Below are positions 1 to 62,516 of a stretch of 62,516 nucleotides of DNA, one piece after another; the first letter of the stretch is position 1; the number at the start of each line of letters is the position of its first letter. The notes beneath the pieces are model-generated. The model was given only the letters and a program-made list of their open reading frames with translations. It was not told the origin of the DNA and did not search any database. The stretch covers positions 1 to 62,516 of the forward strand of contig JAHRHE010000003.1 of NCBI GenBank assembly GCA_020027965.1. Reading direction: 5' to 3'. The position numbers were made by a program, and so were the translations under genes. The DNA is from Nitrospirota bacterium (GTDB lineage Bacteria > Nitrospirota > Nitrospiria > Nitrospirales > Nitrospiraceae).

Positions 1-1150
1 CGGTCCGCTCGACGGTGACTTCGGAAATCGGACCAATCCAGCAGGCGCCGCGGAAAAATTGGCTCTGCGCCAGCTCGGCACTCCCCTTCGCGTCGCTGCC
101 CAGCTGGAGGATGCGCTGGACGGGCTGCCCGTCGAACAGAGCGGAGACGGTGGACCGCAGATCGAGCTCGCCTTTCTGCAGGGGATGATCGGAGAAGGCC
201 GCGGCATGAAAGTATCCGGTCGGCCAGGCTCGCTTCCCCAACGGCCGAAGCAAGTGTTCCAGCGTGGGGCGATCGGACCCAGCGGCCACGCCGACGACCA
301 AACTGACGGACCTCGCGTTGGTCTTAGCGATCATGATGAGGCCGATCAGTTCGGTCCGGGCCACGGCCAAACAGCTCTCGACCAGGTCGGCGATCGGGAT
401 GGTCACGGCAGGAGGCTTGGCCTCAAACCGGACGTGGTGGGAGAACCGTCCTTCGCAGGTGAGGCAGTACAAGACCTGAGCATCGGGGAGGAAGGCCCCG
501 GTCTGCACCTGATAGTCCGGCACCGTCGTGCCGCCGGCCGGGTGATAGGCCACCGCGCCGGCGGCGGCCACCAGCTTGCCGAACCGACCCTGACAGTCCT
601 GGAAGTCATGGCCGAAGGCGCCCAGCCCCACGGCAAAAGTGCCATCGGGAAAATGCATGGTGTGACACTGGTCCTTCCGAGTCGGCGCGCTCATCAGGAC
701 CTCGGGATCGCCGATCGCCCGACAGGTGAGGGATTCGTACTGAGCGGTCTCGAAGATCTCGAAGGTCGCCGTCCCACGGTCCAGCACCCTGACCCGACTC
801 GCGTCGCCGCTGGGGGCGGCCGGCTGAGCGACCTCAGGACTCGGCGTGGCCTTGAGCCCGAGCAGCTCTTCGAATCCTGCCAGCGCGATGACGGTTTTCA
901 CGGGCGCCGAGGGGTTGGACACCACGAGCGAGCCCTGCATCCCCTTCACCTGTTTGTAATACTGGAGCAGCACCCGCAGGCCGGCGGAGCTGATGAAGTC
1001 CACTCCCTCGAGATCCAGCCTGAGCCGGCGAGCGCCTCCGCGTATCGCGTCGGCCAACTCACGGGATAAGCGGTCGGCCCACTGCGCGTCCAGCCGTCCT
1101 GTGATCGTCAGCTCGAGGTGATCGCCGACCTGATGCTTGGCAATATCCAT
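1..1150 (-). CDS. STAS-domain protein, C-terminus cut by window edge
   Basis: An open frame runs from an ATG at 1150 to the left edge without a stop, giving at least 383 codons. Residues 1-110 form a STAS (anti-sigma factor antagonist, SpoIIAA-like) domain: a beta-strand/helix start, then DFISSAGLR at residues 51-59, where Ser54 or Ser55 occupies the position phosphorylated in SpoIIAA-type proteins. After a Pro/Ala-rich linker near residue 110 comes a long second region of more than 250 residues with scattered Cys and His that I do not recognise; FIST-like or other sensory folds cannot be excluded. STAS proteins usually work in partner-switching with an anti-sigma kinase, but none is visible here. 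It lies 127 bp downstream of the HExxH gene on the same strand. Confidence 0.8.
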   Translation of the reverse strand, partial: MDIAKHQVGDHLELTITGRLDAQWADRLSRELADAIRGGARRLRLDLEGVDFISSAGLRVLLQYYKQVKGMQGSLVVSNPSAPVKTVIALAGFEELLGLKATPSPEVAQPAAPSGDASRVRVLDRGTATFEIFETAQYESLTCRAIGDPEVLMSAPTRKDQCHTMHFPDGTFAVGLGAFGHDFQDCQGRFGKLVAAAGAVAYHPAGGTTVPDYQVQTGAFLPDAQVLYCLTCEGRFSHHVRFEAKPPAVTIPIADLVESCLAVARTELIGLIMIAKTNARSVSLVVGVAAGSDRPTLEHLLRPLGKRAWPTGYFHAAAFSDHPLQKGELDLRSTVSALFDGQPVQRILQLGSDAKGSAELAQSQFFRGACWIGPISEVTVERT

Positions 1151-1277
1151 GTCACGACCGTCCCGGCCTTCGCGTTGCCTTCATCCTGCGTCCGCACGAG
1201 ACGCAGTCTGAGCGGCAGGCACCAGCTTATACAAGCCCCCTTTCGATGTAAAGCAAGAGGCCTCCTTTCGACACGCC

Positions 1278-2801
1278 TTATCCAGCGCGGCCATAGGTCG
1301 TTCGCGCTTGCTCCAGCTTGTGGATATGGCGCCGGAGCGCGGGGCCGTACCGGGAGCGCATCACGGCGTTGCGCCAGGGGGCGAGGCTTCGGCGGACCCG
1401 CGCGATCTCGCGCTCGAGCAGGCGAACCAGCCTCAGACCGGCCGCGGTCAGCCAGCCCCATGTACGGGCGGGCCCGAGCAGATCCCGGATCGAATACTCC
1501 ACCGACTCAATCTCCTCGAGACAGCGAGCGCGCGCGCGTAACAAGTCCAAGTCGCTGAGACGCGCCCCGTGCGCCGACAGCTGTTCAAACAGCATCGCGC
1601 CCATCGTGAACGTGAACGTGGCGTGGAGAATGCCCCGCGGGGGCCTCAGGCTCTGCCGCCACGGGGAATAAAAAATCTCCTGGTTCCGGTCGCCACGCAG
1701 CAGACGGTTTTTCCGCAGCAACAGATTCAGATAGTGATGGCTGTTCTCGTGAATGAGGTCATCGATCAGATCAAGTTGATCCCGTTCGACCATGTTGATG
1801 AACGAAAGGCCGGGCTGGTGGCGGTAGCTGAAACTGACCACGCCACGGGCCTCCAGCGGGATGATCCGGGAGGTCAGGGTCGTCAGGTTTCCGGCGCCGG
1901 CCGGCCAGGCCTGCTCGATCACCCCGAGCGCCTGCCGGATCCGGTCGTCGAGCCCCGCCGGAGGCATAACGACGGCGCGAGGCGAACGGTCTTTGCCATA
2001 CCGTAAGACCTCGCCCAGCGTGAGGCGACCACCTCCATCAGCATGTCCTCGTCTGATCACGGTGGGCGGCACGTATCTCCACTGAGCCCCTGGCGGGGGG
2101 CCCATGCTCAACAGGGGAACAATCGCCCGGCCGGTCCGCAATTGAATGCCGTTGGGCTGGATCAGAAAGGTCACGCGGTCATGGCCGGCGAGCCGTCGTC
2201 GAAGCCCGACCGGAGGCTCGAGGTACGCGCCCTCCAGCCCCACGTAGAGACGGCCGCCCAGTTCGGCCCGCTCGAAGTTCGGAGCGAGGGTCCCGGATAC
2301 GGTCCAGAGGCGGCGCCCCTCGCGAGCTAGCCAGGCGCAGGGCAGGCCGGGCGCGAGAAACAAGGATCCCTGGGTCCACTGTTGCGCCAGGCGCACGCAG
2401 AGATCTGACAGGCGTCGCTCGAGCCCGCCCGCCGTCGGTTCACCGCGCGGGAAGAGCTCCTCGGCATAGCTGCTCTCGTAAAACTTCTCCTCGCACTCGG
2501 CATAGAGGTCTGACGCAAAGCGCGTATGCTCGCGCTCACGGCGAAGTTGCTCCCGGAGATCGATAAAATAGAGGAGATCGTTCAGCAGCTCGATCCACCC
2601 GACGACTTTCCAGCCGGAGTAATCTTCGAGCTTGAGCGAGCCACCCACGAAGCGGCCGAACGCGGGCTGCAATCCCAACGTCCCGGCGGGACGCCGATAG
2701 GGTCCCTCCAGCTCGTCACAGAGCTCGGACAAGAGATCCCGCATGGATCCGCGGAACTCCCGCAGCAGGCAGGTCAGGAACTCCGGATCAAAGAGTGTCA
2801 T
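1278..2801 (-). CDS. HExxH-motif putative peptide-modification protein
   Basis: A 507-residue protein with a zinc- or iron-type metal motif HENSHH at residues 351-356. It is followed by a YSPWR segment near 378-382 and an RPxxGILHATF segment at 386-396, a layout typical of the HExxH putative peptide-modification family (recently linked to 2-oxoglutarate-dependent peptide beta-hydroxylation). H351 and H355 or H356, plus a later His such as H393, are candidate ligands. No signal peptide or membrane segment is seen, so it is probably cytoplasmic. Family members usually sit near a RiPP precursor gene and a maturase; neither is recognisable within 3 kb. The codon use matches the neighbours. Function is inferred from motifs only. 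Confidence 0.72.
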   Translation of the reverse strand: MTLFDPEFLTCLLREFRGSMRDLLSELCDELEGPYRRPAGTLGLQPAFGRFVGGSLKLEDYSGWKVVGWIELLNDLLYFIDLREQLRREREHTRFASDLYAECEEKFYESSYAEELFPRGEPTAGGLERRLSDLCVRLAQQWTQGSLFLAPGLPCAWLAREGRRLWTVSGTLAPNFERAELGGRLYVGLEGAYLEPPVGLRRRLAGHDRVTFLIQPNGIQLRTGRAIVPLLSMGPPPGAQWRYVPPTVIRRGHADGGGRLTLGEVLRYGKDRSPRAVVMPPAGLDDRIRQALGVIEQAWPAGAGNLTTLTSRIIPLEARGVVSFSYRHQPGLSFINMVERDQLDLIDDLIHENSHHYLNLLLRKNRLLRGDRNQEIFYSPWRQSLRPPRGILHATFTFTMGAMLFEQLSAHGARLSDLDLLRARARCLEEIESVEYSIRDLLGPARTWGWLTAAGLRLVRLLEREIARVRRSLAPWRNAVMRSRYGPALRRHIHKLEQARTTYGRAG

Positions 2802-2922
2802 CGGAATGGAGATGATCGACCTCCGAGGAGCTAGTCAGGAGGACACGAGGCGGCAGAGTGAAGAGGCCACGCGGGCGCGCAAGCACCGTGACCGAGGACC
2901 ACCAGGCTGACTGTCCCATGCG

Positions 2923-3420
2923 TCAGAGGGTCTGCGGCTTGGAGTCCGGGAGTTCTTTCCCGGCCGAATCCAGCAGATCCCGCCCAACCAGAATCGGCGC
3001 TTTGAAGTGAACGGCCAGCGCGATGGAATCGGAAGATCGGCTGTCGAAGACCTTCGTCGTGTCCTTGACGGCGACCGTCAAGGCCCCGTAATAGGTGCCG
3101 TCCTTCAGCGTGATCACGGTCTTCGTGACTTTTCCGCCGAAGGCGTCCAGGATCGAGTGCATCAGGTCGTGCGAGAGGGGGCGTCGGGTCTTCTGTCCCG
3201 TGAGTGCGCCCTGAATCGAGCCGGCCACGGTGGGATCCACGAAGATCGGGATGACGCGGTTCTCCGCTTTCAGCAGAACAACCGGGCCGTGGTCGGACAG
3301 CCGCACCGACACATCCTTGATCTCAACCTGATCCATCTCGGCCACGGAGAGAGAGCCAGGGACAGTGAACCACAGCGCAGCGATCGTCGCAACCGCACAG
3401 ACCCTGCCGAGATGTCTCAT
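2923..3420 (-). CDS. DUF151 (bifunctional nuclease-like) protein, exported
   Basis: The ATG at 3420 is preceded by GGAGG five bases upstream, so it is preferred over the ATG at 3432. The product has about 165 residues. It starts with a clear signal peptide (basic start, hydrophobic core, Ala-rich cleavage region near residue 26). The rest matches the DUF151/BFN fold: a VVLLKAENRVIPIFVD strand pair, a central DLMHSILDAFGG helix, and the C-terminal SRSSDSIALAVHFKAPILV segment that is the family's most conserved part. Bifunctional nuclease activity has been reported for a plant member; most bacterial homologues are uncharacterised. Export is unusual for a nuclease-type role and suggests another function. 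Confidence 0.82.
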   Translation of the reverse strand: MRHLGRVCAVATIAALWFTVPGSLSVAEMDQVEIKDVSVRLSDHGPVVLLKAENRVIPIFVDPTVAGSIQGALTGQKTRRPLSHDLMHSILDAFGGKVTKTVITLKDGTYYGALTVAVKDTTKVFDSRSSDSIALAVHFKAPILVGRDLLDSAGKELPDSKPQTL

Positions 3421-3483
3421 GGTGTCCTCCATACTATAGCTCTCCGCATTCAGCCCCTTCTCTTGGTGGCTCGCAGGAGACCG

Positions 3484-4113
3484 CTATCCTCTCACGAACG
3501 CGTTGTCCTCCCGTTCGAGACCGATCTGGGTCTCCGGCCCGTGTCCGGTGATCACCCGCGTCGCTTCATCCAGCGTGTAGAGCCGTTCTCGAATCGACCG
3601 CTCGATCGCGTCGTAGTCCCCACCCCACAGGTCCGTTCGGCCGATGCTACCACGGAACAACGTGTCACCGGCCAGCAAGAGGTGCTCCTCCTTAAAGTGC
3701 AGGCACATTGAGCCCGGCGTGTGTCCCGGCGTATGCACCGCGAGCCCGTGTAGGCCACCCACGAGGATCTTCTCTTCGTCCTTGAGCCAGGAGTCCGGAG
3801 GCGGCGCCGGCACGAAGGGAATACCGAACAGGCGGCATTGTGTCTCGAGCAAGTCCCAAAGCTTCCGGTCCGCTTCATGCAGCATGAGCGCCGCGCCGGT
3901 GGCCTTCTTGATCTCCCCAGAGGCGAGGAAATGATCCAGATGGGCGTGCGTATGGAAAATGCCGACGACGGTCAACCCCAGGCTCCGGACCTCCTGCAGG
4001 ATCTGCTCGTGCGCGCCTCCCGGATCCACCACGATCGCCTGTTTCGTCACCGGGTCACCGATGATCGAGCAGTTGCACCCCAGGGGAGGCACTTGAAAGG
4101 TTTTGAGGATCAT
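3484..4113 (-). CDS. MBL-fold metallo-hydrolase (glyoxalase II-like)
   Basis: A 209-residue metallo-beta-lactamase-fold hydrolase. The dinuclear metal site is visible as HTHAHLDH at residues 54-61, a HTPGHTPGS segment, the Asp in AGDTLF, and the C-terminal GHGPET. The LGCNCSIIGD start and overall size fit the GloB-like/hydroxyacylglutathione hydrolase-like group, which cleave thioesters or related compounds in the cytoplasm. A longer frame starts at 4197, but its first 28 residues are low-complexity and the family normally begins at MILKTF, so 4113 is used. It lies 63 bp upstream of the DUF151 gene on the same strand and may be co-transcribed with it. Confidence 0.85.
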   Translation of the reverse strand: MILKTFQVPPLGCNCSIIGDPVTKQAIVVDPGGAHEQILQEVRSLGLTVVGIFHTHAHLDHFLASGEIKKATGAALMLHEADRKLWDLLETQCRLFGIPFVPAPPPDSWLKDEEKILVGGLHGLAVHTPGHTPGSMCLHFKEEHLLLAGDTLFRGSIGRTDLWGGDYDAIERSIRERLYTLDEATRVITGHGPETQIGLEREDNAFVRG

Positions 4114-4335
4114 AACCCATTCACGCAAGGCAAGAATGGCCCCCCCTCCCCTGCCCTCCCCCTCATGGCCCATTGCGGTGGGGAGAGCAATGGGCACCCC
4201 GGAGGAGATGGTGGGGGTGAATAACCAAAGGGAACGGTCGCTTGAGCTGTTATTTTACCCGTTACCCGTTCCTTTTGCATTTCTGTCTCTCTCTTCATCC
4301 TTGTCCCCCTCTCCCCCTGTATCCCGCTATTTTCT
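4114..4335. other. Intergenic stretch with pyrimidine-rich tract and short heptamer repeat
   Basis: No gene is seen here. The plus strand has C-rich and CT-rich runs and a short tandem of seven-base units around TTTACCC/GTTACCC at 4254-4267. An imperfect dyad, CCCATTGC and GCAATGGG, lies at about 4169-4195 and could fold into a hairpin. Confidence 0.4.
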
Positions 4336-5169
4336 CTACTGTGAACCTTCGGATTTCGCGCAGCGGAATCCGGTGTAGCTGTTCCGCGTGGTAGGGGGCA
4401 GTTTGAACCGCCCGTAGGTCAACAGGTATTTGGGGAGGTCGGACCAGGAACCTCCGCGGAGCACCTTGAACTGCCCCTCGTCCGGCCCGGTTGGATTTCG
4501 CTCCGGGCTCTGCTCGTAGTACGCCGCTGCGTACCAGTCCTGGACCCATTCCCAGACATTCCCGGCCAGGTCGTACAGGCCGAATGGGCTCCTCCCCTTT
4601 TCGTATCGTCCGACCGGCGTCAACACCTGGTTGTAGCTGAATCGGGCGCCGAGGGCATGGTTCGCGAAGTCGGCCGTGGGCGTCGCATTGCCCCACGGGT
4701 AGCGGCGCTCATCGGTCCCCCGCGCCGCCTTTTCCCACTCAGCTTCGGTCGGCAGCCGCTTGCCGGCCCAGCGGCAGTAGGCCTCGGCATCCTCCCAATC
4801 GACGCCGATGACCGGCCGGTCTCCGTGGAGTTGGAGATTCACCGAGTCCCACAGCCACGGTACGGCGCGGCCGCTCGCAGCCAGAAAGGCCGCGTAGCGG
4901 CTGGTCGTGACCTCATAGAGGTCCATGAAATAGGCGTCCAGCCAGACCTTGTGGCGCGGGCGCTCGTCGTCGAGCCCGATGGTCCCATCTACTCCCATCC
5001 AGAACTCTCCTGCAGGAATCGTGGCCATGGGAGCCTCTTCCGGCTTGACAGTCCCGCGCTCTTTCTTTAGCTTGCGAAGCTGATCCACCTGCGCCCCAGC
5101 CGGTGCCACCACGGAAGCGAGCGCCACGATCAGCACCACCACAAGACAGCCCGACCGTCTTTCACTCAT
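4336..5169 (-). CDS. Formylglycine-generating-enzyme-like (SUMF1) exported protein
   Basis: A 277-residue protein with an N-terminal signal peptide or anchor (hydrophobic core at residues 8-26, AGAQ cleavage region). The FGE-sulfatase domain follows from about residue 45: IPAGEFWMG start, DEVT-like strand (LYEVTTSRYAAF), VDWEDAEAYCRWAGKRLPTEAEWEKAARG, the GNVWEWVQDW block, and the terminal LRGGSW ... GFRCA. These are hallmark SUMF1 segments. True formylglycine-generating enzymes need a Cys pair near the C-terminus; only the GFRC cysteine is evident, so sulfatase maturation is not assured and many bacterial homologues have other roles. No sulfatase gene is nearby. Confidence 0.85.
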   Translation of the reverse strand: MSERRSGCLVVVLIVALASVVAPAGAQVDQLRKLKKERGTVKPEEAPMATIPAGEFWMGVDGTIGLDDERPRHKVWLDAYFMDLYEVTTSRYAAFLAASGRAVPWLWDSVNLQLHGDRPVIGVDWEDAEAYCRWAGKRLPTEAEWEKAARGTDERRYPWGNATPTADFANHALGARFSYNQVLTPVGRYEKGRSPFGLYDLAGNVWEWVQDWYAAAYYEQSPERNPTGPDEGQFKVLRGGSWSDLPKYLLTYGRFKLPPTTRNSYTGFRCAKSEGSQ

Positions 5170-5204
5170 CTGTACTCATCTTCTTGTACGCATCACCCGC
5201 GAAG

Positions 5205-5276
5205 CTCTCAGCCAACAGCTATCAGCCCACGGCGCCTGCTCACCAAACACCAACCACCGACCACTGACCACTGCCT
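5205..5276. repeat. Two heptamer tandem-repeat tracts
   Basis: Two runs with a seven-base period lie between the SUMF1-like gene and the broken methyltransferase. The first, 5205-5232, has units such as CTCTCAG, CCAACAG, CTATCAG. The second, 5242-5276, has units ACCAAAC, ACCAACC, ACCGACC, ACTGACC, ACTGCCT. They belong to the same class of seven-base repeats seen at many other loci in this window. Confidence 0.7.
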
Positions 5277-5299
5277 TACCCAAAACGCATCACGGTCTT

Positions 5300-5846
5300 T
5301 CAGTAGATCCGTCCCCCGACGATCCAATGCCGATCATCCGGTACGTCGATCAGGAGACGGCTCAGGTTCAGCTCCGCCAACTGGGCGGCCACCTCGTCTT
5401 CCGTGAAGGAGGCCAGGAGGGAGTTATAGAAGTCCCGCCGGAGGCCCGTACCAGAACTGGAGCGGGTTGGGCAGGTGATGCGCAAGGCTGTTTGAGATGG
5501 CGGCATCGGCCGGAACCGGAAGGACCATGGTTTGAACGCGCTCACAGCGGAGTGTGATCCGCTCCGCCAGGCCGGCCGCACAGAGCGCCTCCTCGGCGAG
5601 ACGAATCATGGGCGGCGACGCATCCACGCCGGTAAGCTGGCACTTCGGAAGGGCGCGGGCCAGCCGGATCGGGATATCCGCCGGACCGCAGCCCAGGTCC
5701 AGGATATGCCCTTCCGTGAAGTCCGGATAGCATTCCAGAAACCGGTCGACGAAGCCCTGGTTCTCCTCCTCGAAGTCGGCCTTCGCGTACGCCAGCGCCT
5801 GCTCGGGATCGTCCATCAATTCCGGTTCAAGCACCCGTGGCATCAT
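5300..5846 (-). pseudogene. Class I SAM-dependent methyltransferase with internal deletion and frameshift
   Basis: The 5' part (5846 to about 5433) encodes a SAM-binding Rossmann start: HILDLGCGPADIPIRLA (motif I), TGVDASPPMI (motif II), then NSLAHHLPNPLQFW. That frame ends at a stop at 5424-5426. The family's C-terminal part, DFYNSLLASFTEDEVAAQL ... DDRHWIVGGR, continues at once in another frame down to 5300. In related methyltransferases about 30-40 residues (the strand after GLRR and the following helix) lie between these two parts; here they are absent. The junction is at the GLRR/RDFYN overlap near 5436-5450. This looks like a deletion that also shifted the frame, so the product is probably non-functional. 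Confidence 0.75.
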
Positions 5847-5881
5847 AATTCACAATTCGAAATTCGAATTTCGAAATTCGA
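5847..5881. repeat. Heptamer repeat, AATTCGA type
   Basis: Five consecutive seven-base units, AATTCAC, AATTCGA, AATTCGA, ATTTCGA, AATTCGA. The tract lies between the start of the broken methyltransferase and the end of the MOSC gene. It is strikingly AT-rich against the GC-rich surroundings. Confidence 0.85.
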
Positions 5882-5887
5882 AATGGC

Positions 5888-6379
5888 TTACCTGGTCCCT
5901 TCCACAGCGACGGCGTCGCCCTTTCGCACTACCCCCTCGGCCAGCACCTTCGCATAGACCCGGCTCCAGCCGGGATGGCGCTTCTGGGAAATCCGCTTGA
6001 AGTCCCCGTTCAGGAACCACCCGGCATTCTGGTCGCATGGCGCGGTGTAGTTCGTGATCTCCAGATGAACCGTCGGCCCGATGCGCACCCGAGCCCCCGG
6101 TTTGAGCCCGGCCCAATCCACTCCCGCCAGCGTCAAGTTCTCGCCGCTGGCGCCTGGAGCAATCGAATGTCCCTCGGCTTGAAGCGCCTCGATCACCTCC
6201 AGGGAAAACAGACAGACCGCTCGATCGGGACCGCCATGGACCGCCCGATTCCGCTGGCGATCCCCCACCACGCCCTGGACAGTGATGCGCGCCTCCGGCA
6301 CCGGCAGTTTGGGAACCCCACCGTTCGACGTACTGATCTGGTGCAGGTGGGGGCGAGGTCGAAGGCGGAGCGCTTCCAT
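5888..6379 (-). CDS. MOSC-domain protein
   Basis: A 163-residue MOSC-domain protein. The core is VVGDRQRNRAVHGGPDRAV, then GASGENLTLAGVDW and a C-terminal RVYAKVLAEGVVRKGD. MOSC domains occur in molybdenum cofactor sulfurases and in YiiM-like proteins; the conserved Cys used in some sulfur-carrier members may be the one in TAPCDQNAG. The start at 6379 (MEALRL) is preferred because the longer frame to 6415 runs back through an AT-rich heptamer tract. The HQIST(S)xGGVPKLPV start is typical of the small stand-alone MOSC proteins. It is probably cytoplasmic; the substrate is unknown. Confidence 0.82.
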   Translation of the reverse strand: MEALRLRPRPHLHQISTSNGGVPKLPVPEARITVQGVVGDRQRNRAVHGGPDRAVCLFSLEVIEALQAEGHSIAPGASGENLTLAGVDWAGLKPGARVRIGPTVHLEITNYTAPCDQNAGWFLNGDFKRISQKRHPGWSRVYAKVLAEGVVRKGDAVAVEGTR

Positions 6380-6400
6380 AATTTTCAATTTTGAATTGCG
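6380..6400. repeat. Heptamer repeat, AATTTTG type
   Basis: Three seven-base units, AATTTTC, AATTTTG, AATTGCG, directly abut the MOSC start codon. The tract replaces the position where a ribosome binding site would be expected. Confidence 0.65.
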
Positions 6401-6609
6401 TGAGTGGCCTCGCACCTAGCCGATCGCCCGGTATCATACCAGGCTCGTGGGCGTGAAACATCGGGTATGCGACGGATGAAGGCCGAACGATGAACTCGCG
6501 ACCCAGAGCGAAGATCGCAGAAGGTCGTCGCGGGTGGTAAAAGCTGAAGGAACTGTCTACAATTCTTCCCTGTGGTCCGGCCAGGATCCCGGCAGCCCAA
6601 CGGAAGGCA

Positions 6610-7131
6610 ATGATGGAGCGGGAGGCGATTCTCTCCCAGTTACGTGAAAGGATCGTGGCCTTCGCCGCATCTAGATGGTCGAGGGAGGTGGCCGAGGACC
6701 TGGCACAGGAAGTGCTCATCGTCCTGCACGAGAAGTATGCCCAGGTCACGGAGCTGAACGAGCTCCTTCCCCTCTCCTTCCAGATTCTCCGGTTCAAGAT
6801 GCTGGACTTCCACCGGAAGTCGTTGCGCCGCGGGGAGTATAATCAGGTGGCGATCGAAGATCTCCCTTTGCGGGACCCGAGAGGGAACCCTGGAACGGAG
6901 CTCGAACACAAGGAAATGATAGAACAGTTGATCTCGGCCATGACCCGGCTTAGCCCGCGTTGCCGTCAACTGTTCCGCTGGAAGTTGGAAGGAAAGAGTT
7001 TCGTCGAGATCCAAGCTCTCTTGGGGCAGCGTTCGATCAACACCATCTATACGTGGGACTTTCGATGCCGCAAACAGCTTCTGGAGCTAATGGGTGGAAG
7101 TTGGGAAGGAAGGCTCGGGAGGCATGACTGA
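6610..7131 (+). CDS. ECF-like RNA polymerase sigma factor
   Basis: A 173-residue sigma-70 family protein of ECF size. Region 2 is at residues 8-70 (VAEDLAQEVLIVLHEKY, then ILRFKMLDFHRKS), and region 4 is at about residues 105-160 (LSPRCRQLFRWKLEGKSFVEIQALLG, a helix-turn-helix). A GGAAGG sequence at 6602-6607 favours the second ATG at 6613 over the first at 6610. A TACAAT at 6558-6563 may be a -10 box. The next plus-strand gene, 627 bp downstream, is a membrane protein with an anti-sigma layout, so the two probably form a sigma/anti-sigma pair despite the long gap. Confidence 0.88.
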   Translation: MMEREAILSQLRERIVAFAASRWSREVAEDLAQEVLIVLHEKYAQVTELNELLPLSFQILRFKMLDFHRKSLRRGEYNQVAIEDLPLRDPRGNPGTELEHKEMIEQLISAMTRLSPRCRQLFRWKLEGKSFVEIQALLGQRSINTIYTWDFRCRKQLLELMGGSWEGRLGRHD

Positions 7132-7166
7132 CCCGCGGAAGACACCGCCGGCTCACCGCCTCGCCG

Positions 7167-7597
7167 GCGCGCACAAACGTGGCGCTCCTTATTCGTCGCG
7201 CCGTGCGCCTCGCAGAGCGCGCACAGAAGAGTAGGAGTGTGTGGTCGGGGTGCCTCCCGTGCTCGCGGAGCGCGCACACAAGAAGGATGGGCCGGGCGGC
7301 AGGGCTGCCCGTTGTGCTCGCGCACCGCGCACTCAGGATTTATTGGTTCCGGGCCTCGGTGGATAGAGTGCTCGGTGGACGCGCGCAGTGAAGGCCAGCC
7401 CAGCCGCCCGGCTGTGAAAAGAAGGTGGAGGTGTGCCGGGTACCCGTTGCTCTTCTACCTGCAACGGGTGATGACGCGCGCAGTTAGAGGCACCCCGCCA
7501 CGCACTCTGAGAGAGGAACACAAATGGACAGGTGCTCGCTCGGGCAACGGCGCGTCTTGGCGCGCCCGGGGTGGGCGGGTGAAAATGATGCGCGCAA
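7167..7597. repeat. Degenerate palindromic repeats around GCGCGCAC
   Basis: GCGCGCA or a one-base variant recurs at 7167, 7217, 7270, 7325, 7381, 7476 and 7590. The first five copies are 50, 53, 55 and 56 bases apart, then the spacing grows to 95 and 114. At the early boundaries the motif is the right half of a palindrome whose left half is GTGCGCC or GTGCTCG, for example GTGCTCGCGGAGCGCGCAC at 7259-7277. The intervening 30-35 bases differ from unit to unit. The repeats are too degenerate for CRISPR, and no cas gene is present. Confidence 0.6.
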
Positions 7598-7675
7598 TTG
7601 GGGTCAGCCACGCCTCCGGGCCACCGCAAAGTAAGGTGGAGGAGTGCTGGACTTCGGCCTTTGAGGGAGAGGGAA

Positions 7676-7711
7676 GGTGAGGAAAAGGGTGCTGTCGCCC
7701 TTTTCCTCACC
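7676..7711 (+). promoter_or_regulatory. Perfect 14-bp hairpin upstream of anti-sigma-like gene
   Basis: GGTGAGGAAAAGGG at 7676-7689 and CCCTTTTCCTCACC at 7698-7711 pair perfectly around an eight-base loop. No T-run follows, so it may be a rho-independent-like terminator of the sigma-factor transcript, an attenuator, or a processing or stability element in the leader of the gene at 7759. Confidence 0.6.
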
Positions 7712-7758
7712 TGGAAGGCTATCCCGCGGTTCGAGAGATACGCTTCACGAAACTCAAT

Positions 7759-9315
7759 ATGGATAGGAAGGACCTGGAAAAACTGCTGGGCGGGTACGCG
7801 ACCAATACGCTGACCGAAGAGGAACGCAAGGCGCTCTTCGAAGCGGCCCTGCGCGACCCGGCGCTCTTTGAAGCCTTGGCGCACGAGCAAGCCCTGAAGG
7901 AGCTGCTGGACGACCCCCGCAGCCGGCGTCGGGTGCTGGAGGCACTGGAGCGGGCGGATGCAAAGGCCGAGTGGTCCTGGGTTGCGCTCGTGGCAACCTG
8001 GTTTCGACGCCCGGCCAATCTGGCACTCGCCGGCAGTCTGGGCGTGGCTGTGCTGGCAGTCGTGTCTGTCATCCGCCTCTCCGAGCAAATCAGCCCGCCC
8101 GCATCCGAACAGACAGCGACGGCAGACTCCAGAAACACTGCCGAGCCTCCGACTGAACGCTACGAGAGCAAACGCTTCGAGCCAACCCCGCAGGCGGAAC
8201 CGGCGGCAGAGGCAGACCGCCTCTCTAAGAAATCCTCTCCACCTGCGCCGACGCCCCGACCTCCCGAGCCGGAAGTGAAACTCGAGCGGACGCTGCCCCA
8301 ACCGGCTCCAAGTTCCAAGCCGGGACAAACGCCGGCCACGCCGCAGGTTCCTCCAGCGCGGCAGGAATTCGCTCCCGCCCCGCAAGCGGCCAGACCCGAG
8401 GCGAAGAAGCCGGCAATGCCAGAGGACGAGCCCAGAGTGGCGCAGGCGCCATCGGCCGGAGTCCCGACACCAGGAGAGCCGCCACAGCAGATGGCGCGCC
8501 TGCAGGCCTCGGTGGCCCAGACGTCCGAAAGTGGAAAGGCCCGTGAGCTGTTTTACGCGCAAGCCGGGGGGCCGGAATCTCGTGAAGGCCGCGTGGCGGA
8601 GCAACAGGAGCGCGGGATGGTGCAGAGCGAGAAGCAGAAGTCCCGAGATGTTCTGAAAGATGTGCCGAAAGAGGAGACGGAAAGTTCGGTCCGGGCCTTT
8701 GGGGAGCCAGTCGGCGCCTTCGCGCCCATGAAAGCCTTAGCCCAACCAATGGGCCTGCGCTACAGCATCCTCAGGCGCGGATCAGACGGCCGCTATTCCG
8801 AGGTGGATCCGGTCACTGCGTTTGGCGCCGGCGATGCCCTGCGCCTGACGGTCGAAGTCAACGAACCCGGCTATCTCTATATTCTGAAGCAGGACCCGGC
8901 CGGGAAATGGACCATGCTGTTCCCGACGGCGGCACCGGGTACCAAAACAGACGGCCTCGACGCCAAGGTACTGGCTCGAACCCGCTATCTGATCCCAGCC
9001 ACCGGAGCATTGAGTCTTGAGGGAACACCGGGTCCGACGCCCCTGCTCATTGTCTTTGCACGCGAGCCACAGCCTGAGTTTCGGACCATCGTGCCCGGAC
9101 GGAAACCTGATGCAGACGTCGCCGGCAAGAGTCCGGCCCAACTCGGCGCGCTGGCGAACCGCGCCCGCACCGACGCCGGCAGTCGGAGCCTCCTCGTTGA
9201 TAAGGTCGAGCCGACCCAGCCGGGCGCGCCGAACGAACAAGCCGTGTATGTCGTCAATCCCTCCTCCGACCCTGCCTCCCGCCTCGTGCTCGAAATACCT
9301 GTGACTGTTCGATAA
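7759..9315 (+). CDS. Membrane anti-sigma-like protein with DUF4384 domain
   Basis: A 518-residue single-pass membrane protein. Residues 1-80 resemble the cytoplasmic head of anti-sigma factors (MDRKDLEKLLGGYATNTLTEEER style) but lack zinc-finger Cys/His. A membrane helix lies at about 95-112 (LAGSLGVAVLAVVSVI). A long Pro/Ala/Glu-rich periplasmic linker covers about 115-310. From about 330 a DUF4384-type domain appears: LRLTVEVNEPGYLYILKQD, KWTMLFPTA, LIPATGALSLEGTPGP, LLIVFAREP. DUF4384 is found on exported proteins and effectors. The position after the sigma gene supports a sigma/anti-sigma pairing with a periplasmic sensor part. The ATG has no clear ribosome binding site. Confidence 0.8.
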   Translation: MDRKDLEKLLGGYATNTLTEEERKALFEAALRDPALFEALAHEQALKELLDDPRSRRRVLEALERADAKAEWSWVALVATWFRRPANLALAGSLGVAVLAVVSVIRLSEQISPPASEQTATADSRNTAEPPTERYESKRFEPTPQAEPAAEADRLSKKSSPPAPTPRPPEPEVKLERTLPQPAPSSKPGQTPATPQVPPARQEFAPAPQAARPEAKKPAMPEDEPRVAQAPSAGVPTPGEPPQQMARLQASVAQTSESGKARELFYAQAGGPESREGRVAEQQERGMVQSEKQKSRDVLKDVPKEETESSVRAFGEPVGAFAPMKALAQPMGLRYSILRRGSDGRYSEVDPVTAFGAGDALRLTVEVNEPGYLYILKQDPAGKWTMLFPTAAPGTKTDGLDAKVLARTRYLIPATGALSLEGTPGPTPLLIVFAREPQPEFRTIVPGRKPDADVAGKSPAQLGALANRARTDAGSRSLLVDKVEPTQPGAPNEQAVYVVNPSSDPASRLVLEIPVTVR

Positions 9316-9421
9316 CTGAGTGTCAATGTCCCACGAGACGGGTGAGGGCTAACAGGCCCATCCGCTGGACGTGCGATGGCGGTATCTTGTGAGCACGCGT
9401 GGAAAAGGTTCCGGCTGGGTG

Positions 9422-9461
9422 GCTGACCGCCGCGAACGAGTCATTTCATGAGGCGGTCAGC
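9422..9461. terminator. Hairpin between convergent genes
   Basis: GCTGACCGCC at 9422-9431 and GGCGGTCAGC at 9452-9461 form a perfect 10-bp stem with a 20-base loop. It lies between the plus-strand gene ending at 9315 and the minus-strand gene ending at 9504. There is no strong T-run on either side. Confidence 0.45.
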
Positions 9462-9503
9462 GAGGCTGGCGTTGGCGAAACGAAGGACGGCTTGGCTTGG
9501 AAC

Positions 9504-9704
9504 CTACTTGGCGACCTGTCTTACGACCTGCTTCCCTTCCTGCGTCGACTTCCAGATCATCAGCAAGCCGGCGAGGGCCAGAAGGACCGCCACCATCGGT
9601 CGCTCGTCGCCAAACAGGCTCATGATGGCAAACTCGAGCCCCACAACGGGCAGCACGAACGTGCCGACTCCGAGAATAAGAAAAGTGACTCCCCAACTTT
9701 TCAT
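9504..9704 (-). CDS. Small two-helix membrane protein
   Basis: A 66-residue protein whose ATG at 9704 is preceded by GAGGGGGG seven bases upstream on the minus strand. Hydrophobic segments at about residues 6-28 (LILGVGTFVLPVVGLEFAIM) and 38-52 (MVAVLLALAGLLMIW) suggest two membrane helices, followed by a short basic tail (EGKQVVRQVAK). I do not recognise a named family. Small proteins of this type are common in Gram-negative inner membranes. The strong ribosome binding site and the clear hydrophobic pattern are the main support. Confidence 0.65.
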   Translation of the reverse strand: MKSWGVTFLILGVGTFVLPVVGLEFAIMSLFGDERPMVAVLLALAGLLMIWKSTQEGKQVVRQVAK

Positions 9705-10012
9705 GGTCAATCCCCCCCTCTGAGAACCGCCGAGGACCCCTTCGTTGCCGAGGGCGACCGGCCCAAGTGCAACCGCTCGAAGGCAAGTTTACCGCCAAGC
9801 TGAGCCCTGTCAAATGTCGAAGTAATTTCTGGTTTTTTAAGAATCTCCTCTGCCTGAGACCCCATATAAATCCCATAAAGATGCGGGCAACCTGCTCGCC
9901 AGGGTCGGCAGGACCGTGCAAGAACAGGACAAGCCTGCCTGAAAGGATTGCCTGCCTCGGGGCATGTCATCGCTGAGGAGGCATTCAGCCCCCTCTGATA
10001 AGGAGGGAAGCC
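9705..10012. other. Intergenic region, 308 bp, between divergent genes
   Basis: This stretch separates the divergent genes at 9704 and 10013 and should hold both promoters. I see a short AT-rich patch near 9825-9882, including TTTTTTAAG and TATAAA. An AAGGAGG ribosome binding site precedes the plus-strand gene. I find no gene or strong repeat in it. Confidence 0.4.
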
Positions 10013-12520
10013 ATGAAGCACGGGGAAGCTCTTCACCAACGGTCTGTCCGTCTCTCAGTCCTGGCTGCGGCGATCGCTGCAGCCCTTGTCTCCGCCTGGC
10101 CCGGCGTGACGCCGGCCAGCCGGCTCGCCGCACCTGAACGGCCGATGCCGGCATCGGCTATGCCGGTGACGCAGGGCTCGCTGATCACCCTCGATGAGCA
10201 AGGCCAGCCGAGCACCTTCTGCCCGCTGAAACATACCGAGGTGAAAGTCGAGATCACCGGGTTTCTGGCGCGCACCCACGTGACCCAGCACTTCGAGAAT
10301 CCCTTCCAGGACAAGATCGAGGCCGTCTACACCTTCCCCCTCCCCCAGCGGGCCGCCGTAGATGACATGACTCTGACGGTGGGCGAACGCGTCGTGAAGG
10401 CGAAGATCAAGCGCCGGGAGGAAGCCCAGGCCATCTACGAGGCCGCACGGACGGCGGGACATGTCGCAGGTCTGCTGGATCAGGAACGGCCCAACATCTT
10501 CACCCAGTCAGTCGCGAACATCATGCCCGGCGAAAAAGTGACGATCACGATCAGCTACGTCGAGATACTCACCTACGAGGACGGCTCCTACGGGCTGGTC
10601 TTCCCAATGGTCGTCGGACCCCGGTACATCCCCGGCCAGCCGACCGGGAAGCAGGGCGGAGGCTGGGCCCCCGATACGGACCGGGTCCCGGACGCTTCGC
10701 GCATCACGCCACCGGTGGTAAAGGAAGGCACCCGCGCCGGGCACGACATCTCCCTGGAGGTAGCCCTCGACGCCGGCGTTCCGATCGAGAGCCTGGCATC
10801 GCCAAGCCATGCGATCAGCGTCGAACGAGCGGGCACCGACCGGGCGGTGGTGCGGCTCCAGAACAAAGCCGTGATTCCCAACAAGGATTTCATCCTCACG
10901 TACGATGTCGCAGGCCGCAAGATCGAAGACGCCGTGCTGACCCACCGCAACGGCCAACATGGACAGGCCGGCTTCTTCACGCTGATCCTGCAACCGCCGG
11001 ACCGCGTGTCGCCGGCGGAGGTGATGCCGAAAGAGCTGGTCTTCGTGCTGGACACCTCCGGCTCCATGTCCGGCTTCCCGATCGAGAAGGCCAAGGAGAC
11101 GATGAAGCTGGCGCTCGAGGGCCTCTACCCGCAGGACACCTTCAACCTCATCACCTTCTCAGGCGATACCCACATCTTGTTTCCTCAGCCGGTGCCGGCC
11201 ACCAAGGAGAATCTCCAGAAGGCGCAAGCGTTCCTCCAGTCCCGCGCCGGCGGCGGGGGGACCGAGATGATGAAGGCGATCCGGGCCGCTCTGGATCCCT
11301 CAGACTCGCAGGGCCATGTCCGGATCGTCTGTTTCATGACGGATGGGTACGTGGGCAACGATCTGGAGATCATCGCCGAGGTGCAACGGCATCCAAACGC
11401 GCGAGTCTTCTCGTTCGGCATCGGGAGCTCGGTCAATCGCTTCCTGCTGGATAAGATGGCGGAGTACGGACGCGGCGAGGTCGAGTACGTGGGCCTCAAG
11501 GACGACGGCTCGGCAGCCGCCAAGCGCTTCCACGAGCGGGTCCGGAACCCGCTGCTGACGGATATCACGGTGGACTGGGGGCGCCTCAGCGTGGCGGATG
11601 TGTATCCCACGCGCCTCCCGGATCTGTTCAGCGCCAAGCCGGTGGTCCTCACCGGCCGCTATACGTCGGCCGCCAAGGGCGTCATTCGCCTGCGCGGCAA
11701 AATGGCGGGACGAGAGGTCACTCGTGAAATTCAGGTGGATCTGCCGGGCTCGGAGCCCCGGCACCAGGTCCTGGCCACACTCTGGGCCCGGACCCGGATT
11801 GACGACCTGATGGGACAGGACTTGAACGGTCTTCAACGCGGCACCACACGCACCGAGGTGCGGGAAGCGATCACGCAATTGGGGCTCGACTACCGCTTAA
11901 TGACCCAGTTCACCTCGTTTGTCGCCGTCGAAGAGATCACGATCACGGACGGGGGCCAGCCCCGCCGCATCGACGTGCCGGTCGAGATGCCCGAAGGCGT
12001 CAGTTACGAAGGCGTCTTCGGTCGTGGAGATCGTGGAGAGGTGGATTCCTTCGACGGCCGATTCAGCGCCTTGGGTGCACCCAAAGCCGCGTCGGAGCCT
12101 CTCCGCCTGTTCCGGGACAGCGCCATCGGCAAACGCGGACCTGTCGCGTCCAATCAGTTGCCGAGTATCGAAAGCGTGGAGCAAAAGTCCGGGCTTTCTG
12201 GCCAGCTGGAGGGTCCGAGACCGAACGCGGCGAAGCTGCACTCCGCGCTGGCGGCCGTGGCGGAACGGCTCAAGAACAAGCGCACGGCACCCACTGCCGA
12301 GGAAGCTCAGTTCGTGAAGAACGGCAAGGCTGAGATTCAGGTCTGGCTCCTGGATGCGTCGTCGGAGACGATGGAGCAGCTCAAGAAGCTCGGCTTCGAG
12401 TTGCTAGTCCAGCCCAAGAGCGCGAAGCTCGTCATCGGCCGCCTGCCGATCGACAAGCTGGCCGCGCTGGTCGAGCTGAAAGCCGTGCGGTACGTCGCAC
12501 CGTCACACATCACCTCCTAG
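10013..12520 (+). CDS. VIT and VWA domain protein, exported
   Basis: An 835-residue protein started at an ATG with AAGGAGG seven bases upstream. It has a signal peptide (residues 1-35). A VIT domain covers about 50-175 (EVKVEITGFLARTHVTQHFENPF and AVYTFPLPQRAAVDDM). A von Willebrand A domain covers about 340-510, with the MIDAS sequence DTSGSMSG and downstream FMTDGYVGND. The C-terminus ends in a short domain from about residue 765 (AEIQVWLLDASSETMEQL). The plan is shared with inter-alpha-trypsin-inhibitor heavy chains and with bacterial VIT-VWA surface proteins, sometimes sortase-linked; no sortase signal or sortase gene is seen here. It probably binds metal-dependent protein partners outside the cytoplasmic membrane. 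Confidence 0.88.
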   Translation: MKHGEALHQRSVRLSVLAAAIAAALVSAWPGVTPASRLAAPERPMPASAMPVTQGSLITLDEQGQPSTFCPLKHTEVKVEITGFLARTHVTQHFENPFQDKIEAVYTFPLPQRAAVDDMTLTVGERVVKAKIKRREEAQAIYEAARTAGHVAGLLDQERPNIFTQSVANIMPGEKVTITISYVEILTYEDGSYGLVFPMVVGPRYIPGQPTGKQGGGWAPDTDRVPDASRITPPVVKEGTRAGHDISLEVALDAGVPIESLASPSHAISVERAGTDRAVVRLQNKAVIPNKDFILTYDVAGRKIEDAVLTHRNGQHGQAGFFTLILQPPDRVSPAEVMPKELVFVLDTSGSMSGFPIEKAKETMKLALEGLYPQDTFNLITFSGDTHILFPQPVPATKENLQKAQAFLQSRAGGGGTEMMKAIRAALDPSDSQGHVRIVCFMTDGYVGNDLEIIAEVQRHPNARVFSFGIGSSVNRFLLDKMAEYGRGEVEYVGLKDDGSAAAKRFHERVRNPLLTDITVDWGRLSVADVYPTRLPDLFSAKPVVLTGRYTSAAKGVIRLRGKMAGREVTREIQVDLPGSEPRHQVLATLWARTRIDDLMGQDLNGLQRGTTRTEVREAITQLGLDYRLMTQFTSFVAVEEITITDGGQPRRIDVPVEMPEGVSYEGVFGRGDRGEVDSFDGRFSALGAPKAASEPLRLFRDSAIGKRGPVASNQLPSIESVEQKSGLSGQLEGPRPNAAKLHSALAAVAERLKNKRTAPTAEEAQFVKNGKAEIQVWLLDASSETMEQLKKLGFELLVQPKSAKLVIGRLPIDKLAALVELKAVRYVAPSHITS

Positions 12521-12540
12521 CCCTCGTCTGCGATCAGGGT

Positions 12541-12572
12541 GGCAAGGCCTGCGCGAAAACTCAGGCCTTGCC
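12541..12572 (+). terminator. Terminator-like hairpin after VIT/VWA gene
   Basis: GGCAAGGCCTG at 12541-12551 and CAGGCCTTGCC at 12562-12572 form a perfect 11-bp stem with a 10-base loop, 20 bases after the stop codon. No T-run follows. Confidence 0.65.
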
Positions 12573-12725
12573 GCCCTCCAGCCCGGCATCAAGCCCACCA
12601 AAAAGGGCCTCCTCATACCGGCGTCTGAGGTAGTCTGGCCTGCCGACGGCTATGGCCGACTTACGCTGTTTGTTTGACCTTTCAGCATGGTTTCGACATG
12701 ATAGCAAGGCACTTGGAAGCCCCTG

Positions 12726-15700
12726 ATGCGGGAACCGTCTCTCACAGACCGGCAGTCGAGACATCCCCTACGTGGGCTCCTGATCGCCCAATTCTGCGGC
12801 GCCTTTAACGACAACGCATGGAAGCTCATGGTGGCCTTGCTGGCGATCGGACAGGTCGCCGCGAGTGTCAGCGGTGGGCCCGCCTTCGAAGCTGCGTCGC
12901 AGACCCGCACCACGGTTGCCTTTGTCGTCTTTACCCTTCCCCTGATGCTCGTGTCCCTGGTTGCAGGTGTCGTCGCAGATCGGCTGAGCAAGCGCTCGGT
13001 GATCATCGTGATGAAAGCGGTCGAGGTGGCGCTCATGGCGGCCGGCACGGTTGCGCTCCTGATCACGCCCTCGGGCAGCCTGCTTCCTCTCGCCGTGTTG
13101 GGACTGATGGGTGTCCATAGCGCGCTCTTCAGCCCCGCCAAGTATGGCATCCTTCCGGAAATCCTTCCGCACGAGCATCTTTCCGCCGGAAACGGCCTGC
13201 TGGAGATGTGGACCTTTCTTGCGATTATCGCCGGCACGGCGACGGCGGGCCTTCTCCTCCAGATCGCCGGCACGGCGACCTGGATGGCGGGACTGGCGCT
13301 GACCACCGTAGCGGTCGTTGGGTTTGTTGCCTCCTGGGCTGTCCCCCGAGTGGCACCGGCGCGATCGGAAGGCGGCGTGGCCTCGACGGTCGCAGGGGCC
13401 TGGGCCGCCGTGCGGAGCGAACGCGTGCTCCGGCTGGCCGTCATCGGTGCGGTCTTCTTCTGGGTCATTGCCAGCCTGACCGGCCAGGACATGCTGATCT
13501 ACACGAAGGCGGTGCTCGGGCTCTCCGATGCCCTGTCGGGGATACCGATGGCCGTGCTTGCCATCGGGGTTGGGGCAGGAGCGATGCTCGCCGGCAAGCT
13601 GTCGGCCTCGAAGGTTGAATACGGCCTCATTCCACTCGGCGCGATCGGCCTAGCCGGTGCGCTCCTGCTGCTCGGCGCACTCGCGCCGAAGCTGGCCGGG
13701 ACTCTTGTCCTCATGGGGACACTTGGCGTGGCCAGCGGGCTACTTGTCGTTCCGCTCAACTCGCTCATCCAGTGGCGATCACCGGAGGATCGGCGCGGGT
13801 CGGTCATTGCGCTGTGCAATACCTTTATATATGGAGGGATCCTTGCCAGTTCGCTCGGCGCCAGCGCCCTCGCTGAGATGGGATTCTCCACCACAGGCAT
13901 CCTGATGGCGGCCGGGGCGGCGACCGTTGCCGGCACAGCCTGGGCCCTCTGGCTCTTGCCTGATGCATTCCTTCGTCTGGCGTTGATCCTGCTCACACAC
14001 ACCTTCTACCGGCTGACGGTCGCCGGACGGGCGCACGTCCCTGAGAAGGGCGGCGCGCTGCTCGTGCCGAATCATGTGTCCTTCATCGACGGGTTCCTTT
14101 TGATTGCCAGCCTGGATCGTCCGGTTCGCTTCATCGTGGATGCTGAATACTTCCACCACCCAGTTCTGCGACCGTTCATGAAGGCGCTGGGCGCGATTCC
14201 GATCTCAAGCTCAGAGGGCCCACGGGTGGTCCTGCGCGCGCTCCGCGACGCGGGACGCTACTTGGACCAGGGAGAGCTCGTCTGCATTTTCCCGGAGGGA
14301 CAGATCACCCGGACCGGAATGATGCTGCCGTTCCGCCGCGGGTTCGAGCGCCTCCTCAAAGGGCGCCGCGTCCCGATCATCCCGGTCCACCTGGACCGTG
14401 TCTGGGGAAGCATCTTCAGCTATGCAGGCGGGCGTTTTGTGTGGAAGCGGCCGGAGCGGATTCCCTATCCCGTGTCCACCTCGTTCGGCGCCCCCCTACC
14501 ACCCGACACCCCGATTTCCGAGGTGCGGCAGGCAGTCCAGGGCTTGGGGGAGGCCTCGTGGGCCTTTCGAAAGACGGACCGCCGCCCGCTGCATCACTCC
14601 TTCGTCCGGACGATGCGGCGGCGTCCCTTCCGCGTGGCGTTCGCCGACGCGACGCGCCCGCGAGTCTCCCGCTTGCAGGCGCTCACCGGCGCGGTCGTCC
14701 TGGCCCGCGCGCTCGCCCCCCACTGGAAAGGACAGGGGTTCGTCGGCATCCTCCTGCCACCGAGCGTCGCGGGCGCGCTGGCGAACGTGGCGGCGAGCCT
14801 CTCCGGACGAACCAGCGTCAACTTCAACTACACGGCCGGACGGGCCGGGATGGAGTCCGCCGCACGCCAGGCCGGGCTCCGTACGGTGGTGACGAGCCGG
14901 GCGTTTGTTGACAAGGCCAAGCTCGAGCTCCCGGAGGGCGTCACACCGCTCTGGCTGGAGGACCTGGGGGCTTCCATACGCCGGCACACCCGGCTCGGGG
15001 CCTTGTTCCTCTCGCTCCTGGCTCCGGTCCGGCTGCTGGAGCGGGCGTGCGGGGCGAGCCGCCGTCCCACCATGGACGACGTGGCCACTGTGATCTTCAG
15101 CAGCGGGAGCACCGGCGAACCGAAGGGCGTCATGTTGACGCACCACAATATTGACACCAACGTGCAGGCCGTGGCCCAGGTCTTCCCCATCAGACCGGAC
15201 GACCGGCTGGTGGGCATTCTCCCCTTCTTTCACTCCTTCGGCTACCTGGCCTGCCTGTGGCTGGCGGCGACTCACGGGATGGGCGTGGTCTTCCATCCGA
15301 CTCCGCTCGACGCCGGGGCAATCGGGGACTTGGTGTACCGGCATCGGGCGACCTTGTTGATCGCCACGCCCACCTTCCTGCAACTGTACCTGCGACGCTG
15401 CACGCCCGAGCAGTTCGGGTCTCTCCGCGCCGTGCTGAGCGGAGCGGAGAAGCTGCCGGAAAGACTCGCGCAGGCGTTCCAGGATCGGTTCGGCATTGCG
15501 CCGCTGGAGGGCTATGGCACCACCGAGTGCTCTCCGGTGATCGCCGTCAATGGACCTGACTTTCGTGCCCCGGGCTTCTACCAGGCCGGAGCCCGACGCG
15601 GCACGGTGGGACAACCGCTTCCGTGCATGTCGGTCCGGATCGTGGATCCCGACACGTTCGAGTCGGTCCCGCCCCGCACGCCGGGCCTGCTGCTCGTCCG

Positions 15701-16172
15701 GGGCACGAATGTCATGCGTGGCTACCTGGGGCGCGACGATCTGACCGCCAAGGCCATGCGTGACGGGTGGTACATCACCGGGGACATGGCCGTGCTGGAC
15801 GAAGACGGATTCCTTCGGATTACGGACCGCCTGTCGCGCTTCTCCAAGATCGGGGGCGAGATGGTCCCCCACGGTCGCGTCGAAGAGGCCCTGCAGGAGG
15901 CGGCCGGTTCCGACCTTCAGGTCTTTGCCGTCACCGCCGTCCCTGACGAGCGCAAGGGCGAGCGCCTGGCAGTGCTGCATACGCTGGATGAGGCGGCGAT
16001 CCCGGACATCCTGGCCAAGGTCGCGGCGACCGGGCTCCCGAATCTGTTCATCCCGCGGCGGGATCACTTCATCAAGGTCGAGCAGCTTCCCGTGCTCGGC
16101 TCCGGAAAGCTGGACCTGCGGGCGGTCAAGCGCATCGCGATGGAACGGCTGCAATCTTCTTCGGAGTTGTGA
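12726..16172 (+). CDS. aas: Fusion of LplT-like MFS, PlsC acyltransferase and acyl-ACP synthetase
   Basis: A 1148-residue three-part membrane protein. Residues 1-420 are an MFS-type transporter like the lysophospholipid flippase LplT (FCGAFNDNAWKLMVALL at the first helix). Residues 430-630 are a PlsC-type acyltransferase with NHVSFID (the NHx4D type active site) near 448 and FPEGQITRTG near 521. Residues 650-1148 are an AMP-forming acyl-ACP synthetase with SSGSTGEPKG near 791, YGTTECSPV near 928 and TGDMAVLDEDGFL. In E. coli, LplT and Aas are two proteins that import and re-acylate lysophospholipids; this gene joins both. The ATG lies in a region with no strong Shine-Dalgarno. The next gene overlaps or abuts its stop codon. 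Confidence 0.93.
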   Translation: MREPSLTDRQSRHPLRGLLIAQFCGAFNDNAWKLMVALLAIGQVAASVSGGPAFEAASQTRTTVAFVVFTLPLMLVSLVAGVVADRLSKRSVIIVMKAVEVALMAAGTVALLITPSGSLLPLAVLGLMGVHSALFSPAKYGILPEILPHEHLSAGNGLLEMWTFLAIIAGTATAGLLLQIAGTATWMAGLALTTVAVVGFVASWAVPRVAPARSEGGVASTVAGAWAAVRSERVLRLAVIGAVFFWVIASLTGQDMLIYTKAVLGLSDALSGIPMAVLAIGVGAGAMLAGKLSASKVEYGLIPLGAIGLAGALLLLGALAPKLAGTLVLMGTLGVASGLLVVPLNSLIQWRSPEDRRGSVIALCNTFIYGGILASSLGASALAEMGFSTTGILMAAGAATVAGTAWALWLLPDAFLRLALILLTHTFYRLTVAGRAHVPEKGGALLVPNHVSFIDGFLLIASLDRPVRFIVDAEYFHHPVLRPFMKALGAIPISSSEGPRVVLRALRDAGRYLDQGELVCIFPEGQITRTGMMLPFRRGFERLLKGRRVPIIPVHLDRVWGSIFSYAGGRFVWKRPERIPYPVSTSFGAPLPPDTPISEVRQAVQGLGEASWAFRKTDRRPLHHSFVRTMRRRPFRVAFADATRPRVSRLQALTGAVVLARALAPHWKGQGFVGILLPPSVAGALANVAASLSGRTSVNFNYTAGRAGMESAARQAGLRTVVTSRAFVDKAKLELPEGVTPLWLEDLGASIRRHTRLGALFLSLLAPVRLLERACGASRRPTMDDVATVIFSSGSTGEPKGVMLTHHNIDTNVQAVAQVFPIRPDDRLVGILPFFHSFGYLACLWLAATHGMGVVFHPTPLDAGAIGDLVYRHRATLLIATPTFLQLYLRRCTPEQFGSLRAVLSGAEKLPERLAQAFQDRFGIAPLEGYGTTECSPVIAVNGPDFRAPGFYQAGARRGTVGQPLPCMSVRIVDPDTFESVPPRTPGLLLVRGTNVMRGYLGRDDLTAKAMRDGWYITGDMAVLDEDGFLRITDRLSRFSKIGGEMVPHGRVEEALQEAAGSDLQVFAVTAVPDERKGERLAVLHTLDEAAIPDILAKVAATGLPNLFIPRRDHFIKVEQLPVLGSGKLDLRAVKRIAMERLQSSSEL

Positions 16173-16174
16173 CG

Positions 16175-16780
16175 ATGCCCAGTCTCTACGACTTGAAGTC
16201 CGCATTTCAGGATCTCCTGCGCCCATTGACGCGTCTCATGGCCAGGGCTGGCGTCACGCCCAATCAGGTGACGGTGGCCGCCATGGTGCTCTCGTTCGCG
16301 GTAGGGGGCATCGTGATGTGGGGGCGCCAGACGCGCTGGGTCCTCTTCCTGATTCCACTGGCCCTCTTCCTGCGGATGGCGGTGAGCACGATCCATGAGA
16401 TGCTGACGCATGAGTACGACTCGACGAGCAAGCTTGACTCGATCCTCAATGAACTGGGGGATGTGCTGTCGGACATGGCCCTGTATCTGCCGTTCGCCGC
16501 GATTCCCGGTGTGTCCGGGATCCTGGTGGTGCCGGTGGTCGTCCTCGCCCTGGTCAGCGAGATGACGGGAGTCCTGGCGGTTCAGATCGGGGCGCAACGG
16601 CGTTCTGACGGCCCGATGAGGAAGAGCGATCGCGCCGTCATCTTCAGTCTGCTCGCCCTGATGCTCGGCTTCGGGGCTCAACCCGGGCGCTGGCTGGACG
16701 CGGTGCTGGTCCTGATGCTCGCGCTGCTGGTACTGACGATCTTCAATCGGGCGTATCAGGCGCTCAATGAGGCGCCCTGA
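16175..16780 (+). CDS. CDP-alcohol phosphotransferase homologue with degenerate motif
   Basis: A 201-residue integral membrane protein with about six hydrophobic segments and the family's N-terminal ARAGVTPNQVT signature. The CDP-alcohol phosphotransferase motif is normally DxxDGxxARx8GxxxDxxxD. Here the matching stretch, residues 70-98, reads STIHEMLTHE, then SKLDSILNELGDVLSD. The second Asp-Gly pair is His-Glu, the Ala-Arg pair is Thr-His and the middle Gly is Asp; only the last two Asp (GDVLSD) remain. It starts three bases after the Aas-like fusion stops (a GTG at 16169 would overlap it), so the two are surely one operon in phospholipid metabolism. Catalysis of the usual reaction is doubtful. 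Confidence 0.85.
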   Translation: MPSLYDLKSAFQDLLRPLTRLMARAGVTPNQVTVAAMVLSFAVGGIVMWGRQTRWVLFLIPLALFLRMAVSTIHEMLTHEYDSTSKLDSILNELGDVLSDMALYLPFAAIPGVSGILVVPVVVLALVSEMTGVLAVQIGAQRRSDGPMRKSDRAVIFSLLALMLGFGAQPGRWLDAVLVLMLALLVLTIFNRAYQALNEAP

Positions 16781-16845
16781 TAGTCTGGGACACAAACTGA
16801 TCGGCGGCCTCCAGGGCATGCCGAAAGCGACGCGTTATTGGCCGC

Positions 16846-17829
16846 ATGAGCTCAGCCGTCCCGAACAGGTCACTGATTGACTGTCACGTGCATCTCGCGG
16901 CGCTCCCCGAGGGAAACAACGGCTGTGTGATCTCGCCGAAGGTCCTTAAGAGCTGGCTATTCCGATTTCTCCTGTGGAAGCACGGCTTACAGGTGCGGCG
17001 TCCGATCGAAGCCAATCAGAAGTACGTGGACGATCTCCTGGCAGAGATTCGCGCCTCGCGCTACGTCGGCCGGGCGGTCCTGCTCGGCATGGACGGGGTC
17101 TATGACCAAGAGGGCAGGCTGGATTGTGAGGGAACGGATTTCCTCGTCACCAATGACTATGTCTTGGGAGTGGTGTGGGCGTATCCGAAGGAGTTTCTGG
17201 CCGGGGTGTCGATCAATCCGCAGCGGCGCGACGCAATCGACGAGCTCGAACGTTGCGCCGACGCGGGGGCGGCCCTGGTGAAGGTCCTACCCAACGCCCA
17301 GCAGTTTGACCCGGCCAACCGCCGCTACACGGCATTCTATCGGGCGCTCGCTCGGCGGCGAATCCCGCTGCTCAGCCACGTCGGCTATGAGTTCAGCCTC
17401 ATCGGTAAAGATCAGTCCGTCGGTGATCCCGCCAAACTGCGGGTCGCCCTGGATGAGGGTGTCACGGTCATCGCCGCCCACGCCTGCAGCTATGGGCTGA
17501 TGGTCTACGAACCGTTCCACCGGACGTTTCTGGAATTGGTGCGGCAGTATCCGAACTTCTATGCCGACATCTCTGCCTTGACGTTGCCCAACCGGTTCCG
17601 GATGCTGCTGCGACTCCGCCGGCACCCGGAGACGCACGACCGGCTCCTGTTCGGAACGGACTATCCGCTCGCGGTCTTCCATCTGGCCTGCTGGGGACGC
17701 CTGGGGTTCCGGAGCCTCCGGGAGATCATCGGGACCCGCAACCGCTTCGATCGGCAATACCTCATCTGCAAACGTCTCGGTCTCGGCTTTCGGTCCTTTG
17801 ACCTCCTCATGCCCCACCGTGGCGGATGA
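16846..17829 (+). CDS. Amidohydrolase family 2 (PF04909-like) metal-dependent hydrolase
   Basis: A 327-residue TIM-barrel hydrolase. Metal-site positions follow the amidohydrolase-2 pattern: DCHVHL near residue 12 (HxH), LLSHVGYE near 176 (His), IAAHACSYG near 205 (His), and LLFGTDYPLAVF near 268 (Asp). KVLPNAQQFDP near 146 supplies the conserved Lys/Pro stretch. Family members are decarboxylases or hydrolases acting on aromatic or cyclic acids; the substrate cannot be told. It is cytoplasmic, with no signal peptide. It stands alone on the plus strand, 65 bp after the CDP-alcohol phosphotransferase homologue. Confidence 0.85.
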   Translation: MSSAVPNRSLIDCHVHLAALPEGNNGCVISPKVLKSWLFRFLLWKHGLQVRRPIEANQKYVDDLLAEIRASRYVGRAVLLGMDGVYDQEGRLDCEGTDFLVTNDYVLGVVWAYPKEFLAGVSINPQRRDAIDELERCADAGAALVKVLPNAQQFDPANRRYTAFYRALARRRIPLLSHVGYEFSLIGKDQSVGDPAKLRVALDEGVTVIAAHACSYGLMVYEPFHRTFLELVRQYPNFYADISALTLPNRFRMLLRLRRHPETHDRLLFGTDYPLAVFHLACWGRLGFRSLREIIGTRNRFDRQYLICKRLGLGFRSFDLLMPHRGG

Positions 17830-17946
17830 GCGCTCCCGCAGCCGGAGTGCCGGTGCCCATGTCAGGAATAGGCCAGAAGCTTGAATCGGCAACCAGAAAG
17901 AGGGAGAATCGTCGTAGATTGTCATGCACAGAGAGGAGGCCTGACC

Positions 17947-18360
17947 ATGAACATCCCAGTCCGAGCCGCCCTTCGTCTGTTCCCTATTGTAGCGCTTGCG
18001 TGCGCCTTGTCGGCCTGTACTATGAAAGGTACGGTGAAGGCCACCACGGATCCAACCACCGACATCTTATCCAGCACATCCGGGAAGTCCTGGTTCACCG
18101 AAGATGGCCTCGTCAAGGACGAGTACAAGGCCACCGCCTTCGTTGCCTTCAATCTCGAGAACCTCAAACAAGACGCGGCCCGCGGCCAGGGGGAATACCT
18201 GCTCTCGCTGGGGACCGTGCTCGGGGTGAAACCGGACGACCAACCGAAGTTTGTCGCCTTCACCCAGGCACACTATTCGATCTTGTTCCCGTCGGACCGG
18301 ACCAGCCCGAGCGAGACGCTGGCTGTACTCACCCGAGAATGGCCGGCGAGCCGCCGCTGA
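17947..18360 (+). CDS. DUF3015-like lipoprotein
   Basis: A 137-residue lipoprotein. The ATG at 17947 has AGAGGAGG eight bases upstream and is preferred over the TTG at 17881. The signal peptide ends in a lipobox-like ALSACTM with Cys as the acylation site. The mature part carries the SSTSGKSWFTEDGLVK segment and an NLENLKQDAARGQGEYL helix, typical of DUF3015-type lipoproteins common in Nitrospira. Function is unknown. It is likely anchored in the outer or inner membrane facing the periplasm. Confidence 0.78.
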   Translation: MNIPVRAALRLFPIVALACALSACTMKGTVKATTDPTTDILSSTSGKSWFTEDGLVKDEYKATAFVAFNLENLKQDAARGQGEYLLSLGTVLGVKPDDQPKFVAFTQAHYSILFPSDRTSPSETLAVLTREWPASRR

Positions 18361-18449
18361 ACGAAGCACCGACCGGTCTCCCATCGCGTGTGTTCGGATC
18401 GGCCTGCGCTGGATACAGAGAGACAAGCGGCATGCGCGGTGGCTGATCC

Positions 18450-19139
18450 ATGAGCGCAGCGTCAAGCCCGCAAGGATCCACTGCCGGCACGCCCACAGGG
18501 CGACTGCCGTTTCTTGCCAAGACCTTTCTCCGCTCGACCCTGCTGATTCTTCTCTATTCCGGTCTCGGGCTCGTTGCGTTAGCAGCAGTGGCCTCTACGT
18601 ATGCCCGAACCCTGTCCGGTCACGGGGCCTGGTCTCTGCTCGGCGGGTGGTCTCTGACGGCGGTGTTCGCAATGGCGGGGCTGATCGGCGGGGCCCTGGC
18701 TGGCGCCCTCACGGCTGCGACACGCACGTTCGCAGCCTTCGAGCGCGCGCTGCGTGAATGGCTCGAGCGGCTTCCAGCTAGCCTGAGTGAAAGCGGACCT
18801 CCGAAGGTGTCCATCGAACAGCTCCGCACCCGGTACGCGGCGACGTTGGATCATTGGGTTACTAATACGATCGGCCGCTTCCGTCTCCCTGGGCTACTCG
18901 ACCGGCTTCTTCGTTCCCAGCTCCGACAGGCTATCCTGGAGGACTTCGTCACAGATTGCGAGCGGCGAGGCCTGGCCACGGCCGGAGCTCAGGAGTTCCG
19001 CGGCTGGTTGCTCGTCAGAGGGCTCGACCTGGCCGCGACGCCCGTCCGCGAGCAGTTGCACTGGTGGCGGATCCTGATTATCGGCGTCATGGGTCTCCTT
19101 GCTGCAGGTGCACTGATCCTGGCCTACCTGAATGGGTAA
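18450..19139 (+). CDS. Hypothetical membrane protein, three helices
   Basis: A 229-residue protein I do not recognise. Hydrophobic segments lie at about residues 30-50 (TLLILLYSGLGLVALAAV), 65-90 (WSLTAVFAMAGLIGGALAGAL) and 205-226 (ILIIGVMGLLAAGALILAYL). The middle 110 residues are charged and probably helical, cytoplasmic or periplasmic. The stop overlaps the start of the cupredoxin gene by eight bases, which indicates translational coupling and suggests a shared role with that exported copper protein. Confidence 0.72.
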   Translation: MSAASSPQGSTAGTPTGRLPFLAKTFLRSTLLILLYSGLGLVALAAVASTYARTLSGHGAWSLLGGWSLTAVFAMAGLIGGALAGALTAATRTFAAFERALREWLERLPASLSESGPPKVSIEQLRTRYAATLDHWVTNTIGRFRLPGLLDRLLRSQLRQAILEDFVTDCERRGLATAGAQEFRGWLLVRGLDLAATPVREQLHWWRILIIGVMGLLAAGALILAYLNG

Positions 19140-19941
19140 GGTGAACGACCGGTCAACGCAAAGAGGTACCACACTGAGTAAGATCCTTCTTACGCATGGA
19201 AGGTTGCTGGCCAGCGCGGCTCTCACCAGCCTGCTTGTAGCGCCTCCCAACGCCCTGGGCGCCTGGGCCACAGGAGAGGTTCTGGTTGATTATGGTATCG
19301 ACCTGCGTGAAGCGGAGACGGCCGTCATCGTAGACAAGGGAGAGATTGGAGAATCCTTCGATGCGGAAGTCACTTGGCGCGTTAATCCGAGCGACTGCCT
19401 CCTGAAGTTTGTCCAGGCAGGCGATGGTGACGGCCCGGCTGACTTGAAAGCCCTCCCCGACGATCGTGCTTTCGGTAGAAGCCCTGCGCATGCCCTCCTG
19501 TCCAAGCTCAAGGCCTTGCTCATGACCGCCCAACCGGGACACGAGTGCCACCTTGGTGCCGACCCCGCCGATTTCGTGTCGGTCGCAAGACAGGCCGGCC
19601 AGACGCCATCTCCGGCCGTCCGCGCCTCACAGCCAACGATCGGGGCGACGGTCGTGGTGCGCCGGGCGACCACCTTCTTTACTCCCGGCCGGGTGACAAT
19701 CAAGACGGGCGAGCGAGTGATCTGGATCTACGCTGACGGCGCGAAAGAGCCGCACACAGTGACGAGTGGAGGATGTCCGGCTCAGGATTGTTCCGGAGGA
19801 GGGAAAGAATTCAATAGCGGCGTCACGTTGACCAAGCCCGGGGACACCTTCGCACACACCTTCACGAGACCTGGCACCTTCGAGTATCACTGCGAGCTCC
19901 ACACAAGTAACATGCGGGGCACGGTGACGGTGAACCCGTGA
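19132..19941 (+). CDS. Cupredoxin (plastocyanin-like) with an extra N-terminal domain
   Basis: A 269-residue exported protein. A hydrophobic signal segment lies at about residues 22-43. Residues 45-160 form a domain I do not recognise. Residues 165-269 are a type 1 copper cupredoxin: FTPGRVTIKTGERVIWI, the first ligand His in EPHTVTSGG near 207, and YHCELHTSNMRG near 250-261 giving Cys, His and Met ligands. Cupredoxins carry electrons in the periplasm, for instance to nitrogen-oxide or oxygen-reducing enzymes. The start overlaps the upstream membrane protein gene by eight bases. Confidence 0.85.
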   Translation: MGKVNDRSTQRGTTLSKILLTHGRLLASAALTSLLVAPPNALGAWATGEVLVDYGIDLREAETAVIVDKGEIGESFDAEVTWRVNPSDCLLKFVQAGDGDGPADLKALPDDRAFGRSPAHALLSKLKALLMTAQPGHECHLGADPADFVSVARQAGQTPSPAVRASQPTIGATVVVRRATTFFTPGRVTIKTGERVIWIYADGAKEPHTVTSGGCPAQDCSGGGKEFNSGVTLTKPGDTFAHTFTRPGTFEYHCELHTSNMRGTVTVNP

Positions 19942-19958
19942 ACGGACGGTGCCGCGGC

Positions 19959-22900
19959 TTACGATTGACGACGGATGCCCCGCGGCAGGTCTGCTGAGGA
20001 GAAGGCCTCACGGTGAGGCTCCTCACGCAAGGCGCCGGAGCGGATCGGGAGGCCATCGCGGAAGATCAGGTAGTTGCTCGGGACGGCCGGCACGCGTGGG
20101 CCCGGGAGAATGATGCCGACGAGGTTCAAGGGGTCGGCGGCTGAGACCCTGATCTCCGCGGACGCTCCAAGCGCCGCCGCTTTGCGCATCGCGCGCAGGG
20201 ATTCCACCGCCTCCGCGAGTGCGAATTGCTCGCCGGTAAAGCCGCTGACGAAGCGCCCGCCCCGGACCTCCCCCCGCAACTCCATCCGCCGGTATTGGAC
20301 CAACAGGTCGCGCCACGCCAGGGTTAGCGACTCCCGTCCGAGCAGGTCACGGAAGACCACGCCATAGCGGCGGAGTAACTGGCGAGCCACGGCTTCCGTC
20401 GCGGTGGCGCGTGACTCGTGACGGGTGACGGGCAAGACCTCTGAGCTGAGAGCCGGGCGCAGGAGCGACCACCGGCCGGTGCCATGACGAGGACGTCGCG
20501 TCCGCGCACGGCCCTCCGCACGCCGGCGTCGGGGGTCCAGCAACGCCCGCAGATTATCGAACCCATCCGCCGTCACCAGCCCCGCCGCGACAAGTTCCCA
20601 GAGTCCATCTTCCACCTCGGATGGAAGATGCCCGGTCCCCCTCACCAGGTCGGCGAAGAAGCTGGCGCCTCGCGCCTGCAGCTGCCGGTGGAGATCCTGG
20701 GCAATCGAGCTCAGCGCCGTCAGGAGTTCAGCTCCCCGGGGCCCGGCCTCGTCGTCGAAGGCGCTCAGCAGCCACTCGGCGTCTTCTCTTGGAAACAGGG
20801 TGAGGGGCGCGATGCTGGTCGGAACGATCCGCCGTACGCGACGGGAGTCGGCGTCACTGTCCGATTGAGTTTCCATACGAGGATGCGGGCTGAGCCGACC
20901 CCACGCCGCCGCACCGCTCAAGCAGAGACGGTCGAGAAGATCAGGATCGTACTTGGAGATCCGGCTCGGAAGCAGATGCCGCTCCCAGGCGGAGGCGGCC
21001 GCTTCGAATCCAGCCAGTTGACGGATCACCTCCAGCAGGCCCGGCTCACCGTGCAAGCGCGACCCGGACGTCACGTGCTGCCACTGGAGTAGAAATCGCA
21101 TGAAGTCGGCCGCCGTGACCGGCTCGATCTCTCGTCGCAAAATGCCGATGGTCAGGCGGTGGATGCGCGCCAGGAGACGGCGGTCGCACCACTCAATCTC
21201 GTGACGCGTGACGCGTGACGCGTGAAGCGTAGGCCGGAAGCGACCGCGGAGGACTAGGCCCTGAGACTCGAGCTTCAGCAGCGCGCCCGTCACATCCTGA
21301 CCGGGCAGATGCAATCTGGCGGCTAGCTCGACGGCGGTCGTCGGACCGATGCTCTCCATCCAGCCTTGGACGATCGCGCGGATCGCCTCTTCGCGATCCG
21401 GCACCGGCTCTGATGCCATCGAATGTACAGTGGGATTGAACTGTGCATCCGGGAAGGCCGCCCCGACAGTCGAAAGACGCTCAGCCGCCACCCATCCTCG
21501 GACCTCCTCGCCCTTTTGCATTTTTACTTTTTCATTTTGCATTGTGACAACCGTTGCGCGGCCGGCCTGGATCAACGCCGGCAAGTGGACCGCCCAGCCC
21601 TGTCCCTCGTCCTCCGGTACCCAGATCAACGTCAGCAGCGCGTCATGCAGCTCATCCGGATCACGAACGACCGGCCAGGCTTCTTCCGCCACTTCTGCGA
21701 TGGCCCCGGGCGACAAGGCGCCGACGTCGCCGGCCAGCTCCGGTGGCAGGCTGCGGCGCATCTCGACGGCGCGTGCCCGGCGCTCCTCCAGCGGCGCATC
21801 GTCCAAGTACGCGTAGGGATTGGCATTCAGGATCTCATGACAGAAGGGTGACGGCGCCGGCGTGTCCAAAGCCAGGCATCGGACCTCCCCACGCTCGATC
21901 CTGCGCAACAAGGCCGTGAGCCCGTCCAGGTCCATCGCCTCGGTGAGACAGTCTCGAATTGTCTCCTGCACGAGCGGATGGTCCGGCACCTCCCGATCTC
22001 CCGGATCTGCACGATGATTGTCCTGGCAGGCCAGTGCAGCGGGGAACACCGCCGCCAGGAGATCCTCTGCGCGCATCCGCTGGATCTGCGGCGGGACCCG
22101 GCGCCCGTTGGCGAACCGAAGCAGCGCCAGCGCGCGGGAGGCGTTCCAGCGCCAGCGGCTGACAAACATCGGCGCGGCCAGCACGGCCTGGACCAAGACC
22201 GCCCGGACCGTCTCGGCGTTCAGAAATCCGAAGACCGACTCCAACGGGAAGCTGTGCCGCTCGCCCAATGAGATCACGATCCCTTCGTCCGTGGCCGCAG
22301 CCTGGAGCTCGAAGTCAAACGTCACGCAGAATCGCTTGCGGAGCGCGAGGCCCCAGGCTCGGTTCAGGCGGCCGCCGAACGGCGCGTGCAGGACCAGTTG
22401 CATGCCGCCGCCTTCGTCGAAAAACCGCTCCGCAATAATGGTCTCCTGGGTCGGCACGGAACCCAGCACCGCGCGGCCCGCCGCCACGTATGCCACTGCC
22501 TGTTCCGCCCCGCGGCGGTCCAGACCGCATTCGGATTGAAGCCAGGTGACAGGTGACGCGTGATGCGTGATGGGTGAAAGGGAAGGATTGGTCTCCTCTG
22601 ACTGAAGAAGTCGGTCGATCTCGGCCCGGATCGCGGCCACCTCGGCGGACAGCTCGGCCGTGCGCGATGGCGCCTCGCCCCGCCAGAAGGGAATCGTGGG
22701 TGGCGCGCCATGGGCATCCTCCACCCGGACTTTCCCGGTCTCAACGCCGCGGATGCGCCAGGATGAGTTCCCGAGCAACATGATGTCGCCGGCCAGACTT
22801 TCCACCGCGAAATCTTCGTCCACCGACCCCACCACCGTGCCATCCGGCTCAGCGACGACCGCATAGCTGGCGGTATCCGGAATGGCCCCGCCCGAGGTGA

Positions 22901-24407
22901 TGGCCGCCAGGCGGGCACCGCGCCGCGCGCGAATGCGCCGATTGATTCGGTCGTGATGCAGGTACGCCCGCCCGCGTCCGCGGCTCGTGGCAATTCCGTC
23001 GGCCAGCATCCGGACCACCGCGTCGAAGTCGCGCCGATCAAGGCTACGGTAGGGGTAGGCCCGCCGGCACAGATCAAACAGCTCGTCTTCCCCCCATTCC
23101 TGCGTCGCGGCTTCCGCGACGAGCTGCTGGGCCAGGATATCCAAGGGAGCCGGCGGCACCTCAACGCGGTCCAGGATGCCTGACCGGACCGCACGAACCA
23201 GCGCCGCGCACTCGATCAACTCGTCGCGAGTCGTCGCGAACAGGCGCCCTTTCGGCATGGCCCCGATCCAGTGGCCCGATCGCCCCACCCGCTGCAGACA
23301 CGTCGAGATCGCGCGCGGCGAGCCGATCTGACAGACCAGATCGACAGTGCCCACGTCAATGCCGAGCTCCAGTGAGGCCGTCGCCACCACCACCCGGGTC
23401 TGCCCGCGTTTCAGCCGCTCCTCGGCGGAGAGGCGAAGTTGCCGCGACAGACTCCCGTGGTGGGTCGCCACCACTTGCTCGCCCAAACGCTCTTCAAGAT
23501 GGTGCGCGACCCGCTCAGCCAGCCGTCTGGTGTTGACGAAGACCAGGGTGGACCGATGCTCCCGCACGAGCTCGGCGAGGCGACCATAGAGGTCGCTCCA
23601 GATCGCGTTCGTGGCCACGGCCCCTAGCTCGTCTTTCGGGACCTCCACCATGAGCTCCATCTCGCGCCGGTGGCCGATATCGATGATGCGTGACGCGTGA
23701 CGCGTCCCTCGATCCGCCTCGGGACCCTGAGGCGCCCGAAGGGTGACGCGTGACGCGCCGATAAGGAATTCCGCGATGGTTTCGATGGGCCGTTGGGTCG
23801 CCGACAGACCGATCCGCACCGGCTTGGAGATCGCCACCGCATCCAGGCGCTCAAGCGACAGCGCCAGATGCGCGCCACGCTTGTTCGGGGCCACGGCGTG
23901 AATTTCGTCCACGATCACGGTCCGGACGTCACGCAGGATCTCTCGGCTCTTCCGAGCAGTGAGCAGGAGATAGAGCGACTCCGGGGTCGTGATCAGGATG
24001 TGGGGCGGACGCCGGAGCATGAGCTGCCGGTCCCAGGCCGGGGTATCGCCGGTCCGAACCGTGACGCGGAGTTCCGGCATCAAGAGCCCGGCCGCGAGGG
24101 CCGCCTCGGCGATCTCCGCCAGCGGCTCTTGCAGGTTCTTCTGGACGTCGTTGCTGAGCGCCTTCAGCGGGGAGACATAGAGGATGTGCGTGCGGTCTTC
24201 CAGCTCGCGGGCGAGCGCCTGCTGAAACAGCCTGTCAATACACGACAAGAATGCCGCAAGGGTCTTCCCGGAACCGGTGGGCGCAGCGATCAGCGTATCG
24301 GCGCCGGACGCGATCGCCGGCCAGCTCCGGGCTTGCACCTCGGTGGGCGACCCGAAGCGTCGTCGGAACCAGGCGGTAATGATGGGATGAAATAGGGACA
24401 GGGGCAC
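19959..24407 (-). CDS. lhr: Lhr-type DEAD/H-box helicase
   Basis: A 1482-residue large helicase-related protein. The GTG at 24407 has GGGGGGAG just upstream. RecA domain 1 has APTGSGKT near residue 40 and VDEIH near 163; RecA domain 2 extends to about 410 (RVGRSGHW box). The winged-helix and Lhr beta-barrel regions follow, with the DEAD/H-associated region to about 830 and the long Lhr C-terminal array to 1482. Lhr translocates on single-stranded DNA and unwinds DNA/RNA hybrids in genome repair. Five tracts of seven-base repeats lie in frame at about residues 217-241, 609-621, 953-964, 1060-1069 and 1325-1334, adding segments such as VTRHEIEW and PVTRHES that are not part of the family fold. 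It follows a PilZ gene by 29 bp. Confidence 0.93.
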   Translation of the reverse strand: MPLSLFHPIITAWFRRRFGSPTEVQARSWPAIASGADTLIAAPTGSGKTLAAFLSCIDRLFQQALARELEDRTHILYVSPLKALSNDVQKNLQEPLAEIAEAALAAGLLMPELRVTVRTGDTPAWDRQLMLRRPPHILITTPESLYLLLTARKSREILRDVRTVIVDEIHAVAPNKRGAHLALSLERLDAVAISKPVRIGLSATQRPIETIAEFLIGASRVTLRAPQGPEADRGTRHASRIIDIGHRREMELMVEVPKDELGAVATNAIWSDLYGRLAELVREHRSTLVFVNTRRLAERVAHHLEERLGEQVVATHHGSLSRQLRLSAEERLKRGQTRVVVATASLELGIDVGTVDLVCQIGSPRAISTCLQRVGRSGHWIGAMPKGRLFATTRDELIECAALVRAVRSGILDRVEVPPAPLDILAQQLVAEAATQEWGEDELFDLCRRAYPYRSLDRRDFDAVVRMLADGIATSRGRGRAYLHHDRINRRIRARRGARLAAITSGGAIPDTASYAVVAEPDGTVVGSVDEDFAVESLAGDIMLLGNSSWRIRGVETGKVRVEDAHGAPPTIPFWRGEAPSRTAELSAEVAAIRAEIDRLLQSEETNPSLSPITHHASPVTWLQSECGLDRRGAEQAVAYVAAGRAVLGSVPTQETIIAERFFDEGGGMQLVLHAPFGGRLNRAWGLALRKRFCVTFDFELQAAATDEGIVISLGERHSFPLESVFGFLNAETVRAVLVQAVLAAPMFVSRWRWNASRALALLRFANGRRVPPQIQRMRAEDLLAAVFPAALACQDNHRADPGDREVPDHPLVQETIRDCLTEAMDLDGLTALLRRIERGEVRCLALDTPAPSPFCHEILNANPYAYLDDAPLEERRARAVEMRRSLPPELAGDVGALSPGAIAEVAEEAWPVVRDPDELHDALLTLIWVPEDEGQGWAVHLPALIQAGRATVVTMQNEKVKMQKGEEVRGWVAAERLSTVGAAFPDAQFNPTVHSMASEPVPDREEAIRAIVQGWMESIGPTTAVELAARLHLPGQDVTGALLKLESQGLVLRGRFRPTLHASRVTRHEIEWCDRRLLARIHRLTIGILRREIEPVTAADFMRFLLQWQHVTSGSRLHGEPGLLEVIRQLAGFEAAASAWERHLLPSRISKYDPDLLDRLCLSGAAAWGRLSPHPRMETQSDSDADSRRVRRIVPTSIAPLTLFPREDAEWLLSAFDDEAGPRGAELLTALSSIAQDLHRQLQARGASFFADLVRGTGHLPSEVEDGLWELVAAGLVTADGFDNLRALLDPRRRRAEGRARTRRPRHGTGRWSLLRPALSSEVLPVTRHESRATATEAVARQLLRRYGVVFRDLLGRESLTLAWRDLLVQYRRMELRGEVRGGRFVSGFTGEQFALAEAVESLRAMRKAAALGASAEIRVSAADPLNLVGIILPGPRVPAVPSNYLIFRDGLPIRSGALREEPHREAFSSADLPRGIRRQS
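20404..20431. repeat. Heptamer repeat GTGACGG type, in lhr
   Basis: Four seven-base units, GTGGCGC, GTGACTC, GTGACGG, GTGACGG, fall in frame within lhr near residues 1325-1334. Confidence 0.8.
21201..21228. repeat. Heptamer repeat GTGACGC type, in lhr
   Basis: Four seven-base units, GTGACGC three times then GTGAAGC, fall in frame within lhr near residues 1060-1069 and encode HASRVTRH on the minus strand. Confidence 0.85.
21514..21548. repeat. Heptamer repeat TTTTGCA type, in lhr
   Basis: Five seven-base units, TTTTGCA, TTTTTAC, TTTTTCA, TTTTGCA, TTGTGAC, fall in frame within lhr near residues 953-964 and encode MQNEKVKMQKG on the minus strand. This AT-rich unit differs from the other units inside the same gene. 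Confidence 0.8.
22545..22579. repeat. Heptamer repeat GGTGACG type, in lhr
   Basis: Five seven-base units, GGTGACA, GGTGACG, CGTGATG, CGTGATG, GGTGAAA, fall in frame within lhr near residues 609-621 and encode SPITHHASPVTW on the minus strand. Confidence 0.8.
23685..23755. repeat. Paired heptamer repeats GACGCGT type, in lhr
   Basis: Units GATGCGT, GACGCGT, GACGCGT at 23685-23705 and GGTGACG, CGTGACG at 23742-23755 lie about 37 bases apart within lhr near residues 217-241. They encode GTRHASRI and related residues between two helicase core motifs. Confidence 0.7.
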
Positions 24408-24436
24408 GCTCCCCCCGGCAAACTGGAGGCCTGCGC

Positions 24437-24961
24437 TCAGAGTGCGGGATGCCTGCCTGAGGAGACGAACGGCCGCATGGTAGCTGCATGAGCCGCAAGG
24501 GTCCCGCTGAGCTGACGGAGGTGGTCCCCGTCACTCTTGCGTATCTCGAGAAACTTCAGTCCAACCTTGTTTCCGTTGACAGACCGCACTACCGCGGCAC
24601 CCACCTCGATGGGGAGGTTGCTCGGGGTCGGGGGGATCTGCAAATGCAGCACGAGTCCTCGCCGCAACAGGCGGTCGCTCTCGATGCCGCATCCGTTGAT
24701 GGACAGATCGACTACCGTGCCTGCTCCCCGGACGTCTTCCGACGGATCCACCGAGTGGAACGCCACCGGCAGCCGAGTCGGAAGGCGCCTGTATTCCCGA
24801 TGCGGGCTACGATGCACTCGCCTGTAGAGTGCGAGAAACCGATGGTCACAGAGTTGGCAGCGAAAGGGGAAGATCAGGATGAGGGAGAGCAGGTGCTCAA
24901 GCGGTCCGCGCCGGTGGGATCGGCGAACAAATTCTTTCCCGCACTTCGAGCAGCGTAGCAT
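24437..24961 (-). CDS. PilZ-domain protein with zinc-ribbon start (copy 1)
   Basis: A 174-residue protein; the ATG at 24961 has AGGTGG six bases upstream. Residues 1-45 carry two Cys pairs (CSKCGKEFVRR and FRCQLCDHRF) separated by a hydrophobic helix (LEHLLSLILIFPFRC), a zinc-ribbon-like layout. A PilZ domain follows (YRRLPTRLPVAF, then DLSINGCGIE), the cyclic-di-GMP receptor fold; the RxxxR and D/NxSxxG signatures are recognisable. The frame is open further upstream to 25219, but that part reads through a remnant of lhr and is not used. It is paralogous to the gene at 25255-25794 and lies 29 bp before lhr. Confidence 0.85.
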   Translation of the reverse strand: MLRCSKCGKEFVRRSHRRGPLEHLLSLILIFPFRCQLCDHRFLALYRRVHRSPHREYRRLPTRLPVAFHSVDPSEDVRGAGTVVDLSINGCGIESDRLLRRGLVLHLQIPPTPSNLPIEVGAAVVRSVNGNKVGLKFLEIRKSDGDHLRQLSGTLAAHAATMRPFVSSGRHPAL

Positions 24962-25114
24962 AGCGGCCCACCTGAAGTTCGGCCTGTGGCTCCGTCCGGT
25001 CAAGGTCCCGGCCCGACCGCGCCCTGACGGGGGCAGTATACCAGAACCGCGGCAGGCTTTGCACGGGTGTTGCCGCCCCAGTCTCCCTCTCTGGGAACTC
25101 GAGCCCATGACGGA

Positions 25115-25185
25115 CCAGCCCCGAGCCTGCACCTCGGTGGGCGAGTCAAAGCGTCGTCGGAACCTCCCGGCAATGATCGGTGGAA
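25115..25185 (-). pseudogene. Duplicated 5' fragment of lhr
   Basis: The minus-strand DNA reads FRRRFDSPTEVQARGW, matching FRRRFGSPTEVQARSW at residues 14-29 of the intact Lhr. The core, CTGCACCTCGGTGGGCGA on the plus strand, is nearly identical to lhr at about 24331-24350. The fragment lies between the two PilZ copies, as expected if a pilZ-lhr unit was duplicated in tandem and the first lhr copy was mostly deleted. Confidence 0.75.
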
Positions 25186-25254
25186 GGGTTCTTGACCAGG
25201 ATACTCCGGAGGAAGGCAATATAGGAAGGCAATAAAGGACGGCCGCGCGATGAT

Positions 25255-25794
25255 TCAGGCCGGCGAGGCTTCTCCACCGCCTGACTGGACGGACGAGGTA
25301 AACTGTGCGGCCGGTGCACCCGCGCTGAGCAGTTTTTCCTTCAGGCGCCCGAGCTTGATCTCATCCTCCTTCTGTATCTCCAGAAACTCGATACCCGCCC
25401 GCTTGTCCTGAACGGATCGCACCACCGCGGATTGGATTGCGATTTGCCCCTCGCGGTCACCGGTCCGAAGCTCCAGACGCAGGGCCGCGCCCGGCTTCAA
25501 CGGCGGATCGCTTTCCAGGCGACACCCCCGGATCGACAGATTGAGCGTCATCCCCTCCCCGCGGATCTGCTCGGATGCATTGACGGCGCCATAGGACACC
25601 GGAAGGCGGATCGGTACCCTGACGTACTCTCGGATAGGGACATGGTGGATCGTTCCGGAGAACGCGAGAAAGCGCTGGGTGCAGAGCTGGCATCGAAAGG
25701 GAAAGAGCAGGAAAAGGGACAGCAGGTGCTCGACGACTCCACGTTGTCTGGACCGCCGAACAAATTGCTTCTCACATTGTGGGCACGTCAGCAT
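25255..25794 (-). CDS. PilZ-domain protein with zinc-ribbon start (copy 2)
   Basis: A 179-residue paralogue of the 24437-24961 product. The same plan is seen: CPQCEKQFVRRS and FRCQLCTQRF Cys pairs around a hydrophobic helix, then a PilZ domain (YVRVPIRLPVSY, LNLSIRGCRLE). A GGAGA precedes the ATG at 25794. It is a likely cyclic-di-GMP responsive adaptor. A TATAAT at 25863-25868 on the minus strand may be its -10 box. The C-terminal tail beyond about 160 is low-complexity and differs from copy 1. Confidence 0.85.
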   Translation of the reverse strand: MLTCPQCEKQFVRRSRQRGVVEHLLSLFLLFPFRCQLCTQRFLAFSGTIHHVPIREYVRVPIRLPVSYGAVNASEQIRGEGMTLNLSIRGCRLESDPPLKPGAALRLELRTGDREGQIAIQSAVVRSVQDKRAGIEFLEIQKEDEIKLGRLKEKLLSAGAPAAQFTSSVQSGGGEASPA

Positions 25795-25862
25795 CGCTCT
25801 CCATATCCTCCACGGAGACCGCGTGGCGCGCGACGCGGCTCTGGACCGCGAAAATCCCGAGG

Positions 25863-25868
25863 ATTATA
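25863..25868 (-). promoter_or_regulatory. Possible -10 box for the PilZ/lhr operon
   Basis: TATAAT on the minus strand, 69 bases before the PilZ copy 2 start, in a locally AT-rich stretch. No good -35 hexamer is found 17 bases upstream, so this is tentative. Confidence 0.35.
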
Positions 25869-25996
25869 CCCTAAGCATAGCACGATCGGACCGATTTTGG
25901 CGACTATCCTTCGGGATTTCTTTCGAGCTCGGACGGGCTACAATGGCGAGGAAGTTGCTCCCTGTCGGCTTGCTCACTAGTCGCCGGCCAGCTCGT

Positions 25997-27490
25997 TCAA
26001 TATCGGAGCAGCAAGAGCACCGAGAGGCACACCATCAGGTTATTCACCGCGTGAGCCAGCATGCCGGGAAGCAAGCTGCCGGTCTTCTCATAGGCCCAGG
26101 CCCAGATCACTCCGCTCCAGAAGACGCCAGCGAACCCCAACAGGCCGTAGCCATGGGCGATGGCAAAGATCGCCGAGCTGATCACGGCGGCCGTGCCCCA
26201 CCGGAACTTCCGCCTGAGCGTGCCGAACAGCAGCCCGCGAAAGACCAGTTCCTCGAAGGTCGGCGCCAGCACGACGTATTGCAGAATAGTGAGCGCCACG
26301 ATACCCGGGCTTCCCCAGACCAGATCGCTGTCAAACCATTCGGTCCAGTGGTCGGACAGATCGAACTGGTCGGCGGCCAGCCCGATCCCCCATTCTCCGA
26401 CCAGCCCGGCGGCCACCACCGCCACCACCGCCAGTCCCAACCGTCCCCAGGCCCCGGCGAGTGGCCACAGACCAAGGCCCGATCGCAATCCCGGCGTCTC
26501 TCCACCGAACAAGTACCGATGGGCCAGCAGGAGCACCGGCAGGTTGGCGAGCGGAATCGAGATGGCCGCCAGCACCGAAGGGGGGAGCTCCACCCACAGG
26601 AGAAATCCCAAGGTCAGCACCCCACCGAGCGCCCCGCCTTGCACCAACACGGCCACGCCATCCCATCCTCTCCAGCGCGGCGGGATCGGTGCAGACCCCA
26701 CCCTGAAGGAGGCCGGCTCCGCATGTCGCCGACTCCACATCCAACGGCACGCCGCGAGGCCGAGCAGGAGCACCCCCCACTCAAGCACCGCGAATGCGCG
26801 CGTGCGCCGGACCAAGAGGTCCCCGCGCGCCGTCATCGCGTCACGGGTTCTCGACAGCAGTGCACGGTCACCGCTGCGGGTCGCCACATTGATCGCGAGC
26901 CGATCATGGAACCAGCCGGCCGGTACTGTCTCCGCCAGCTCGGCCTGGAAGAGCACCCCGGCTGCCGGATCGAGCCTCGGCTCGAGATACGCTGCCCTGA
27001 GCAGGTGCGCCAAGGTCGGATAGGGATCAGGACGGGCGGACCAGGCTTTGGTCTTCTTCCGGACTTCGTCCAGCCGCCCGGCTTCGGCCTGCAAAATAGC
27101 CAGTTGGAGGTGGATCAGTGGATGAGGCCGCGCGGCAGCGAGTTCTTCATACCAGGTGATCGCCTGCTTCAGCTCGTCCGGGCCGCTGTCTGTCGTCATC
27201 CGGTAGAACCATCGTTCCCAGGCGGGTAGCCGCGTCAGCGCGTCTTCGAGGTCGAGGGTCCGGCCGACCATGAGCGAGAGCGCGCGCTCCGGCGTGGGGA
27301 CGCGCTCCAAGGGAGGCACCGACAAATGCAGCCACCCATACAGGGTGAGGCAGGCCAGAAGGATCACCGCGGAGAGACCGGTCACGACAGGCGAGAGCTG
27401 CGGCCGAAGGGGGCCGCGATCCGGCGGGACGGAATCCAGCGCCGCAGGTGGGGTTGGAAATTCGTCCTGGTCTGTCTCGTACGGATTCAT
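25997..27490 (-). CDS. CPBP-family intramembrane protease with large N-terminal region
   Basis: A 497-residue membrane protein. The start at 27490 (MNPYETD) is preferred; a longer frame to 27589 has no conserved character. Residues about 1-50 are cytoplasmic, with a helix near 40-58, then a soluble region to about 240 with TPR-like helical content (ELAAARPHPLIHLQLAILQAEAGRLDEV). Several helices follow. The CPBP (Abi, CaaX-like) catalytic motifs are FEELVFRG near 412, FAIAHG near 436 and HAVNN near 480. Such proteases cleave near prenylated or membrane substrates and some act in immunity or signalling. It is divergent from the aminotransferase gene. Confidence 0.87.
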   Translation of the reverse strand: MNPYETDQDEFPTPPAALDSVPPDRGPLRPQLSPVVTGLSAVILLACLTLYGWLHLSVPPLERVPTPERALSLMVGRTLDLEDALTRLPAWERWFYRMTTDSGPDELKQAITWYEELAAARPHPLIHLQLAILQAEAGRLDEVRKKTKAWSARPDPYPTLAHLLRAAYLEPRLDPAAGVLFQAELAETVPAGWFHDRLAINVATRSGDRALLSRTRDAMTARGDLLVRRTRAFAVLEWGVLLLGLAACRWMWSRRHAEPASFRVGSAPIPPRWRGWDGVAVLVQGGALGGVLTLGFLLWVELPPSVLAAISIPLANLPVLLLAHRYLFGGETPGLRSGLGLWPLAGAWGRLGLAVVAVVAAGLVGEWGIGLAADQFDLSDHWTEWFDSDLVWGSPGIVALTILQYVVLAPTFEELVFRGLLFGTLRRKFRWGTAAVISSAIFAIAHGYGLLGFAGVFWSGVIWAWAYEKTGSLLPGMLAHAVNNLMVCLSVLLLLRY

Positions 27491-27655
27491 CAACACTGGA
27501 TTCTCGAAGCGCCGCAGTATACCACTTTTGCCATTCTTCTCAGAACTGCCCACTAGTAGCAGCCGAGGTGATTTCGGTATACTACCCACTCCCAGACTGG
27601 GCGCGGCACGCTGCGGTCATGTCGCCTGAGTCACTCCCGACCCGGTATCGGTCTG

Positions 27656-28858
27656 ATGGCTGAACATTACAGCGAGCTCTCGATCCCACACCGGTTGCTG
27701 CTTGGTCCAGGACCGAGCCTGGTCCACCCCCGCGTGCTCCGCGCCATCGCCTCTCCCCTGCTCGGGCACCTCGATCCCGCCTTCCTTCAGCTCATGAACG
27801 AAATCCAGGAGATGCTACGACACGTCTTCCGGACGCAGAACCCTTTTACGATCGCCGTGTCGGGAACCGGCTCGGCCGGTATGGAGGCCGCGCTGGTGAA
27901 TCTGACGGAGCCCGGTGATCCGGTGATCGTGGGCATCAACGGCATCTTCGGTGCGAGAATGGCGACGATCGTCGAACGCTGCGGCGGCCGGCTGATCCGG
28001 GCGGAGGCGCCCTGGGGTCACATCATCGAACCGGAGACGATCGCGGAGGCGCTCACGAAGACCGGCCCGGTGAAGGCGGTGGCGCTCGTGCATGCCGAAA
28101 CTTCGACCGGTGTCCACCAACCGTTGGAACGGATCGGCGCGCTGTGCCGGGAGCACGGCGCCCTGTTCATCGTGGACGCGGTCACCTCCCTGGGCGGGCT
28201 TCCCGTCGAAGTGGATCGGTGGGGAATTGACGCCTGTTACAGTGGAACCCAGAAGTGCCTGAGCTGTCCGCCTGGGCTGGCGCCGCTCACGTTGAGCGAC
28301 CGTGCGCTGGCGGTCATCCGGGGGCGCAAAGCGCCCTGTCAGAGCTGGTATCTGGATCTGTCGCTGATCGCGGACTATTGGGCGGAGGGCAAGCGGGCCT
28401 ATCATCACACTGCCCCCATCTCGATGCTGTACGCGCTGCGGGAAGCGTTGCGTCTCGTCGAGGAGGAGGGACTGGAGGCTCGATTCGCGCGGCACCGGAC
28501 GAACGGCGACGCGCTGATGGCCGGACTCGGCGCCCTCGGTCTGACGCCCTTCGCGCAAGAAGGCCACCGCCTGCCCAGCCTGCACTGCGTCCTCCTCCCG
28601 ACCCCCGTGGAAGAGGGCTCGGTCAGAACCGAACTGCTGCAGCGGTTCGGGATCGAGATCGGCGGCGGCCTGGGCGCGCTGCAAGGCAAAGCCTGGCGTA
28701 TCGGATTGATGGGCGAATCTTCCACGAAGGCCGACGTCCTGAGCCTCCTCAGCGCCCTGGAAGACATCTTTGAGCACCGAGGCTTGATCCGCCGCACGGG
28801 GGTCGCCGTGGAGGCCGCCTCCCGCCTTTACTCAAGCCCCACGCTTCAGCGTGGATGA
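27656..28858 (+). CDS. Class V aminotransferase (alanine-glyoxylate family)
   Basis: A 400-residue PLP enzyme. It starts with LLLGPGPSLVHPRVL, has a VSGTGSAGMEAAL phosphate-binding loop near residue 68, VDAVTSLGG (PLP Asp) near 173, and SGTQKCLSCPPG with the PLP Lys near 198. The closest known group is serine/alanine-glyoxylate aminotransferase. The last residues, YSSPTLQRG, are coded by a short palindrome (28839-28854) and look like an added tail rather than family sequence. The gene is preceded by TATACT at 27578-27583, a possible -10 box, and is followed by a haem protein gene 33 bp downstream. Confidence 0.9.
   Translation: MAEHYSELSIPHRLLLGPGPSLVHPRVLRAIASPLLGHLDPAFLQLMNEIQEMLRHVFRTQNPFTIAVSGTGSAGMEAALVNLTEPGDPVIVGINGIFGARMATIVERCGGRLIRAEAPWGHIIEPETIAEALTKTGPVKAVALVHAETSTGVHQPLERIGALCREHGALFIVDAVTSLGGLPVEVDRWGIDACYSGTQKCLSCPPGLAPLTLSDRALAVIRGRKAPCQSWYLDLSLIADYWAEGKRAYHHTAPISMLYALREALRLVEEEGLEARFARHRTNGDALMAGLGALGLTPFAQEGHRLPSLHCVLLPTPVEEGSVRTELLQRFGIEIGGGLGALQGKAWRIGLMGESSTKADVLSLLSALEDIFEHRGLIRRTGVAVEAASRLYSSPTLQRG
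28839..28854. repeat. Short palindrome like an IS200/IS605 end
   Basis: CCACGC, TTCA loop, GCGTGG. Together with the preceding CC it matches the CCCCACGCTTCAGCGTGG palindrome often seen at IS200/IS605-type element ends and in proteins ending SSPTLQRG. It lies at the stop codon of the aminotransferase and may also act as a weak terminator. Confidence 0.45.
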
Positions 28859-28891
28859 CCCTGGTCAGGAGATAAGGAGCGGAGCACGTTC

Positions 28892-29491
28892 ATGAAACAT
28901 GCTATGGTGTGGGCAAGTGCCCTGATCATGTTCACCGTGGTGGGTCTGGCCGGGTACTGGATCGTTACGTCGCTCCGTAAGGATGCGGGGGCACCCGTGA
29001 CGATCGCTCCGGAGATGGTGGCCGAGTACGTCCACGCCGTGATCGAGGCCAACCGAACCGTGTACGCGACGGGGGTGGTGGAGAAAATGCAGGAGCGCGG
29101 CATCGTGCAGGCGGCAGAACACTGGAAGCAGGAGAACGCCCTGCCGCTCCCGGCTCAGTTCTTGATCGAGACCGGGCGCCTCGTGGCGGAGAAGGGCAGC
29201 GGCCTCAAGTACAAGCTTGTCAGCCTCTGGCCGATTTATGTCTGGAACGCGCCGGCCACGGACTTCGAGCGGACAGGCCTTGAAGCGGTGATCAAGAACC
29301 CGAATGTACCCTACACGGGATTCGTGCGGCACGGACACGAGCGGTACTTCCAGGCCATCTATGCGGACGTGGCCGTGACCCCGGCGTGCGTCACCTGCCA
29401 CAACAACCACGCGAACAGCCCCAAGCGGGACTTCAAGCTCAACGATGTCATGGGGGGCATCGTGATCACCATCCCGGTCAGCCCCCAGTAG
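28892..29491 (+). CDS. Tll0287-like (DUF3365) c-type haem protein, stand-alone 1
   Basis: A 199-residue membrane-anchored or exported protein. An N-terminal hydrophobic helix covers residues 5-27. The rest is the DUF3365/Tll0287-like domain, with the c-type haem motif CVTCH near 165-169 and a second Cys-free NNHANSPKRDFKLNDVMGG segment after it. Tll0287 from cyanobacteria binds haem c and is thought to sense redox state or small ligands. It is a close paralogue of the 37652-38251 product; shared stretches include LPLPAQFL, RYFQAIYAD and SPKRDF. There is no adjacent kinase at this copy. Confidence 0.88.
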   Translation: MKHAMVWASALIMFTVVGLAGYWIVTSLRKDAGAPVTIAPEMVAEYVHAVIEANRTVYATGVVEKMQERGIVQAAEHWKQENALPLPAQFLIETGRLVAEKGSGLKYKLVSLWPIYVWNAPATDFERTGLEAVIKNPNVPYTGFVRHGHERYFQAIYADVAVTPACVTCHNNHANSPKRDFKLNDVMGGIVITIPVSPQ

Positions 29492-29571
29492 GGCTACCGG
29501 GGTAGCGAGCCAACCGATCGTGTGAGTTGCGTAGGGACGCTTCCTGCCGCCCTGGGATTCTGGCCTCCACG

Positions 29572-30801
29572 ATGAGAATCGTCTTACGACAGATCCGGAT
29601 GATCGACGGGACCGGGCGCGTCCGGGAACGGGCGACCGTGCTGCTTCAGGACGGCCGCATCGCGGCGGTGGGCGAGGAGAAGGAGGTGCGCGCGCCTCGC
29701 GGCGCAGTCACCATTGACGGTCGAGGAATGACCGTCCTGCCCGGCCTGATCGATTGCCACGTGCACCTCTGCCTCGGGAGCGAGCCGGACGTGGTCCGGA
29801 CGATCCAGGAAGAAGACCCTGCCTTCACGCTCCTGAAAGCCGCCCGATTCGCCCGCCTCACCCTTGAGGCCGGCTTCACCACGGTCCGCGATCTCGGCTT
29901 CCGGGATCACTCGATCTTCGCGCTTGTGCGGGCCATCGCGGACGGCCTCGGGGCGGGGCCGCGCATCCTCCCGGCCGGCCTGGTGATTTGCATGACCGGC
30001 GGGCATGCCCGCTTCATCGGCCGTGAAGCCGACGGCCCGGCCGAGGTGGTGCAGGCCGTCCGCGAGCAACTGGCCGCCGGCGCAGCGGTGATCAAGTTCA
30101 TCGCGACCGGTGGGGTCCTCACTCCTGGTACCTCGCCGGAGTCCGCGCAGATGACCCTCGACGAGCTGGCGGCGGGCATGGCGGAAGCCCGTCAGGCGGG
30201 CCGGCGCATCGCCGCGCACGCGCACGGCGCCGAAGGGATGAAAAACGCCGTCCGCGCCGGCGCGCATTCGATCGAGCACGCGACCCTCATGGACGACAAG
30301 GCCGCCGACCTGATGCGCGCGCACGGCGTCTTCATGGTCCCGACCCTCTCGGCGCTCGCCACGACCGCCGACTGCCGCGGGGCGTGCGGCGTTCCGGAGA
30401 CGGCCTTGCAGAAGGCGCGGGCGTTGCGACCCCGGCATGAAGCCAGTTTCAAGAAGGCCTACCGGTCCGGGATTCCCATCGCCATGGGCACGGACGCGGG
30501 CACGCCGTTCAATGAGCACGGAGCAAACGCGCAGGAATTGGAGCGGATGGTCGCGCTGGGGATGAGCCCGATGGACGCCCTCGTGGCCGCCACCAGCTCG
30601 GCCGCCCGGCTGCTCGGGATCAATCAAGAGGTGGGGACCATCGAGGTAGGCAAGGTCGCGGACCTGCTTGTCGTCAGCGGCAACCCGCTCAGGAACATCG
30701 GCTTGCTGCGCAACAAGGACCGGATCGCCGGCGTCATGCAGGCAGGCCGGTTTGTTTCCGGAGAGTTGGCGACGGGAAAACCGCCAATGGCTGATGGTTA
30801 A
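29572..30801 (+). CDS. Imidazolonepropionase-like amidohydrolase
   Basis: A 409-residue metal-dependent amidohydrolase started at the ATG at 29572 (MRIVLRQ); an upstream ATG at 29527 gives 15 unsupported residues. Metal motifs are DCHVHLC near residue 62, KFIATGGVL (the Lys) near 178, AAHAHGAEG and EHATLMD (the His), and MGTDAGTP near 308. This is the subgroup of Xaa-Pro dipeptidase-like and imidazolonepropionase-related enzymes that act on amide or ring C-N bonds. The last five residues, MADG and the stop, are coded by the first units of a heptamer repeat. Confidence 0.86.
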   Translation: MRIVLRQIRMIDGTGRVRERATVLLQDGRIAAVGEEKEVRAPRGAVTIDGRGMTVLPGLIDCHVHLCLGSEPDVVRTIQEEDPAFTLLKAARFARLTLEAGFTTVRDLGFRDHSIFALVRAIADGLGAGPRILPAGLVICMTGGHARFIGREADGPAEVVQAVREQLAAGAAVIKFIATGGVLTPGTSPESAQMTLDELAAGMAEARQAGRRIAAHAHGAEGMKNAVRAGAHSIEHATLMDDKAADLMRAHGVFMVPTLSALATTADCRGACGVPETALQKARALRPRHEASFKKAYRSGIPIAMGTDAGTPFNEHGANAQELERMVALGMSPMDALVAATSSAARLLGINQEVGTIEVGKVADLLVVSGNPLRNIGLLRNKDRIAGVMQAGRFVSGELATGKPPMADG

Positions 30802-30856
30802 TGGTTGATGGGGAATGCCGGCATTGACCATTAACCATGGACCATTGACCATTCTT
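30787..30856. repeat. Ten-unit heptamer repeat, self-complementary, at a convergent gene end
   Basis: Ten exact seven-base units: ATGGCTG, ATGGTTA, ATGGTTG, ATGGGGA, ATGCCGG, CATTGAC, CATTAAC, CATGGAC, CATTGAC, CATTCTT. The second half is roughly the reverse complement of the first, so the tract can fold into one long hairpin centred on AATGCCGGCATT. It contains the stop codon of the plus-strand amidohydrolase and reaches the stop codon of the minus-strand DnaJ gene, so it may serve both as a terminator. Confidence 0.85.
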
Positions 30857-31494
30857 CATCGTCTGGCATAGAACAGCTCCAAGGCATCCCGGTAGCCGTT
30901 CAGCCGGCCGCGCTGGTAGGCCTCCTGGAGGCGCTCCTTCACCTCCTTGAGGCGCTGCTCGTCCTCTTTTTTGGCGACCCGCTGGGAGATCATCATCAGG
31001 AGGGCCACGTCCAGCACCCGCTTCTTCTTGGTCTCCATCTCCGGAGTCACGAACTCGTGCAGGACTTCCGCCGCGCGCGAGGCCACCACAGTCTCCTGAA
31101 ACGTGTCGTACCCCTGCCGTTCGACGGTGCGGGCCCGGATCTTCGCCAGTTCGGCCTTGACCCGTGAGACGTTCTGGACCAGAGCCGCAAACACCTCTTT
31201 GCGTCCTTCATCAGCGAGCTTCCGCTCCATCTCCTCGAGAATAACGGCGGGATCCGGCGCGGACTCCCGGGGCTCATCCCCCCAGCGCAGACGTTCGAAG
31301 GTCCGTCGCTTGTCCGGGTCCCCGATGATCTCGTAGGCGGCGTTGATCTCGCGGATCTTCGCCTCGGCTTCCGTATTGCTCGGATTCCGGTCCGGGTGGT
31401 ACTGGAAGACGAGCTTCCGGTAGGCCTTCTTAATGTCCTCGTCGGAAGCTTCTCTCGAGACGCCGAGCGTGTCGTAGTAGTCCAACCGCGCCAT
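30856..31494 (-). CDS. DnaJ-domain protein
   Basis: A 212-residue protein with a J domain at residues 4-70: [20 protein letters not shown] and the HPD motif at 33-35. The rest (about 80-212) is helical and charged, with no zinc-finger or glycine-rich region, so this is a type III-like J protein that recruits Hsp70 (DnaK) to an unknown client. The gene converges with the amidohydrolase; its stop codon touches the heptamer repeat. Confidence 0.87.
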
Positions 31495-31578
31495 GGGGTC
31501 CGACTATAGCATCGGGTCGGAAGCCCCGCAACGGGCGCTTGACACCGGGCTGAAACCTGCCTAGCCTGGCACCCCATT

Positions 31579-32946
31579 GTGCCCGAACAGCCTGTCATGC
31601 CTGCGCACTCCTGGCGTCACGGCGTCACCCGCTACCAGTGGCTGGTGCTGTTCGTGGCCTGGCTCGGGTGGGTCTTTGATTCCATGGATGCGACGATCTA
31701 TGCACTCGTGCTCCATCCCGCCCTCGAAGATCTCCTCCGGCTCTCCGCAGCCGCCGGGACAGCCGGCCAGCAGAGCAGCGGCCCGGAGGCGATCGGCCCG
31801 GAGGTCATCGGCCCGGAGGTCATCGGCCCGGAGGTCATCGGATGGTACGGCGGGATCATCTTTTCCATCTTCCTGATCGGCTGGGCGATCGGCGGCGTAC
31901 TATTCGGGGTGGCGGCGGACCGCCTCGGACGCACGAAGACGCTGATCATCACGATCCTCACGTACTCGGTCTTCACGGGCCTGGCCGCCCTGTCGCAGGA
32001 CTGGTGGCACCTGGCGATCTATCGGTTCCTGACCGCGCTGGGAATCGGCGGGGAATGGGCGGCCGGCGCGTCAATCGTGGCGGAGGCCTGGCCCGAAGAC
32101 AAGCGGGCCAAGGCGGCGGGGATTCTCCAATCGGCCTGGGCGGTGGGCTTTTTCCTCGCCGCCACCTTCAACTTGCTGCTGCGTGGATACGGCTGGCGGG
32201 CCCTGTTCCTGGTCGGCGTGATTCCGGCGCTCGTGGCCTTGCTGGTCCGCCTCTGGGTGAAGGAACCTGACCGGTGGGTGAAAGTCCACGCGGAAGAGCA
32301 GCGATCCGGGAGGACGCATCAGCTCAGGCTCTGGGAGTTGTTCCAGCGTCCCCTCCGGCGCTCGACCCTGGTCGGGTCAGGGCTCGCCTTTGTCGCCGTG
32401 TTCGGACTCTGGGGCGCGACCAACTGGACCCCGACGCTGATTGCGGCCTTGCCCGACATGCAGGGGCTGGGCCGCGCCACGTTGTCGAGTGCCATGAGCT
32501 ATGCGATCATGGCGCTCAACGCCGGGGCTCTCCTGGGCTATCTGAGCTTCGGTCCCCTGGCAGAGCGATTCGGCCGCCGGCCTGTCTTCGCCCTCATGTG
32601 CGCCGGGAGCTTGGTCATGCTTCCGGTGACATTCCTCACGCCACATGCCTATCTGGATGTGGTGCTGTTGCTCCCGCTGCTGGGCTTCTTCAACAATGGC
32701 ATCTTCAGCGGTTTCCCCATCTATCTTCCGGAACTGTACCCGACCCGCCTGCGCGCGACCGGCGCCGGGTTCTGCTTCAATGCCGGCCGCGTGCTGGCGT
32801 CCATCTCGCCCTTCCTGACGGGATCCCTGGTCGCTTCGCTGGGCAGCTTCGGACGGGCCGCGAGCGCGATTGCGCTGATCTATCTAGTGGGCCTGGTCAT
32901 CCTCCCCTTTGCGCCCGAGACGCGGGGACGGCCACTTCCTGACTAA
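31579..32946 (+). CDS. MFS transporter with tandem repeat in a loop
   Basis: A 455-residue major facilitator protein with 12 predicted helices. The segment WVFDSMDATIYALVL is the first helix, and DRLGRTKTLIITIL the loop-2/3 signature of MFS. It resembles the aromatic acid/sialic acid type proton symporters, with the GIGGEWAAGASIVAEAWP stretch. Between helices 1 and 2, residues 68-87 consist of four five-residue repeats (GPEAI, GPEVI three times) coded by a 15-base tandem repeat. The GTG at 31579 or the ATG at 31597 may be the start. Confidence 0.87.
   Translation: MPEQPVMPAHSWRHGVTRYQWLVLFVAWLGWVFDSMDATIYALVLHPALEDLLRLSAAAGTAGQQSSGPEAIGPEVIGPEVIGPEVIGWYGGIIFSIFLIGWAIGGVLFGVAADRLGRTKTLIITILTYSVFTGLAALSQDWWHLAIYRFLTALGIGGEWAAGASIVAEAWPEDKRAKAAGILQSAWAVGFFLAATFNLLLRGYGWRALFLVGVIPALVALLVRLWVKEPDRWVKVHAEEQRSGRTHQLRLWELFQRPLRRSTLVGSGLAFVAVFGLWGATNWTPTLIAALPDMQGLGRATLSSAMSYAIMALNAGALLGYLSFGPLAERFGRRPVFALMCAGSLVMLPVTFLTPHAYLDVVLLLPLLGFFNNGIFSGFPIYLPELYPTRLRATGAGFCFNAGRVLASISPFLTGSLVASLGSFGRAASAIALIYLVGLVILPFAPETRGRPLPD
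31780..31839 (+). repeat. Four 15-bp tandem repeats inside MFS gene
   Basis: GGCCCGGAGGCGATC once then GGCCCGGAGGTCATC three times, in frame, coding GPEAI/GPEVI. The unit is 15 bases, so copy change keeps the reading frame. Confidence 0.9.
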
Positions 32947-32973
32947 GATGGGGATGCCTGACGGGAGACGCGG

Positions 32974-33294
32974 TTAGTCCCCCAGGAGTTCTTCGGGTGG
33001 CTGAAACTTGTAGAACGGCACCGCAGGAGCAAACAGCCAGGCAGCTTGCCTCTTGTTCCCGGGTCGCAACCGAAGCGTTCCCGCAGGGGTGACCAGGACG
33101 CCGGACTCCCATTCCATGAACGTATCGAGGGATGAGCTGTGGAGAAACCGCATCGGTCTGGCTCCCAGGCCGACTTCCCTGAACCCTGGCAGGCTACTGC
33201 TCTTATCGGCCGGAAGGCTCCCAAACCTGAGCGCCAATGCCCCGGACGAGGCTTGCAAGAGAGAAGAGGAAAGACGCCTACGCTCATGAGCCAT
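32974..33294 (-). CDS. Hypothetical protein, 106 residues
   Basis: A frame on the minus strand whose ATG at 33294 has an AGGACA sequence six bases upstream. The product is basic in its first part and ends in a hydrophobic/aromatic stretch (QAAWLFAPAVPFYKFQPPEEL). I do not recognise a family, no membrane helix is clear, and the longer frame to 33552 is not supported. It lies between the MFS gene and the response regulator on the opposite strand, so it could also be a spurious frame. Confidence 0.35.
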   Translation of the reverse strand: MAHERRRLSSSLLQASSGALALRFGSLPADKSSSLPGFREVGLGARPMRFLHSSSLDTFMEWESGVLVTPAGTLRLRPGNKRQAAWLFAPAVPFYKFQPPEELLGD

Positions 33295-33567
33295 TCCCCT
33301 GTCCTGCCGAGGTCTCACTTGAAATCGGACCCCGGATGGGGTCATACTTTTAACAATTGGGGTGAGCGCACCGACCTCCGCACCTGACGTCAATGGCTCC
33401 TCTGACTCTTCACAGATCTGGCCCGAGAGGGTGGTTCCGTAGACCCTCCGATTCCTATACAATAGCGCCACCGGTGGAGCGACATCGTTCTGTTCCTGGC
33501 CCAAGGGTTTGGAGATGAGAAGACGATAGAGAGCAGTGAACCAACATCCCAATGAGGGAGGACCATC

Positions 33568-34002
33568 ATGGCTGAGGGCAAATCGGATTTTCTGTTCGGG
33601 CCGCAGAGTGGGAACGGTCGCATTCTGGTGGTGGATGACGAACCCGACGTCAGGAAAGTGATGCGGATGACGCTCCAGAAGGCGGGGTACGATGTGAAGG
33701 AAGCGGAGGACGGACAGAAGGCCATTGAAGTGATCAACACCGGCGACAACCGTCTGTTCCTTGACGCCATCATCTGCGATATCCGCATGCCGAAGATCAA
33801 CGGTGTGGAGGCGATCGCTTATTTCCGCAAAGAATACCCGCGCGTTCCCTTAATCGTCGTGACCGGATTCCCGGATGTAGAGATGGCAACGTCCTTCCTA
33901 AGACAGGGGATCGTGGATTACCTGGTGAAGCCGGTCGAGGGCGAAAAACTGAAGGCCGCTGTGGGCAAGGCGATGGAGCAGCGTGAAATCCACCGGCTCT
34001 AG
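33568..34002 (+). CDS. Single-domain response regulator
   Basis: A 144-residue receiver-only protein. The REC domain covers about residues 17-140: DDEPDV (acidic pocket at 23-24), the phospho-acceptor Asp71 in IICDIRMP, the switch Thr in VTGFPD, and Lys in YLVKPVEG. It has no output domain, so it works as a CheY-like carrier or intermediate. GGGAGG lies before the ATG. It lies 138 bp before a histidine kinase gene on the same strand and is likely part of the phosphorelay with it. Confidence 0.92.
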   Translation: MAEGKSDFLFGPQSGNGRILVVDDEPDVRKVMRMTLQKAGYDVKEAEDGQKAIEVINTGDNRLFLDAIICDIRMPKINGVEAIAYFRKEYPRVPLIVVTGFPDVEMATSFLRQGIVDYLVKPVEGEKLKAAVGKAMEQREIHRL

Positions 34003-34140
34003 ATCAGACGTCCCCCCTATGCACTCTTCCCGAGCCGGCGGAGGGGCCGCCTCGCCCCTTCGCTGAGAGGAGCGGCGCACCATCTACAGCGGGTCCCTCT
34101 CGGCCATGAGCCCTCGCCGCCTGGTCTAGTAAGGAGGTGT

Positions 34141-35193
34141 GTGGCTGTCGTGAATTTCCAACCGGCCAAAGTGGCCATTCTGGGGGCTGGGAAGGGAGGC
34201 ACCGCCCTCCTGGGGCTGTTCAGCCAGATTCCCGGCATCGAGATCATCGGCATCTCGGACAAGGACCGCGCGGCACCCGGGCTGAAGCTCGCCAGGCGTC
34301 TCATGATCACGGTCGCGGACCGGGTCACAGACCTCATCGCCGATCGCGGAGTCAATCTCATCGTGGACGTCACCGGCGATCCCGCCATGGTCCGGATCAT
34401 CGCCAAACATAAGCGACCGGGCGTCGAAGTCCTGGGCGGGGACGCTGCCAAGCTCCTCTGGAATCTGATCCAATACCAATCCACCCTGCAGGGGCAGTTG
34501 TTTCAAACCGAGAAGCTGGCCGCCATCGGCTCGTTTGCCGCAGGGATCGCCCATGACATCAATAATCCCCTGTACCTGATCATGGCCTTCGCGGAGCAGA
34601 TCCGGGAGGAACACGATGCGGCGACCATTCGAGAGCATGCCAACGAGATCATCGGGGCCGTCCGGCAGATCAACGCAATCTCCAAGGATTTGACGCAATA
34701 CGCTCGCCGCTCGACCGCGACCGACGCCGTCGCCGTGGACCTCAACCTCAAACTCGATGAGGCGCTCAAGATCGCCCGCTATGCCGCGGTCCTCCAGGAC
34801 CTGTCGGTGGTCAAGCAGTACGCCGACGAGCCCGTCGTGAAAGCGAACCCCGAGGAGATGCTCCACGTGTTCGTCAACCTCATTACCAACGGCGTGCAGG
34901 CCATGGAGGGCACGGGGACGCTTACCCTGGTCACGCGCTGTGAAGACACGAAGGTGACGGTCGCAATCTCCGACACCGGTTGCGGCATTCCCACGGACAG
35001 CCTGGATCGAATCTTCGACCCTCTCTTCACCACCAAATCGCCTGAGAAGGGTACCGGCCTGGGGCTGCACAATGTGAAGGTCATGGTGCAGAAACACAGC
35101 GGCACAATTTCCGTCGAAAGCGAAGTCGCCAAGGGCACGACCTTTCACCTGCTGTTTCCGCGGGCGGAGCCGCCCGCATCCCGGACCGCGTGA
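34141..35193 (+). CDS. Histidine kinase with N-terminal Rossmann-like region
   Basis: A 350-residue soluble kinase. Residues 10-115 resemble an NAD(P)-binding Rossmann fold rather than a PAS or GAF sensor: VAILGAGKGGTALL, then IIGISDKDR and VNLIVDVTGDP. The HisKA part has IAHDINNPL with the phospho-His near 138. The HATPase part has VNLITNGVQAM (N box), DTGCGIP and GTGLGL. No membrane segment is seen. The GTG at 34141 follows AAGGAGG by three bases, which is tight; the GTG at 34150 is an alternative. The stop overlaps the next kinase gene start by one base (TGATG), indicating coupling. Confidence 0.9.
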   Translation: MAVVNFQPAKVAILGAGKGGTALLGLFSQIPGIEIIGISDKDRAAPGLKLARRLMITVADRVTDLIADRGVNLIVDVTGDPAMVRIIAKHKRPGVEVLGGDAAKLLWNLIQYQSTLQGQLFQTEKLAAIGSFAAGIAHDINNPLYLIMAFAEQIREEHDAATIREHANEIIGAVRQINAISKDLTQYARRSTATDAVAVDLNLKLDEALKIARYAAVLQDLSVVKQYADEPVVKANPEEMLHVFVNLITNGVQAMEGTGTLTLVTRCEDTKVTVAISDTGCGIPTDSLDRIFDPLFTTKSPEKGTGLGLHNVKVMVQKHSGTISVESEVAKGTTFHLLFPRAEPPASRTA

Positions 35194-37655
35194 TGGATCG
35201 CCCAGACAATCAGCAGAACAGGCCGGCGCGCTGGGGGCTCAAGGGGAAGCTCATCCTCGCGATGCTGCTCGTGGGAGTGTTTCCCCTTCTTATCGGGCTG
35301 GTCATGGCGTTTCTCCAGGGGTCGCAGGAGATCCGCGAGGTCAATGGCGCAAGTTTTGAAGCGTTGGCGACGGAGACCGCGAGGAAGTTGGACCTGGTCC
35401 TGAGCGACGAGATCGCCAGAACCTCCCGGATCGCGAACGATCCGCTGATCGTGAGGGCGCTGGAGGACCGGCGGGATAGGGTCCAGGTTCTGAGCGAGCC
35501 AGCCCGTCAGACGCTCACCAAGAAAAGCGCGGGACAGTGGGAAGCCCGAGACCCTGCGTTCGTCAAGGCCGTGACTGAGGGCAGGCTGGCGTCGCTGCTG
35601 CGGCAATATTACACGGGATCGGAGCTGGAAACGGAACAGTCCTTGCCGATTGCGATTCGGGCGGCGACCAGGTCATTGTATGTCACCGACCTCACGGGCG
35701 GGCTGATCGCCAGCATAAACACCGCGGCCCCTTACCACAGCGCAGACTCGCCCTGGTGGCAAGGGGCATTCAACAAGGGCGTCGGCAAGCCCTACGTCGA
35801 AAACCTGGCCTTCGACGACAAGCTCGGTGTCTATACCTTTACCGTGTCCTTGCCCGTCATGGACGGCATCCGCTACCAGGCGATCGGCGTGGTGCATCGC
35901 GTGTATGACGCCAAGGAATTCCTGGCGCCCACGACGCATCCGATTCGGTTCGGGAAGACCGGCCATGCCATGTTGATCGATAGTGACGGAACCGTGCTGA
36001 GCTGCCCGATCCTCCCGACCGGCGTGCGCCTCGCGGACCCGGACTTGATTCCGCTGGTCACACAACCTCAGCCGGGGTGGGTCAAGGCCCCGAGTGACGG
36101 TCACGGCGGTCGGGACACCTCCATCATCGGGTTTGCCACGCTCCCGGAAACGAGCCGGATCACGCGTGGCTCCACCGGGCGCCTCTGGCACACGTTCGTT
36201 TGGCAGTCATCCGACGAACTCTTCGCCCCGGTCAAGCATCTCCTGACCTGGATCTCGGTCTTCGGGCTGATCGCCGTCGGGCTGCTCGTCTCACTTGGCT
36301 ATGTCGCCGCCGTCCGCATTGTCACGCCGATTCGCCGGCTTCAGGAAATCGCCAGGCTCATCGGTCGTGGCGCGCTGCGGGAGCCGATTCACATCAAGAC
36401 CGGCGACGAGATCGAGGATCTGGCGGACGAGATCGCCCGGATGAACGCCCAACTCGAGGTGGCCTTCGCCGGACTGACCGACCAGGTCGAACTGAAGACC
36501 CAGGAGGTCCAGTACCTCCAGAAGTCCACAGACCAGATCCTGGACGGCGTCCCGACCCCCATCATCATGCTGGACCAGGGCATGGGGGTGCAGTACATCA
36601 ACCGCGCCTCCAGGGACACCTTCAGCCTGAAGGACCTGGACCGAAATTCCGTCGGTCTCTTCGAGCTCCTGCCTCTCGATGATCCCTCGCGGGAGCGACT
36701 CCGGGAGGAATTCGACGCGTTGGTGAATGAGCCCGATCACGAGAGGGACGGCATGCCGTCTCTTCCTCGGGAACTCCGGGATCCGCTCGCGCCCCAGCGG
36801 GCCAGCGTGACCGATTCGGCGCGGAAAGAGCTCCACATCGGGTTGAGAGTCTATCGGTATGAGTGGTTCCAGAGCACCGGGCGCCCCGGAGAGGGACAGC
36901 GGATCGGACTGGTCCTCCGGGACACCACGGATGAAAGCCGGCTGCAAGACCAGCTGATCCAGGCGGAGAAGCTCGGCAGTCTGGGGGTGCTCAGCGCCGG
37001 GATCGGGCATGAGTTGAACAACCCTCTCTTCGGGATCCTCGGGCTGGGAGAGGCGATTCAGGATGAGACCGATCTCGACCAGGTGAGGTCCTATGCGCGA
37101 GACATCGTCCAGCACGGCAAGCGAATGGCCACGACGATTCGTGATTTCACGGGGCTTGCCCGCGCGGAGGGAATGGACCGGCAGGTGCAGGTGGATATCA
37201 ATGAGCAGCTGGATCAGGCCCTCAAGCTGGCACAACTGGCCCATGGAGGTGCCGGCTTGAACGTACAGACGAAGTATCAGCCCTTGCCCAAGACCCATGC
37301 CGTTCCCGAGGAGCTACGGCAGGTTTTCCTGAACATCATCGCGAACTCGGTCCAGGCGATGCAGGGCAAGGGGCTGCTCTCTCTGTTCACGGAAGCCAAA
37401 GAAGGCATGGTGGTGGTAACGATCCGCGATTCCGGTCCCGGGATTCCGAAACCGTACCTGCAGAAGATCTTCGACCCCTTCTTCACCACGAAAGGCCAGG
37501 GCAGCGGCACCGGACTGGGCCTTACGGTCGCCAATCGGATCATCACCAAGTATGGAGGCCACATTCAGATGGAGAGCGAAGAGGGGCACGGAACGCTCTG
37601 TCGTATCATGATTCCCGTTCACGGCCCATCTCACCCTCGGGGAGAATCAGCATGA
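35193..37655 (+). CDS. Membrane histidine kinase (dCache-like, HAMP, PAS)
   Basis: An 820-residue sensor kinase. Helices near residues 19-41 and 350-372 enclose a large periplasmic sensor (about 43-348) of Cache type. A HAMP domain covers about 372-425 (IVTPIRRLQEIARLIGRG). A PAS domain follows near 445-550. HisKA carries IGHELNNPL near 603, and HATPase has VFLNIIANSVQAM, DSGPGIP near 745 and GTGLGL near 771. It is coupled to the upstream kinase and to the haem protein gene downstream (ATGA overlap), so the haem protein could supply its signal. Confidence 0.92.
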   Translation: MDRPDNQQNRPARWGLKGKLILAMLLVGVFPLLIGLVMAFLQGSQEIREVNGASFEALATETARKLDLVLSDEIARTSRIANDPLIVRALEDRRDRVQVLSEPARQTLTKKSAGQWEARDPAFVKAVTEGRLASLLRQYYTGSELETEQSLPIAIRAATRSLYVTDLTGGLIASINTAAPYHSADSPWWQGAFNKGVGKPYVENLAFDDKLGVYTFTVSLPVMDGIRYQAIGVVHRVYDAKEFLAPTTHPIRFGKTGHAMLIDSDGTVLSCPILPTGVRLADPDLIPLVTQPQPGWVKAPSDGHGGRDTSIIGFATLPETSRITRGSTGRLWHTFVWQSSDELFAPVKHLLTWISVFGLIAVGLLVSLGYVAAVRIVTPIRRLQEIARLIGRGALREPIHIKTGDEIEDLADEIARMNAQLEVAFAGLTDQVELKTQEVQYLQKSTDQILDGVPTPIIMLDQGMGVQYINRASRDTFSLKDLDRNSVGLFELLPLDDPSRERLREEFDALVNEPDHERDGMPSLPRELRDPLAPQRASVTDSARKELHIGLRVYRYEWFQSTGRPGEGQRIGLVLRDTTDESRLQDQLIQAEKLGSLGVLSAGIGHELNNPLFGILGLGEAIQDETDLDQVRSYARDIVQHGKRMATTIRDFTGLARAEGMDRQVQVDINEQLDQALKLAQLAHGGAGLNVQTKYQPLPKTHAVPEELRQVFLNIIANSVQAMQGKGLLSLFTEAKEGMVVVTIRDSGPGIPKPYLQKIFDPFFTTKGQGSGTGLGLTVANRIITKYGGHIQMESEEGHGTLCRIMIPVHGPSHPRGESA

Positions 37656-38251
37656 TGCCGCCCAAGAGGAGTCAGAGAGCAGTCTGGTTGGACGTCCTGG
37701 CCGTGGTGATGATCGTCGCGGGGTCCTGGACGCTCTCCCACGGAGGCAAATCCGATGAAAGCGTGGCTCCCATCCCCGCAGAGAAGGTGGCGGACCTACT
37801 CCATGCCGTGATCGAAGCTGATCGAACCATCTATACCACTCACGTCGTGGAGCGCATGCAGGAGAAGGGGATTACCTTCGCGGCAGAACACTGGGAGCAG
37901 CGGAACGCCCTCCCGCTGCCGGCCCAGTTCCTGAAGCTCGCCGGCCGGCTGGCGGCGGAGAGCGGGATCGGGATTCGCTACGGGCTGATCAGCCTCTGGC
38001 CGATTCGAAGCGGGCCGACGACGGAGTTCGAGCGGAAAGGCCTCGAGGCCGTCCGGACTCATCCCGAACGTCCCGCCACGAGCGTGGTCACGAGCGGGCG
38101 GAAACGATATTTCCAGGCGATTTACGCGGACCGAGCCGTGTCGAAAGCGTGCGTGAGCTGTCACAACACCCATCTCCTGAGTCCGAAACGGGACTTTCAG
38201 TTGAATGACGTGATGGGCGGCATCGTGATCACCATCCCGCTCGACAACTGA
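37652..38251 (+). CDS. Tll0287-like (DUF3365) c-type haem protein, stand-alone 2
   Basis: A 199-residue membrane-anchored or exported protein paralogous to the 28892-29491 product. One N-terminal hydrophobic helix (LDVLAVVMIVAGSWTL) precedes the DUF3365 domain. The haem motif CVSCH lies near 165-169, followed by NTHLLSPKRDFQLNDVMGG. The start codon overlaps the kinase stop (ATGA), so it is translated with the kinase. A periplasmic haem protein following a Cache kinase suggests a redox- or ligand-sensing partner of the sensor. Confidence 0.88.
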   Translation: MMPPKRSQRAVWLDVLAVVMIVAGSWTLSHGGKSDESVAPIPAEKVADLLHAVIEADRTIYTTHVVERMQEKGITFAAEHWEQRNALPLPAQFLKLAGRLAAESGIGIRYGLISLWPIRSGPTTEFERKGLEAVRTHPERPATSVVTSGRKRYFQAIYADRAVSKACVSCHNTHLLSPKRDFQLNDVMGGIVITIPLDN

Positions 38252-38290
38252 GCCGACGACGCATCAGATGAGGTGGAAGTGGGGCTCCTG

Positions 38291-38596
38291 CTAGACCGCC
38301 TGTGTGCAGGGCAGGACGAACACGCGAATTGGGGTCTTCCCAGCCGGATGCGTCTTGATTTGCTCGTCACGAAAGGCCTTCAATTCGGCGACGATCTGGT
38401 CTGCGTGATCGTCCGGGAGCACCACCAGCACCATCTCGTTGAAACCGGGAAAGAACGGGGACCCTGTCACAGTTCCGGTCTCCCCCGAACCGATCACTTT
38501 GGGGATCACCGTGTAGGCCTTAATATCGCGATCTTTGAGAAAAAACAGCACCTTCTCCTCCAAGGTGTCCCGGAACACAATCATCAGCATCTTCAT
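38291..38596 (-). CDS. PII-like/CutA-like small signalling protein
   Basis: A 101-residue protein. The ATG at 38596 (MKMLMIVFRD) is preferred over the longer frame to 38620. The pattern is a ferredoxin-like alpha/beta fold as in PII and PII-like proteins: strand MLMIVF, helix EEKVLFFLKDRDI, strand KAYTVIPKVIGSGE (T-loop-like region), strand FNEMVLVVLP, helix DQIVAELKAF and strand RVFVLPCTQ. PII-like proteins bind adenylates or bicarbonate and regulate transporters; this partner is unknown. It is at the tail of the operon-free stretch after the haem protein, convergent with it. Confidence 0.65.
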   Translation of the reverse strand: MKMLMIVFRDTLEEKVLFFLKDRDIKAYTVIPKVIGSGETGTVTGSPFFPGFNEMVLVVLPDDHADQIVAELKAFRDEQIKTHPAGKTPIRVFVLPCTQAV

Positions 38597-38754
38597 CGAG
38601 CGTCCTCCCCATCCATTCACACGCGGACGGTCCGCTTCACAAGCTCCCTCTCCTCAGCCTCGGAGTGCACCTCCCCGTTCAGGCGGACGTCGAGCAATCG
38701 GTCTGGGTCGAATGACAAAGCTCAGCCTGCGATCGCTCGACCCAGAGGCTACCC

Positions 38755-38812
38755 CTCGACCCGGCTCGGGGCCTTGAGCCTGTCGAAAGGTCGACGGGCG
38801 AGCTCGGTCGAG
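38755..38812. repeat. Palindromic dispersed-type repeat (CTCGACC...GGTCGAG)
   Basis: CTCGACC and GCTCG at the left pair with CGAGC and GGTCGAG at the right around a centre containing GAGCCTGTCGAAAGGTC. One minus-strand frame reads PFDRLKAPS, one plus-strand frame GALSLSKG. These are the translations seen across bacteria where dispersed repeats with a TTCGACAGGCTCA core sit in open frames, so this is probably a copy of such an element. Confidence 0.6.
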
Positions 38813-38859
38813 TCGGGTGGTCGCGCGAAACCTCTAGTACAGAGACTCAGTCCAGAAGC

Positions 38860-38882
38860 GGGCTGGGGTAACTCCCCAGCCC
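38860..38882. terminator. Strong hairpin next to the zinc-finger membrane gene end
   Basis: GGGCTGGGG at 38860-38868 and CCCCAGCCC at 38874-38882 form a perfect 9-bp stem with a five-base loop. On the plus strand it is followed by TCTTTCTATTTT. It lies seven bases after the stop codon of the minus-strand gene at 38888. Confidence 0.6.
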
Positions 38883-38887
38883 TCTTT

Positions 38888-39283
38888 CTATTTTCGGTCG
38901 TCCTTCGGCTGGGACGTCCCTTGCTCACCTTGCAATGGGGCGCGGTATTTCCGACGCTGAAGATAGAACCAGGAGGCCCCAGCCGTGAGAATGGCCCCGA
39001 TCGAGAACAGAAAGAAATCCGGCCGGACCACGGTCCCGACAATCAGGAAGGCCAGCCCCACGGAGAAATAGAGCGCGCTGTAGATGGAAAGCGTGGAATC
39101 CCGTTTGTCGTATTCAATCTTTTCCTTCGCGATCATCTCCTGCATCCCCGCTACCTCGTTTTCACACTTGTTTTTGCAGGCGAGGCCGTGCGCCAGATCC
39201 ACCGCGCACTCCGGGCAGAGTCCTTTGCAGCAGAATTTGCAGATTCCGATCGCCTCACTGGGCGGATGGTAGAAGCATTTCAT
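38888..39283 (-). CDS. Zinc-finger membrane protein (B-box-like)
   Basis: A 131-residue protein started at 39283 (MKCFYHP). Residues 1-45 have Cys and His clusters (CFYHPPSEAIGICKFCCKGLCPEC and CKNKCENEV) typical of a B-box-like zinc finger in bacteria. Two helices lie near residues 66-82 (SALYFSVGLAFLIVGTV) and 88-105 (FFLFSIGAILTAGASWF). The C-terminal tail is basic. Function is unknown. The gene is on the minus strand, downstream of the glycosyltransferase gene by 42 bp, and may be co-transcribed with it. Confidence 0.78.
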   Translation of the reverse strand: MKCFYHPPSEAIGICKFCCKGLCPECAVDLAHGLACKNKCENEVAGMQEMIAKEKIEYDKRDSTLSIYSALYFSVGLAFLIVGTVVRPDFFLFSIGAILTAGASWFYLQRRKYRAPLQGEQGTSQPKDDRK

Positions 39284-39325
39284 GGCGAACTCCTGGGCCG
39301 AGCTTAACAAAATTCGCCACGTCTG

Positions 39326-40078
39326 TCAGCGGATATCCTGAAAGAAGGCCCGAGGCAGGACCGGAAGACGAAACTCCACGTGCAGGATGATGAGCAGGAC
39401 GCGGGCAAAGCTGCGCCACACGCCCATCTTCAGAAACTTGCGGGAATCGGTGAGCACCGGCGGCGCGAGCAGGACCGGGGTCACGACATGGACCAGCTTG
39501 TCGCAGAAGGAGACGTCCTCCAGGATTGGCTGATCCGGGAACCCGCCGAGCCGCTCAAAGAGCGCCCGCCGGACGAACATCGCCTGATCCCCATAGATGA
39601 TCCGGCTGCGCCGGCAGCGGAAATTGTCCAGAACGGACACCAGCCGTAGCCGCCAGTCCTCGCCCGAAAACCGGTGGAGAAAGCCCCCCGCCTGAATGGT
39701 GTGATCGGCCTCAAGTCCGTTGAGCCGCGCCAGCGCGCCCTCCGGCAGGAGCGTGTCGGCGTGCAGAAACAGGAGCCAATCGCCGCCCGCCTGCTTCGCG
39801 CCGGCGTTCATCTGTGACGCGCGGCCTCGTTTCGCTGACAAACGAATCAGATTTTGGATGTGAGGGACTTGCCACCCAACATTTTTAATTTTGAATTTTG
39901 AATTTTCAATTTCGCCAGGCGCCGCGAATCCGAAGGATTCGGCGACGGCCCAGGTCCGGTCAACGCTCCCCCCATCCACCACGATCACTTCGTAGTCGCC
40001 GGGTTGGCTAAGCAAAGCACGGAGCGTACCCGGCAGGGCTTGCTCCTCATTGAAGGTGGGAATAATGACCGAGATCAT
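39326..40078 (-). CDS. TIGR04283-type family 2 glycosyltransferase
   Basis: A 250-residue GT-A glycosyltransferase. It begins with ISVIIPTFNEE, has a nucleotide-sugar VIVVDGGSVDRT segment, RASQMNAGAKQAGGDWLLFLHADT (the metal-binding Asp) and a C-terminal GDQAMFVRR. This matches the TIGR04283 group, first described as radical SAM/selenodomain-associated transferase 2 and since linked to arsenosugar biosynthesis. A segment of about 14-16 extra residues (GEIENSKFKIKN...) lies in the usual short loop before RASQMNAGA; it is coded by a heptamer repeat (39887-39914). Confidence 0.85.
   Translation of the reverse strand: MISVIIPTFNEEQALPGTLRALLSQPGDYEVIVVDGGSVDRTWAVAESFGFAAPGEIENSKFKIKNVGWQVPHIQNLIRLSAKRGRASQMNAGAKQAGGDWLLFLHADTLLPEGALARLNGLEADHTIQAGGFLHRFSGEDWRLRLVSVLDNFRCRRSRIIYGDQAMFVRRALFERLGGFPDQPILEDVSFCDKLVHVVTPVLLAPPVLTDSRKFLKMGVWRSFARVLLIILHVEFRLPVLPRAFFQDIR
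39887..39914. repeat. Heptamer repeat AATTTTG type, inside glycosyltransferase gene
   Basis: Four seven-base units, AATTTTG, AATTTTG, AATTTTC, AATTTCG, fall in frame within the glycosyltransferase gene and encode EIENSKFKI on the minus strand. Confidence 0.85.
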
Positions 40079-40139
40079 GAGCGTCCTTCACCCCCATCCT
40101 CCCACCCCCGAGGGAGAGAGCAAGGGAGGGGGCTGATCC

Positions 40140-40787
40140 TTAGGAGGTGAGCCACGCCGGCAGATATGCCCTCGCGTCCGATGCCCAGGCGGAGGCATCT
40201 TCCTGAAGATCGTCGAACAAGTCGGCCAAGGTGGTCACCATGGCGTCCGCCAGCACCAGGTATTCACTCGCGCGGACGCGCGAGGCGCCCTGCGAGGTCT
40301 CGCCTCTGGCAAGGGCTCGCTCCAGCGCCCGGCAGCCGAACCCATGATGCGCCTCTTCCTGGTGCAGCAAGATCCGACGCAGGCGGCCGAAGGGGGCGTT
40401 CCGTTTGACCAATCCGGCTTCGATCCTCTTCAGGATCGCCTCGCCCAACCCCTCCAGGATGATCTGCTCGGCCAATAGTGTTTCCGCGAAATCGCCCCGG
40501 CGGAGCGCAGATTCGAGCAACAAGCGATAGCGCTCCAACGGCTCGAGCAACGGGCAAATCCCGAGGTGGCGCGGGGCCAGCCAGGCGATCGCGCCCTGAA
40601 ACGCCACCGCATGGTAGGCTTCCTGGCGGGCCTGCCCGAGGAGAAACCGGGACATTCTGGAATCCCCGCCCGCTTCCGATGCGAGCGTAGCCTGCGCTCG
40701 AGCACAGTCGTGGGCCACACGCTCGCCCTGCTCTAGGAATCGCAGGAGGCGGGCGATCGGGACGCGTTCGTCAGGAAGGACGACCAC
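40140..40787 (-). CDS. Ferritin-like (diiron carboxylate) domain protein
   Basis: A 215-residue helical protein. Two ExxH pairs and extra Glu fit a ferritin-like four-helix diiron site: GERVAHD with Glu22, QEAYH with Glu56 and His59, AEQIILEGLGE with Glu107 and Glu112, and HQEEAHHGF with Glu145 and His148. Such proteins bind iron or act as hydroxylases/oxidases. No membrane helix is seen. Its ATG at 40787 lies 17 bases inside the upstream DUF547 gene end, so translation is coupled. Confidence 0.75.
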   Translation of the reverse strand: MVVLPDERVPIARLLRFLEQGERVAHDCARAQATLASEAGGDSRMSRFLLGQARQEAYHAVAFQGAIAWLAPRHLGICPLLEPLERYRLLLESALRRGDFAETLLAEQIILEGLGEAILKRIEAGLVKRNAPFGRLRRILLHQEEAHHGFGCRALERALARGETSQGASRVRASEYLVLADAMVTTLADLFDDLQEDASAWASDARAYLPAWLTS

Positions 40788-41574
40788 CGAGGACCTCCGG
40801 GCTGGGAGTAGGACCGTTCAGTCGCCAGTCGTACTCCAGGAACTCGACCTTATAAGACGTCGTCTCCAGCTCGCGCGCCAGTACCGGGTCAGCCACGTAG
40901 CGCCGGACGTAGTTGATTAGCGACCCGGAATGGGCCACGAAGTCCTCCTTGAACCAACTGAAGATCATCGAGAGCCTGGCGATCTTCTTGTCACGATCGA
41001 ATTGATTGCGGGTTGGATCGTTGATGAAGCCCCTGGCGCTGTCTTCCAGTTGCCGCTCCAGTTTGTCCCCCGTGTAGGCCCAGGACCGGAGCTTGGGGCA
41101 GGACTGCGAGGCGCATACGATGGCGAAGTGAATGCGAGGCTCCCGGAAGTCGGGGATCAGCAGCTTCCGCTCCAAATCATAGAGATTGATGACCCGCCCA
41201 CCGACCTCGTACTCGCGGGCAATAAAGTAGCGGTACCTCCCGAACAGGGTCATCGGAGAATAGCCTTCCAGGATGCCCTTGATCGCGAAGGCATTGTACG
41301 CGTTGATCCAGAACGCGAGGCGGTCTTCTCGGGCGAGCAAGCTGGTCGGGTCCACCCGATCCAACTGACGAAGGTATGTCCCCAACCTGGGCTCGGTCGC
41401 CAAGGCCGGATAGTTGACCACACCGTCCTTCACGTGTTCACGAAGCGTCTCCTCCCATGCCTGATGGGAGAACGACTGTGCTGGAATCGGCTCCTCCGGG
41501 TTGAACGACTTCGGAACCGTCGAGCAGCCGACCAGGAGAACCATCGCGATTACAAGGCTCAGGCAGCGAATCAT
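40771..41574 (-). CDS. DUF547 lipoprotein
   Basis: A 267-residue lipoprotein with a signal peptide ending VLLVGCS (lipobox Cys at 17). The DUF547 domain follows: WEETLREHVKDGVVNYPAL, then DRLAFWINAYNAFAIKGIL and the HFAIVCASQSCPKLR segment, which holds Cys and His. Function of DUF547 is unknown. It overlaps the radical SAM gene (ATGA) upstream and the ferritin-like gene downstream, so these three form one operon. Confidence 0.9.
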   Translation of the reverse strand: MIRCLSLVIAMVLLVGCSTVPKSFNPEEPIPAQSFSHQAWEETLREHVKDGVVNYPALATEPRLGTYLRQLDRVDPTSLLAREDRLAFWINAYNAFAIKGILEGYSPMTLFGRYRYFIAREYEVGGRVINLYDLERKLLIPDFREPRIHFAIVCASQSCPKLRSWAYTGDKLERQLEDSARGFINDPTRNQFDRDKKIARLSMIFSWFKEDFVAHSGSLINYVRRYVADPVLARELETTSYKVEFLEYDWRLNGPTPSPEVLGGRPS

Positions 41575-42569
41575 GTGAGTGCCTCAGCTGGAATCGACCT
41601 CGGCGTGATCAGAGCCGAGAGCGGGTGGCGAAGCGTCGATCCGACAACGCGGCTGCAGAGCATATTGCAAGACGAGCGGTCGGAGCAGCGCCTGATCGCC
41701 TCGCGGTCGAACCGAGCCAGAATATCATAGAACGAGCACTCCAGCAGGTTCCCCGCGTGGTTGAGGGCCAGACACGGCGCCACATTGCCCGAGGCGTCGA
41801 TGGCGATGCTGTACCGCCCGGCGTCGCATCGTTCCAGGGATCCGCCGCTGAGCCATCGGATGTTGTCGCGCAGGTAATCCCGGAAGTAGCCGCGCGGCAC
41901 CAGCCCGGACTCGAGCACCTGCTCAAAGACCGTCATAGCGTCCACCCGCTGGTACTGGAGCGTCAGGTCAACCTTGCCGTACCGCTCGATCTCCCAGTGA
42001 TAGGCCCCGACCACCGGGATGAACCCGCGCGCCCGCGCGAAGCGCACAACGTCCAGAACGTCGCCCCGATTCGCCTGGCTCACGATGCAGGTCAGATATT
42101 TGGGGTGCGGGAACTCGGAAAGGAGGTCGACTCCCGCCAGCACCTGCGGCAACTGATCGGCCCCTCGGATCCGTTGGTACCGGGCACGATCCAGGGTATC
42201 CAGGCTCACCGACAGGTTGATCGGCAGACGAGCCAGGCGAGCCACCAGTTCGCGGGTGAACCGGGTGCCGTTCGTGATCAACGTAAGGCCGAATCCGATC
42301 TCAGCCAGATCGTCCAGGATCTCGGGTAGGTCCCGCCGCAGGAGAGGCTCACCGCCCTGCACAAAGACAAACCGCAAGCCGTTCCGATAGAGGTCGGTGA
42401 AGACCCGCCGGATCTCCTCGCGCGTCATTTCGTACCGGCCGACATTGAGCGGGAGGTTGCAGTAGCCGCAGGCCGAGTTGCAGCGAAGGCAGACTTCAAA
42501 CACGGCCAGGACAGGCTGGGTTCGGATGACGTTCAGCCATGGACGCACCACAGCTCGCCATGACGGCAT
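41571..42569 (-). CDS. Radical SAM enzyme with C-terminal cysteine cluster
   Basis: A 332-residue radical SAM protein. The 4Fe-4S motif is CNSACGYC at residues 30-37, followed by FVQGGEPLLRRDL and ITNGTRFT. A C-terminal SPASM-like cluster is suggested by ERCDAGRY, VAPCLALN and CSDRSSCNMLCSRVVG. SPASM-type enzymes modify peptides or small molecules. It is not an ArsS type (that family has a different Cys layout). The gene overlaps DUF547 at its end by four bases. Confidence 0.85.
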   Translation of the reverse strand: MPSWRAVVRPWLNVIRTQPVLAVFEVCLRCNSACGYCNLPLNVGRYEMTREEIRRVFTDLYRNGLRFVFVQGGEPLLRRDLPEILDDLAEIGFGLTLITNGTRFTRELVARLARLPINLSVSLDTLDRARYQRIRGADQLPQVLAGVDLLSEFPHPKYLTCIVSQANRGDVLDVVRFARARGFIPVVGAYHWEIERYGKVDLTLQYQRVDAMTVFEQVLESGLVPRGYFRDYLRDNIRWLSGGSLERCDAGRYSIAIDASGNVAPCLALNHAGNLLECSFYDILARFDREAIRRCSDRSSCNMLCSRVVGSTLRHPLSALITPRSIPAEALT

Positions 42570-42839
42570 CAGACCCCTCCGTCTCTACCCTTCCGGAGAG
42601 GGTCGCTGCATGGACCTGAATTGTCTCTCCGGAGGTCTACGCCTACAGTTCCATCTGATATTTTATGAAATCCTTACGCCCAGAGACCCATCTGTTTCTT
42701 TCAACCACTGGAATTCTTTCGAAAACGCTTCTGAAATAGCTCGCAGGCATATGCCTTGCTTTAGTTTTTTTCTCAGACGGTCGATAAATTCAATCTGAGA
42801 AGCTTGGTCCATTTCAACCAGACCTGAAGGAGGTCCGTT

Positions 42840-43175
42840 ATGAAGAGCGTGACTACCATGTTCATCCTCGCCGCCTTGGTCGGGTTCGGTGCTGCGACCG
42901 ATACCCAGGCTGCCGCTTCGAAGACCAAATCGACCCCCCAATCGCCAGCGCCAGCCAAAATGCAGATGGACACGAAGCCTGGACCGGCCTACCTGATGAT
43001 TGACGGCAAACTGTCCAAGATTGACGGGCAGATCTACGTGATTGAAGACTATGCCGGTAAGGAACACCGGATGTATGTCAGCAAAGAGACGAAGCGCCTC
43101 AGGGGCGACAAAAAGCCCGGCGACACAATCAGGGCTGAGATCACCAAGGGCGGTCACGCCAATACCATCTACTAG
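42840..43175 (+). CDS. Small exported protein
   Basis: A 111-residue protein with AAGGAGG before the ATG and a signal peptide (residues 1-24, ending DTQAAA). The mature part is basic and lysine-rich (SKTKSTPQSP), then a compact YLMIDGKLSKIDGQIYVIEDYAGKEHRMYVSK fold that resembles OB- or SH3-like small domains. It is exported to the periplasm; function unknown. A strong terminator follows (43214-43239). The 270-bp upstream region is AT-rich compared with the surroundings. Confidence 0.72.
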   Translation: MKSVTTMFILAALVGFGAATDTQAAASKTKSTPQSPAPAKMQMDTKPGPAYLMIDGKLSKIDGQIYVIEDYAGKEHRMYVSKETKRLRGDKKPGDTIRAEITKGGHANTIY

Positions 43176-43213
43176 TCCCTCCCCTGATCGAGCCTGAGTG
43201 TCCTCGGCTGAAT

Positions 43214-43239
43214 GGGCTGGCCTCGCAGGAGGTCAGCCC
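43214..43239 (+). terminator. Terminator hairpin after small exported protein
   Basis: GGGCTGGCCTC at 43214-43224 and GAGGTCAGCCC at 43229-43239 with a GCAG loop; one mismatch. GTTGTTT follows on the plus strand. Confidence 0.8.
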
Positions 43240-43279
43240 GTTGTTTCACAACTTTCCTCCCTGCACGGCCGACCATGAA

Positions 43280-44143
43280 TCAATTCCCCGCCTTCTTGAA
43301 AACGATGTCGCCGTAATAGGTGGCGGCGGATTCCTTGGTATTGTCGGTGTCCGTCATGATGGCCACCCCGGAGATCACCGGGGGCTCCTGGCCGAAGGCC
43401 TTCTTGTAGTCTTCATAGAGATTTCGTGATTCGGACACCCATTGATTCAGGCGCTCGGCGCCGCTCTCGACCACGAACATCATGACCTGATCCGTATAGG
43501 AGTTGGGAACCATGGTGCCCTTGGGAGCCTTGCTCTCCCAGATATAATTGATGGCCCCGCCCGGCGGATATTGCCCATAGAGCATTCGAGCCGCCTCGTA
43601 CTGGGCCTTCTTGAAGAAGCCGACTTTACCTGCCTCGTACTCGAAGGTGATATACAGCCGGGCCGGGTAATCGTCCCCCTCCTTCCTGGTCACATCACCG
43701 TTCTTGTAGATATTCGAGACCTTCCATCGCCACTCCACGATGGGGTATTCCTTGGGGTTGATCTTGATCTCTTTGGTGAGTCCCGATGAAGACGCCTCGC
43801 TCAGAGCCTTGATGACGATGGCCTCTTCGTCCTTGACCAGCGTATAGGTCGTATGCCGCTCGATCTTCTTGAAGGTCAGTGGCTTCCAGCCGTCCGGCAG
43901 ACCCGGCCCTTCCGCCGCCGCCGAAAATTTTCCGACTTCGAGGACGACAGGTGATTCCGCTTCGGCAAGCGTATTGATTGCAAGGAGCAGGGAAAGGACG
44001 CTGGCTAACGGTGTCCCCCAGTGACACCGCCAGCCACCCCTACCCGTCCCTCTCTCTCGCCAGTTGCACATGGAAATGCAATGATTGCGCGGAGAGAGCG
44101 TTGGGGAGGGAGGGCCACAGGAAAGACCGACCGACTCAGTCAT
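43280..44143 (-). CDS. DUF3047 exported protein
   Basis: A protein of about 287 residues if started at 44143; the frame is open to 44227 and an ATG at 44071 is also possible. A signal-like hydrophobic stretch (ASVLSLLLAINTLAEA) precedes the DUF3047 domain: LEVGKFSAAAEGPGLPDGWKPLTFKKIERHTTYTLVKDE and YPIVEWRWKVSN, RLYITFEYEAGKV and VSGVAIMTDTDNT. DUF3047 proteins are thought to sit in the periplasm; the role is unknown. Just downstream of the mercuric-reductase-like gene, it is likely in the same transcript. Confidence 0.8.
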   Translation of the reverse strand: MTESVGLSCGPPSPTLSPRNHCISMCNWRERGTGRGGWRCHWGTPLASVLSLLLAINTLAEAESPVVLEVGKFSAAAEGPGLPDGWKPLTFKKIERHTTYTLVKDEEAIVIKALSEASSSGLTKEIKINPKEYPIVEWRWKVSNIYKNGDVTRKEGDDYPARLYITFEYEAGKVGFFKKAQYEAARMLYGQYPPGGAINYIWESKAPKGTMVPNSYTDQVMMFVVESGAERLNQWVSESRNLYEDYKKAFGQEPPVISGVAIMTDTDNTKESAATYYGDIVFKKAGN

Positions 44144-44153
44144 GCAAAGGGTC

Positions 44154-45716
44154 TCACCGAGTCCACGCGAACCATTTGCGGAGAATCTTCTTCTGCCGAT
44201 CCGTGAAGTGAGCCTTGCGCCAGGCATTGGCGACTTTTTTGTTGACCTCCGCTTGGGTCGGATAGGGATGGATCGTTCCCGTGATGGTTTTCAGCCCCGC
44301 TCCGGCCTTCATCAGCACTGAAAACTCACTAATTAGGTCCCCCGCATGGGAGGCCACGATGGTCGCGCCGAGAATCTTGTCCGTGCCCTTCTGGATGTGG
44401 ACCCTGGCAAACCCACGGTCCTCCCCATCCAAAATGGCGCGGTCCACCTCGTCGAGCTTGTAGGTGTAGGTCTCCACTTCGATGCCTTTCTGCTTCGCAT
44501 CCGCCTCATACATCCCCACGTGAGCCACTTCCGGCTCCGTGAACGTACACCACGGCATGATCAGCGAATCCATGCTGGCATAGGCCAATCCAAGCGGATG
44601 CGGGAAGAGCGCGTTCTGAATGAGGATCTGGGCCATCGCATCGGCGACGTGGGTGAACTTGTATCGCGAGCAGATGTCTCCGGCGGCATAGATCCGTGGG
44701 TTCGTCGTCTGCAACCGGTCGTTGACTTTCACGCCGGTCTTGTCGTATTCCACACCGACGGTTTCCAACCCGAGACCTTCCACATTGGGCGTGCGACCGA
44801 CGCCGATCAAGATTTCATCGACCGTGATGTCATAATGCTGCCCATGCGAGTCCACCGTCAGCCGCTTGCCGCCGGCCGTTTTATTGATCCGCAAATCCTT
44901 GCCGCAGCAGAGGAGCTTGACGCCGTCGCGGACCATGGACTCGAGGACGATCTCCGCGGCATCTCGGTCCTCGTTCGGCAAGATGCCGTGCAGAGCCTCG
45001 ACGAGGTAGACCTGGCTGCCGAAACGGGCAAATGCTTGTGCCAACTCGCATCCGATCGGTCCGGCCCCGATGACACCCAGGCGGGGCGGCAGCTCGGTCA
45101 GCGTGAAGACCGTTTCGTTCGTGAGATAGCCGGCCTCTTGTAACCCAGGCGTGGGCGGAGTGGAGGCCCGACCGCCGGTACAGATCGCCGCCTTCGCGAA
45201 CTGCAACGTCCGGTTGCCCGACGGTCCCTCGACCACGACCGCATCGGGTCCGGAAAAGCGACAGCTTCCGATGTACACGTCCACGCCTAACTTCGTGAAG
45301 CGGTGGACCGAATCTGTGTGGCTGAGCCGGGCCCGGAGCTTGCGCATACGCGCCATGGCGGCCCCAAAATCGTATTTGACGCCCGGCGGGATGTGCAGCC
45401 CGAACTCGTCCACCTGGCGGACCTCTGCCCAGACGCGAGACGCCCGGATGATGCCTTTGGAAGGCACGCAGCCGACGTTCAGGCAATCCCCTCCCATCAG
45501 ATGCTTCTCGATCAAGGCGACCTTGGCGCCCACTCCCGCGGCGATCGCCGCGGTGACCAGCCCGGCGGTCCCGGCCCCGATCACCACGATGTTATAGCGC
45601 CCCGTGGGATCGGGGTTGACCCAGGACGTCGGGTGGACGTTGTGGACCAGCGTCCGATTGTACTCGTCATCCGGAAGAACGATCGGTTTCTCGTGCTCTT
45701 TCACTGGTGCCTCCAT
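44154..45716 (-). CDS. Mercuric-reductase-like flavoprotein disulfide reductase
   Basis: A 520-residue pyridine nucleotide-disulfide oxidoreductase. FAD site VIGAGTAGLVT near 46, redox disulfide CLNVGCVPSK (Cys78 and Cys83) and NAD site GAGPIGCELAQAFARFG near 220 are clear. The C-terminal dimer interface ends in LRKWFAWTR. It lacks the N-terminal heavy-metal domain and the C-terminal Cys pair of MerA, so it is a MerA-like reductase with a disulfide or metal-related role, not a proved mercury reductase. It neighbours DUF3047 and TVP38 genes, a recurring trio. Confidence 0.9.
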   Translation of the reverse strand: MEAPVKEHEKPIVLPDDEYNRTLVHNVHPTSWVNPDPTGRYNIVVIGAGTAGLVTAAIAAGVGAKVALIEKHLMGGDCLNVGCVPSKGIIRASRVWAEVRQVDEFGLHIPPGVKYDFGAAMARMRKLRARLSHTDSVHRFTKLGVDVYIGSCRFSGPDAVVVEGPSGNRTLQFAKAAICTGGRASTPPTPGLQEAGYLTNETVFTLTELPPRLGVIGAGPIGCELAQAFARFGSQVYLVEALHGILPNEDRDAAEIVLESMVRDGVKLLCCGKDLRINKTAGGKRLTVDSHGQHYDITVDEILIGVGRTPNVEGLGLETVGVEYDKTGVKVNDRLQTTNPRIYAAGDICSRYKFTHVADAMAQILIQNALFPHPLGLAYASMDSLIMPWCTFTEPEVAHVGMYEADAKQKGIEVETYTYKLDEVDRAILDGEDRGFARVHIQKGTDKILGATIVASHAGDLISEFSVLMKAGAGLKTITGTIHPYPTQAEVNKKVANAWRKAHFTDRQKKILRKWFAWTR

Positions 45717-45779
45717 GACGTTGCTCAGGACTCACCCTAAGCCAGTTCCGGTCTCGAGCCCTCATCCGACCGAACGCTG

Positions 45780-46514
45780 TTACGTCTGCTTCCCAGTCGT
45801 CAGCTTCCGATACAGGATCGGCACCAGCGCCAGCAGGCCCAGCAGCGTGAAGGCCAGGAGGACCCGCGGCGAGGCGATCTCAGCCAATGAATTGATCGTG
45901 CCGAGCTGGCGGCCCGCATAGGCGAACACAAAGCTGCCGGGAATGATCCCCAACATCGTGGCCAGCACGTAGGTGCCGAGCGTCACCCTGGTGAGGCCGG
46001 ACACCAGGTTCACCAGGAAGAAGGGAAAGAGCGGGATCAGCCGTAACGTCAGCAGGTAACTGAACGCGTTCTTGGCAAACCCCTCCTGGATCGGCCCCAG
46101 CCGGTCGCCGAATTTCTTCTCCACCCAGTCCCGCAGAAGATACCGCGCTGCCAGGAAGGCCAGTGTCGCCCCGGTCGTCGCTCCCACGTTGACGTAGAGG
46201 GTCCCGAGCAGGCTTCCGAACAGAAAGCCTCCTGCCAGTGTCATGATGGCGCCACCGGGGAGCGAAAACGCTGTCTGGAGCACATACACCCCGATATACA
46301 GGGCGACGGCTGCGCCGTAGTGCATGTCAGTGAAGGCAAGCAGGCTGTCCCGGTTGGACTTCAGCGCGTCCAACGAAAGGTACTGCTTGAGGTCAAAGTA
46401 GTAGAAGGTGCCCAGCGCCACGGCGAAGAGTACCGCGACCACGAGCTTGCCGTATGAAAAAGAAGGGCTCTCCACCGATACCGCCACGGTTTCATTCCGT
46501 TCGCTCATATTCAC
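45780..46514 (-). CDS. TVP38/TMEM64 family membrane protein
   Basis: A 244-residue membrane protein with about five helices. The family core runs from FSLPGGAIMTLAGGFLFGSLLGTLYVNVGATTGATLAF (the GG-rich motif) to RLIPLFPFFLVNLVSGLTRVTLGTYVLATMLGIIPGSFVFAYAG. TVP38/DedA-like proteins are linked to lipid scrambling or ion homeostasis. It precedes the mercuric-reductase-like gene by 63 bp on the same strand, and the two commonly co-occur. Confidence 0.9.
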   Translation of the reverse strand: MNMSERNETVAVSVESPSFSYGKLVVAVLFAVALGTFYYFDLKQYLSLDALKSNRDSLLAFTDMHYGAAVALYIGVYVLQTAFSLPGGAIMTLAGGFLFGSLLGTLYVNVGATTGATLAFLAARYLLRDWVEKKFGDRLGPIQEGFAKNAFSYLLTLRLIPLFPFFLVNLVSGLTRVTLGTYVLATMLGIIPGSFVFAYAGRQLGTINSLAEIASPRVLLAFTLLGLLALVPILYRKLTTGKQT

Positions 46515-46854
46515 CCCGCTTGTGTGTCGCCCGCACCACGAGAGTATACCGACCTCCCGCCGGCAGGGTCCACAGATAGTTCCAGAGCACTACCGTCTCA
46601 CCCCCTTAGTCCCGGCGACTGGCGGACCGTTACATGCCTCAAGGCAACCGTCATGGCAGTCCCAGACCGGTCAGCCTGCCGTGACACCCAGCTATCATCC
46701 CGGCTACGGTTCGAACGCCCGGGCCAGTTTCCAGTTCCCTCCGGTTAACCGGCGCGCTTTGCGGATTCGCACCTGGTCCTCTTCTCTTGACCCCTCCGAC
46801 TTTCTGTGTTCTTGTGCAGGCATCATGCGAGGGCGGGCAGCGGTTTTAGCCACG
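46515..46854. other. Intergenic region between TVP38 and GxDxY-repeat lipoprotein
   Basis: This divergent gap of about 340 bp should hold promoters for both flanking genes. A TATACT on the minus strand at 46543-46548 may be the -10 box of the TVP38 gene; no good -35 is seen. The plus-strand start is uncertain, since an open frame runs from 46408 through this stretch with no signs of coding before 46825. Nothing else is identified. Confidence 0.45.
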
Positions 46855-48909
46855 ATGCAGCCGGTTCCAAGGATGTCGGCGCTCCAACGCCTCGGCGCGG
46901 TGGTCCTGCTGCTCGCTCTGTTCGGATGCCGTCTTGAGACTGCTCGGCAACCTGGGGCGCAAGACCGGGACCAGGCTCCGCACGCGGCCACCTTGCCCCG
47001 ACCCACCGTGGGTCACCTCCAAGAGCAGGTCCAGCCCGATCTTGAGCGGCACGTGGCCAGAGAACAGGCTGTGGCGCTCGAAGCGCTCGCCGGCGCCAGG
47101 AGCTTTCCTGCGGGGTTCAAACGGCCGCTCATGGTGCTTGCGCTCACGGATCCCTGGCGGGGCATGCTGACGATCGAGCAGTCTGGGCATCACGTTGCCG
47201 AGTTAGTCCGGTCCGGGACGGAGCATCTACCCGCTCTCATCCAGGCGTTGGAAGAAGGGATGGACCGCCACCCGGAGGCGATCGCGCCCCTACCTACTCC
47301 AACAGGAAGCAATGCAGAAGAGCAGGTGGCCGCGCTGGTCTCCCTGCTCGGGCAGGCCCACCGGCTGCGTACCACGGCGCTCCGGAAGCTCAGCCCTCAA
47401 GATCGTCGGTTCCTGTTCGATCACGCGGCGTCCTTCGTCGAACATTTTTACCCAAATGTGTCATTAACTGAGTCGCCGAACGAGTCGGAGCTCAGTGAGC
47501 AGACACTCGCGGAAGCCGAGGCCGATCGCCGCTTTTGCGAGTTCGTGAGTGAGCGATTGGATTATGGCGCGTTGATCGCGGCGGCCCAGGTGCTGGCGCG
47601 CCTGTCCGACGACGGATGGTTGGAGCGGCTGGGCGAGAGTTTTCGTGATCGTCAGGCCCTGCCGTCGCCTCCGAACGGGGTCACCGGTGACGTGGTGCTG
47701 CTTCGCGAGACCCCGTACGGCCTGCTCGTGATCGGCGGCGAGGGGTCCAACACCTACGATCTGGATGAACGTTTTGCGCTGGTTCTGGATCTGGGCGGAA
47801 ACGACACCTACCGGGGGACCATCGCGGCGGCTGCCGGGATGGAACACGGCAACAGCGTCGTCATTGACCTGGCCGGCAACGATACCTACCAGGCTTCGCC
47901 GCTGGGCCTGGCCACCGGCCGCCTGGGCGTCGGCCTGTTGATCGACCGCGCCGGCGACGATGCGTACCACCTGTCCCAAGGTTCGGGGGGCACGGGCTTC
48001 GCCGGGCTGGGAATCTTGTACGATGGCGCAGGCAACGACCACTACGTCGGCGCCAAATTGACGCAGGGCGCCGCACTGGGCGGCCTCGGGTTATTGGTGG
48101 ACGCAGCCGGTGACGACCGCCATACGAGCTTCGGCTACGCGATCGGCTTCGGTGGACCGCTGGGCGTTGGCGCGGTGATCGATAGGGAAGGTGACGATCG
48201 CTACCAGTCCGGGGAGAAATACCCCAGCAGCTATAACGCCGGCGACGCGCCGGACGAAAAGCCCGGCGAACCACACTTTCAGTATGACAGCTTCGGGATC
48301 GGAACCGGCTCGGGCAAGCGCATCTTCACAAAGGACCCGGAGCAACAGTCGTACGGTCTGGCCGGGGGATGGGGCCTAGTCATCGATCTGGCCGGCAACG
48401 ACCGGTACCGCAGCTCCAACTTCTCCCAAGGCGCCGGCTATTTCTTCGGCGCCGGGGTCAAGCTGGATTTCGGCGGCCACGATGAGCACGCGGCCGCCCG
48501 CTTTGGCCATGCCGCCGGCGCCCACTATGGGGTGGGACTGTTCGTTGATTACGGCGGCGAGGACCGGTACAGCTCGACGGGCCCGGTCTACAACGGCGGC
48601 ACGGCCTGGGATCTCAGCGCGATGCTCTGCATCGACGCAGGACGGGACAGCGACGTCTATGATCTCCGGCGCTCGGATGGACTCGGGCGGGCCGATCATC
48701 ACTCGTGGAGCCTGTTCATCGAAGAGAACGGCAAGGACCGCTATCTGGTGCCCGAGGGCATGGGCAGGGCGACAGACGCCAGCATGAGCGGATTCTTCGA
48801 CCTGGCTGGTGAGGATACGTACGTCCTGCCGCAGCAACCCGGCATTGTCAGGCGCAGCAATGGTCAGACCGAGGTTGACGGGTCCGGCGGGCTCTTTGTA
48901 GACCGCTGA
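46855..48909 (+). CDS. Lipoprotein with GxDxY beta repeats
   Basis: A protein of about 684 residues. Starts at 46825, 46855 and 46873 are all possible; each gives a lipoprotein signal ending LLLALFGC. Residues to about 280 are helical. From about 300 there is a long array of repeats built on DLAGNDTY, DRAGDDAYH, DGAGNDHY, DAAGDDRH, DREGDDRY and DFGGHDEH, spaced about 25-30 residues and each preceded by a hydrophobic strand (VVIDLAGND, LLVDAAGDD, AVIDREGDD). The repeats look like a beta-roll or propeller-like stack with Asp/Gly turns, possibly calcium binding. I know the repeat type only from uncharacterised proteins. It is surface- or periplasm-facing. Confidence 0.78.
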   Translation: MQPVPRMSALQRLGAVVLLLALFGCRLETARQPGAQDRDQAPHAATLPRPTVGHLQEQVQPDLERHVAREQAVALEALAGARSFPAGFKRPLMVLALTDPWRGMLTIEQSGHHVAELVRSGTEHLPALIQALEEGMDRHPEAIAPLPTPTGSNAEEQVAALVSLLGQAHRLRTTALRKLSPQDRRFLFDHAASFVEHFYPNVSLTESPNESELSEQTLAEAEADRRFCEFVSERLDYGALIAAAQVLARLSDDGWLERLGESFRDRQALPSPPNGVTGDVVLLRETPYGLLVIGGEGSNTYDLDERFALVLDLGGNDTYRGTIAAAAGMEHGNSVVIDLAGNDTYQASPLGLATGRLGVGLLIDRAGDDAYHLSQGSGGTGFAGLGILYDGAGNDHYVGAKLTQGAALGGLGLLVDAAGDDRHTSFGYAIGFGGPLGVGAVIDREGDDRYQSGEKYPSSYNAGDAPDEKPGEPHFQYDSFGIGTGSGKRIFTKDPEQQSYGLAGGWGLVIDLAGNDRYRSSNFSQGAGYFFGAGVKLDFGGHDEHAAARFGHAAGAHYGVGLFVDYGGEDRYSSTGPVYNGGTAWDLSAMLCIDAGRDSDVYDLRRSDGLGRADHHSWSLFIEENGKDRYLVPEGMGRATDASMSGFFDLAGEDTYVLPQQPGIVRRSNGQTEVDGSGGLFVDR

Positions 48910-48940
48910 CTGAAGCGGAAAGGCCGAGTGACCGGACGCG

Positions 48941-48977
48941 AAAGCGGCGGAGTCGCCGTCCGGCAGCTCCGCCGTTT
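48941..48977. terminator. Bidirectional terminator-like hairpin
   Basis: AAAGCGGCGGAG at 48941-48952 and CTCCGCCGTTT at 48967-48977 pair (one G-T pair) between the convergent lipoprotein and peroxiredoxin genes. The stem has A-rich and T-rich flanks on both sides, as expected for a shared terminator. Confidence 0.65.
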
Positions 48978-49029
48978 GCAGGCCTCCACTGGCTCCGGCC
49001 CTCACCGATCCTTCTGCCGGGAGAAAGAC

Positions 49030-49665
49030 TTACTTGTTGGGCTGCGGCGTGTACCGCAGGTAGGGCTTGACCGCCCGATGGCCCTTCGGGAATTTGGCCG
49101 GGATCTCTTCATCTTTCACGGCCGGGACGATAATGCAGTCCTCGCCGTCCTTCCAGTTGGCCGGCGTCGCCACCTGGTACTTGGCCGTGAGTTGGAGGGA
49201 ATCCACCACCCGCAGCAGCTCGTCGAAGTTCCGCCCGGTGGAAGCCGGATAGGTGAGCATGAGCTTGATCTTCTTGTCCGGGCCGATGACGAAGACCGAA
49301 CGGACCGTCATGTTGTCGAGCGCGTTGGGATGGATCATGTCGTAGAGCATCGCCACCTTGCGCTCAGGGTCTGCGATCATGGGGAAATTGACATTGGCCT
49401 TCTGGGTCTCATTGATGTCCTTGATCCACCCCTTATGAGCATCCATGGGATCGACGCTGATTGCAATCACCTTGACGTTCCGCTTCTGGAACTCGGACGC
49501 GATCTTGGCCATCGTTCCGAGCTCGGTGGTGCACACCGGCGTGAAGTCCTTCGGATGCGAGAACAGGATGCCCCAACCATTGCCGAGCCATTCGTGCAAA
49601 TTAATGGGGCCCTGAGTGGTCTCCGCCGTGAAATTCGGCGCTTCATCTCCCAATCGTAGTGCCAT
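49030..49665 (-). CDS. Peroxiredoxin, 1-Cys (Prx6) type
   Basis: A 211-residue peroxiredoxin. The peroxidatic Cys is Cys45 in FTPVCTTELG. It is preceded by APNFTAETTQGPINLHEW and followed by the Arg-containing segment TVRSVFVIGPDKKI. The long C-terminal part with VATPANWKDGEDCIIVPAV matches Prx6. It removes peroxides with a low-molecular or thioredoxin reductant; trxB lies 8 kb away. An AGGAG precedes the ATG. Confidence 0.93.
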   Translation of the reverse strand: MALRLGDEAPNFTAETTQGPINLHEWLGNGWGILFSHPKDFTPVCTTELGTMAKIASEFQKRNVKVIAISVDPMDAHKGWIKDINETQKANVNFPMIADPERKVAMLYDMIHPNALDNMTVRSVFVIGPDKKIKLMLTYPASTGRNFDELLRVVDSLQLTAKYQVATPANWKDGEDCIIVPAVKDEEIPAKFPKGHRAVKPYLRYTPQPNK

Positions 49666-49854
49666 GGTGTATCTCCTTTCGGTTGTTCAGCCTCTGCCGT
49701 GATTCGCCGGATTCGCTCCACGTCCGCACCCTGTTAGGATACGCCGTCGCAGACGGTTGTTCAATAGGCACGTCAGGGGACATAAAAATGCTGTTGACCT
49801 TCGGGAGATGACCCGCGCACAATTATTCCCCTGATCGTAACCGGAGGTCGTCCC

Positions 49855-51459
49855 ATGAAGTTCCTGGCCGTTCATCCCAGCCCCCTCATGTACACCAAGA
49901 TCTACCTGCGGCTGGAGCCGTTAGGCCTGGAGTTGGTGGCCCAGGCGGTCCGCCGGGCCGGCCATGAAGTCCAGCTCATCGACCTGCAGGTGGAATCCCA
50001 TCAGGACTACGTCAGGATCATCGAGAGCTGGAAGCCAGACGTCGTGGCCTTCTCGTGCAATTACCTGGCCAACGTCCCGGAGATCGTGGACCTGGCGAAG
50101 GTAACCAAAGACAAGCTCCGGAACAGTTTCGTCATCGTCGGAGGACACAGCGCCTCGTTCGTCGCGCGGGAGTTTCTCCAGCATGCGGAAGGGGCCATCG
50201 ACTGCGTGCTCAAGGGCGAGGGAGAGGCAGCGCTGCCGACACTCCTGGAGGCAGTCGAGCACGATCGCTCAGCCGTGACCAGGGTCCCCGGCGTCGTCAC
50301 CGTGTGTGGAGAAGGCCCGCCGCCCGCCTTCGTCGAAAGCCTGGACGATCTGCGGCCCGCCCGAGATCTCCTCCGCCATCGGCGCAGGTATTTTATCGGC
50401 GTGCTGGATCCGTGCGCCTCCATCGAGTTCACACGGGGCTGTCCGTGGGATTGTTCCTTCTGCAGCGCCTGGACCTTCTACGGCCGAAGCTACCGCGCGG
50501 TGAGTCCCGACAAGGCCGTCGAGGACCTGGAGCGAACGAAAGAGCCCGGGATATTCATCGTGGATGACGTGGCCTTCATCCAGTCCAAGCACGGGTTCGA
50601 AATCGGCGAAGCGATCGCCAGGAAGGGAATCAAGAAACAGTACTATCTCGAGACGCGCGGCGATGTGCTCCTCCGGAACAAGGAGGTCTTCGAGTTCTGG
50701 AAAACCCTCGGCATGAGCTACATGTTCCTGGGTGTGGAGGCCATCGACGAAGCAGGGCTCAAACAGCACCGCAAGCGGATCTCCCTGGGGAAGAACTTCG
50801 AAGCCCTGGAGTACGCTCGGTCGCTGGGCGTGACTGTGGCCATCAACCTTATCGCGGATCCGGATTGGGATCAGAAGCGGTTCGAGGTCATCCGCCAGTG
50901 GTGCCTGGAAATCCCGGAGATTGTGAACATCAGCGTGAACACCCCCTATCCCGGGACCGAGACCTGGCATACGGAAGCGCGCAGGGTCCAGACCCGTGAT
51001 TACCGGCTCTATGACATCCAGCACGCCGTGCTCCCCACGAAACTGCCGCTGCACGAGTTTTATGAGGAACTGGTCAAGACCCAGCAAGTTCTGAACATGA
51101 AGCACCTGGGGTGGGCAGGGCTCAAGTCCACCGCGAAGATCGCGGTCGGGCACCTTCTCAGGGGGCAGACGAATTTTGTCAAAATGCTCTGGAAATTCAA
51201 TTCGGTATACAACCCCAAGCTCCAACTCGCCGACCATCAGCGACCGGTCAAGTACGAGATGACGCTGCCGCCGGACCATCGAGAGTCGGTCAATGCCAAC
51301 ATGCTCTACATTCACCGCGCACGAGGCCGGCAGGGTCGCGCCATCGACGACCCCACCGAGCAATTTGTCGAGGATACGCGCATGGGCGTGAGTGTGGAGC
51401 GCAGGCCGGACGGTGTCACGGGATCGGAGCATCGACTCAACACCCTGACGCCTCCCTGA
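49855..51459 (+). CDS. hpnR: Hopanoid C-3 methylase (HpnR)
   Basis: A 534-residue B12-binding radical SAM enzyme. The N-terminal cobalamin-binding part begins MKFLAVHPSPLMYTKI and has LIDLQVESHQDYVRI and VGGHSASFVAREFL. The radical SAM part has CASIEFTRGCPWDCSFCSAW near residues 186-206 (Cys triad GCPWDCSFC). The start and this Cys block match HpnR, which methylates hopanoids at C-3 to 3-methylhopanoids. A strong GGAGG precedes the ATG. No hopanoid cyclase gene is in the window, so pathway support is indirect. Confidence 0.87.
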   Translation: MKFLAVHPSPLMYTKIYLRLEPLGLELVAQAVRRAGHEVQLIDLQVESHQDYVRIIESWKPDVVAFSCNYLANVPEIVDLAKVTKDKLRNSFVIVGGHSASFVAREFLQHAEGAIDCVLKGEGEAALPTLLEAVEHDRSAVTRVPGVVTVCGEGPPPAFVESLDDLRPARDLLRHRRRYFIGVLDPCASIEFTRGCPWDCSFCSAWTFYGRSYRAVSPDKAVEDLERTKEPGIFIVDDVAFIQSKHGFEIGEAIARKGIKKQYYLETRGDVLLRNKEVFEFWKTLGMSYMFLGVEAIDEAGLKQHRKRISLGKNFEALEYARSLGVTVAINLIADPDWDQKRFEVIRQWCLEIPEIVNISVNTPYPGTETWHTEARRVQTRDYRLYDIQHAVLPTKLPLHEFYEELVKTQQVLNMKHLGWAGLKSTAKIAVGHLLRGQTNFVKMLWKFNSVYNPKLQLADHQRPVKYEMTLPPDHRESVNANMLYIHRARGRQGRAIDDPTEQFVEDTRMGVSVERRPDGVTGSEHRLNTLTPP

Positions 51460-51610
51460 TGGCTCTTGCATGCCCTGTCCCCGACAGGTACAATCGACCG
51501 GCGGTCGGGCCGGGTCCCTGCGAAATTATGGTCTGATCTCCAGGGTTCCGGGCTGAAGATCCTGCCGCTGCGCACCGGGTCTTCTGGGACCCGTGACGAG
51601 GAGGAGAAGC

Positions 51611-52483
51611 GTGGGACTGCGGTTGAAGTTCAATCTGGTCCTGCTGCTGGTCTTTGTCGTGGGCCTCTGCGGGACTGCCTACGTGTCCCATACGCTGCTC
51701 CACAGGAACGCGCGGGAGGAAGTGTTTCGGAACGCCGGTCTGATGCTCGAGACCGCCATGGCTATCCGGAAGTACACCGTGGACCAGGTCAGACCGAATC
51801 TGGAGGTGCACGCGGAGGGAGTGTTTGTGCCGCAGAGCGTCCCGGCCTATGCGGCGACCGAAACGGTGGCCGAGCTCAGGAAGACATATCCGGATTACTC
51901 CTACAAAGAGGCGACCTTAAATCCCATCAATCCCCGCAACCGTGTCACCGATTGGGAAGCCGACCTGGTTCAGGAATTTCGAAATAATCTCCAGGCCACG
52001 GAGTTGTACGGCGAGCATGACACCGCCACCGGCAGATCGCTCTTTATCGCCAGGCCCATCCAGGTGAAGACCGAAGCCTGTCTCTCCTGCCACAGCACCC
52101 CGGCGGCGGCTCCCGCCTCGATGGTCAAGCAGTACGGGGAAGTCAACGGCTACGGCTGGAAACTGAACGAAATCGTGGGGGCCCAGGTCGTGTCGGTTCC
52201 CATGTCGCTCCCGATTCGGAACGCCGACAGGGCCTTCCAGGCCTTCATGATCTCCCTGATCACCATTTTCGTCATCGTATTCCTTTTCCTGAACGTCATG
52301 CTCAGTTGGCTCATCATTCGCCCGGTCTCGACCATGTCGCAAATGGCGGAGCAGGTCAGCACGGGCAACTTCAAGATTCCGGAGTTTGATGAACGGGGCA
52401 AGGACGAGATTGCCGTGCTTGGGAATTCGTTCAACCGGATGAGACGCAGCCTCCAGAAGGCCATGAAGATGATCGAGGGCTAA
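51611..52483 (+). CDS. DUF3365-HAMP membrane haem sensor
   Basis: A 290-residue membrane protein. The GTG at 51611 has AGGAGG six bases upstream and is preferred over the GTG at 51593. A helix at residues 5-25, then the DUF3365 periplasmic domain with a c-type haem motif CLSCH near 156-160. A second helix (about 208-232) and a HAMP domain (about 232-285: IIRPVSTMSQMAEQVSTGNFK) follow. This is a haem sensor with the linker normally followed by a kinase or cyclase, but here the protein ends after HAMP. The next gene is a Ser/Thr kinase only five bases downstream. Confidence 0.92.
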   Translation: MGLRLKFNLVLLLVFVVGLCGTAYVSHTLLHRNAREEVFRNAGLMLETAMAIRKYTVDQVRPNLEVHAEGVFVPQSVPAYAATETVAELRKTYPDYSYKEATLNPINPRNRVTDWEADLVQEFRNNLQATELYGEHDTATGRSLFIARPIQVKTEACLSCHSTPAAAPASMVKQYGEVNGYGWKLNEIVGAQVVSVPMSLPIRNADRAFQAFMISLITIFVIVFLFLNVMLSWLIIRPVSTMSQMAEQVSTGNFKIPEFDERGKDEIAVLGNSFNRMRRSLQKAMKMIEG

Positions 52484-52488
52484 GGCGC

Positions 52489-53913
52489 ATGGATATGGAT
52501 CAGGCGGTCAAGACGCGAAACCCGGCCGAAGCGGCATCCGGCTCGGCAGCGACCGGCCACGGCACAGACATCAATGCGCTGCCGCTCGGACATGCCCTGC
52601 ATGAATACCGGATTGAATCCGTGCTGGGCAGCGGCGGATTCGGCGTGACCTACCTGGCGCACGATACGCATCTGAACTGGCGGGTGGCCATCAAGGAATT
52701 CTTTCCCTGCCACATCGCAGTGCGCGCCCAGGATCACTCCGTGCGGCCCCATGCCTCGACCCTGGCCGAGTCGTTTCAGTCGGGACTCCAACAATTCCTG
52801 GACGAAGCGCGCGCGCTCGCCTCGTTTCGTCATCCGAACATCGTGCGGGTGCTCCGGTTCTTTGAAATCAACAACACCGCCTACATGGTCATGGAGTACG
52901 AACAGGGCCACGCGCTGCATCAATGGGTCCGCGTCGCAGGACCACCCGATCGCCAGGCGGTCCTGACCATCGTGCGCCCGTTGCTGGACGGACTGGAGGT
53001 CGTCCACAGCGCGGGGTTCCTGCACCGCGACATCAAGCCCGGGAATATTTTCATCCGAACCGATCAGAGCCCGGTCTTGCTCGACTTCGGCTCGGCTCGC
53101 AATCTGACTACGAGAAGCGGGGACACCATTACTGCCATCGTCACCCCCGGGTATGCGCCCTTCGAGCAGTACCATTCTCACGGCCACCAGGGGCCGTGGA
53201 GCGACATCTATTCCCTGGGCGCGGTGATGTACTGGATGGTCGCCGGCCAGAAACCGGTCGAAGCGCCCGCGCGCGTCAAACAGGACATCCTGCCCCCGGC
53301 TCAGGAGATCGCGGATCACACGGTGTACGGGTCGGCGCTCCTGAAAGCGATCGACTGGGCATTGAGTCCGAGTGAGGACGAGCGCCCGCAGAGCATCGGC
53401 GCGTTCCGAGCAGCCCTGCTGGGTGAGGAACCGCGGCCCTGGCCGATGGCCACGCCTGCTCCCGTCAAGACGGTAGACCCGGACATCATGACCCGTCTGG
53501 AAAGCACCCTGGTTCAGTACGTCGGACCGCTGGCCAAGCTGATGGTCAAGAAAACCGCCCAGGAGGCGGACGACGTCAGGGACCTTTGCCGGATCTTGGC
53601 GGGGGAGATTCTGGTCGAAGAACACAAACGGGCCTTTCTCAAGGCCGTGGCCGACTTATGGCGAGCCCCCAGGGGTGAGACAGCAAGCGGCCTCGTCGGG
53701 GGAAGCGCTAAGAGGCGCGAGGTCACCCCGAGAGAGCTTGTCGAAGCGGAGAAACGCTTGGCGGAGTCTATCGGGCCGGTGGCGCACGTGTTGGTCAAGA
53801 AGGCGGCGGTTGACTGCCCCGGTCTTCGGACCCTGTACGAACGGCTCGCCGCACATATCGAAAAGCCGGACGATCGCGATCGCTTCCTCGCCAACCTCGC
53901 CGACGCCCCCTAA
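52489..53913 (+). CDS. Ser/Thr protein kinase with DUF8082-like repeats
   Basis: A 474-residue Hanks-type kinase. Motifs: GSGGFGVTY near 46 (glycine loop), VAIKEF near 69 (Lys), HRDIKPGN near 177 (catalytic Asp), LDFGSAR near 198 (DFG) and PFEQY of the activation segment. Two related C-terminal repeats of about 55 residues (about 330-385 and 415-470), each with xYVGPLAKLMVKK or SIGPVAHVLVKK and a terminal RAFLKAV or RFLANL, resemble DUF8082. No membrane segment is seen, so membrane sensing must come from the DUF3365-HAMP partner five bases upstream. Confidence 0.92.
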   Translation: MDMDQAVKTRNPAEAASGSAATGHGTDINALPLGHALHEYRIESVLGSGGFGVTYLAHDTHLNWRVAIKEFFPCHIAVRAQDHSVRPHASTLAESFQSGLQQFLDEARALASFRHPNIVRVLRFFEINNTAYMVMEYEQGHALHQWVRVAGPPDRQAVLTIVRPLLDGLEVVHSAGFLHRDIKPGNIFIRTDQSPVLLDFGSARNLTTRSGDTITAIVTPGYAPFEQYHSHGHQGPWSDIYSLGAVMYWMVAGQKPVEAPARVKQDILPPAQEIADHTVYGSALLKAIDWALSPSEDERPQSIGAFRAALLGEEPRPWPMATPAPVKTVDPDIMTRLESTLVQYVGPLAKLMVKKTAQEADDVRDLCRILAGEILVEEHKRAFLKAVADLWRAPRGETASGLVGGSAKRREVTPRELVEAEKRLAESIGPVAHVLVKKAAVDCPGLRTLYERLAAHIEKPDDRDRFLANLADAP

Positions 53914-54162
53914 TGCGGCTCTCTGGCTATTCTCTTTGATCCCCTGCCAGGATCTCGTCTGAAGCCTCAGCTCCTCCGTCTCGTGCTGGTCTCCCTCTAG
54001 ACAGATGACATCGGGAGTGCCCTGGCGCGAGAGAACGGGTTGAACGGAGAAGATCTGAAGAGAGCACGCAGGGTGGCGGCGAGAACTTTCAGCGAGGGCG
54101 ATGTCCTGCACCCAGCAGGCGGGGCAGACGGACGAAGGCGGATGACGAGATCGTCGAGTGCA

Positions 54163-54414
54163 CTAGTTCCACGTCACGGCGTCCTGGTTCATGAGATAGT
54201 CAACCAGCTCGATACTGTCACGCAGGGCCACCTGCGCGTGCTCAGACATAGGCAGAATGGCGCCCACGGGTCTCCCGACTTCTAGTTCCTCCAACGCGGG
54301 GATCCCGTCAGGACCTCGCTTTTCGTGTTCTGAACGATAGCTGGCCATCTTGCCCCCTCCTTGTGATTCCTTCTCGGTCGCCTGCTCAAGTAAGATAAGC
54401 AAATTTCGCGCCAT
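54163..54414 (-). CDS. Small hypothetical protein in an AT-rich patch
   Basis: An 83-residue protein. The ATG at 54414 has AAGGAG six bases upstream. The sequence MARNLLILLEQATEKES is helical; the rest is charged with AQVALRDSIELVDYL near the end. I do not recognise a family. The surrounding 54.36-54.50 kb is markedly AT-rich compared with the rest, and the start region lies between the arms of a 9-bp inverted repeat, so it may be a recent acquisition. Confidence 0.55.
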   Translation of the reverse strand: MARNLLILLEQATEKESQGGGKMASYRSEHEKRGPDGIPALEELEVGRPVGAILPMSEHAQVALRDSIELVDYLMNQDAVTWN

Positions 54415-54440
54415 GGCAAGCTCCTTCATATTTATCTTAC
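54390..54440 (-). promoter_or_regulatory. Perfect 9-bp inverted repeat enclosing RBS and start
   Basis: GTAAGATAA at 54390-54398 and TTATCTTAC at 54432-54440 (plus strand) are exact complements. In the transcript they would form a stem with the AAGGAG and the ATG of the small gene in the 33-base loop. It could be a regulatory RNA structure or two operator half-sites for a dimeric repressor. Confidence 0.55.
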
Positions 54441-54503
54441 CATATGGATCGTTTTGCAGGCCTAGATCGATTACAAAAGTTAACGATTTCATATAGTTGA
54501 GTA

Positions 54504-55550
54504 TCACCGAGCCGAGCGACCTCCCGTCGCAGGGCCCAGTGCCCCAAGGTAGTCAAACCCGCCGACTCGCGTCAGAGGGCTATCTTCTCGCAGCCGGAAA
54601 TCGTCGCTCCCAGGGTCCACGAACCTCGGGTCCACCGCGAGATCCGAGTCTCCCTTCAGCTCCGGCGCCGGAATATTCGGCGAGCCGGTTTTGAGATAGT
54701 CTCCTTCATGATTGTGCAGCGCATTGAACGAGAAGGTCGCCCCACTGGTCGGTCCGACCAGGAAACCGATCTTGTTCAACCCCACAATGTTCCCGGACAC
54801 CTCGCTGCGCGAGGTTCCCAGGAATGCCACCCCACCGCCGTTCTTGACGATGGTATTCCCCACGAGCGCCGCCCTGGCGCTGTCGGTGACCACCACCCCC
54901 TCGAACAGACTTCTCGTGATGAGGTTGCGCTCCAGGCGGACCTCCGACTTGCCCGCAATCGTGACGCCGTGGTCGTTATCGTGGATCAGATTGCCGACCA
55001 GCACGGCCTGGGAGTCGGCGAACTGGACCCCGGTCGTCTCACTACCACCGATCACACACTGCTCGATTCGGACATCCTGGACCTGCTGGGCGAACACCAT
55101 GCCGTTGATACGGAGGTCGCGCAGCACCACTCCCCGCCCGTTGAAGATCCCCATCGCCAGCCCACCATGTTCATGGATGGTCAGGCCGCTGACTTCGACA
55201 TCCTTGACGCCATAGGGCCATTTGCCGATGTGAAACGCGCCGACCCGATTGCGCCCCAGAATCTTCACCCGGTCCACCCCTTCCCCGACCAGGCGCAGTC
55301 CTTCTTTGCTGTGGATTGTCACATCCTCCTGATACTCGCCGGCCTTGACCCGGATCGTGTCCCCCTGAGCGGCATGCTCGATCGCCTCCTGGATGGAACG
55401 GTACTGACCGGTCCCATCCAGGGCCACCACCACGGTGCGCGGCTCCTGCTTCAGCGGCCGACCACCGTCGTCCGCTGCAACTCCGCGGCCGAACCAGACC
55501 AGCGCAGCCAGCGCAACAGCGAGAACGACCGTGGATCGGAGAACCGTCAT
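54504..55550 (-). CDS. Right-handed beta-helix (NosD/pectate-lyase-like) exported protein
   Basis: A 348-residue protein with a signal peptide (residues 1-26) and a parallel beta-helix pattern: IQEAIEHAAQGDTIRVKAGEYQEDVTI at the start, then repeated strands such as GLTIHEHGG, VEVSGLT, DVRIEQCVIGGSE, NLIHDNDHGVTI and NLITRSLFEGVVV. Such proteins bind or cleave polysaccharides or, as in NosD, assist copper-protein maturation. No catalytic carbohydrate-active motif is clear. The C-terminal tail GGFDYLGALGPATGG is typical of the family's last turn. Confidence 0.85.
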   Translation of the reverse strand: MTVLRSTVVLAVALAALVWFGRGVAADDGGRPLKQEPRTVVVALDGTGQYRSIQEAIEHAAQGDTIRVKAGEYQEDVTIHSKEGLRLVGEGVDRVKILGRNRVGAFHIGKWPYGVKDVEVSGLTIHEHGGLAMGIFNGRGVVLRDLRINGMVFAQQVQDVRIEQCVIGGSETTGVQFADSQAVLVGNLIHDNDHGVTIAGKSEVRLERNLITRSLFEGVVVTDSARAALVGNTIVKNGGGVAFLGTSRSEVSGNIVGLNKIGFLVGPTSGATFSFNALHNHEGDYLKTGSPNIPAPELKGDSDLAVDPRFVDPGSDDFRLREDSPLTRVGGFDYLGALGPATGGRSAR

Positions 55551-55604
55551 GCAAGCGTGATACTAGGAAGCACCGCGCCAAGTCAAGGTAGCGCAGGAGG
55601 GAAA

Positions 55605-55712
55605 CGTCATTCGTCATTCGTCACTCGTCAGGAGCATCAAGAGGACACACCGAGCCCTCCCCTCTGCCTATTGCCCATCGTCGATTGCCTACTGCCCATT
55701 GACGATTGACCT
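55605..55712. repeat. Two heptamer tracts, CGTCATT and TTGCCCA types
   Basis: 55605-55632 has four units (CGTCATT, CGTCATT, CGTCACT, CGTCAGG). 55664-55712 has seven units (CTGCCTA, TTGCCCA, TCGTCGA, TTGCCTA, CTGCCCA, TTGACGA, TTGACCT). They lie in the gap before coaE. The last unit contains TTGACC and may also supply a -35-like box. Confidence 0.75.
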
Positions 55713-55741
55713 TGATCCACCGGTGCATGCTATCCTCCGGC

Positions 55742-56344
55742 ATGCTCTTGGTGGGACTCACTGGCGGCCTGGCCACGGGAAAGAGCACGGTGGCCCGGCT
55801 ATTCCGAGACTGTGGAGCGACCTTGATTGATGCGGATCTCTTGGCCCGTCAGGTCGTTCAACCTGGAAAGCCGGCCTGGCGGGACATCGTCCGCACCTTC
55901 GGCAAGCAAGTCCTCCGCCCCGACCGAACCCTGGATCGCGGGGCTCTTGCCAGGATCGTCTTCGGGGACCGGAGCAAGCTCCACAGGCTCAACGCCATCG
56001 TCCACCCCCGCGTGGCCCGCGAGCAAGCCCGCCTCGCGCGTGAGATCGCGCGCAAAGACCCCAAGGCGGTGGTCATCTACGATGTCCCACTGCTGTTCGA
56101 AGCCGGCGTGGACAAACGAGTGGGCAAGATCATCGTCGTGGCCGCCGACCGCCGGACCCAGATCGCCCGCATGCAGAAGCGCGACGGCCTCACCCGCACC
56201 GAGGCCCTTCGCCGCCTCCGCGCCCAGATGCCGCTCGCCAAGAAAGTCAGGCTGGCCGACTACGTCGTCCGCGGCACACTGACAGGGGCGCGGCTCCGTC
56301 GCGAGGTCCGGCACCTGTACGGGGATTTGCGCCGCCTCACCTGA
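55742..56344 (+). CDS. coaE: Dephospho-CoA kinase
   Basis: A 200-residue P-loop kinase. The ATG at 55742 (MLLVGLTGG) is preferred over the upstream ATG at 55706. GLTGGLATGKST is the Walker A loop at residues 5-16, followed by LIDADLLAR, a LARIVFGD block and VIYDVPLLFEAG. It adds the 3'-phosphate to dephospho-CoA, the last step of CoA synthesis, and acts in the cytoplasm. The length fits CoaE. Confidence 0.95.
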   Translation: MLLVGLTGGLATGKSTVARLFRDCGATLIDADLLARQVVQPGKPAWRDIVRTFGKQVLRPDRTLDRGALARIVFGDRSKLHRLNAIVHPRVAREQARLAREIARKDPKAVVIYDVPLLFEAGVDKRVGKIIVVAADRRTQIARMQKRDGLTRTEALRRLRAQMPLAKKVRLADYVVRGTLTGARLRREVRHLYGDLRRLT

Positions 56345-56443
56345 GCGTGGCCCCCTCATTTTCCCCTAGAGACCGGCCCTACCGGTCCTGGACTGCAGGC
56401 CGGGCTAGGTCCTGAGAGCCGCTTGTGATAGAGTGTCCGCCCG

Positions 56444-57616
56444 ATGCGGATCTTCGTCCTGGGGGCCGGGGCGACCGGCTCCATGCTTGCCCACCTTCTC
56501 GTCCGCCAGGGTCATGTCGTGTCCTGCGGCGACAAGGACCCGGACCGGGCACGCCGTTTTCTCGGGGCCAAGTCCGTCATTCCGCTGCAGCAGGTGAACG
56601 CGCGGAACCTCTGGGCGATCGTCAAGGCGGCGCGGGGCAGTCATCTCATCATCAACGCGTCGGCCGCGGTTCTCAACGAAATCGTCCTCCGGGCCGCGCT
56701 TCGCCTGCGCGCTCACTATCTGGACATGGCCTCCCACCTCACGCGCCATCCGTTCAAAGCTGAACAACTCCGCTACCATCACCGCTTCGTGCAGAAACGG
56801 CGTACCGCGGTGATCAACGCCGGGGCGGCCCCCGGACTGACGAACCTGCTGGTGGCGCGGAGCGCCGAAATGCTCGATGCCGTGGAGGCCGTGCACGTGC
56901 GGCTCTACGAAAACTCGGTGAGCGACGACCCCATCTCGCAATGGTCGGCCGAGGTCTCCTTCGATGCGGCGACCTCCCGGCCGCGCGTCTTTCGGGACGG
57001 CCGGTTTCACCTAACCAAGCGGTTCGGCGAGCGCGAGGTTTTCCGCTTTGCTCCCCCGATCGGCGAGGTCGGCGTGGTACTGGCTGCGCAGGACGAGGTC
57101 GGCACCCTGCCGCACTTCATTCCCATGCGTGAACTCGACGTGAAACTTGGGGGGAACGAGATCGACCGGCTGCGGCGGTGGTACCGCCAGGGCAAACTGT
57201 CCAAGTCCCGGGGAATGGCGGCGAAGCACTTTCCGCAGACCCCGACCCCGCGCCAAGTGGCCCGGTTGACCCGCCGGGGAAGATTGCAGAACGCCCGGTT
57301 CGCCATGGTGGTCCTGGTTCGCGGCGTCAAGAAGGAACACCCGAGGCTGATTCGCTGGGATGTCACCTTCCCGACGCTTCACCAGATCCGCTTGCGTGGG
57401 ATGCACGTCACCCCGATTGCGTGGGCCACAGCCCAGCTCGCAGCACTCTTCGTGAAGCACTTTCCGCGCGACGAGTCCGGCGTCCTGCCACCCGAAGCCT
57501 TGCCTGGTCCGATACGCCAGGCCATCCTCGCCGACGCACGCTCCCGGCACATCCGAATCACAATGACGATGAAGGCACTTCCTCGGCCCGACGCCGACGA
57601 CGACCTCTCGCCGTAG
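56444..57616 (+). CDS. Saccharopine dehydrogenase-family protein
   Basis: A 390-residue protein. An N-terminal Rossmann fold begins MRIFVLGAGATGSMLAHLL, followed by SAAVLNEIVLRAAL and HYLDMASHLT, then INAGAAPGLTNLLVARSA, the hallmark NAD-binding and substrate-site segments of the saccharopine dehydrogenase/reductase family. The C-terminal region beyond about 230 has no special motif. The substrate is unknown; close relatives include lysine-pathway and spermidine-type oxidoreductases. It is cytoplasmic. Confidence 0.85.
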   Translation: MRIFVLGAGATGSMLAHLLVRQGHVVSCGDKDPDRARRFLGAKSVIPLQQVNARNLWAIVKAARGSHLIINASAAVLNEIVLRAALRLRAHYLDMASHLTRHPFKAEQLRYHHRFVQKRRTAVINAGAAPGLTNLLVARSAEMLDAVEAVHVRLYENSVSDDPISQWSAEVSFDAATSRPRVFRDGRFHLTKRFGEREVFRFAPPIGEVGVVLAAQDEVGTLPHFIPMRELDVKLGGNEIDRLRRWYRQGKLSKSRGMAAKHFPQTPTPRQVARLTRRGRLQNARFAMVVLVRGVKKEHPRLIRWDVTFPTLHQIRLRGMHVTPIAWATAQLAALFVKHFPRDESGVLPPEALPGPIRQAILADARSRHIRITMTMKALPRPDADDDLSP

Positions 57617-57764
57617 TTGAGTAGAGCGGGCCCGCCACTTCCGGAGCCCCCGGCAGCTTGCAGCGGGGTTTCGGTCCTTATCACAGTGATGCGCATGGCG
57701 AGAACAAAATGGGCCACATTCCTGCAGGTGTTTTTCTCAAGCGACCTGTGGTAAATTGCATCCC

Positions 57765-58682
57765 ATGCGTCACGTCGTCATCATCGGATCCGGGCCGGCG
57801 GGACTGACCGCCGCCATCTACACCGCACGGGCGAATCTGTCGCCCTTGGTGATCGAGGGCGGGCGGGCCGGCGGCCAATTGACCACCACCACCGAGGTCG
57901 AGAACTACCCGGGCTTCCACCACGCCATCATGGGACCCGATCTGATGAAGGAGATGCGCGCCCAGGCGGAACGCTTCGGTACGGAATTTCTCTCAGGCGA
58001 GGTCACGGCTGTGGATCTGAAGCAGAAGCCGTTGACCGTACGGGTGGAAGGCGAGCAGACCGTCGACACCAAGACGCTCATCATCGCTTCAGGCGCCTCG
58101 GCCATCCAGCTCGGTCTTCCTGCGGAACGACGCCTCATGGGGCATGGCGTCTCCACCTGCGCCACCTGCGATGGCTATTTCTTTCGTGGGAGGGAACTGG
58201 TCGTGGTCGGGGGCGGCGACTCCGCCATGGAGGAGGCGAATTTCCTGACCAAGTTTGCGACGCGTGTGACCGTCGTGCACCGGCGGGATAAGTTACGCGC
58301 CTCCAAGATCATGCAGGATCGGGCGTTCAAGAACGAGAAGGTCACGTTCGTCTGGAATTCGATCGTGGAGGACATCCTGGGCGACACGGTCGTTACGGGG
58401 GTCCGCGTCCGGAACGTGGTCACCGGGCAGACCTCGGAGGTGGCCTGTGCGGGCGTGTTTGTCGCGATCGGCCATAGTCCCAATACCAAGCTCTTCGAAG
58501 GGCAGATCGAGATGGATACCAAGGGCTACATTCTTACCAGAAACGGCACCGCCACCAGTATCCCGGGCGTCTTTGCGGCCGGCGATGTTCAGGACTCCAA
58601 ATACCGTCAGGCTGTGACCGCCGCCGGATCCGGCTGCATGGCCGCCATGGACACGGAACGGTTCCTTGAAAGCGAAGGTTAA
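57765..58682 (+). CDS. trxB: Thioredoxin reductase
   Basis: A 305-residue flavoprotein. FAD site [18 protein letters not shown] near residue 7, redox disulfide CATCDGYF near 131, and NADPH site [15 protein letters not shown] near 147 are in order, then [10 protein letters not shown] and the C-terminal [10 protein letters not shown]. It reduces thioredoxin with NADPH in the cytoplasm. The ATG at 57765 (MRHVVIIG) is preferred over the TTG at 57756. Its end overlaps the start of a hexamer repeat. Confidence 0.96.
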
Positions 58683-58760
58683 GGCCAAGGTTGAGGTTGA
58701 GGGGGGACTTGGGAGCATTCTTGCTGAAAGGACCTTAACCTCAACCTTAACCTCGACCTG
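58675..58760. repeat. Hexamer inverted repeat between trxB and thiI
   Basis: AAGGTT, AAGGCC, AAGGTT, GAGGTT, GAGGGG at 58675-58704 are nearly complementary to ACCTTAACCTCAACC and TTAACCTCGACCTG at 58732-58760. The two arms can form a long imperfect hairpin whose loop is about 27 bases. It sits at the trxB stop and before thiI. Confidence 0.7.
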
Positions 58761-58770
58761 CCGAAGGCCC

Positions 58771-59949
58771 ATGCGCTGCGCCATCGTCCATTACCATGAG
58801 CTCGCCCTGAAGGGACGGAACCGTCCCTACTTCGAGCACCGCCTGGCCCGGCACATCCGGCTCGCGCTTCGAGGGCTGGGCATCGGTCCGGTCGAACTCT
58901 TACCGGGGCGCATCCGCATCGCTCTTGCTGATGACACGCCATGGGAACCCGTGAAGTGCCGGCTTTCGAAGGTATTCGGCATTGCGAATTTCTTGCTGGC
59001 TCATGCGGTGTCGCTGGATCGGACCGGGAACCTGGATACCCTGCAGACCGCTGTCGGCGAGGCAGTGCAGGATCTCTCCTTCTCGACGTTTCGGGTCAGC
59101 ACCAAACGCGCCGATAAGCGCTTCCCCTTGACCTCCATGGATGTGGACCGGACGATCGGTGCGCACGTCTGCGCCTTGACCGGAAAACGGGTCAGCCTCG
59201 GACATCCTGACCTCACCATTCACATCGAGCTGTTGTCCACAGAGGCCTACTATTCCGTCCAGCGGGCAGCCGGCCCAGGCGGCCTGCCGGTGGGCATCAG
59301 CGGTAAGGTGATCTGCCTCATCTCGGGAGGGATCGATTCGCCCGTGGCCGCGCATCGCATGATGAAGCGCGGCTGCAAGGCGGTCTTCGTGCATTTCCAC
59401 GGCCGGCCGTACGTCACCCGCGCCTCGGAGGAGAAGGTCCGCGAGATCGTCCAACTCTTGACCGAATACCAGCTCTACTCGCGGCTCTATTCGATCCCGT
59501 TCGGCGAGATTCAGCGGCAGATTGTGCTGGGCGCGCCGGCGGAGTTTCGGGTGATCCTCTACCGCCGGATGATGCTGCGGATCGCCGAGGAGGTGGCTCG
59601 ACGCGAACGGTGCTGGGCGCTGGTCACAGGCGACAGCCTCGGGCAGGTGGCATCCCAGACTCCTGAGAACCTGACCGTGGTGGAGGAGGCCGCTCAGCTT
59701 CCAATGCTCAGGCCGCTGATCGGGATGGACAAGAGCGAGATCACCGAGGAGGCCCAGCGGCTCGGCACTTTCGAGACGTCCATCGAGCCCGATCAGGATT
59801 GCTGCCGCCTCTTCGTGCCCCCGCACCCGGCCACCAAGTCCGGCCTGGATCACATCAGGAAGATCGAGCGCGGGCTGGACCTCGGCGCCCTGGTCAAGCA
59901 GGGCCTGGAGGGCGCGGACCTGGCTGAGTTCAATTTCCCGGCTCAGTGA
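58771..59949 (+). CDS. thiI: tRNA 4-thiouridine synthase (ThiI)
   Basis: A 392-residue protein. The ATG at 58771 (MRCAIVHYHEL) is used; the frame upstream to 58666 is repeat-coded. A THUMP domain covers about 60-160, and the PP-loop SGGIDSPVA lies near residue 187 with LVTGDSLGQVASQTPENL near 288. No rhodanese domain follows, as in shorter ThiI proteins that rely on a separate sulfurtransferase. It makes s4U8 in tRNA and may feed thiazole synthesis. It converges with the SRPBCC gene by a 7-base overlap. Confidence 0.93.
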   Translation: MRCAIVHYHELALKGRNRPYFEHRLARHIRLALRGLGIGPVELLPGRIRIALADDTPWEPVKCRLSKVFGIANFLLAHAVSLDRTGNLDTLQTAVGEAVQDLSFSTFRVSTKRADKRFPLTSMDVDRTIGAHVCALTGKRVSLGHPDLTIHIELLSTEAYYSVQRAAGPGGLPVGISGKVICLISGGIDSPVAAHRMMKRGCKAVFVHFHGRPYVTRASEEKVREIVQLLTEYQLYSRLYSIPFGEIQRQIVLGAPAEFRVILYRRMMLRIAEEVARRERCWALVTGDSLGQVASQTPENLTVVEEAAQLPMLRPLIGMDKSEITEEAQRLGTFETSIEPDQDCCRLFVPPHPATKSGLDHIRKIERGLDLGALVKQGLEGADLAEFNFPAQ

Positions 59950-60557
59950 GACGCGGCCCGCTTCGCCACCGTTTCAGTCAGAATGCGAAAGTGGGCTTCC
60001 AGTTCACGCCGGACTGCCTGCGCCACCAGCCAGGCCGGCACCAAGGTCTCAAAGTCCACCTGCAGCTCGAAGTCGGCCCTGGTTCGAGTGTCCTCACCAT
60101 CCGCGCGCAATTTCCACGTGCGCAGGTAGCGCGTAAAATCCCCCGACACGAACCGGCTGACCAGCCCTCCGCCCCGGAGCTCGCGGTTCTCCAGCACGAG
60201 CCGTCGTTCCCCGATCATCATGGCATGGCCGAGCGCCAGGTCGGTCACCGTATACTCGGCATGCCGTTCCACCCGCGTGACGCGCATCGACATGTCGAAG
60301 AGCTCCGGCCACTTCTCGTAATCGGTGAGCACCGCCTGCACAACCGATGACGGCGCTGGAAGGTGCAAGACGCCGGTCGCGCGCACGCCGCCGGACGGCT
60401 CCGTGCGAACTTCCAACACCAGCGTAGGTTCATCGGCCGCCCAGGCCACCGGGGAATCCCAGGTGGGAGCCAAGCTGACCGGCCCAGTCTGGAGGAAACA
60501 GAGGAAGGCCAGGGCGCGCCACATCTGGTGGCAGGGCGACACGGAGGACCGCGACAT
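59943..60557 (-). CDS. SRPBCC-family exported protein
   Basis: A 204-residue protein with a signal-like helix (MWRALAFLCFLQTGPVSLA). The START/SRPBCC fold follows: VLEVRTEPSGGVRATGVLHLPAPSSVVQAVLTDYEKWPELF, VTRVERHAEYTVTDL and LRTWKLRADG with ADFELQVDFETLVPAWLVAQAVRREL. It would bind hydrophobic ligands in the periplasm. An ATG at 60524 (MWRALAF) is also possible. Confidence 0.8.
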   Translation of the reverse strand: MSRSSVSPCHQMWRALAFLCFLQTGPVSLAPTWDSPVAWAADEPTLVLEVRTEPSGGVRATGVLHLPAPSSVVQAVLTDYEKWPELFDMSMRVTRVERHAEYTVTDLALGHAMMIGERRLVLENRELRGGGLVSRFVSGDFTRYLRTWKLRADGEDTRTRADFELQVDFETLVPAWLVAQAVRRELEAHFRILTETVAKRAASH

Positions 60558-60628
60558 ATCCCCGTCATAATAGCAGGTGAGGAGCCAAACCAACAGACAT
60601 GCCTGTGAGAGGGTGCGCTAAGCCGGCC

Positions 60629-60657
60629 TTGACATTAGTTCTAACCAGAACTATATT
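60629..60657 (+). promoter_or_regulatory. Near-perfect sigma-70 promoter for doxX
   Basis: TTGACA at 60629-60634, exactly 17 bases, then TATATT at 60652-60657. It precedes the DoxX gene by 71 bases. It is the best promoter match in the window. Confidence 0.8.
60636..60653. promoter_or_regulatory. Operator-like palindrome in the promoter spacer
   Basis: TAGTTCT, AACC, AGAACTA is a perfect 7-bp inverted repeat lying between the -35 and -10 boxes. It probably binds a dimeric repressor that blocks polymerase. HxlR, MarR or similar families are plausible because they often control DoxX-type genes; no regulator gene is adjacent. Confidence 0.65.
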
Positions 60658-60728
60658 ACCAACCACAGGTTTGGGGATTCCCCTGTGTAACGGGCATTGC
60701 ACCGTGTGATGATGAGAGGAGGCCCGCC

Positions 60729-61178
60729 ATGAGGTGGCTGTTTAAGACCGATGACTCCTGGTCCAGCTTGTTCCTTCGCGTGATGCTTGGGGTGGTCATG
60801 TTCCCACACGGGGCTCAGAAGATGTTAGGATGGTACGGAGGATTCGGGTTCTCCGGCACGCTCGGGTTCTTCACGGAGACGATGCATCTGCCCTGGATCA
60901 TCGCATTCCTGATTATCATCGGGGAGTTCTTCGGAAGCTTGGGACTGCTGATCGGGTTCCTGACCCGTTTCACCGCGCTCAGCATCGGCATCATCATGGC
61001 AGGCGCCATCTCATTGGTCCACTGGCCCAACGGCTTTTTCATGAACTGGTCCGGCAAGCAGCAGGGCGAGGGGTACGAGTTCCATTTGCTCGTCCTTGCC
61101 ATCAGCGCCGTACTGACATTCACCGGCGCCGGCAAGTGGTCGGTGGACGGCGCTATCGCCAAGAAGCTGGCGAAGTAA
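60729..61178 (+). CDS. DoxX family membrane protein
   Basis: A 149-residue protein with four helices. The DoxX core is [28 protein letters not shown], with [25 protein letters not shown] and a [22 protein letters not shown] end. AGAGGAGG precedes the ATG. DoxX proteins are linked to quinone/thiol redox stress. The promoter-operator element upstream suggests tight induction. Confidence 0.93.
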
Positions 61179-61244
61179 CGACCGTGACGAGACAGACGGG
61201 CTGTCCAGAACACACAGTCCGGTGAGGAGACCCTGAGGAGACCA

Positions 61245-62291
61245 ATGGTGCAACTGGTTTCACAGCATGAGCTTGCCACAGAGGACCGGCAGAGACCTGG
61301 CACGAGCCCGCCGTCTGAAGACCATCTGCTGGACGCGTATTCGCATGCCGTCGTCAGCACGGCGGAGAAAGTCAGCCCGTCGGTGGTGAACATTGAGGTC
61401 CATCAGCAGCAGAACGGCCGCCGGTCGACGGACCCGCGGCACCCTCGGGAGGCGCATGGGACCGGCTCCGGCTTCTTCTTCACGCCTGACGGGTTCATCC
61501 TGACGAACAGCCACGTGGTGCATCAGGCTGCTGGCCTTGCCGTCACGCTCTCGGACGGCCGCCGCTACCCGGGGTACCTGGTCGGCGATGATCCGGACAC
61601 CGATCTGGCGGTCATTCAAATCGATGCGCCGAATCTCCAGCCAGTCTCGCTCGGCGACTCGCAAGCCATCCGCGTCGGCCAACTGGCCATCGCGATCGGC
61701 AATCCGTACGGTTTCCAGTGCACGGTCACGGCCGGCGTGGTCAGCGCCCTCGGGCGCACTCTCCGGTCTACGTCCGGCCGGCTCATCGACAGCATTATCC
61801 AAACCGATGCTGCGCTGAACCCCGGCAACTCGGGGGGCCCGCTGGTCAGCTCGCATGGGGAGGTCATCGGCGTCAATACCGCCGTGATCCTGCCGGCGCA
61901 AGGCATCTGCTTCGCGATCGGTATCAACACGGCCAAGTTCGTCGCCGGGCGGCTGATCAAGGACGGAAAGATCCGGCGCGGCTACATCGGTGTGATCGGC
62001 CAGAACGTGCCGATTCCGCGTCGCGTGGTCCGGTTCCACGACTTGCCGGTCGAGAGCGGGATCCTGGTTGCCTCCATCGAGCCTCGCAGTCCGGCTCAAC
62101 GGGCTGGCTTGCTGGAGGGTGACGTGATCGTCGGGTATGCCGGCCGGCCGGTAGCCGGCATCGATGACCTGCACAAGCTCCTGGCAGACGAGACTGTGGG
62201 CGTCCAAGCTCCGCTGACCATTCTCCGACGTGCGGAGAAGCTCGTGCTCAACGTCGTTCCGAATGAATCTCTGCCTCGTGGAGAACGGTAA
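61245..62291 (+). CDS. HtrA/DegP-like serine protease without signal peptide
   Basis: A 348-residue S1C-type protease. Catalytic triad: His90 in LTNSHVV, Asp120 in DDPDTDLAV and Ser196 in NPGNSGGPL. A PDZ domain covers about 245-340 (GYIGVIGQNVPIP, GILVASIEPRSPAQRAGLLEGDVIVGYAG). The N-terminus has no hydrophobic helix, so this form is predicted to be cytoplasmic, unlike periplasmic HtrA/DegP. An AGGAG precedes the ATG. The next gene is 45 bp downstream. Confidence 0.92.
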   Translation: MVQLVSQHELATEDRQRPGTSPPSEDHLLDAYSHAVVSTAEKVSPSVVNIEVHQQQNGRRSTDPRHPREAHGTGSGFFFTPDGFILTNSHVVHQAAGLAVTLSDGRRYPGYLVGDDPDTDLAVIQIDAPNLQPVSLGDSQAIRVGQLAIAIGNPYGFQCTVTAGVVSALGRTLRSTSGRLIDSIIQTDAALNPGNSGGPLVSSHGEVIGVNTAVILPAQGICFAIGINTAKFVAGRLIKDGKIRRGYIGVIGQNVPIPRRVVRFHDLPVESGILVASIEPRSPAQRAGLLEGDVIVGYAGRPVAGIDDLHKLLADETVGVQAPLTILRRAEKLVLNVVPNESLPRGER

Positions 62292-62336
62292 AGCGCCGCC
62301 ACAGCGGCTCCGTGAGTTCTGCCGTCTGGGCCCTGC

Positions 62337-62516
62337 ATGAACCCCTCCGAAAACAAACGCCTGGTCGAACTCCGCATCAGTGCTCGATACGCGCAGACAC
62401 ACGGGTGGGTCGTCAATGCGCTCACCGGTTGGCTCTCCGCCTTTTACATGGAGGATCCCCGCTTTCGCGTCAGCCGGCGCGACCATGACATGGAGAGCGG
62501 AATCCCTGTCTGGGTG
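62337..62516 (+). CDS. Hypothetical protein, C-terminus cut by window edge
   Basis: An open frame of 60 codons starts at the ATG at 62337 and is cut by the window end. It begins MNPSENKRLVELRISARYAQTHGWVV with ALTGWLSAFYMEDPRF. I do not recognise a family from this part. It follows the HtrA-like gene on the same strand. Confidence 0.5.
   Translation, partial: MNPSENKRLVELRISARYAQTHGWVVNALTGWLSAFYMEDPRFRVSRRDHDMESGIPVWV

Follow-up and report, generated by a model that had tools for sequence, protein, structure and literature searches.

One of the described systems closest to the gene pair reported here is archaeal. In Archaeoglobus fulgidus, the gene for the STAC protein Af1502 is translationally coupled to that for Af1503, a receptor whose sole cytosolic part is a HAMP domain (PMC4834066). 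In bacteria, the usual setting of STAC is a tie to an SLC5 transporter. The STAC domain of CbrA contacts the SLC5 transporter (PMC13022988), and neither CbrA nor CrbS showed a growth phenotype when its STAC was deleted (PMC5715377). Because the CbrA domain touches a transporter and STAC can be removed without an effect on growth, STAC can also do other things. Papers up to 2026 call its role unknown or unclear, and the effector of HAMP-only receptors is unsettled in the literature consulted. For the sensor, the available part of a further source reports covalent haem c and NO binding in other sCache_heme members, including tight NO binding by a HAMP-terminal sCache_heme protein of P. azotoformans (WP_033902098; PMC12889525). 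The only outputs named in that part are fused ones (histidine kinase, MCP, GGDEF/EAL, cyclase); a partner of the HAMP-terminal form is not mentioned.

The pair lies in a stretch of 62,516 nucleotides from a Nitrospirota genome (GCA_020027965.1, contig JAHRHE010000003.1), hereafter the window. It combines a HAMP-terminal haem sensor with a soluble Ser/Thr kinase that ends in two STAC-like repeats.

The Sensor

The sensor gene (51,611 to 52,483, + strand) encodes 290 residues arranged as a transmembrane segment, a periplasmic sCache_heme (Tll0287-like) domain, a second transmembrane segment and a HAMP domain, closed by a TAA stop (52,481 to 52,483). The frame is open from 51,593. We prefer the GTG at 51,611 to a start at 51,593 because a ribosome-binding site (GGAGGAG, 51,600 to 51,606, + strand) precedes the inner one. 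The Tll0287-like domain (51,704 to 52,201, + strand) matches PF11845, formerly DUF3365, at 138.4 bits (curated cut-off 24.1), and the HAMP domain (52,301 to 52,456, + strand) is recognized by Pfam at 47 bits. The protein has two hydrophobic segments. Residues 157-161 (52,079 to 52,093, + strand) read CLSCH, a CXXCH haem c attachment motif whose cysteines and histidine are invariant in 35 aligned sequences, and cytochrome c assembly genes are present in the window genome.

HAMP is the sole cytosolic part of the sensor. The stop falls directly after the HAMP helix, and relatives are alike in this. In the AlphaFold2 model (pLDDT 90), the last helix, residues 266-289, is the end of the chain. Foldseek matched the model to Tll0287 (5b82, TM 0.76 by target length) and to the HAMP domain of Af1503. 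The motif RMRRSL (52,436 to 52,453, + strand), found by comparison of receptor ends, is a HAMP-terminal signature and predicted docking site; ten further residues after RMRRS bring the chain to its end.

The Kinase and Its Tail Repeats

The kinase gene (52,489 to 53,913, + strand) begins with an ATG five bases past the sensor stop and encodes a Hanks-type Ser/Thr kinase of 474 residues, in which no transmembrane segment was found. Its protein kinase domain (52,606 to 53,274, + strand; PF00069, 133.8 bits) has all catalytic motifs intact (GSGGFG, VAIKE, HRDIK and DFG, thus the catalytic Lys, HRD and DFG). The window genome also has two PP2C-type phosphatases, neither of them beside the pair.

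Two tail repeats follow the kinase domain, the first at 53,473 to 53,655 and the second at 53,722 to 53,904 (both + strand). The repeat is helical and about 60 residues long. The structure model of the two copies has two bundles of four helices each, in which a GP turn joins helix 1 to helix 2. At this turn the window repeats read VGPLA (GPLA, repeat 1) and IGPVA (GPVA, repeat 2), which is the LGPx(x)A motif of STAC. A Foldseek search of the repeat model against the PDB ranked Af1502 first (prob 0.93, TM 0.64 by target, E 1.7). Sequence profiles of the repeat reached Af1502 in the PDB at E 0.4-0.5 in their earlier, narrower forms, and the widest profile, with Nitrospirota repeats added, placed it first at E 0.053. 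A profile comparison by hhalign with CbrA-type STAC gave a probability of 21%, and an HMM search with the repeat had no match to the CbrA-type STAC of three Nitrospirota SLC5-kinase proteins. Thus, the tail repeats resemble STAC, a likeness on which structure, motif and genomic setting agree; the sequence link to Af1502 is weak by itself and would not prove it. There is no transporter in the window pair, and the STAC-like setting follows the archaeal HAMP-only case instead.

An earlier note, made by a model from the letters of this DNA, had described a DUF3365-HAMP protein terminating at HAMP and, five bases 3' of it, a soluble Hanks kinase. Both genes were borne out, with Pfam matches to PF11845, HAMP and Pkinase. 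It had also called the C-terminal repeats DUF8082-like. The repeats themselves stand; the name found no confirmation and was set aside in favor of the likeness to STAC: no family in the Pfam collection used matches the repeats of the window or of representative relatives, and DUF8082 does not appear in the literature searched.

Conservation of the Pair

When genome contigs were scanned with the sensor, at least 574 relatives were found. The best 80 (52-71% identity) were analyzed, mostly from Betaproteobacteria, with others from Gamma- and Alphaproteobacteria, Myxococcaceae and one acidobacterium. Kinase, cyclase and repeat domains were mapped on all 80 loci, and Pfam confirmed the kinase and class III cyclase domains in representative partners. 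Because the loci are best hits and interrelated, the counts below cannot be taken as independent, and the Nitrospirota and plasmid sets make for better tests.

An adjacent partner on the same strand is present in 75 of the 80 best relatives. It is a Ser/Thr kinase, a class III cyclase or a fusion of the two, and it always ends in one to three copies of the repeat. Kinase plus repeats is the partner at most loci, and a kinase-cyclase plus repeats at 25; at nine it is a cyclase with one to three repeats and no accompanying kinase-repeat gene. The kinase-repeat gene stands upstream of the sensor at four loci, and at L102 and L132 a single sensor has a kinase-repeat gene on its upstream side and a cyclase-repeat gene on its downstream side. 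Among the five unpaired loci, L074 and L104 end at contig edges (the start of a kinase is visible in L104), the upstream flank is missing at L115 and L118, and L111 is a genuine exception. The constant partner of the sensor is the tail repeat, not the catalytic domain. Since the repeat is retained while the catalytic domain varies, it is the candidate for the coupling part.

No other neighbor is common to many of the 80 loci, and sensor and partner therefore behave as a unit. The two genes might still be unrelated signaling genes that share a transcript by chance or hitch-hiking, and the wider neighborhood in the window (HpnR, CoaE-like and NosD-like genes) has no evident signaling link. Their adjacency, however, is kept over several phyla, in differing surroundings and in both search directions; the survey contradicts this reading, the least probable of the explanations weighed here. 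A broken fusion was rejected as well: relatives keep two separate genes at varied spacing, with the same sensor end. In a mirror-tree comparison, sensor and repeat distances correlate (0.48-0.56), and HAMP does no better than the Cache domain. The correlation is thus present without being specific to HAMP, and a HAMP-specific tie was not retained on this measure.

Several features of individual loci are worth recording. The kinase-cyclase fusions that precede repeats are at L061-L064, L066-L069, L072, L075, L077-L080, L082-L084, L090-L093, L099, L103, L105 and L107. The kinase-cyclase of L075 has NTKEG in place of DTGDG and seems to have lost the second metal site of the cyclase. A small secreted protein is encoded just upstream of the sensor at L060, L065, L102, L111, L117, L119, L132, L134 and L135, mostly in the group with cyclase partners; most copies contain an RFWPTWP-like motif.

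Origin and Genomic Surroundings

The closest sensor among the best 80 relatives is that of L060, from Betaproteobacteria SG8_41, with 71% identity, whereas proteins of the window's own order reach about 27-31% at best. Because the betaproteobacterial copy is so much closer, the window sensor was probably acquired. The partner of the L060 sensor is a cyclase, and the window kinase is nearest to that of L106 (51% over 460 residues), from the same SG8_41 assembly. Outputs may have been swapped between sensors. SG8_41 has two sensor copies, L060 with a cyclase and L106 with a kinase, and the window pair has its closest sensor in the first and its closest kinase in the second.

The gene immediately before the sensor, in the same orientation, encodes the hopanoid C-3 methylase HpnR (49,855 to 51,459; 924 bits). 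Further upstream, an 833-residue frame (46,408 to 48,909) contains many GLGxLxDxxGxDxY-type repeats and has no Pfam match at E 0.1.

Searches From the Repeat

The pairing was also approached from the repeat. A search of 72,556 plasmids with the tandem repeat of L075 gave six matches, and these are exactly the six proteobacterial plasmids that carry a full-length sensor. On each of them, the gene that follows the sensor encodes the repeat kinase. Plasmid pP880101 carries a cyanobacterial sensor relative without a STAC-bearing partner.

In 296 Nitrospirota genomes, the repeat profile found 13 small repeat proteins besides the window and one orphan kinase; three borderline matches (L154, L156 and L157, E 0.005-0.01) were excluded as likely chance. 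The 13 proteins have about 160-270 residues, mostly about 190. Those that were scanned and matched anything have a DUF4388-like front, well above the cut-off only in L144. Twelve of the 13 abut a receptor that ends 0-10 residues after HAMP; for the thirteenth, a HAMP-terminal receptor lies about 3.5 kb away. The paired receptors carry dCache_3, dCache_1, sCache or Tll0287 sensors and are mostly not haem proteins. Since several types of Cache sensor occur in them, the pairing is not about haem. As a control, 29 loci whose Tll0287 proteins or similar receptors are fused to other outputs or lack HAMP were examined, and none has a repeat. The Nitrospirota pairs of receptor and DUF4388-like/STAC protein (L142-L153, L155 and L194) are often near response regulators.

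The earlier note had taken the output of the HAMP domain to be a separate kinase, and the partners with tail repeats in the 80 relatives and on the six plasmids support this. It had named, as the pattern that would speak against the pair, each gene alone in unrelated contexts; what we found is pairing in 75/80 relatives and on six of six proteobacterial plasmids. The Rosetta-stone fusion that it looked to did not turn up, in that no fused HAMP-kinase polypeptide was seen, nor was any polypeptide fusing HAMP to the repeat found in the survey. It had missed the repeat as the constant partner, the cyclase alternative and the receptors with non-haem Cache domains.

Sensor and kinase could also belong to one pathway that is wired otherwise, with the repeats serving oligomerization, membrane attachment or autoinhibition and a third protein coupling the two. 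Tandem helical repeats are often scaffolds, and the number of repeats varies from 1 to 3. In CbrA, moreover, STAC docks to the transporter, not to HAMP (PMC13022988). Such wiring does not sit well with a repeat that accompanies HAMP-terminal receptors whether it belongs to a kinase, a cyclase or a DUF4388-like protein, and that decays where no sensor is nearby. Further, Af1502 is a lone STAC domain coupled to a HAMP-only receptor, and no additional gene is conserved around the pair. We consider this alternative unlikely. The decay is seen in genus g19 of the same family, where the 12-18 kb covered around kinases 53-55% identical to the window kinase contain no HAMP receptor; in these kinases GE/GQ replaces the GP motif and the second repeat has been lost. 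Sensor-less kinases of 53-55% identity with decayed or missing repeats are those of L034, L035, L036, L192, L193 and L195.

A Branch Near Type VI Secretion Genes

A further reading takes the pair as a threonine-phosphorylation system of the PpkA/PppA type, in which sensor and kinase would control T6SS firing. On plasmids of Skermanella, Caballeronia and Paraburkholderia, the pair lies among T6SS genes or next to them, in some cases together with a PP2C phosphatase, and T6SS genes accompany it at L123 and L129 too. Yet most relatives have no T6SS gene within 10 kb, and a VipB/TssC search found no TssC sheath gene in the window genome, which is 97% complete. T6SS control was therefore rejected as the function of the window copy, for which we hold it to be very improbable; it can be true of one branch. 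The genomic setting of that branch suggests a haem-controlled T6SS phosphorylation switch. The pairs located within type VI secretion clusters or adjoining them are those of L053, L055, L056, L058, L198, L123 and L129, often with a FecR-like secreted protein upstream and sometimes with a PP2C phosphatase.

The Receptor End

The final HAMP helix carries the signature R[ML][RK]x[ST][LMIV] in 76 of the 77 HAMP-terminal receptors of the sensor family. The same signature, with the core R[ML][RK]x[ST], is present in all 12 Nitrospirota receptors, a set that was found through the repeat alone. In HAMP domains leading into fused outputs, part of them from the window genome, it was found in 0 of 28 (Fisher p 1.8e-10 for the Nitrospirota set against fused HAMPs, relatedness ignored). 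Af1503 also carries the R[ML][RK]x[ST][LMIV] end (IERLRRSLKVAM). The RMRxS helix is thus predicted, from sequence, to be the natural candidate docking site.

Proposed Mechanism and Implications

We think it likely that the pair is a split transmembrane receptor, in which the HAMP end docks the STAC-like repeats of the kinase and NO or redox is the likely signal. The membrane subunit, presumably a dimer, would hold covalent haem c in its periplasmic Cache domain, where the haem would sense nitric oxide or its own redox state. From the Cache domain, the change would pass along the transmembrane helices into HAMP, the last part of the chain. The kinase would be recruited through its C-terminal pair of STAC-like four-helix domains, which would bind the HAMP end around the RMRRSL helix, and a change in HAMP would reposition the kinase domains and so switch autophosphorylation and Ser/Thr phosphorylation of targets. 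Computation supports the two genes with their domains, their conserved pairing, the constancy of the repeat under exchange of the catalytic domain, the HAMP-end signature and the likeness of the repeat to Af1502. In this we infer the direct HAMP-STAC contact, the direction of regulation, the NO or redox signal and the substrates, as well as haem-to-Ser/Thr signaling itself. NO binding comes from another protein, and the window sensor could sense redox or another ligand.

Extended beyond the window, the same reading would make HAMP-terminal receptors a widespread split-receptor class instead of truncated curiosities, in which any Cache sensor with an RMRxS end signals to a separate STAC effector, be it a Ser/Thr kinase, a class III cyclase, a kinase-cyclase or a DUF4388-like protein. 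STAC would then generally dock receptor ends, and the haem members would be periplasmic NO/redox switches for Ser/Thr phosphorylation and cyclic nucleotides. We lean toward this wider proposal, with less assurance than for the window pair.

The survey ties STAC and HAMP-only receptors together in bacteria, and it names a signature for the receptor end and a domain that is a candidate for docking to it. For the HAMP-terminal sCache_heme protein whose NO binding was described in 2026, it offers a candidate output, and it suggests a candidate route from periplasmic haem to Ser/Thr phosphorylation. Because kinase and cyclase give catalytic read-outs, sensor and output could be kept in separate tubes for studies of HAMP signaling.

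Comparison With Known Systems

The window kinase is like the Hanks-type kinase PknB in its intact catalytic motifs. PknB senses through its own transmembrane PASTA part, whereas the window kinase is soluble and has STAC-like repeats. The T6SS threonine-phosphorylation pathway (PpkA, PppA and Fha1) is similar in leading from a membrane signal to a Thr kinase, and PP2C and T6SS genes are beside some relatives of the pair; PpkA, however, is itself a membrane kinase. In the SLC5-STAC histidine kinases CbrA and CrbS (PMC13022988, PMC5715377), STAC is located between the membrane sensor part and the kinase output, as here. They differ in being one polypeptide with a transporter as sensor, a histidine kinase and one STAC, and in having no HAMP-terminal receptor. 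No report of STAC-bearing kinase or cyclase pairs with a HAMP-terminal receptor was found in the literature searched.

The P. azotoformans protein, as far as the available part of its source describes it (PMC12889525), is built like the window sensor, with a transmembrane segment, a Cache domain with CXXCH, a second transmembrane segment, HAMP and no fused output in about 300 residues. The Af1503/Af1502 system is like the window pair in that the receptor ends at HAMP and a STAC-type four-helix domain comes from the next gene. Af1502 has the (I/L)GPxxA motif between helices 1 and 2, as do the window repeats, and the HAMP end of Af1503 (RLRRSLKVAM) is close to that of the window sensor (RMRRSLQKAM). 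Unlike Af1503, the window sensor is predicted to carry haem c, and where Af1502 consists of STAC only, without a catalytic output, the window pair has two STAC-like domains fused to a kinase.
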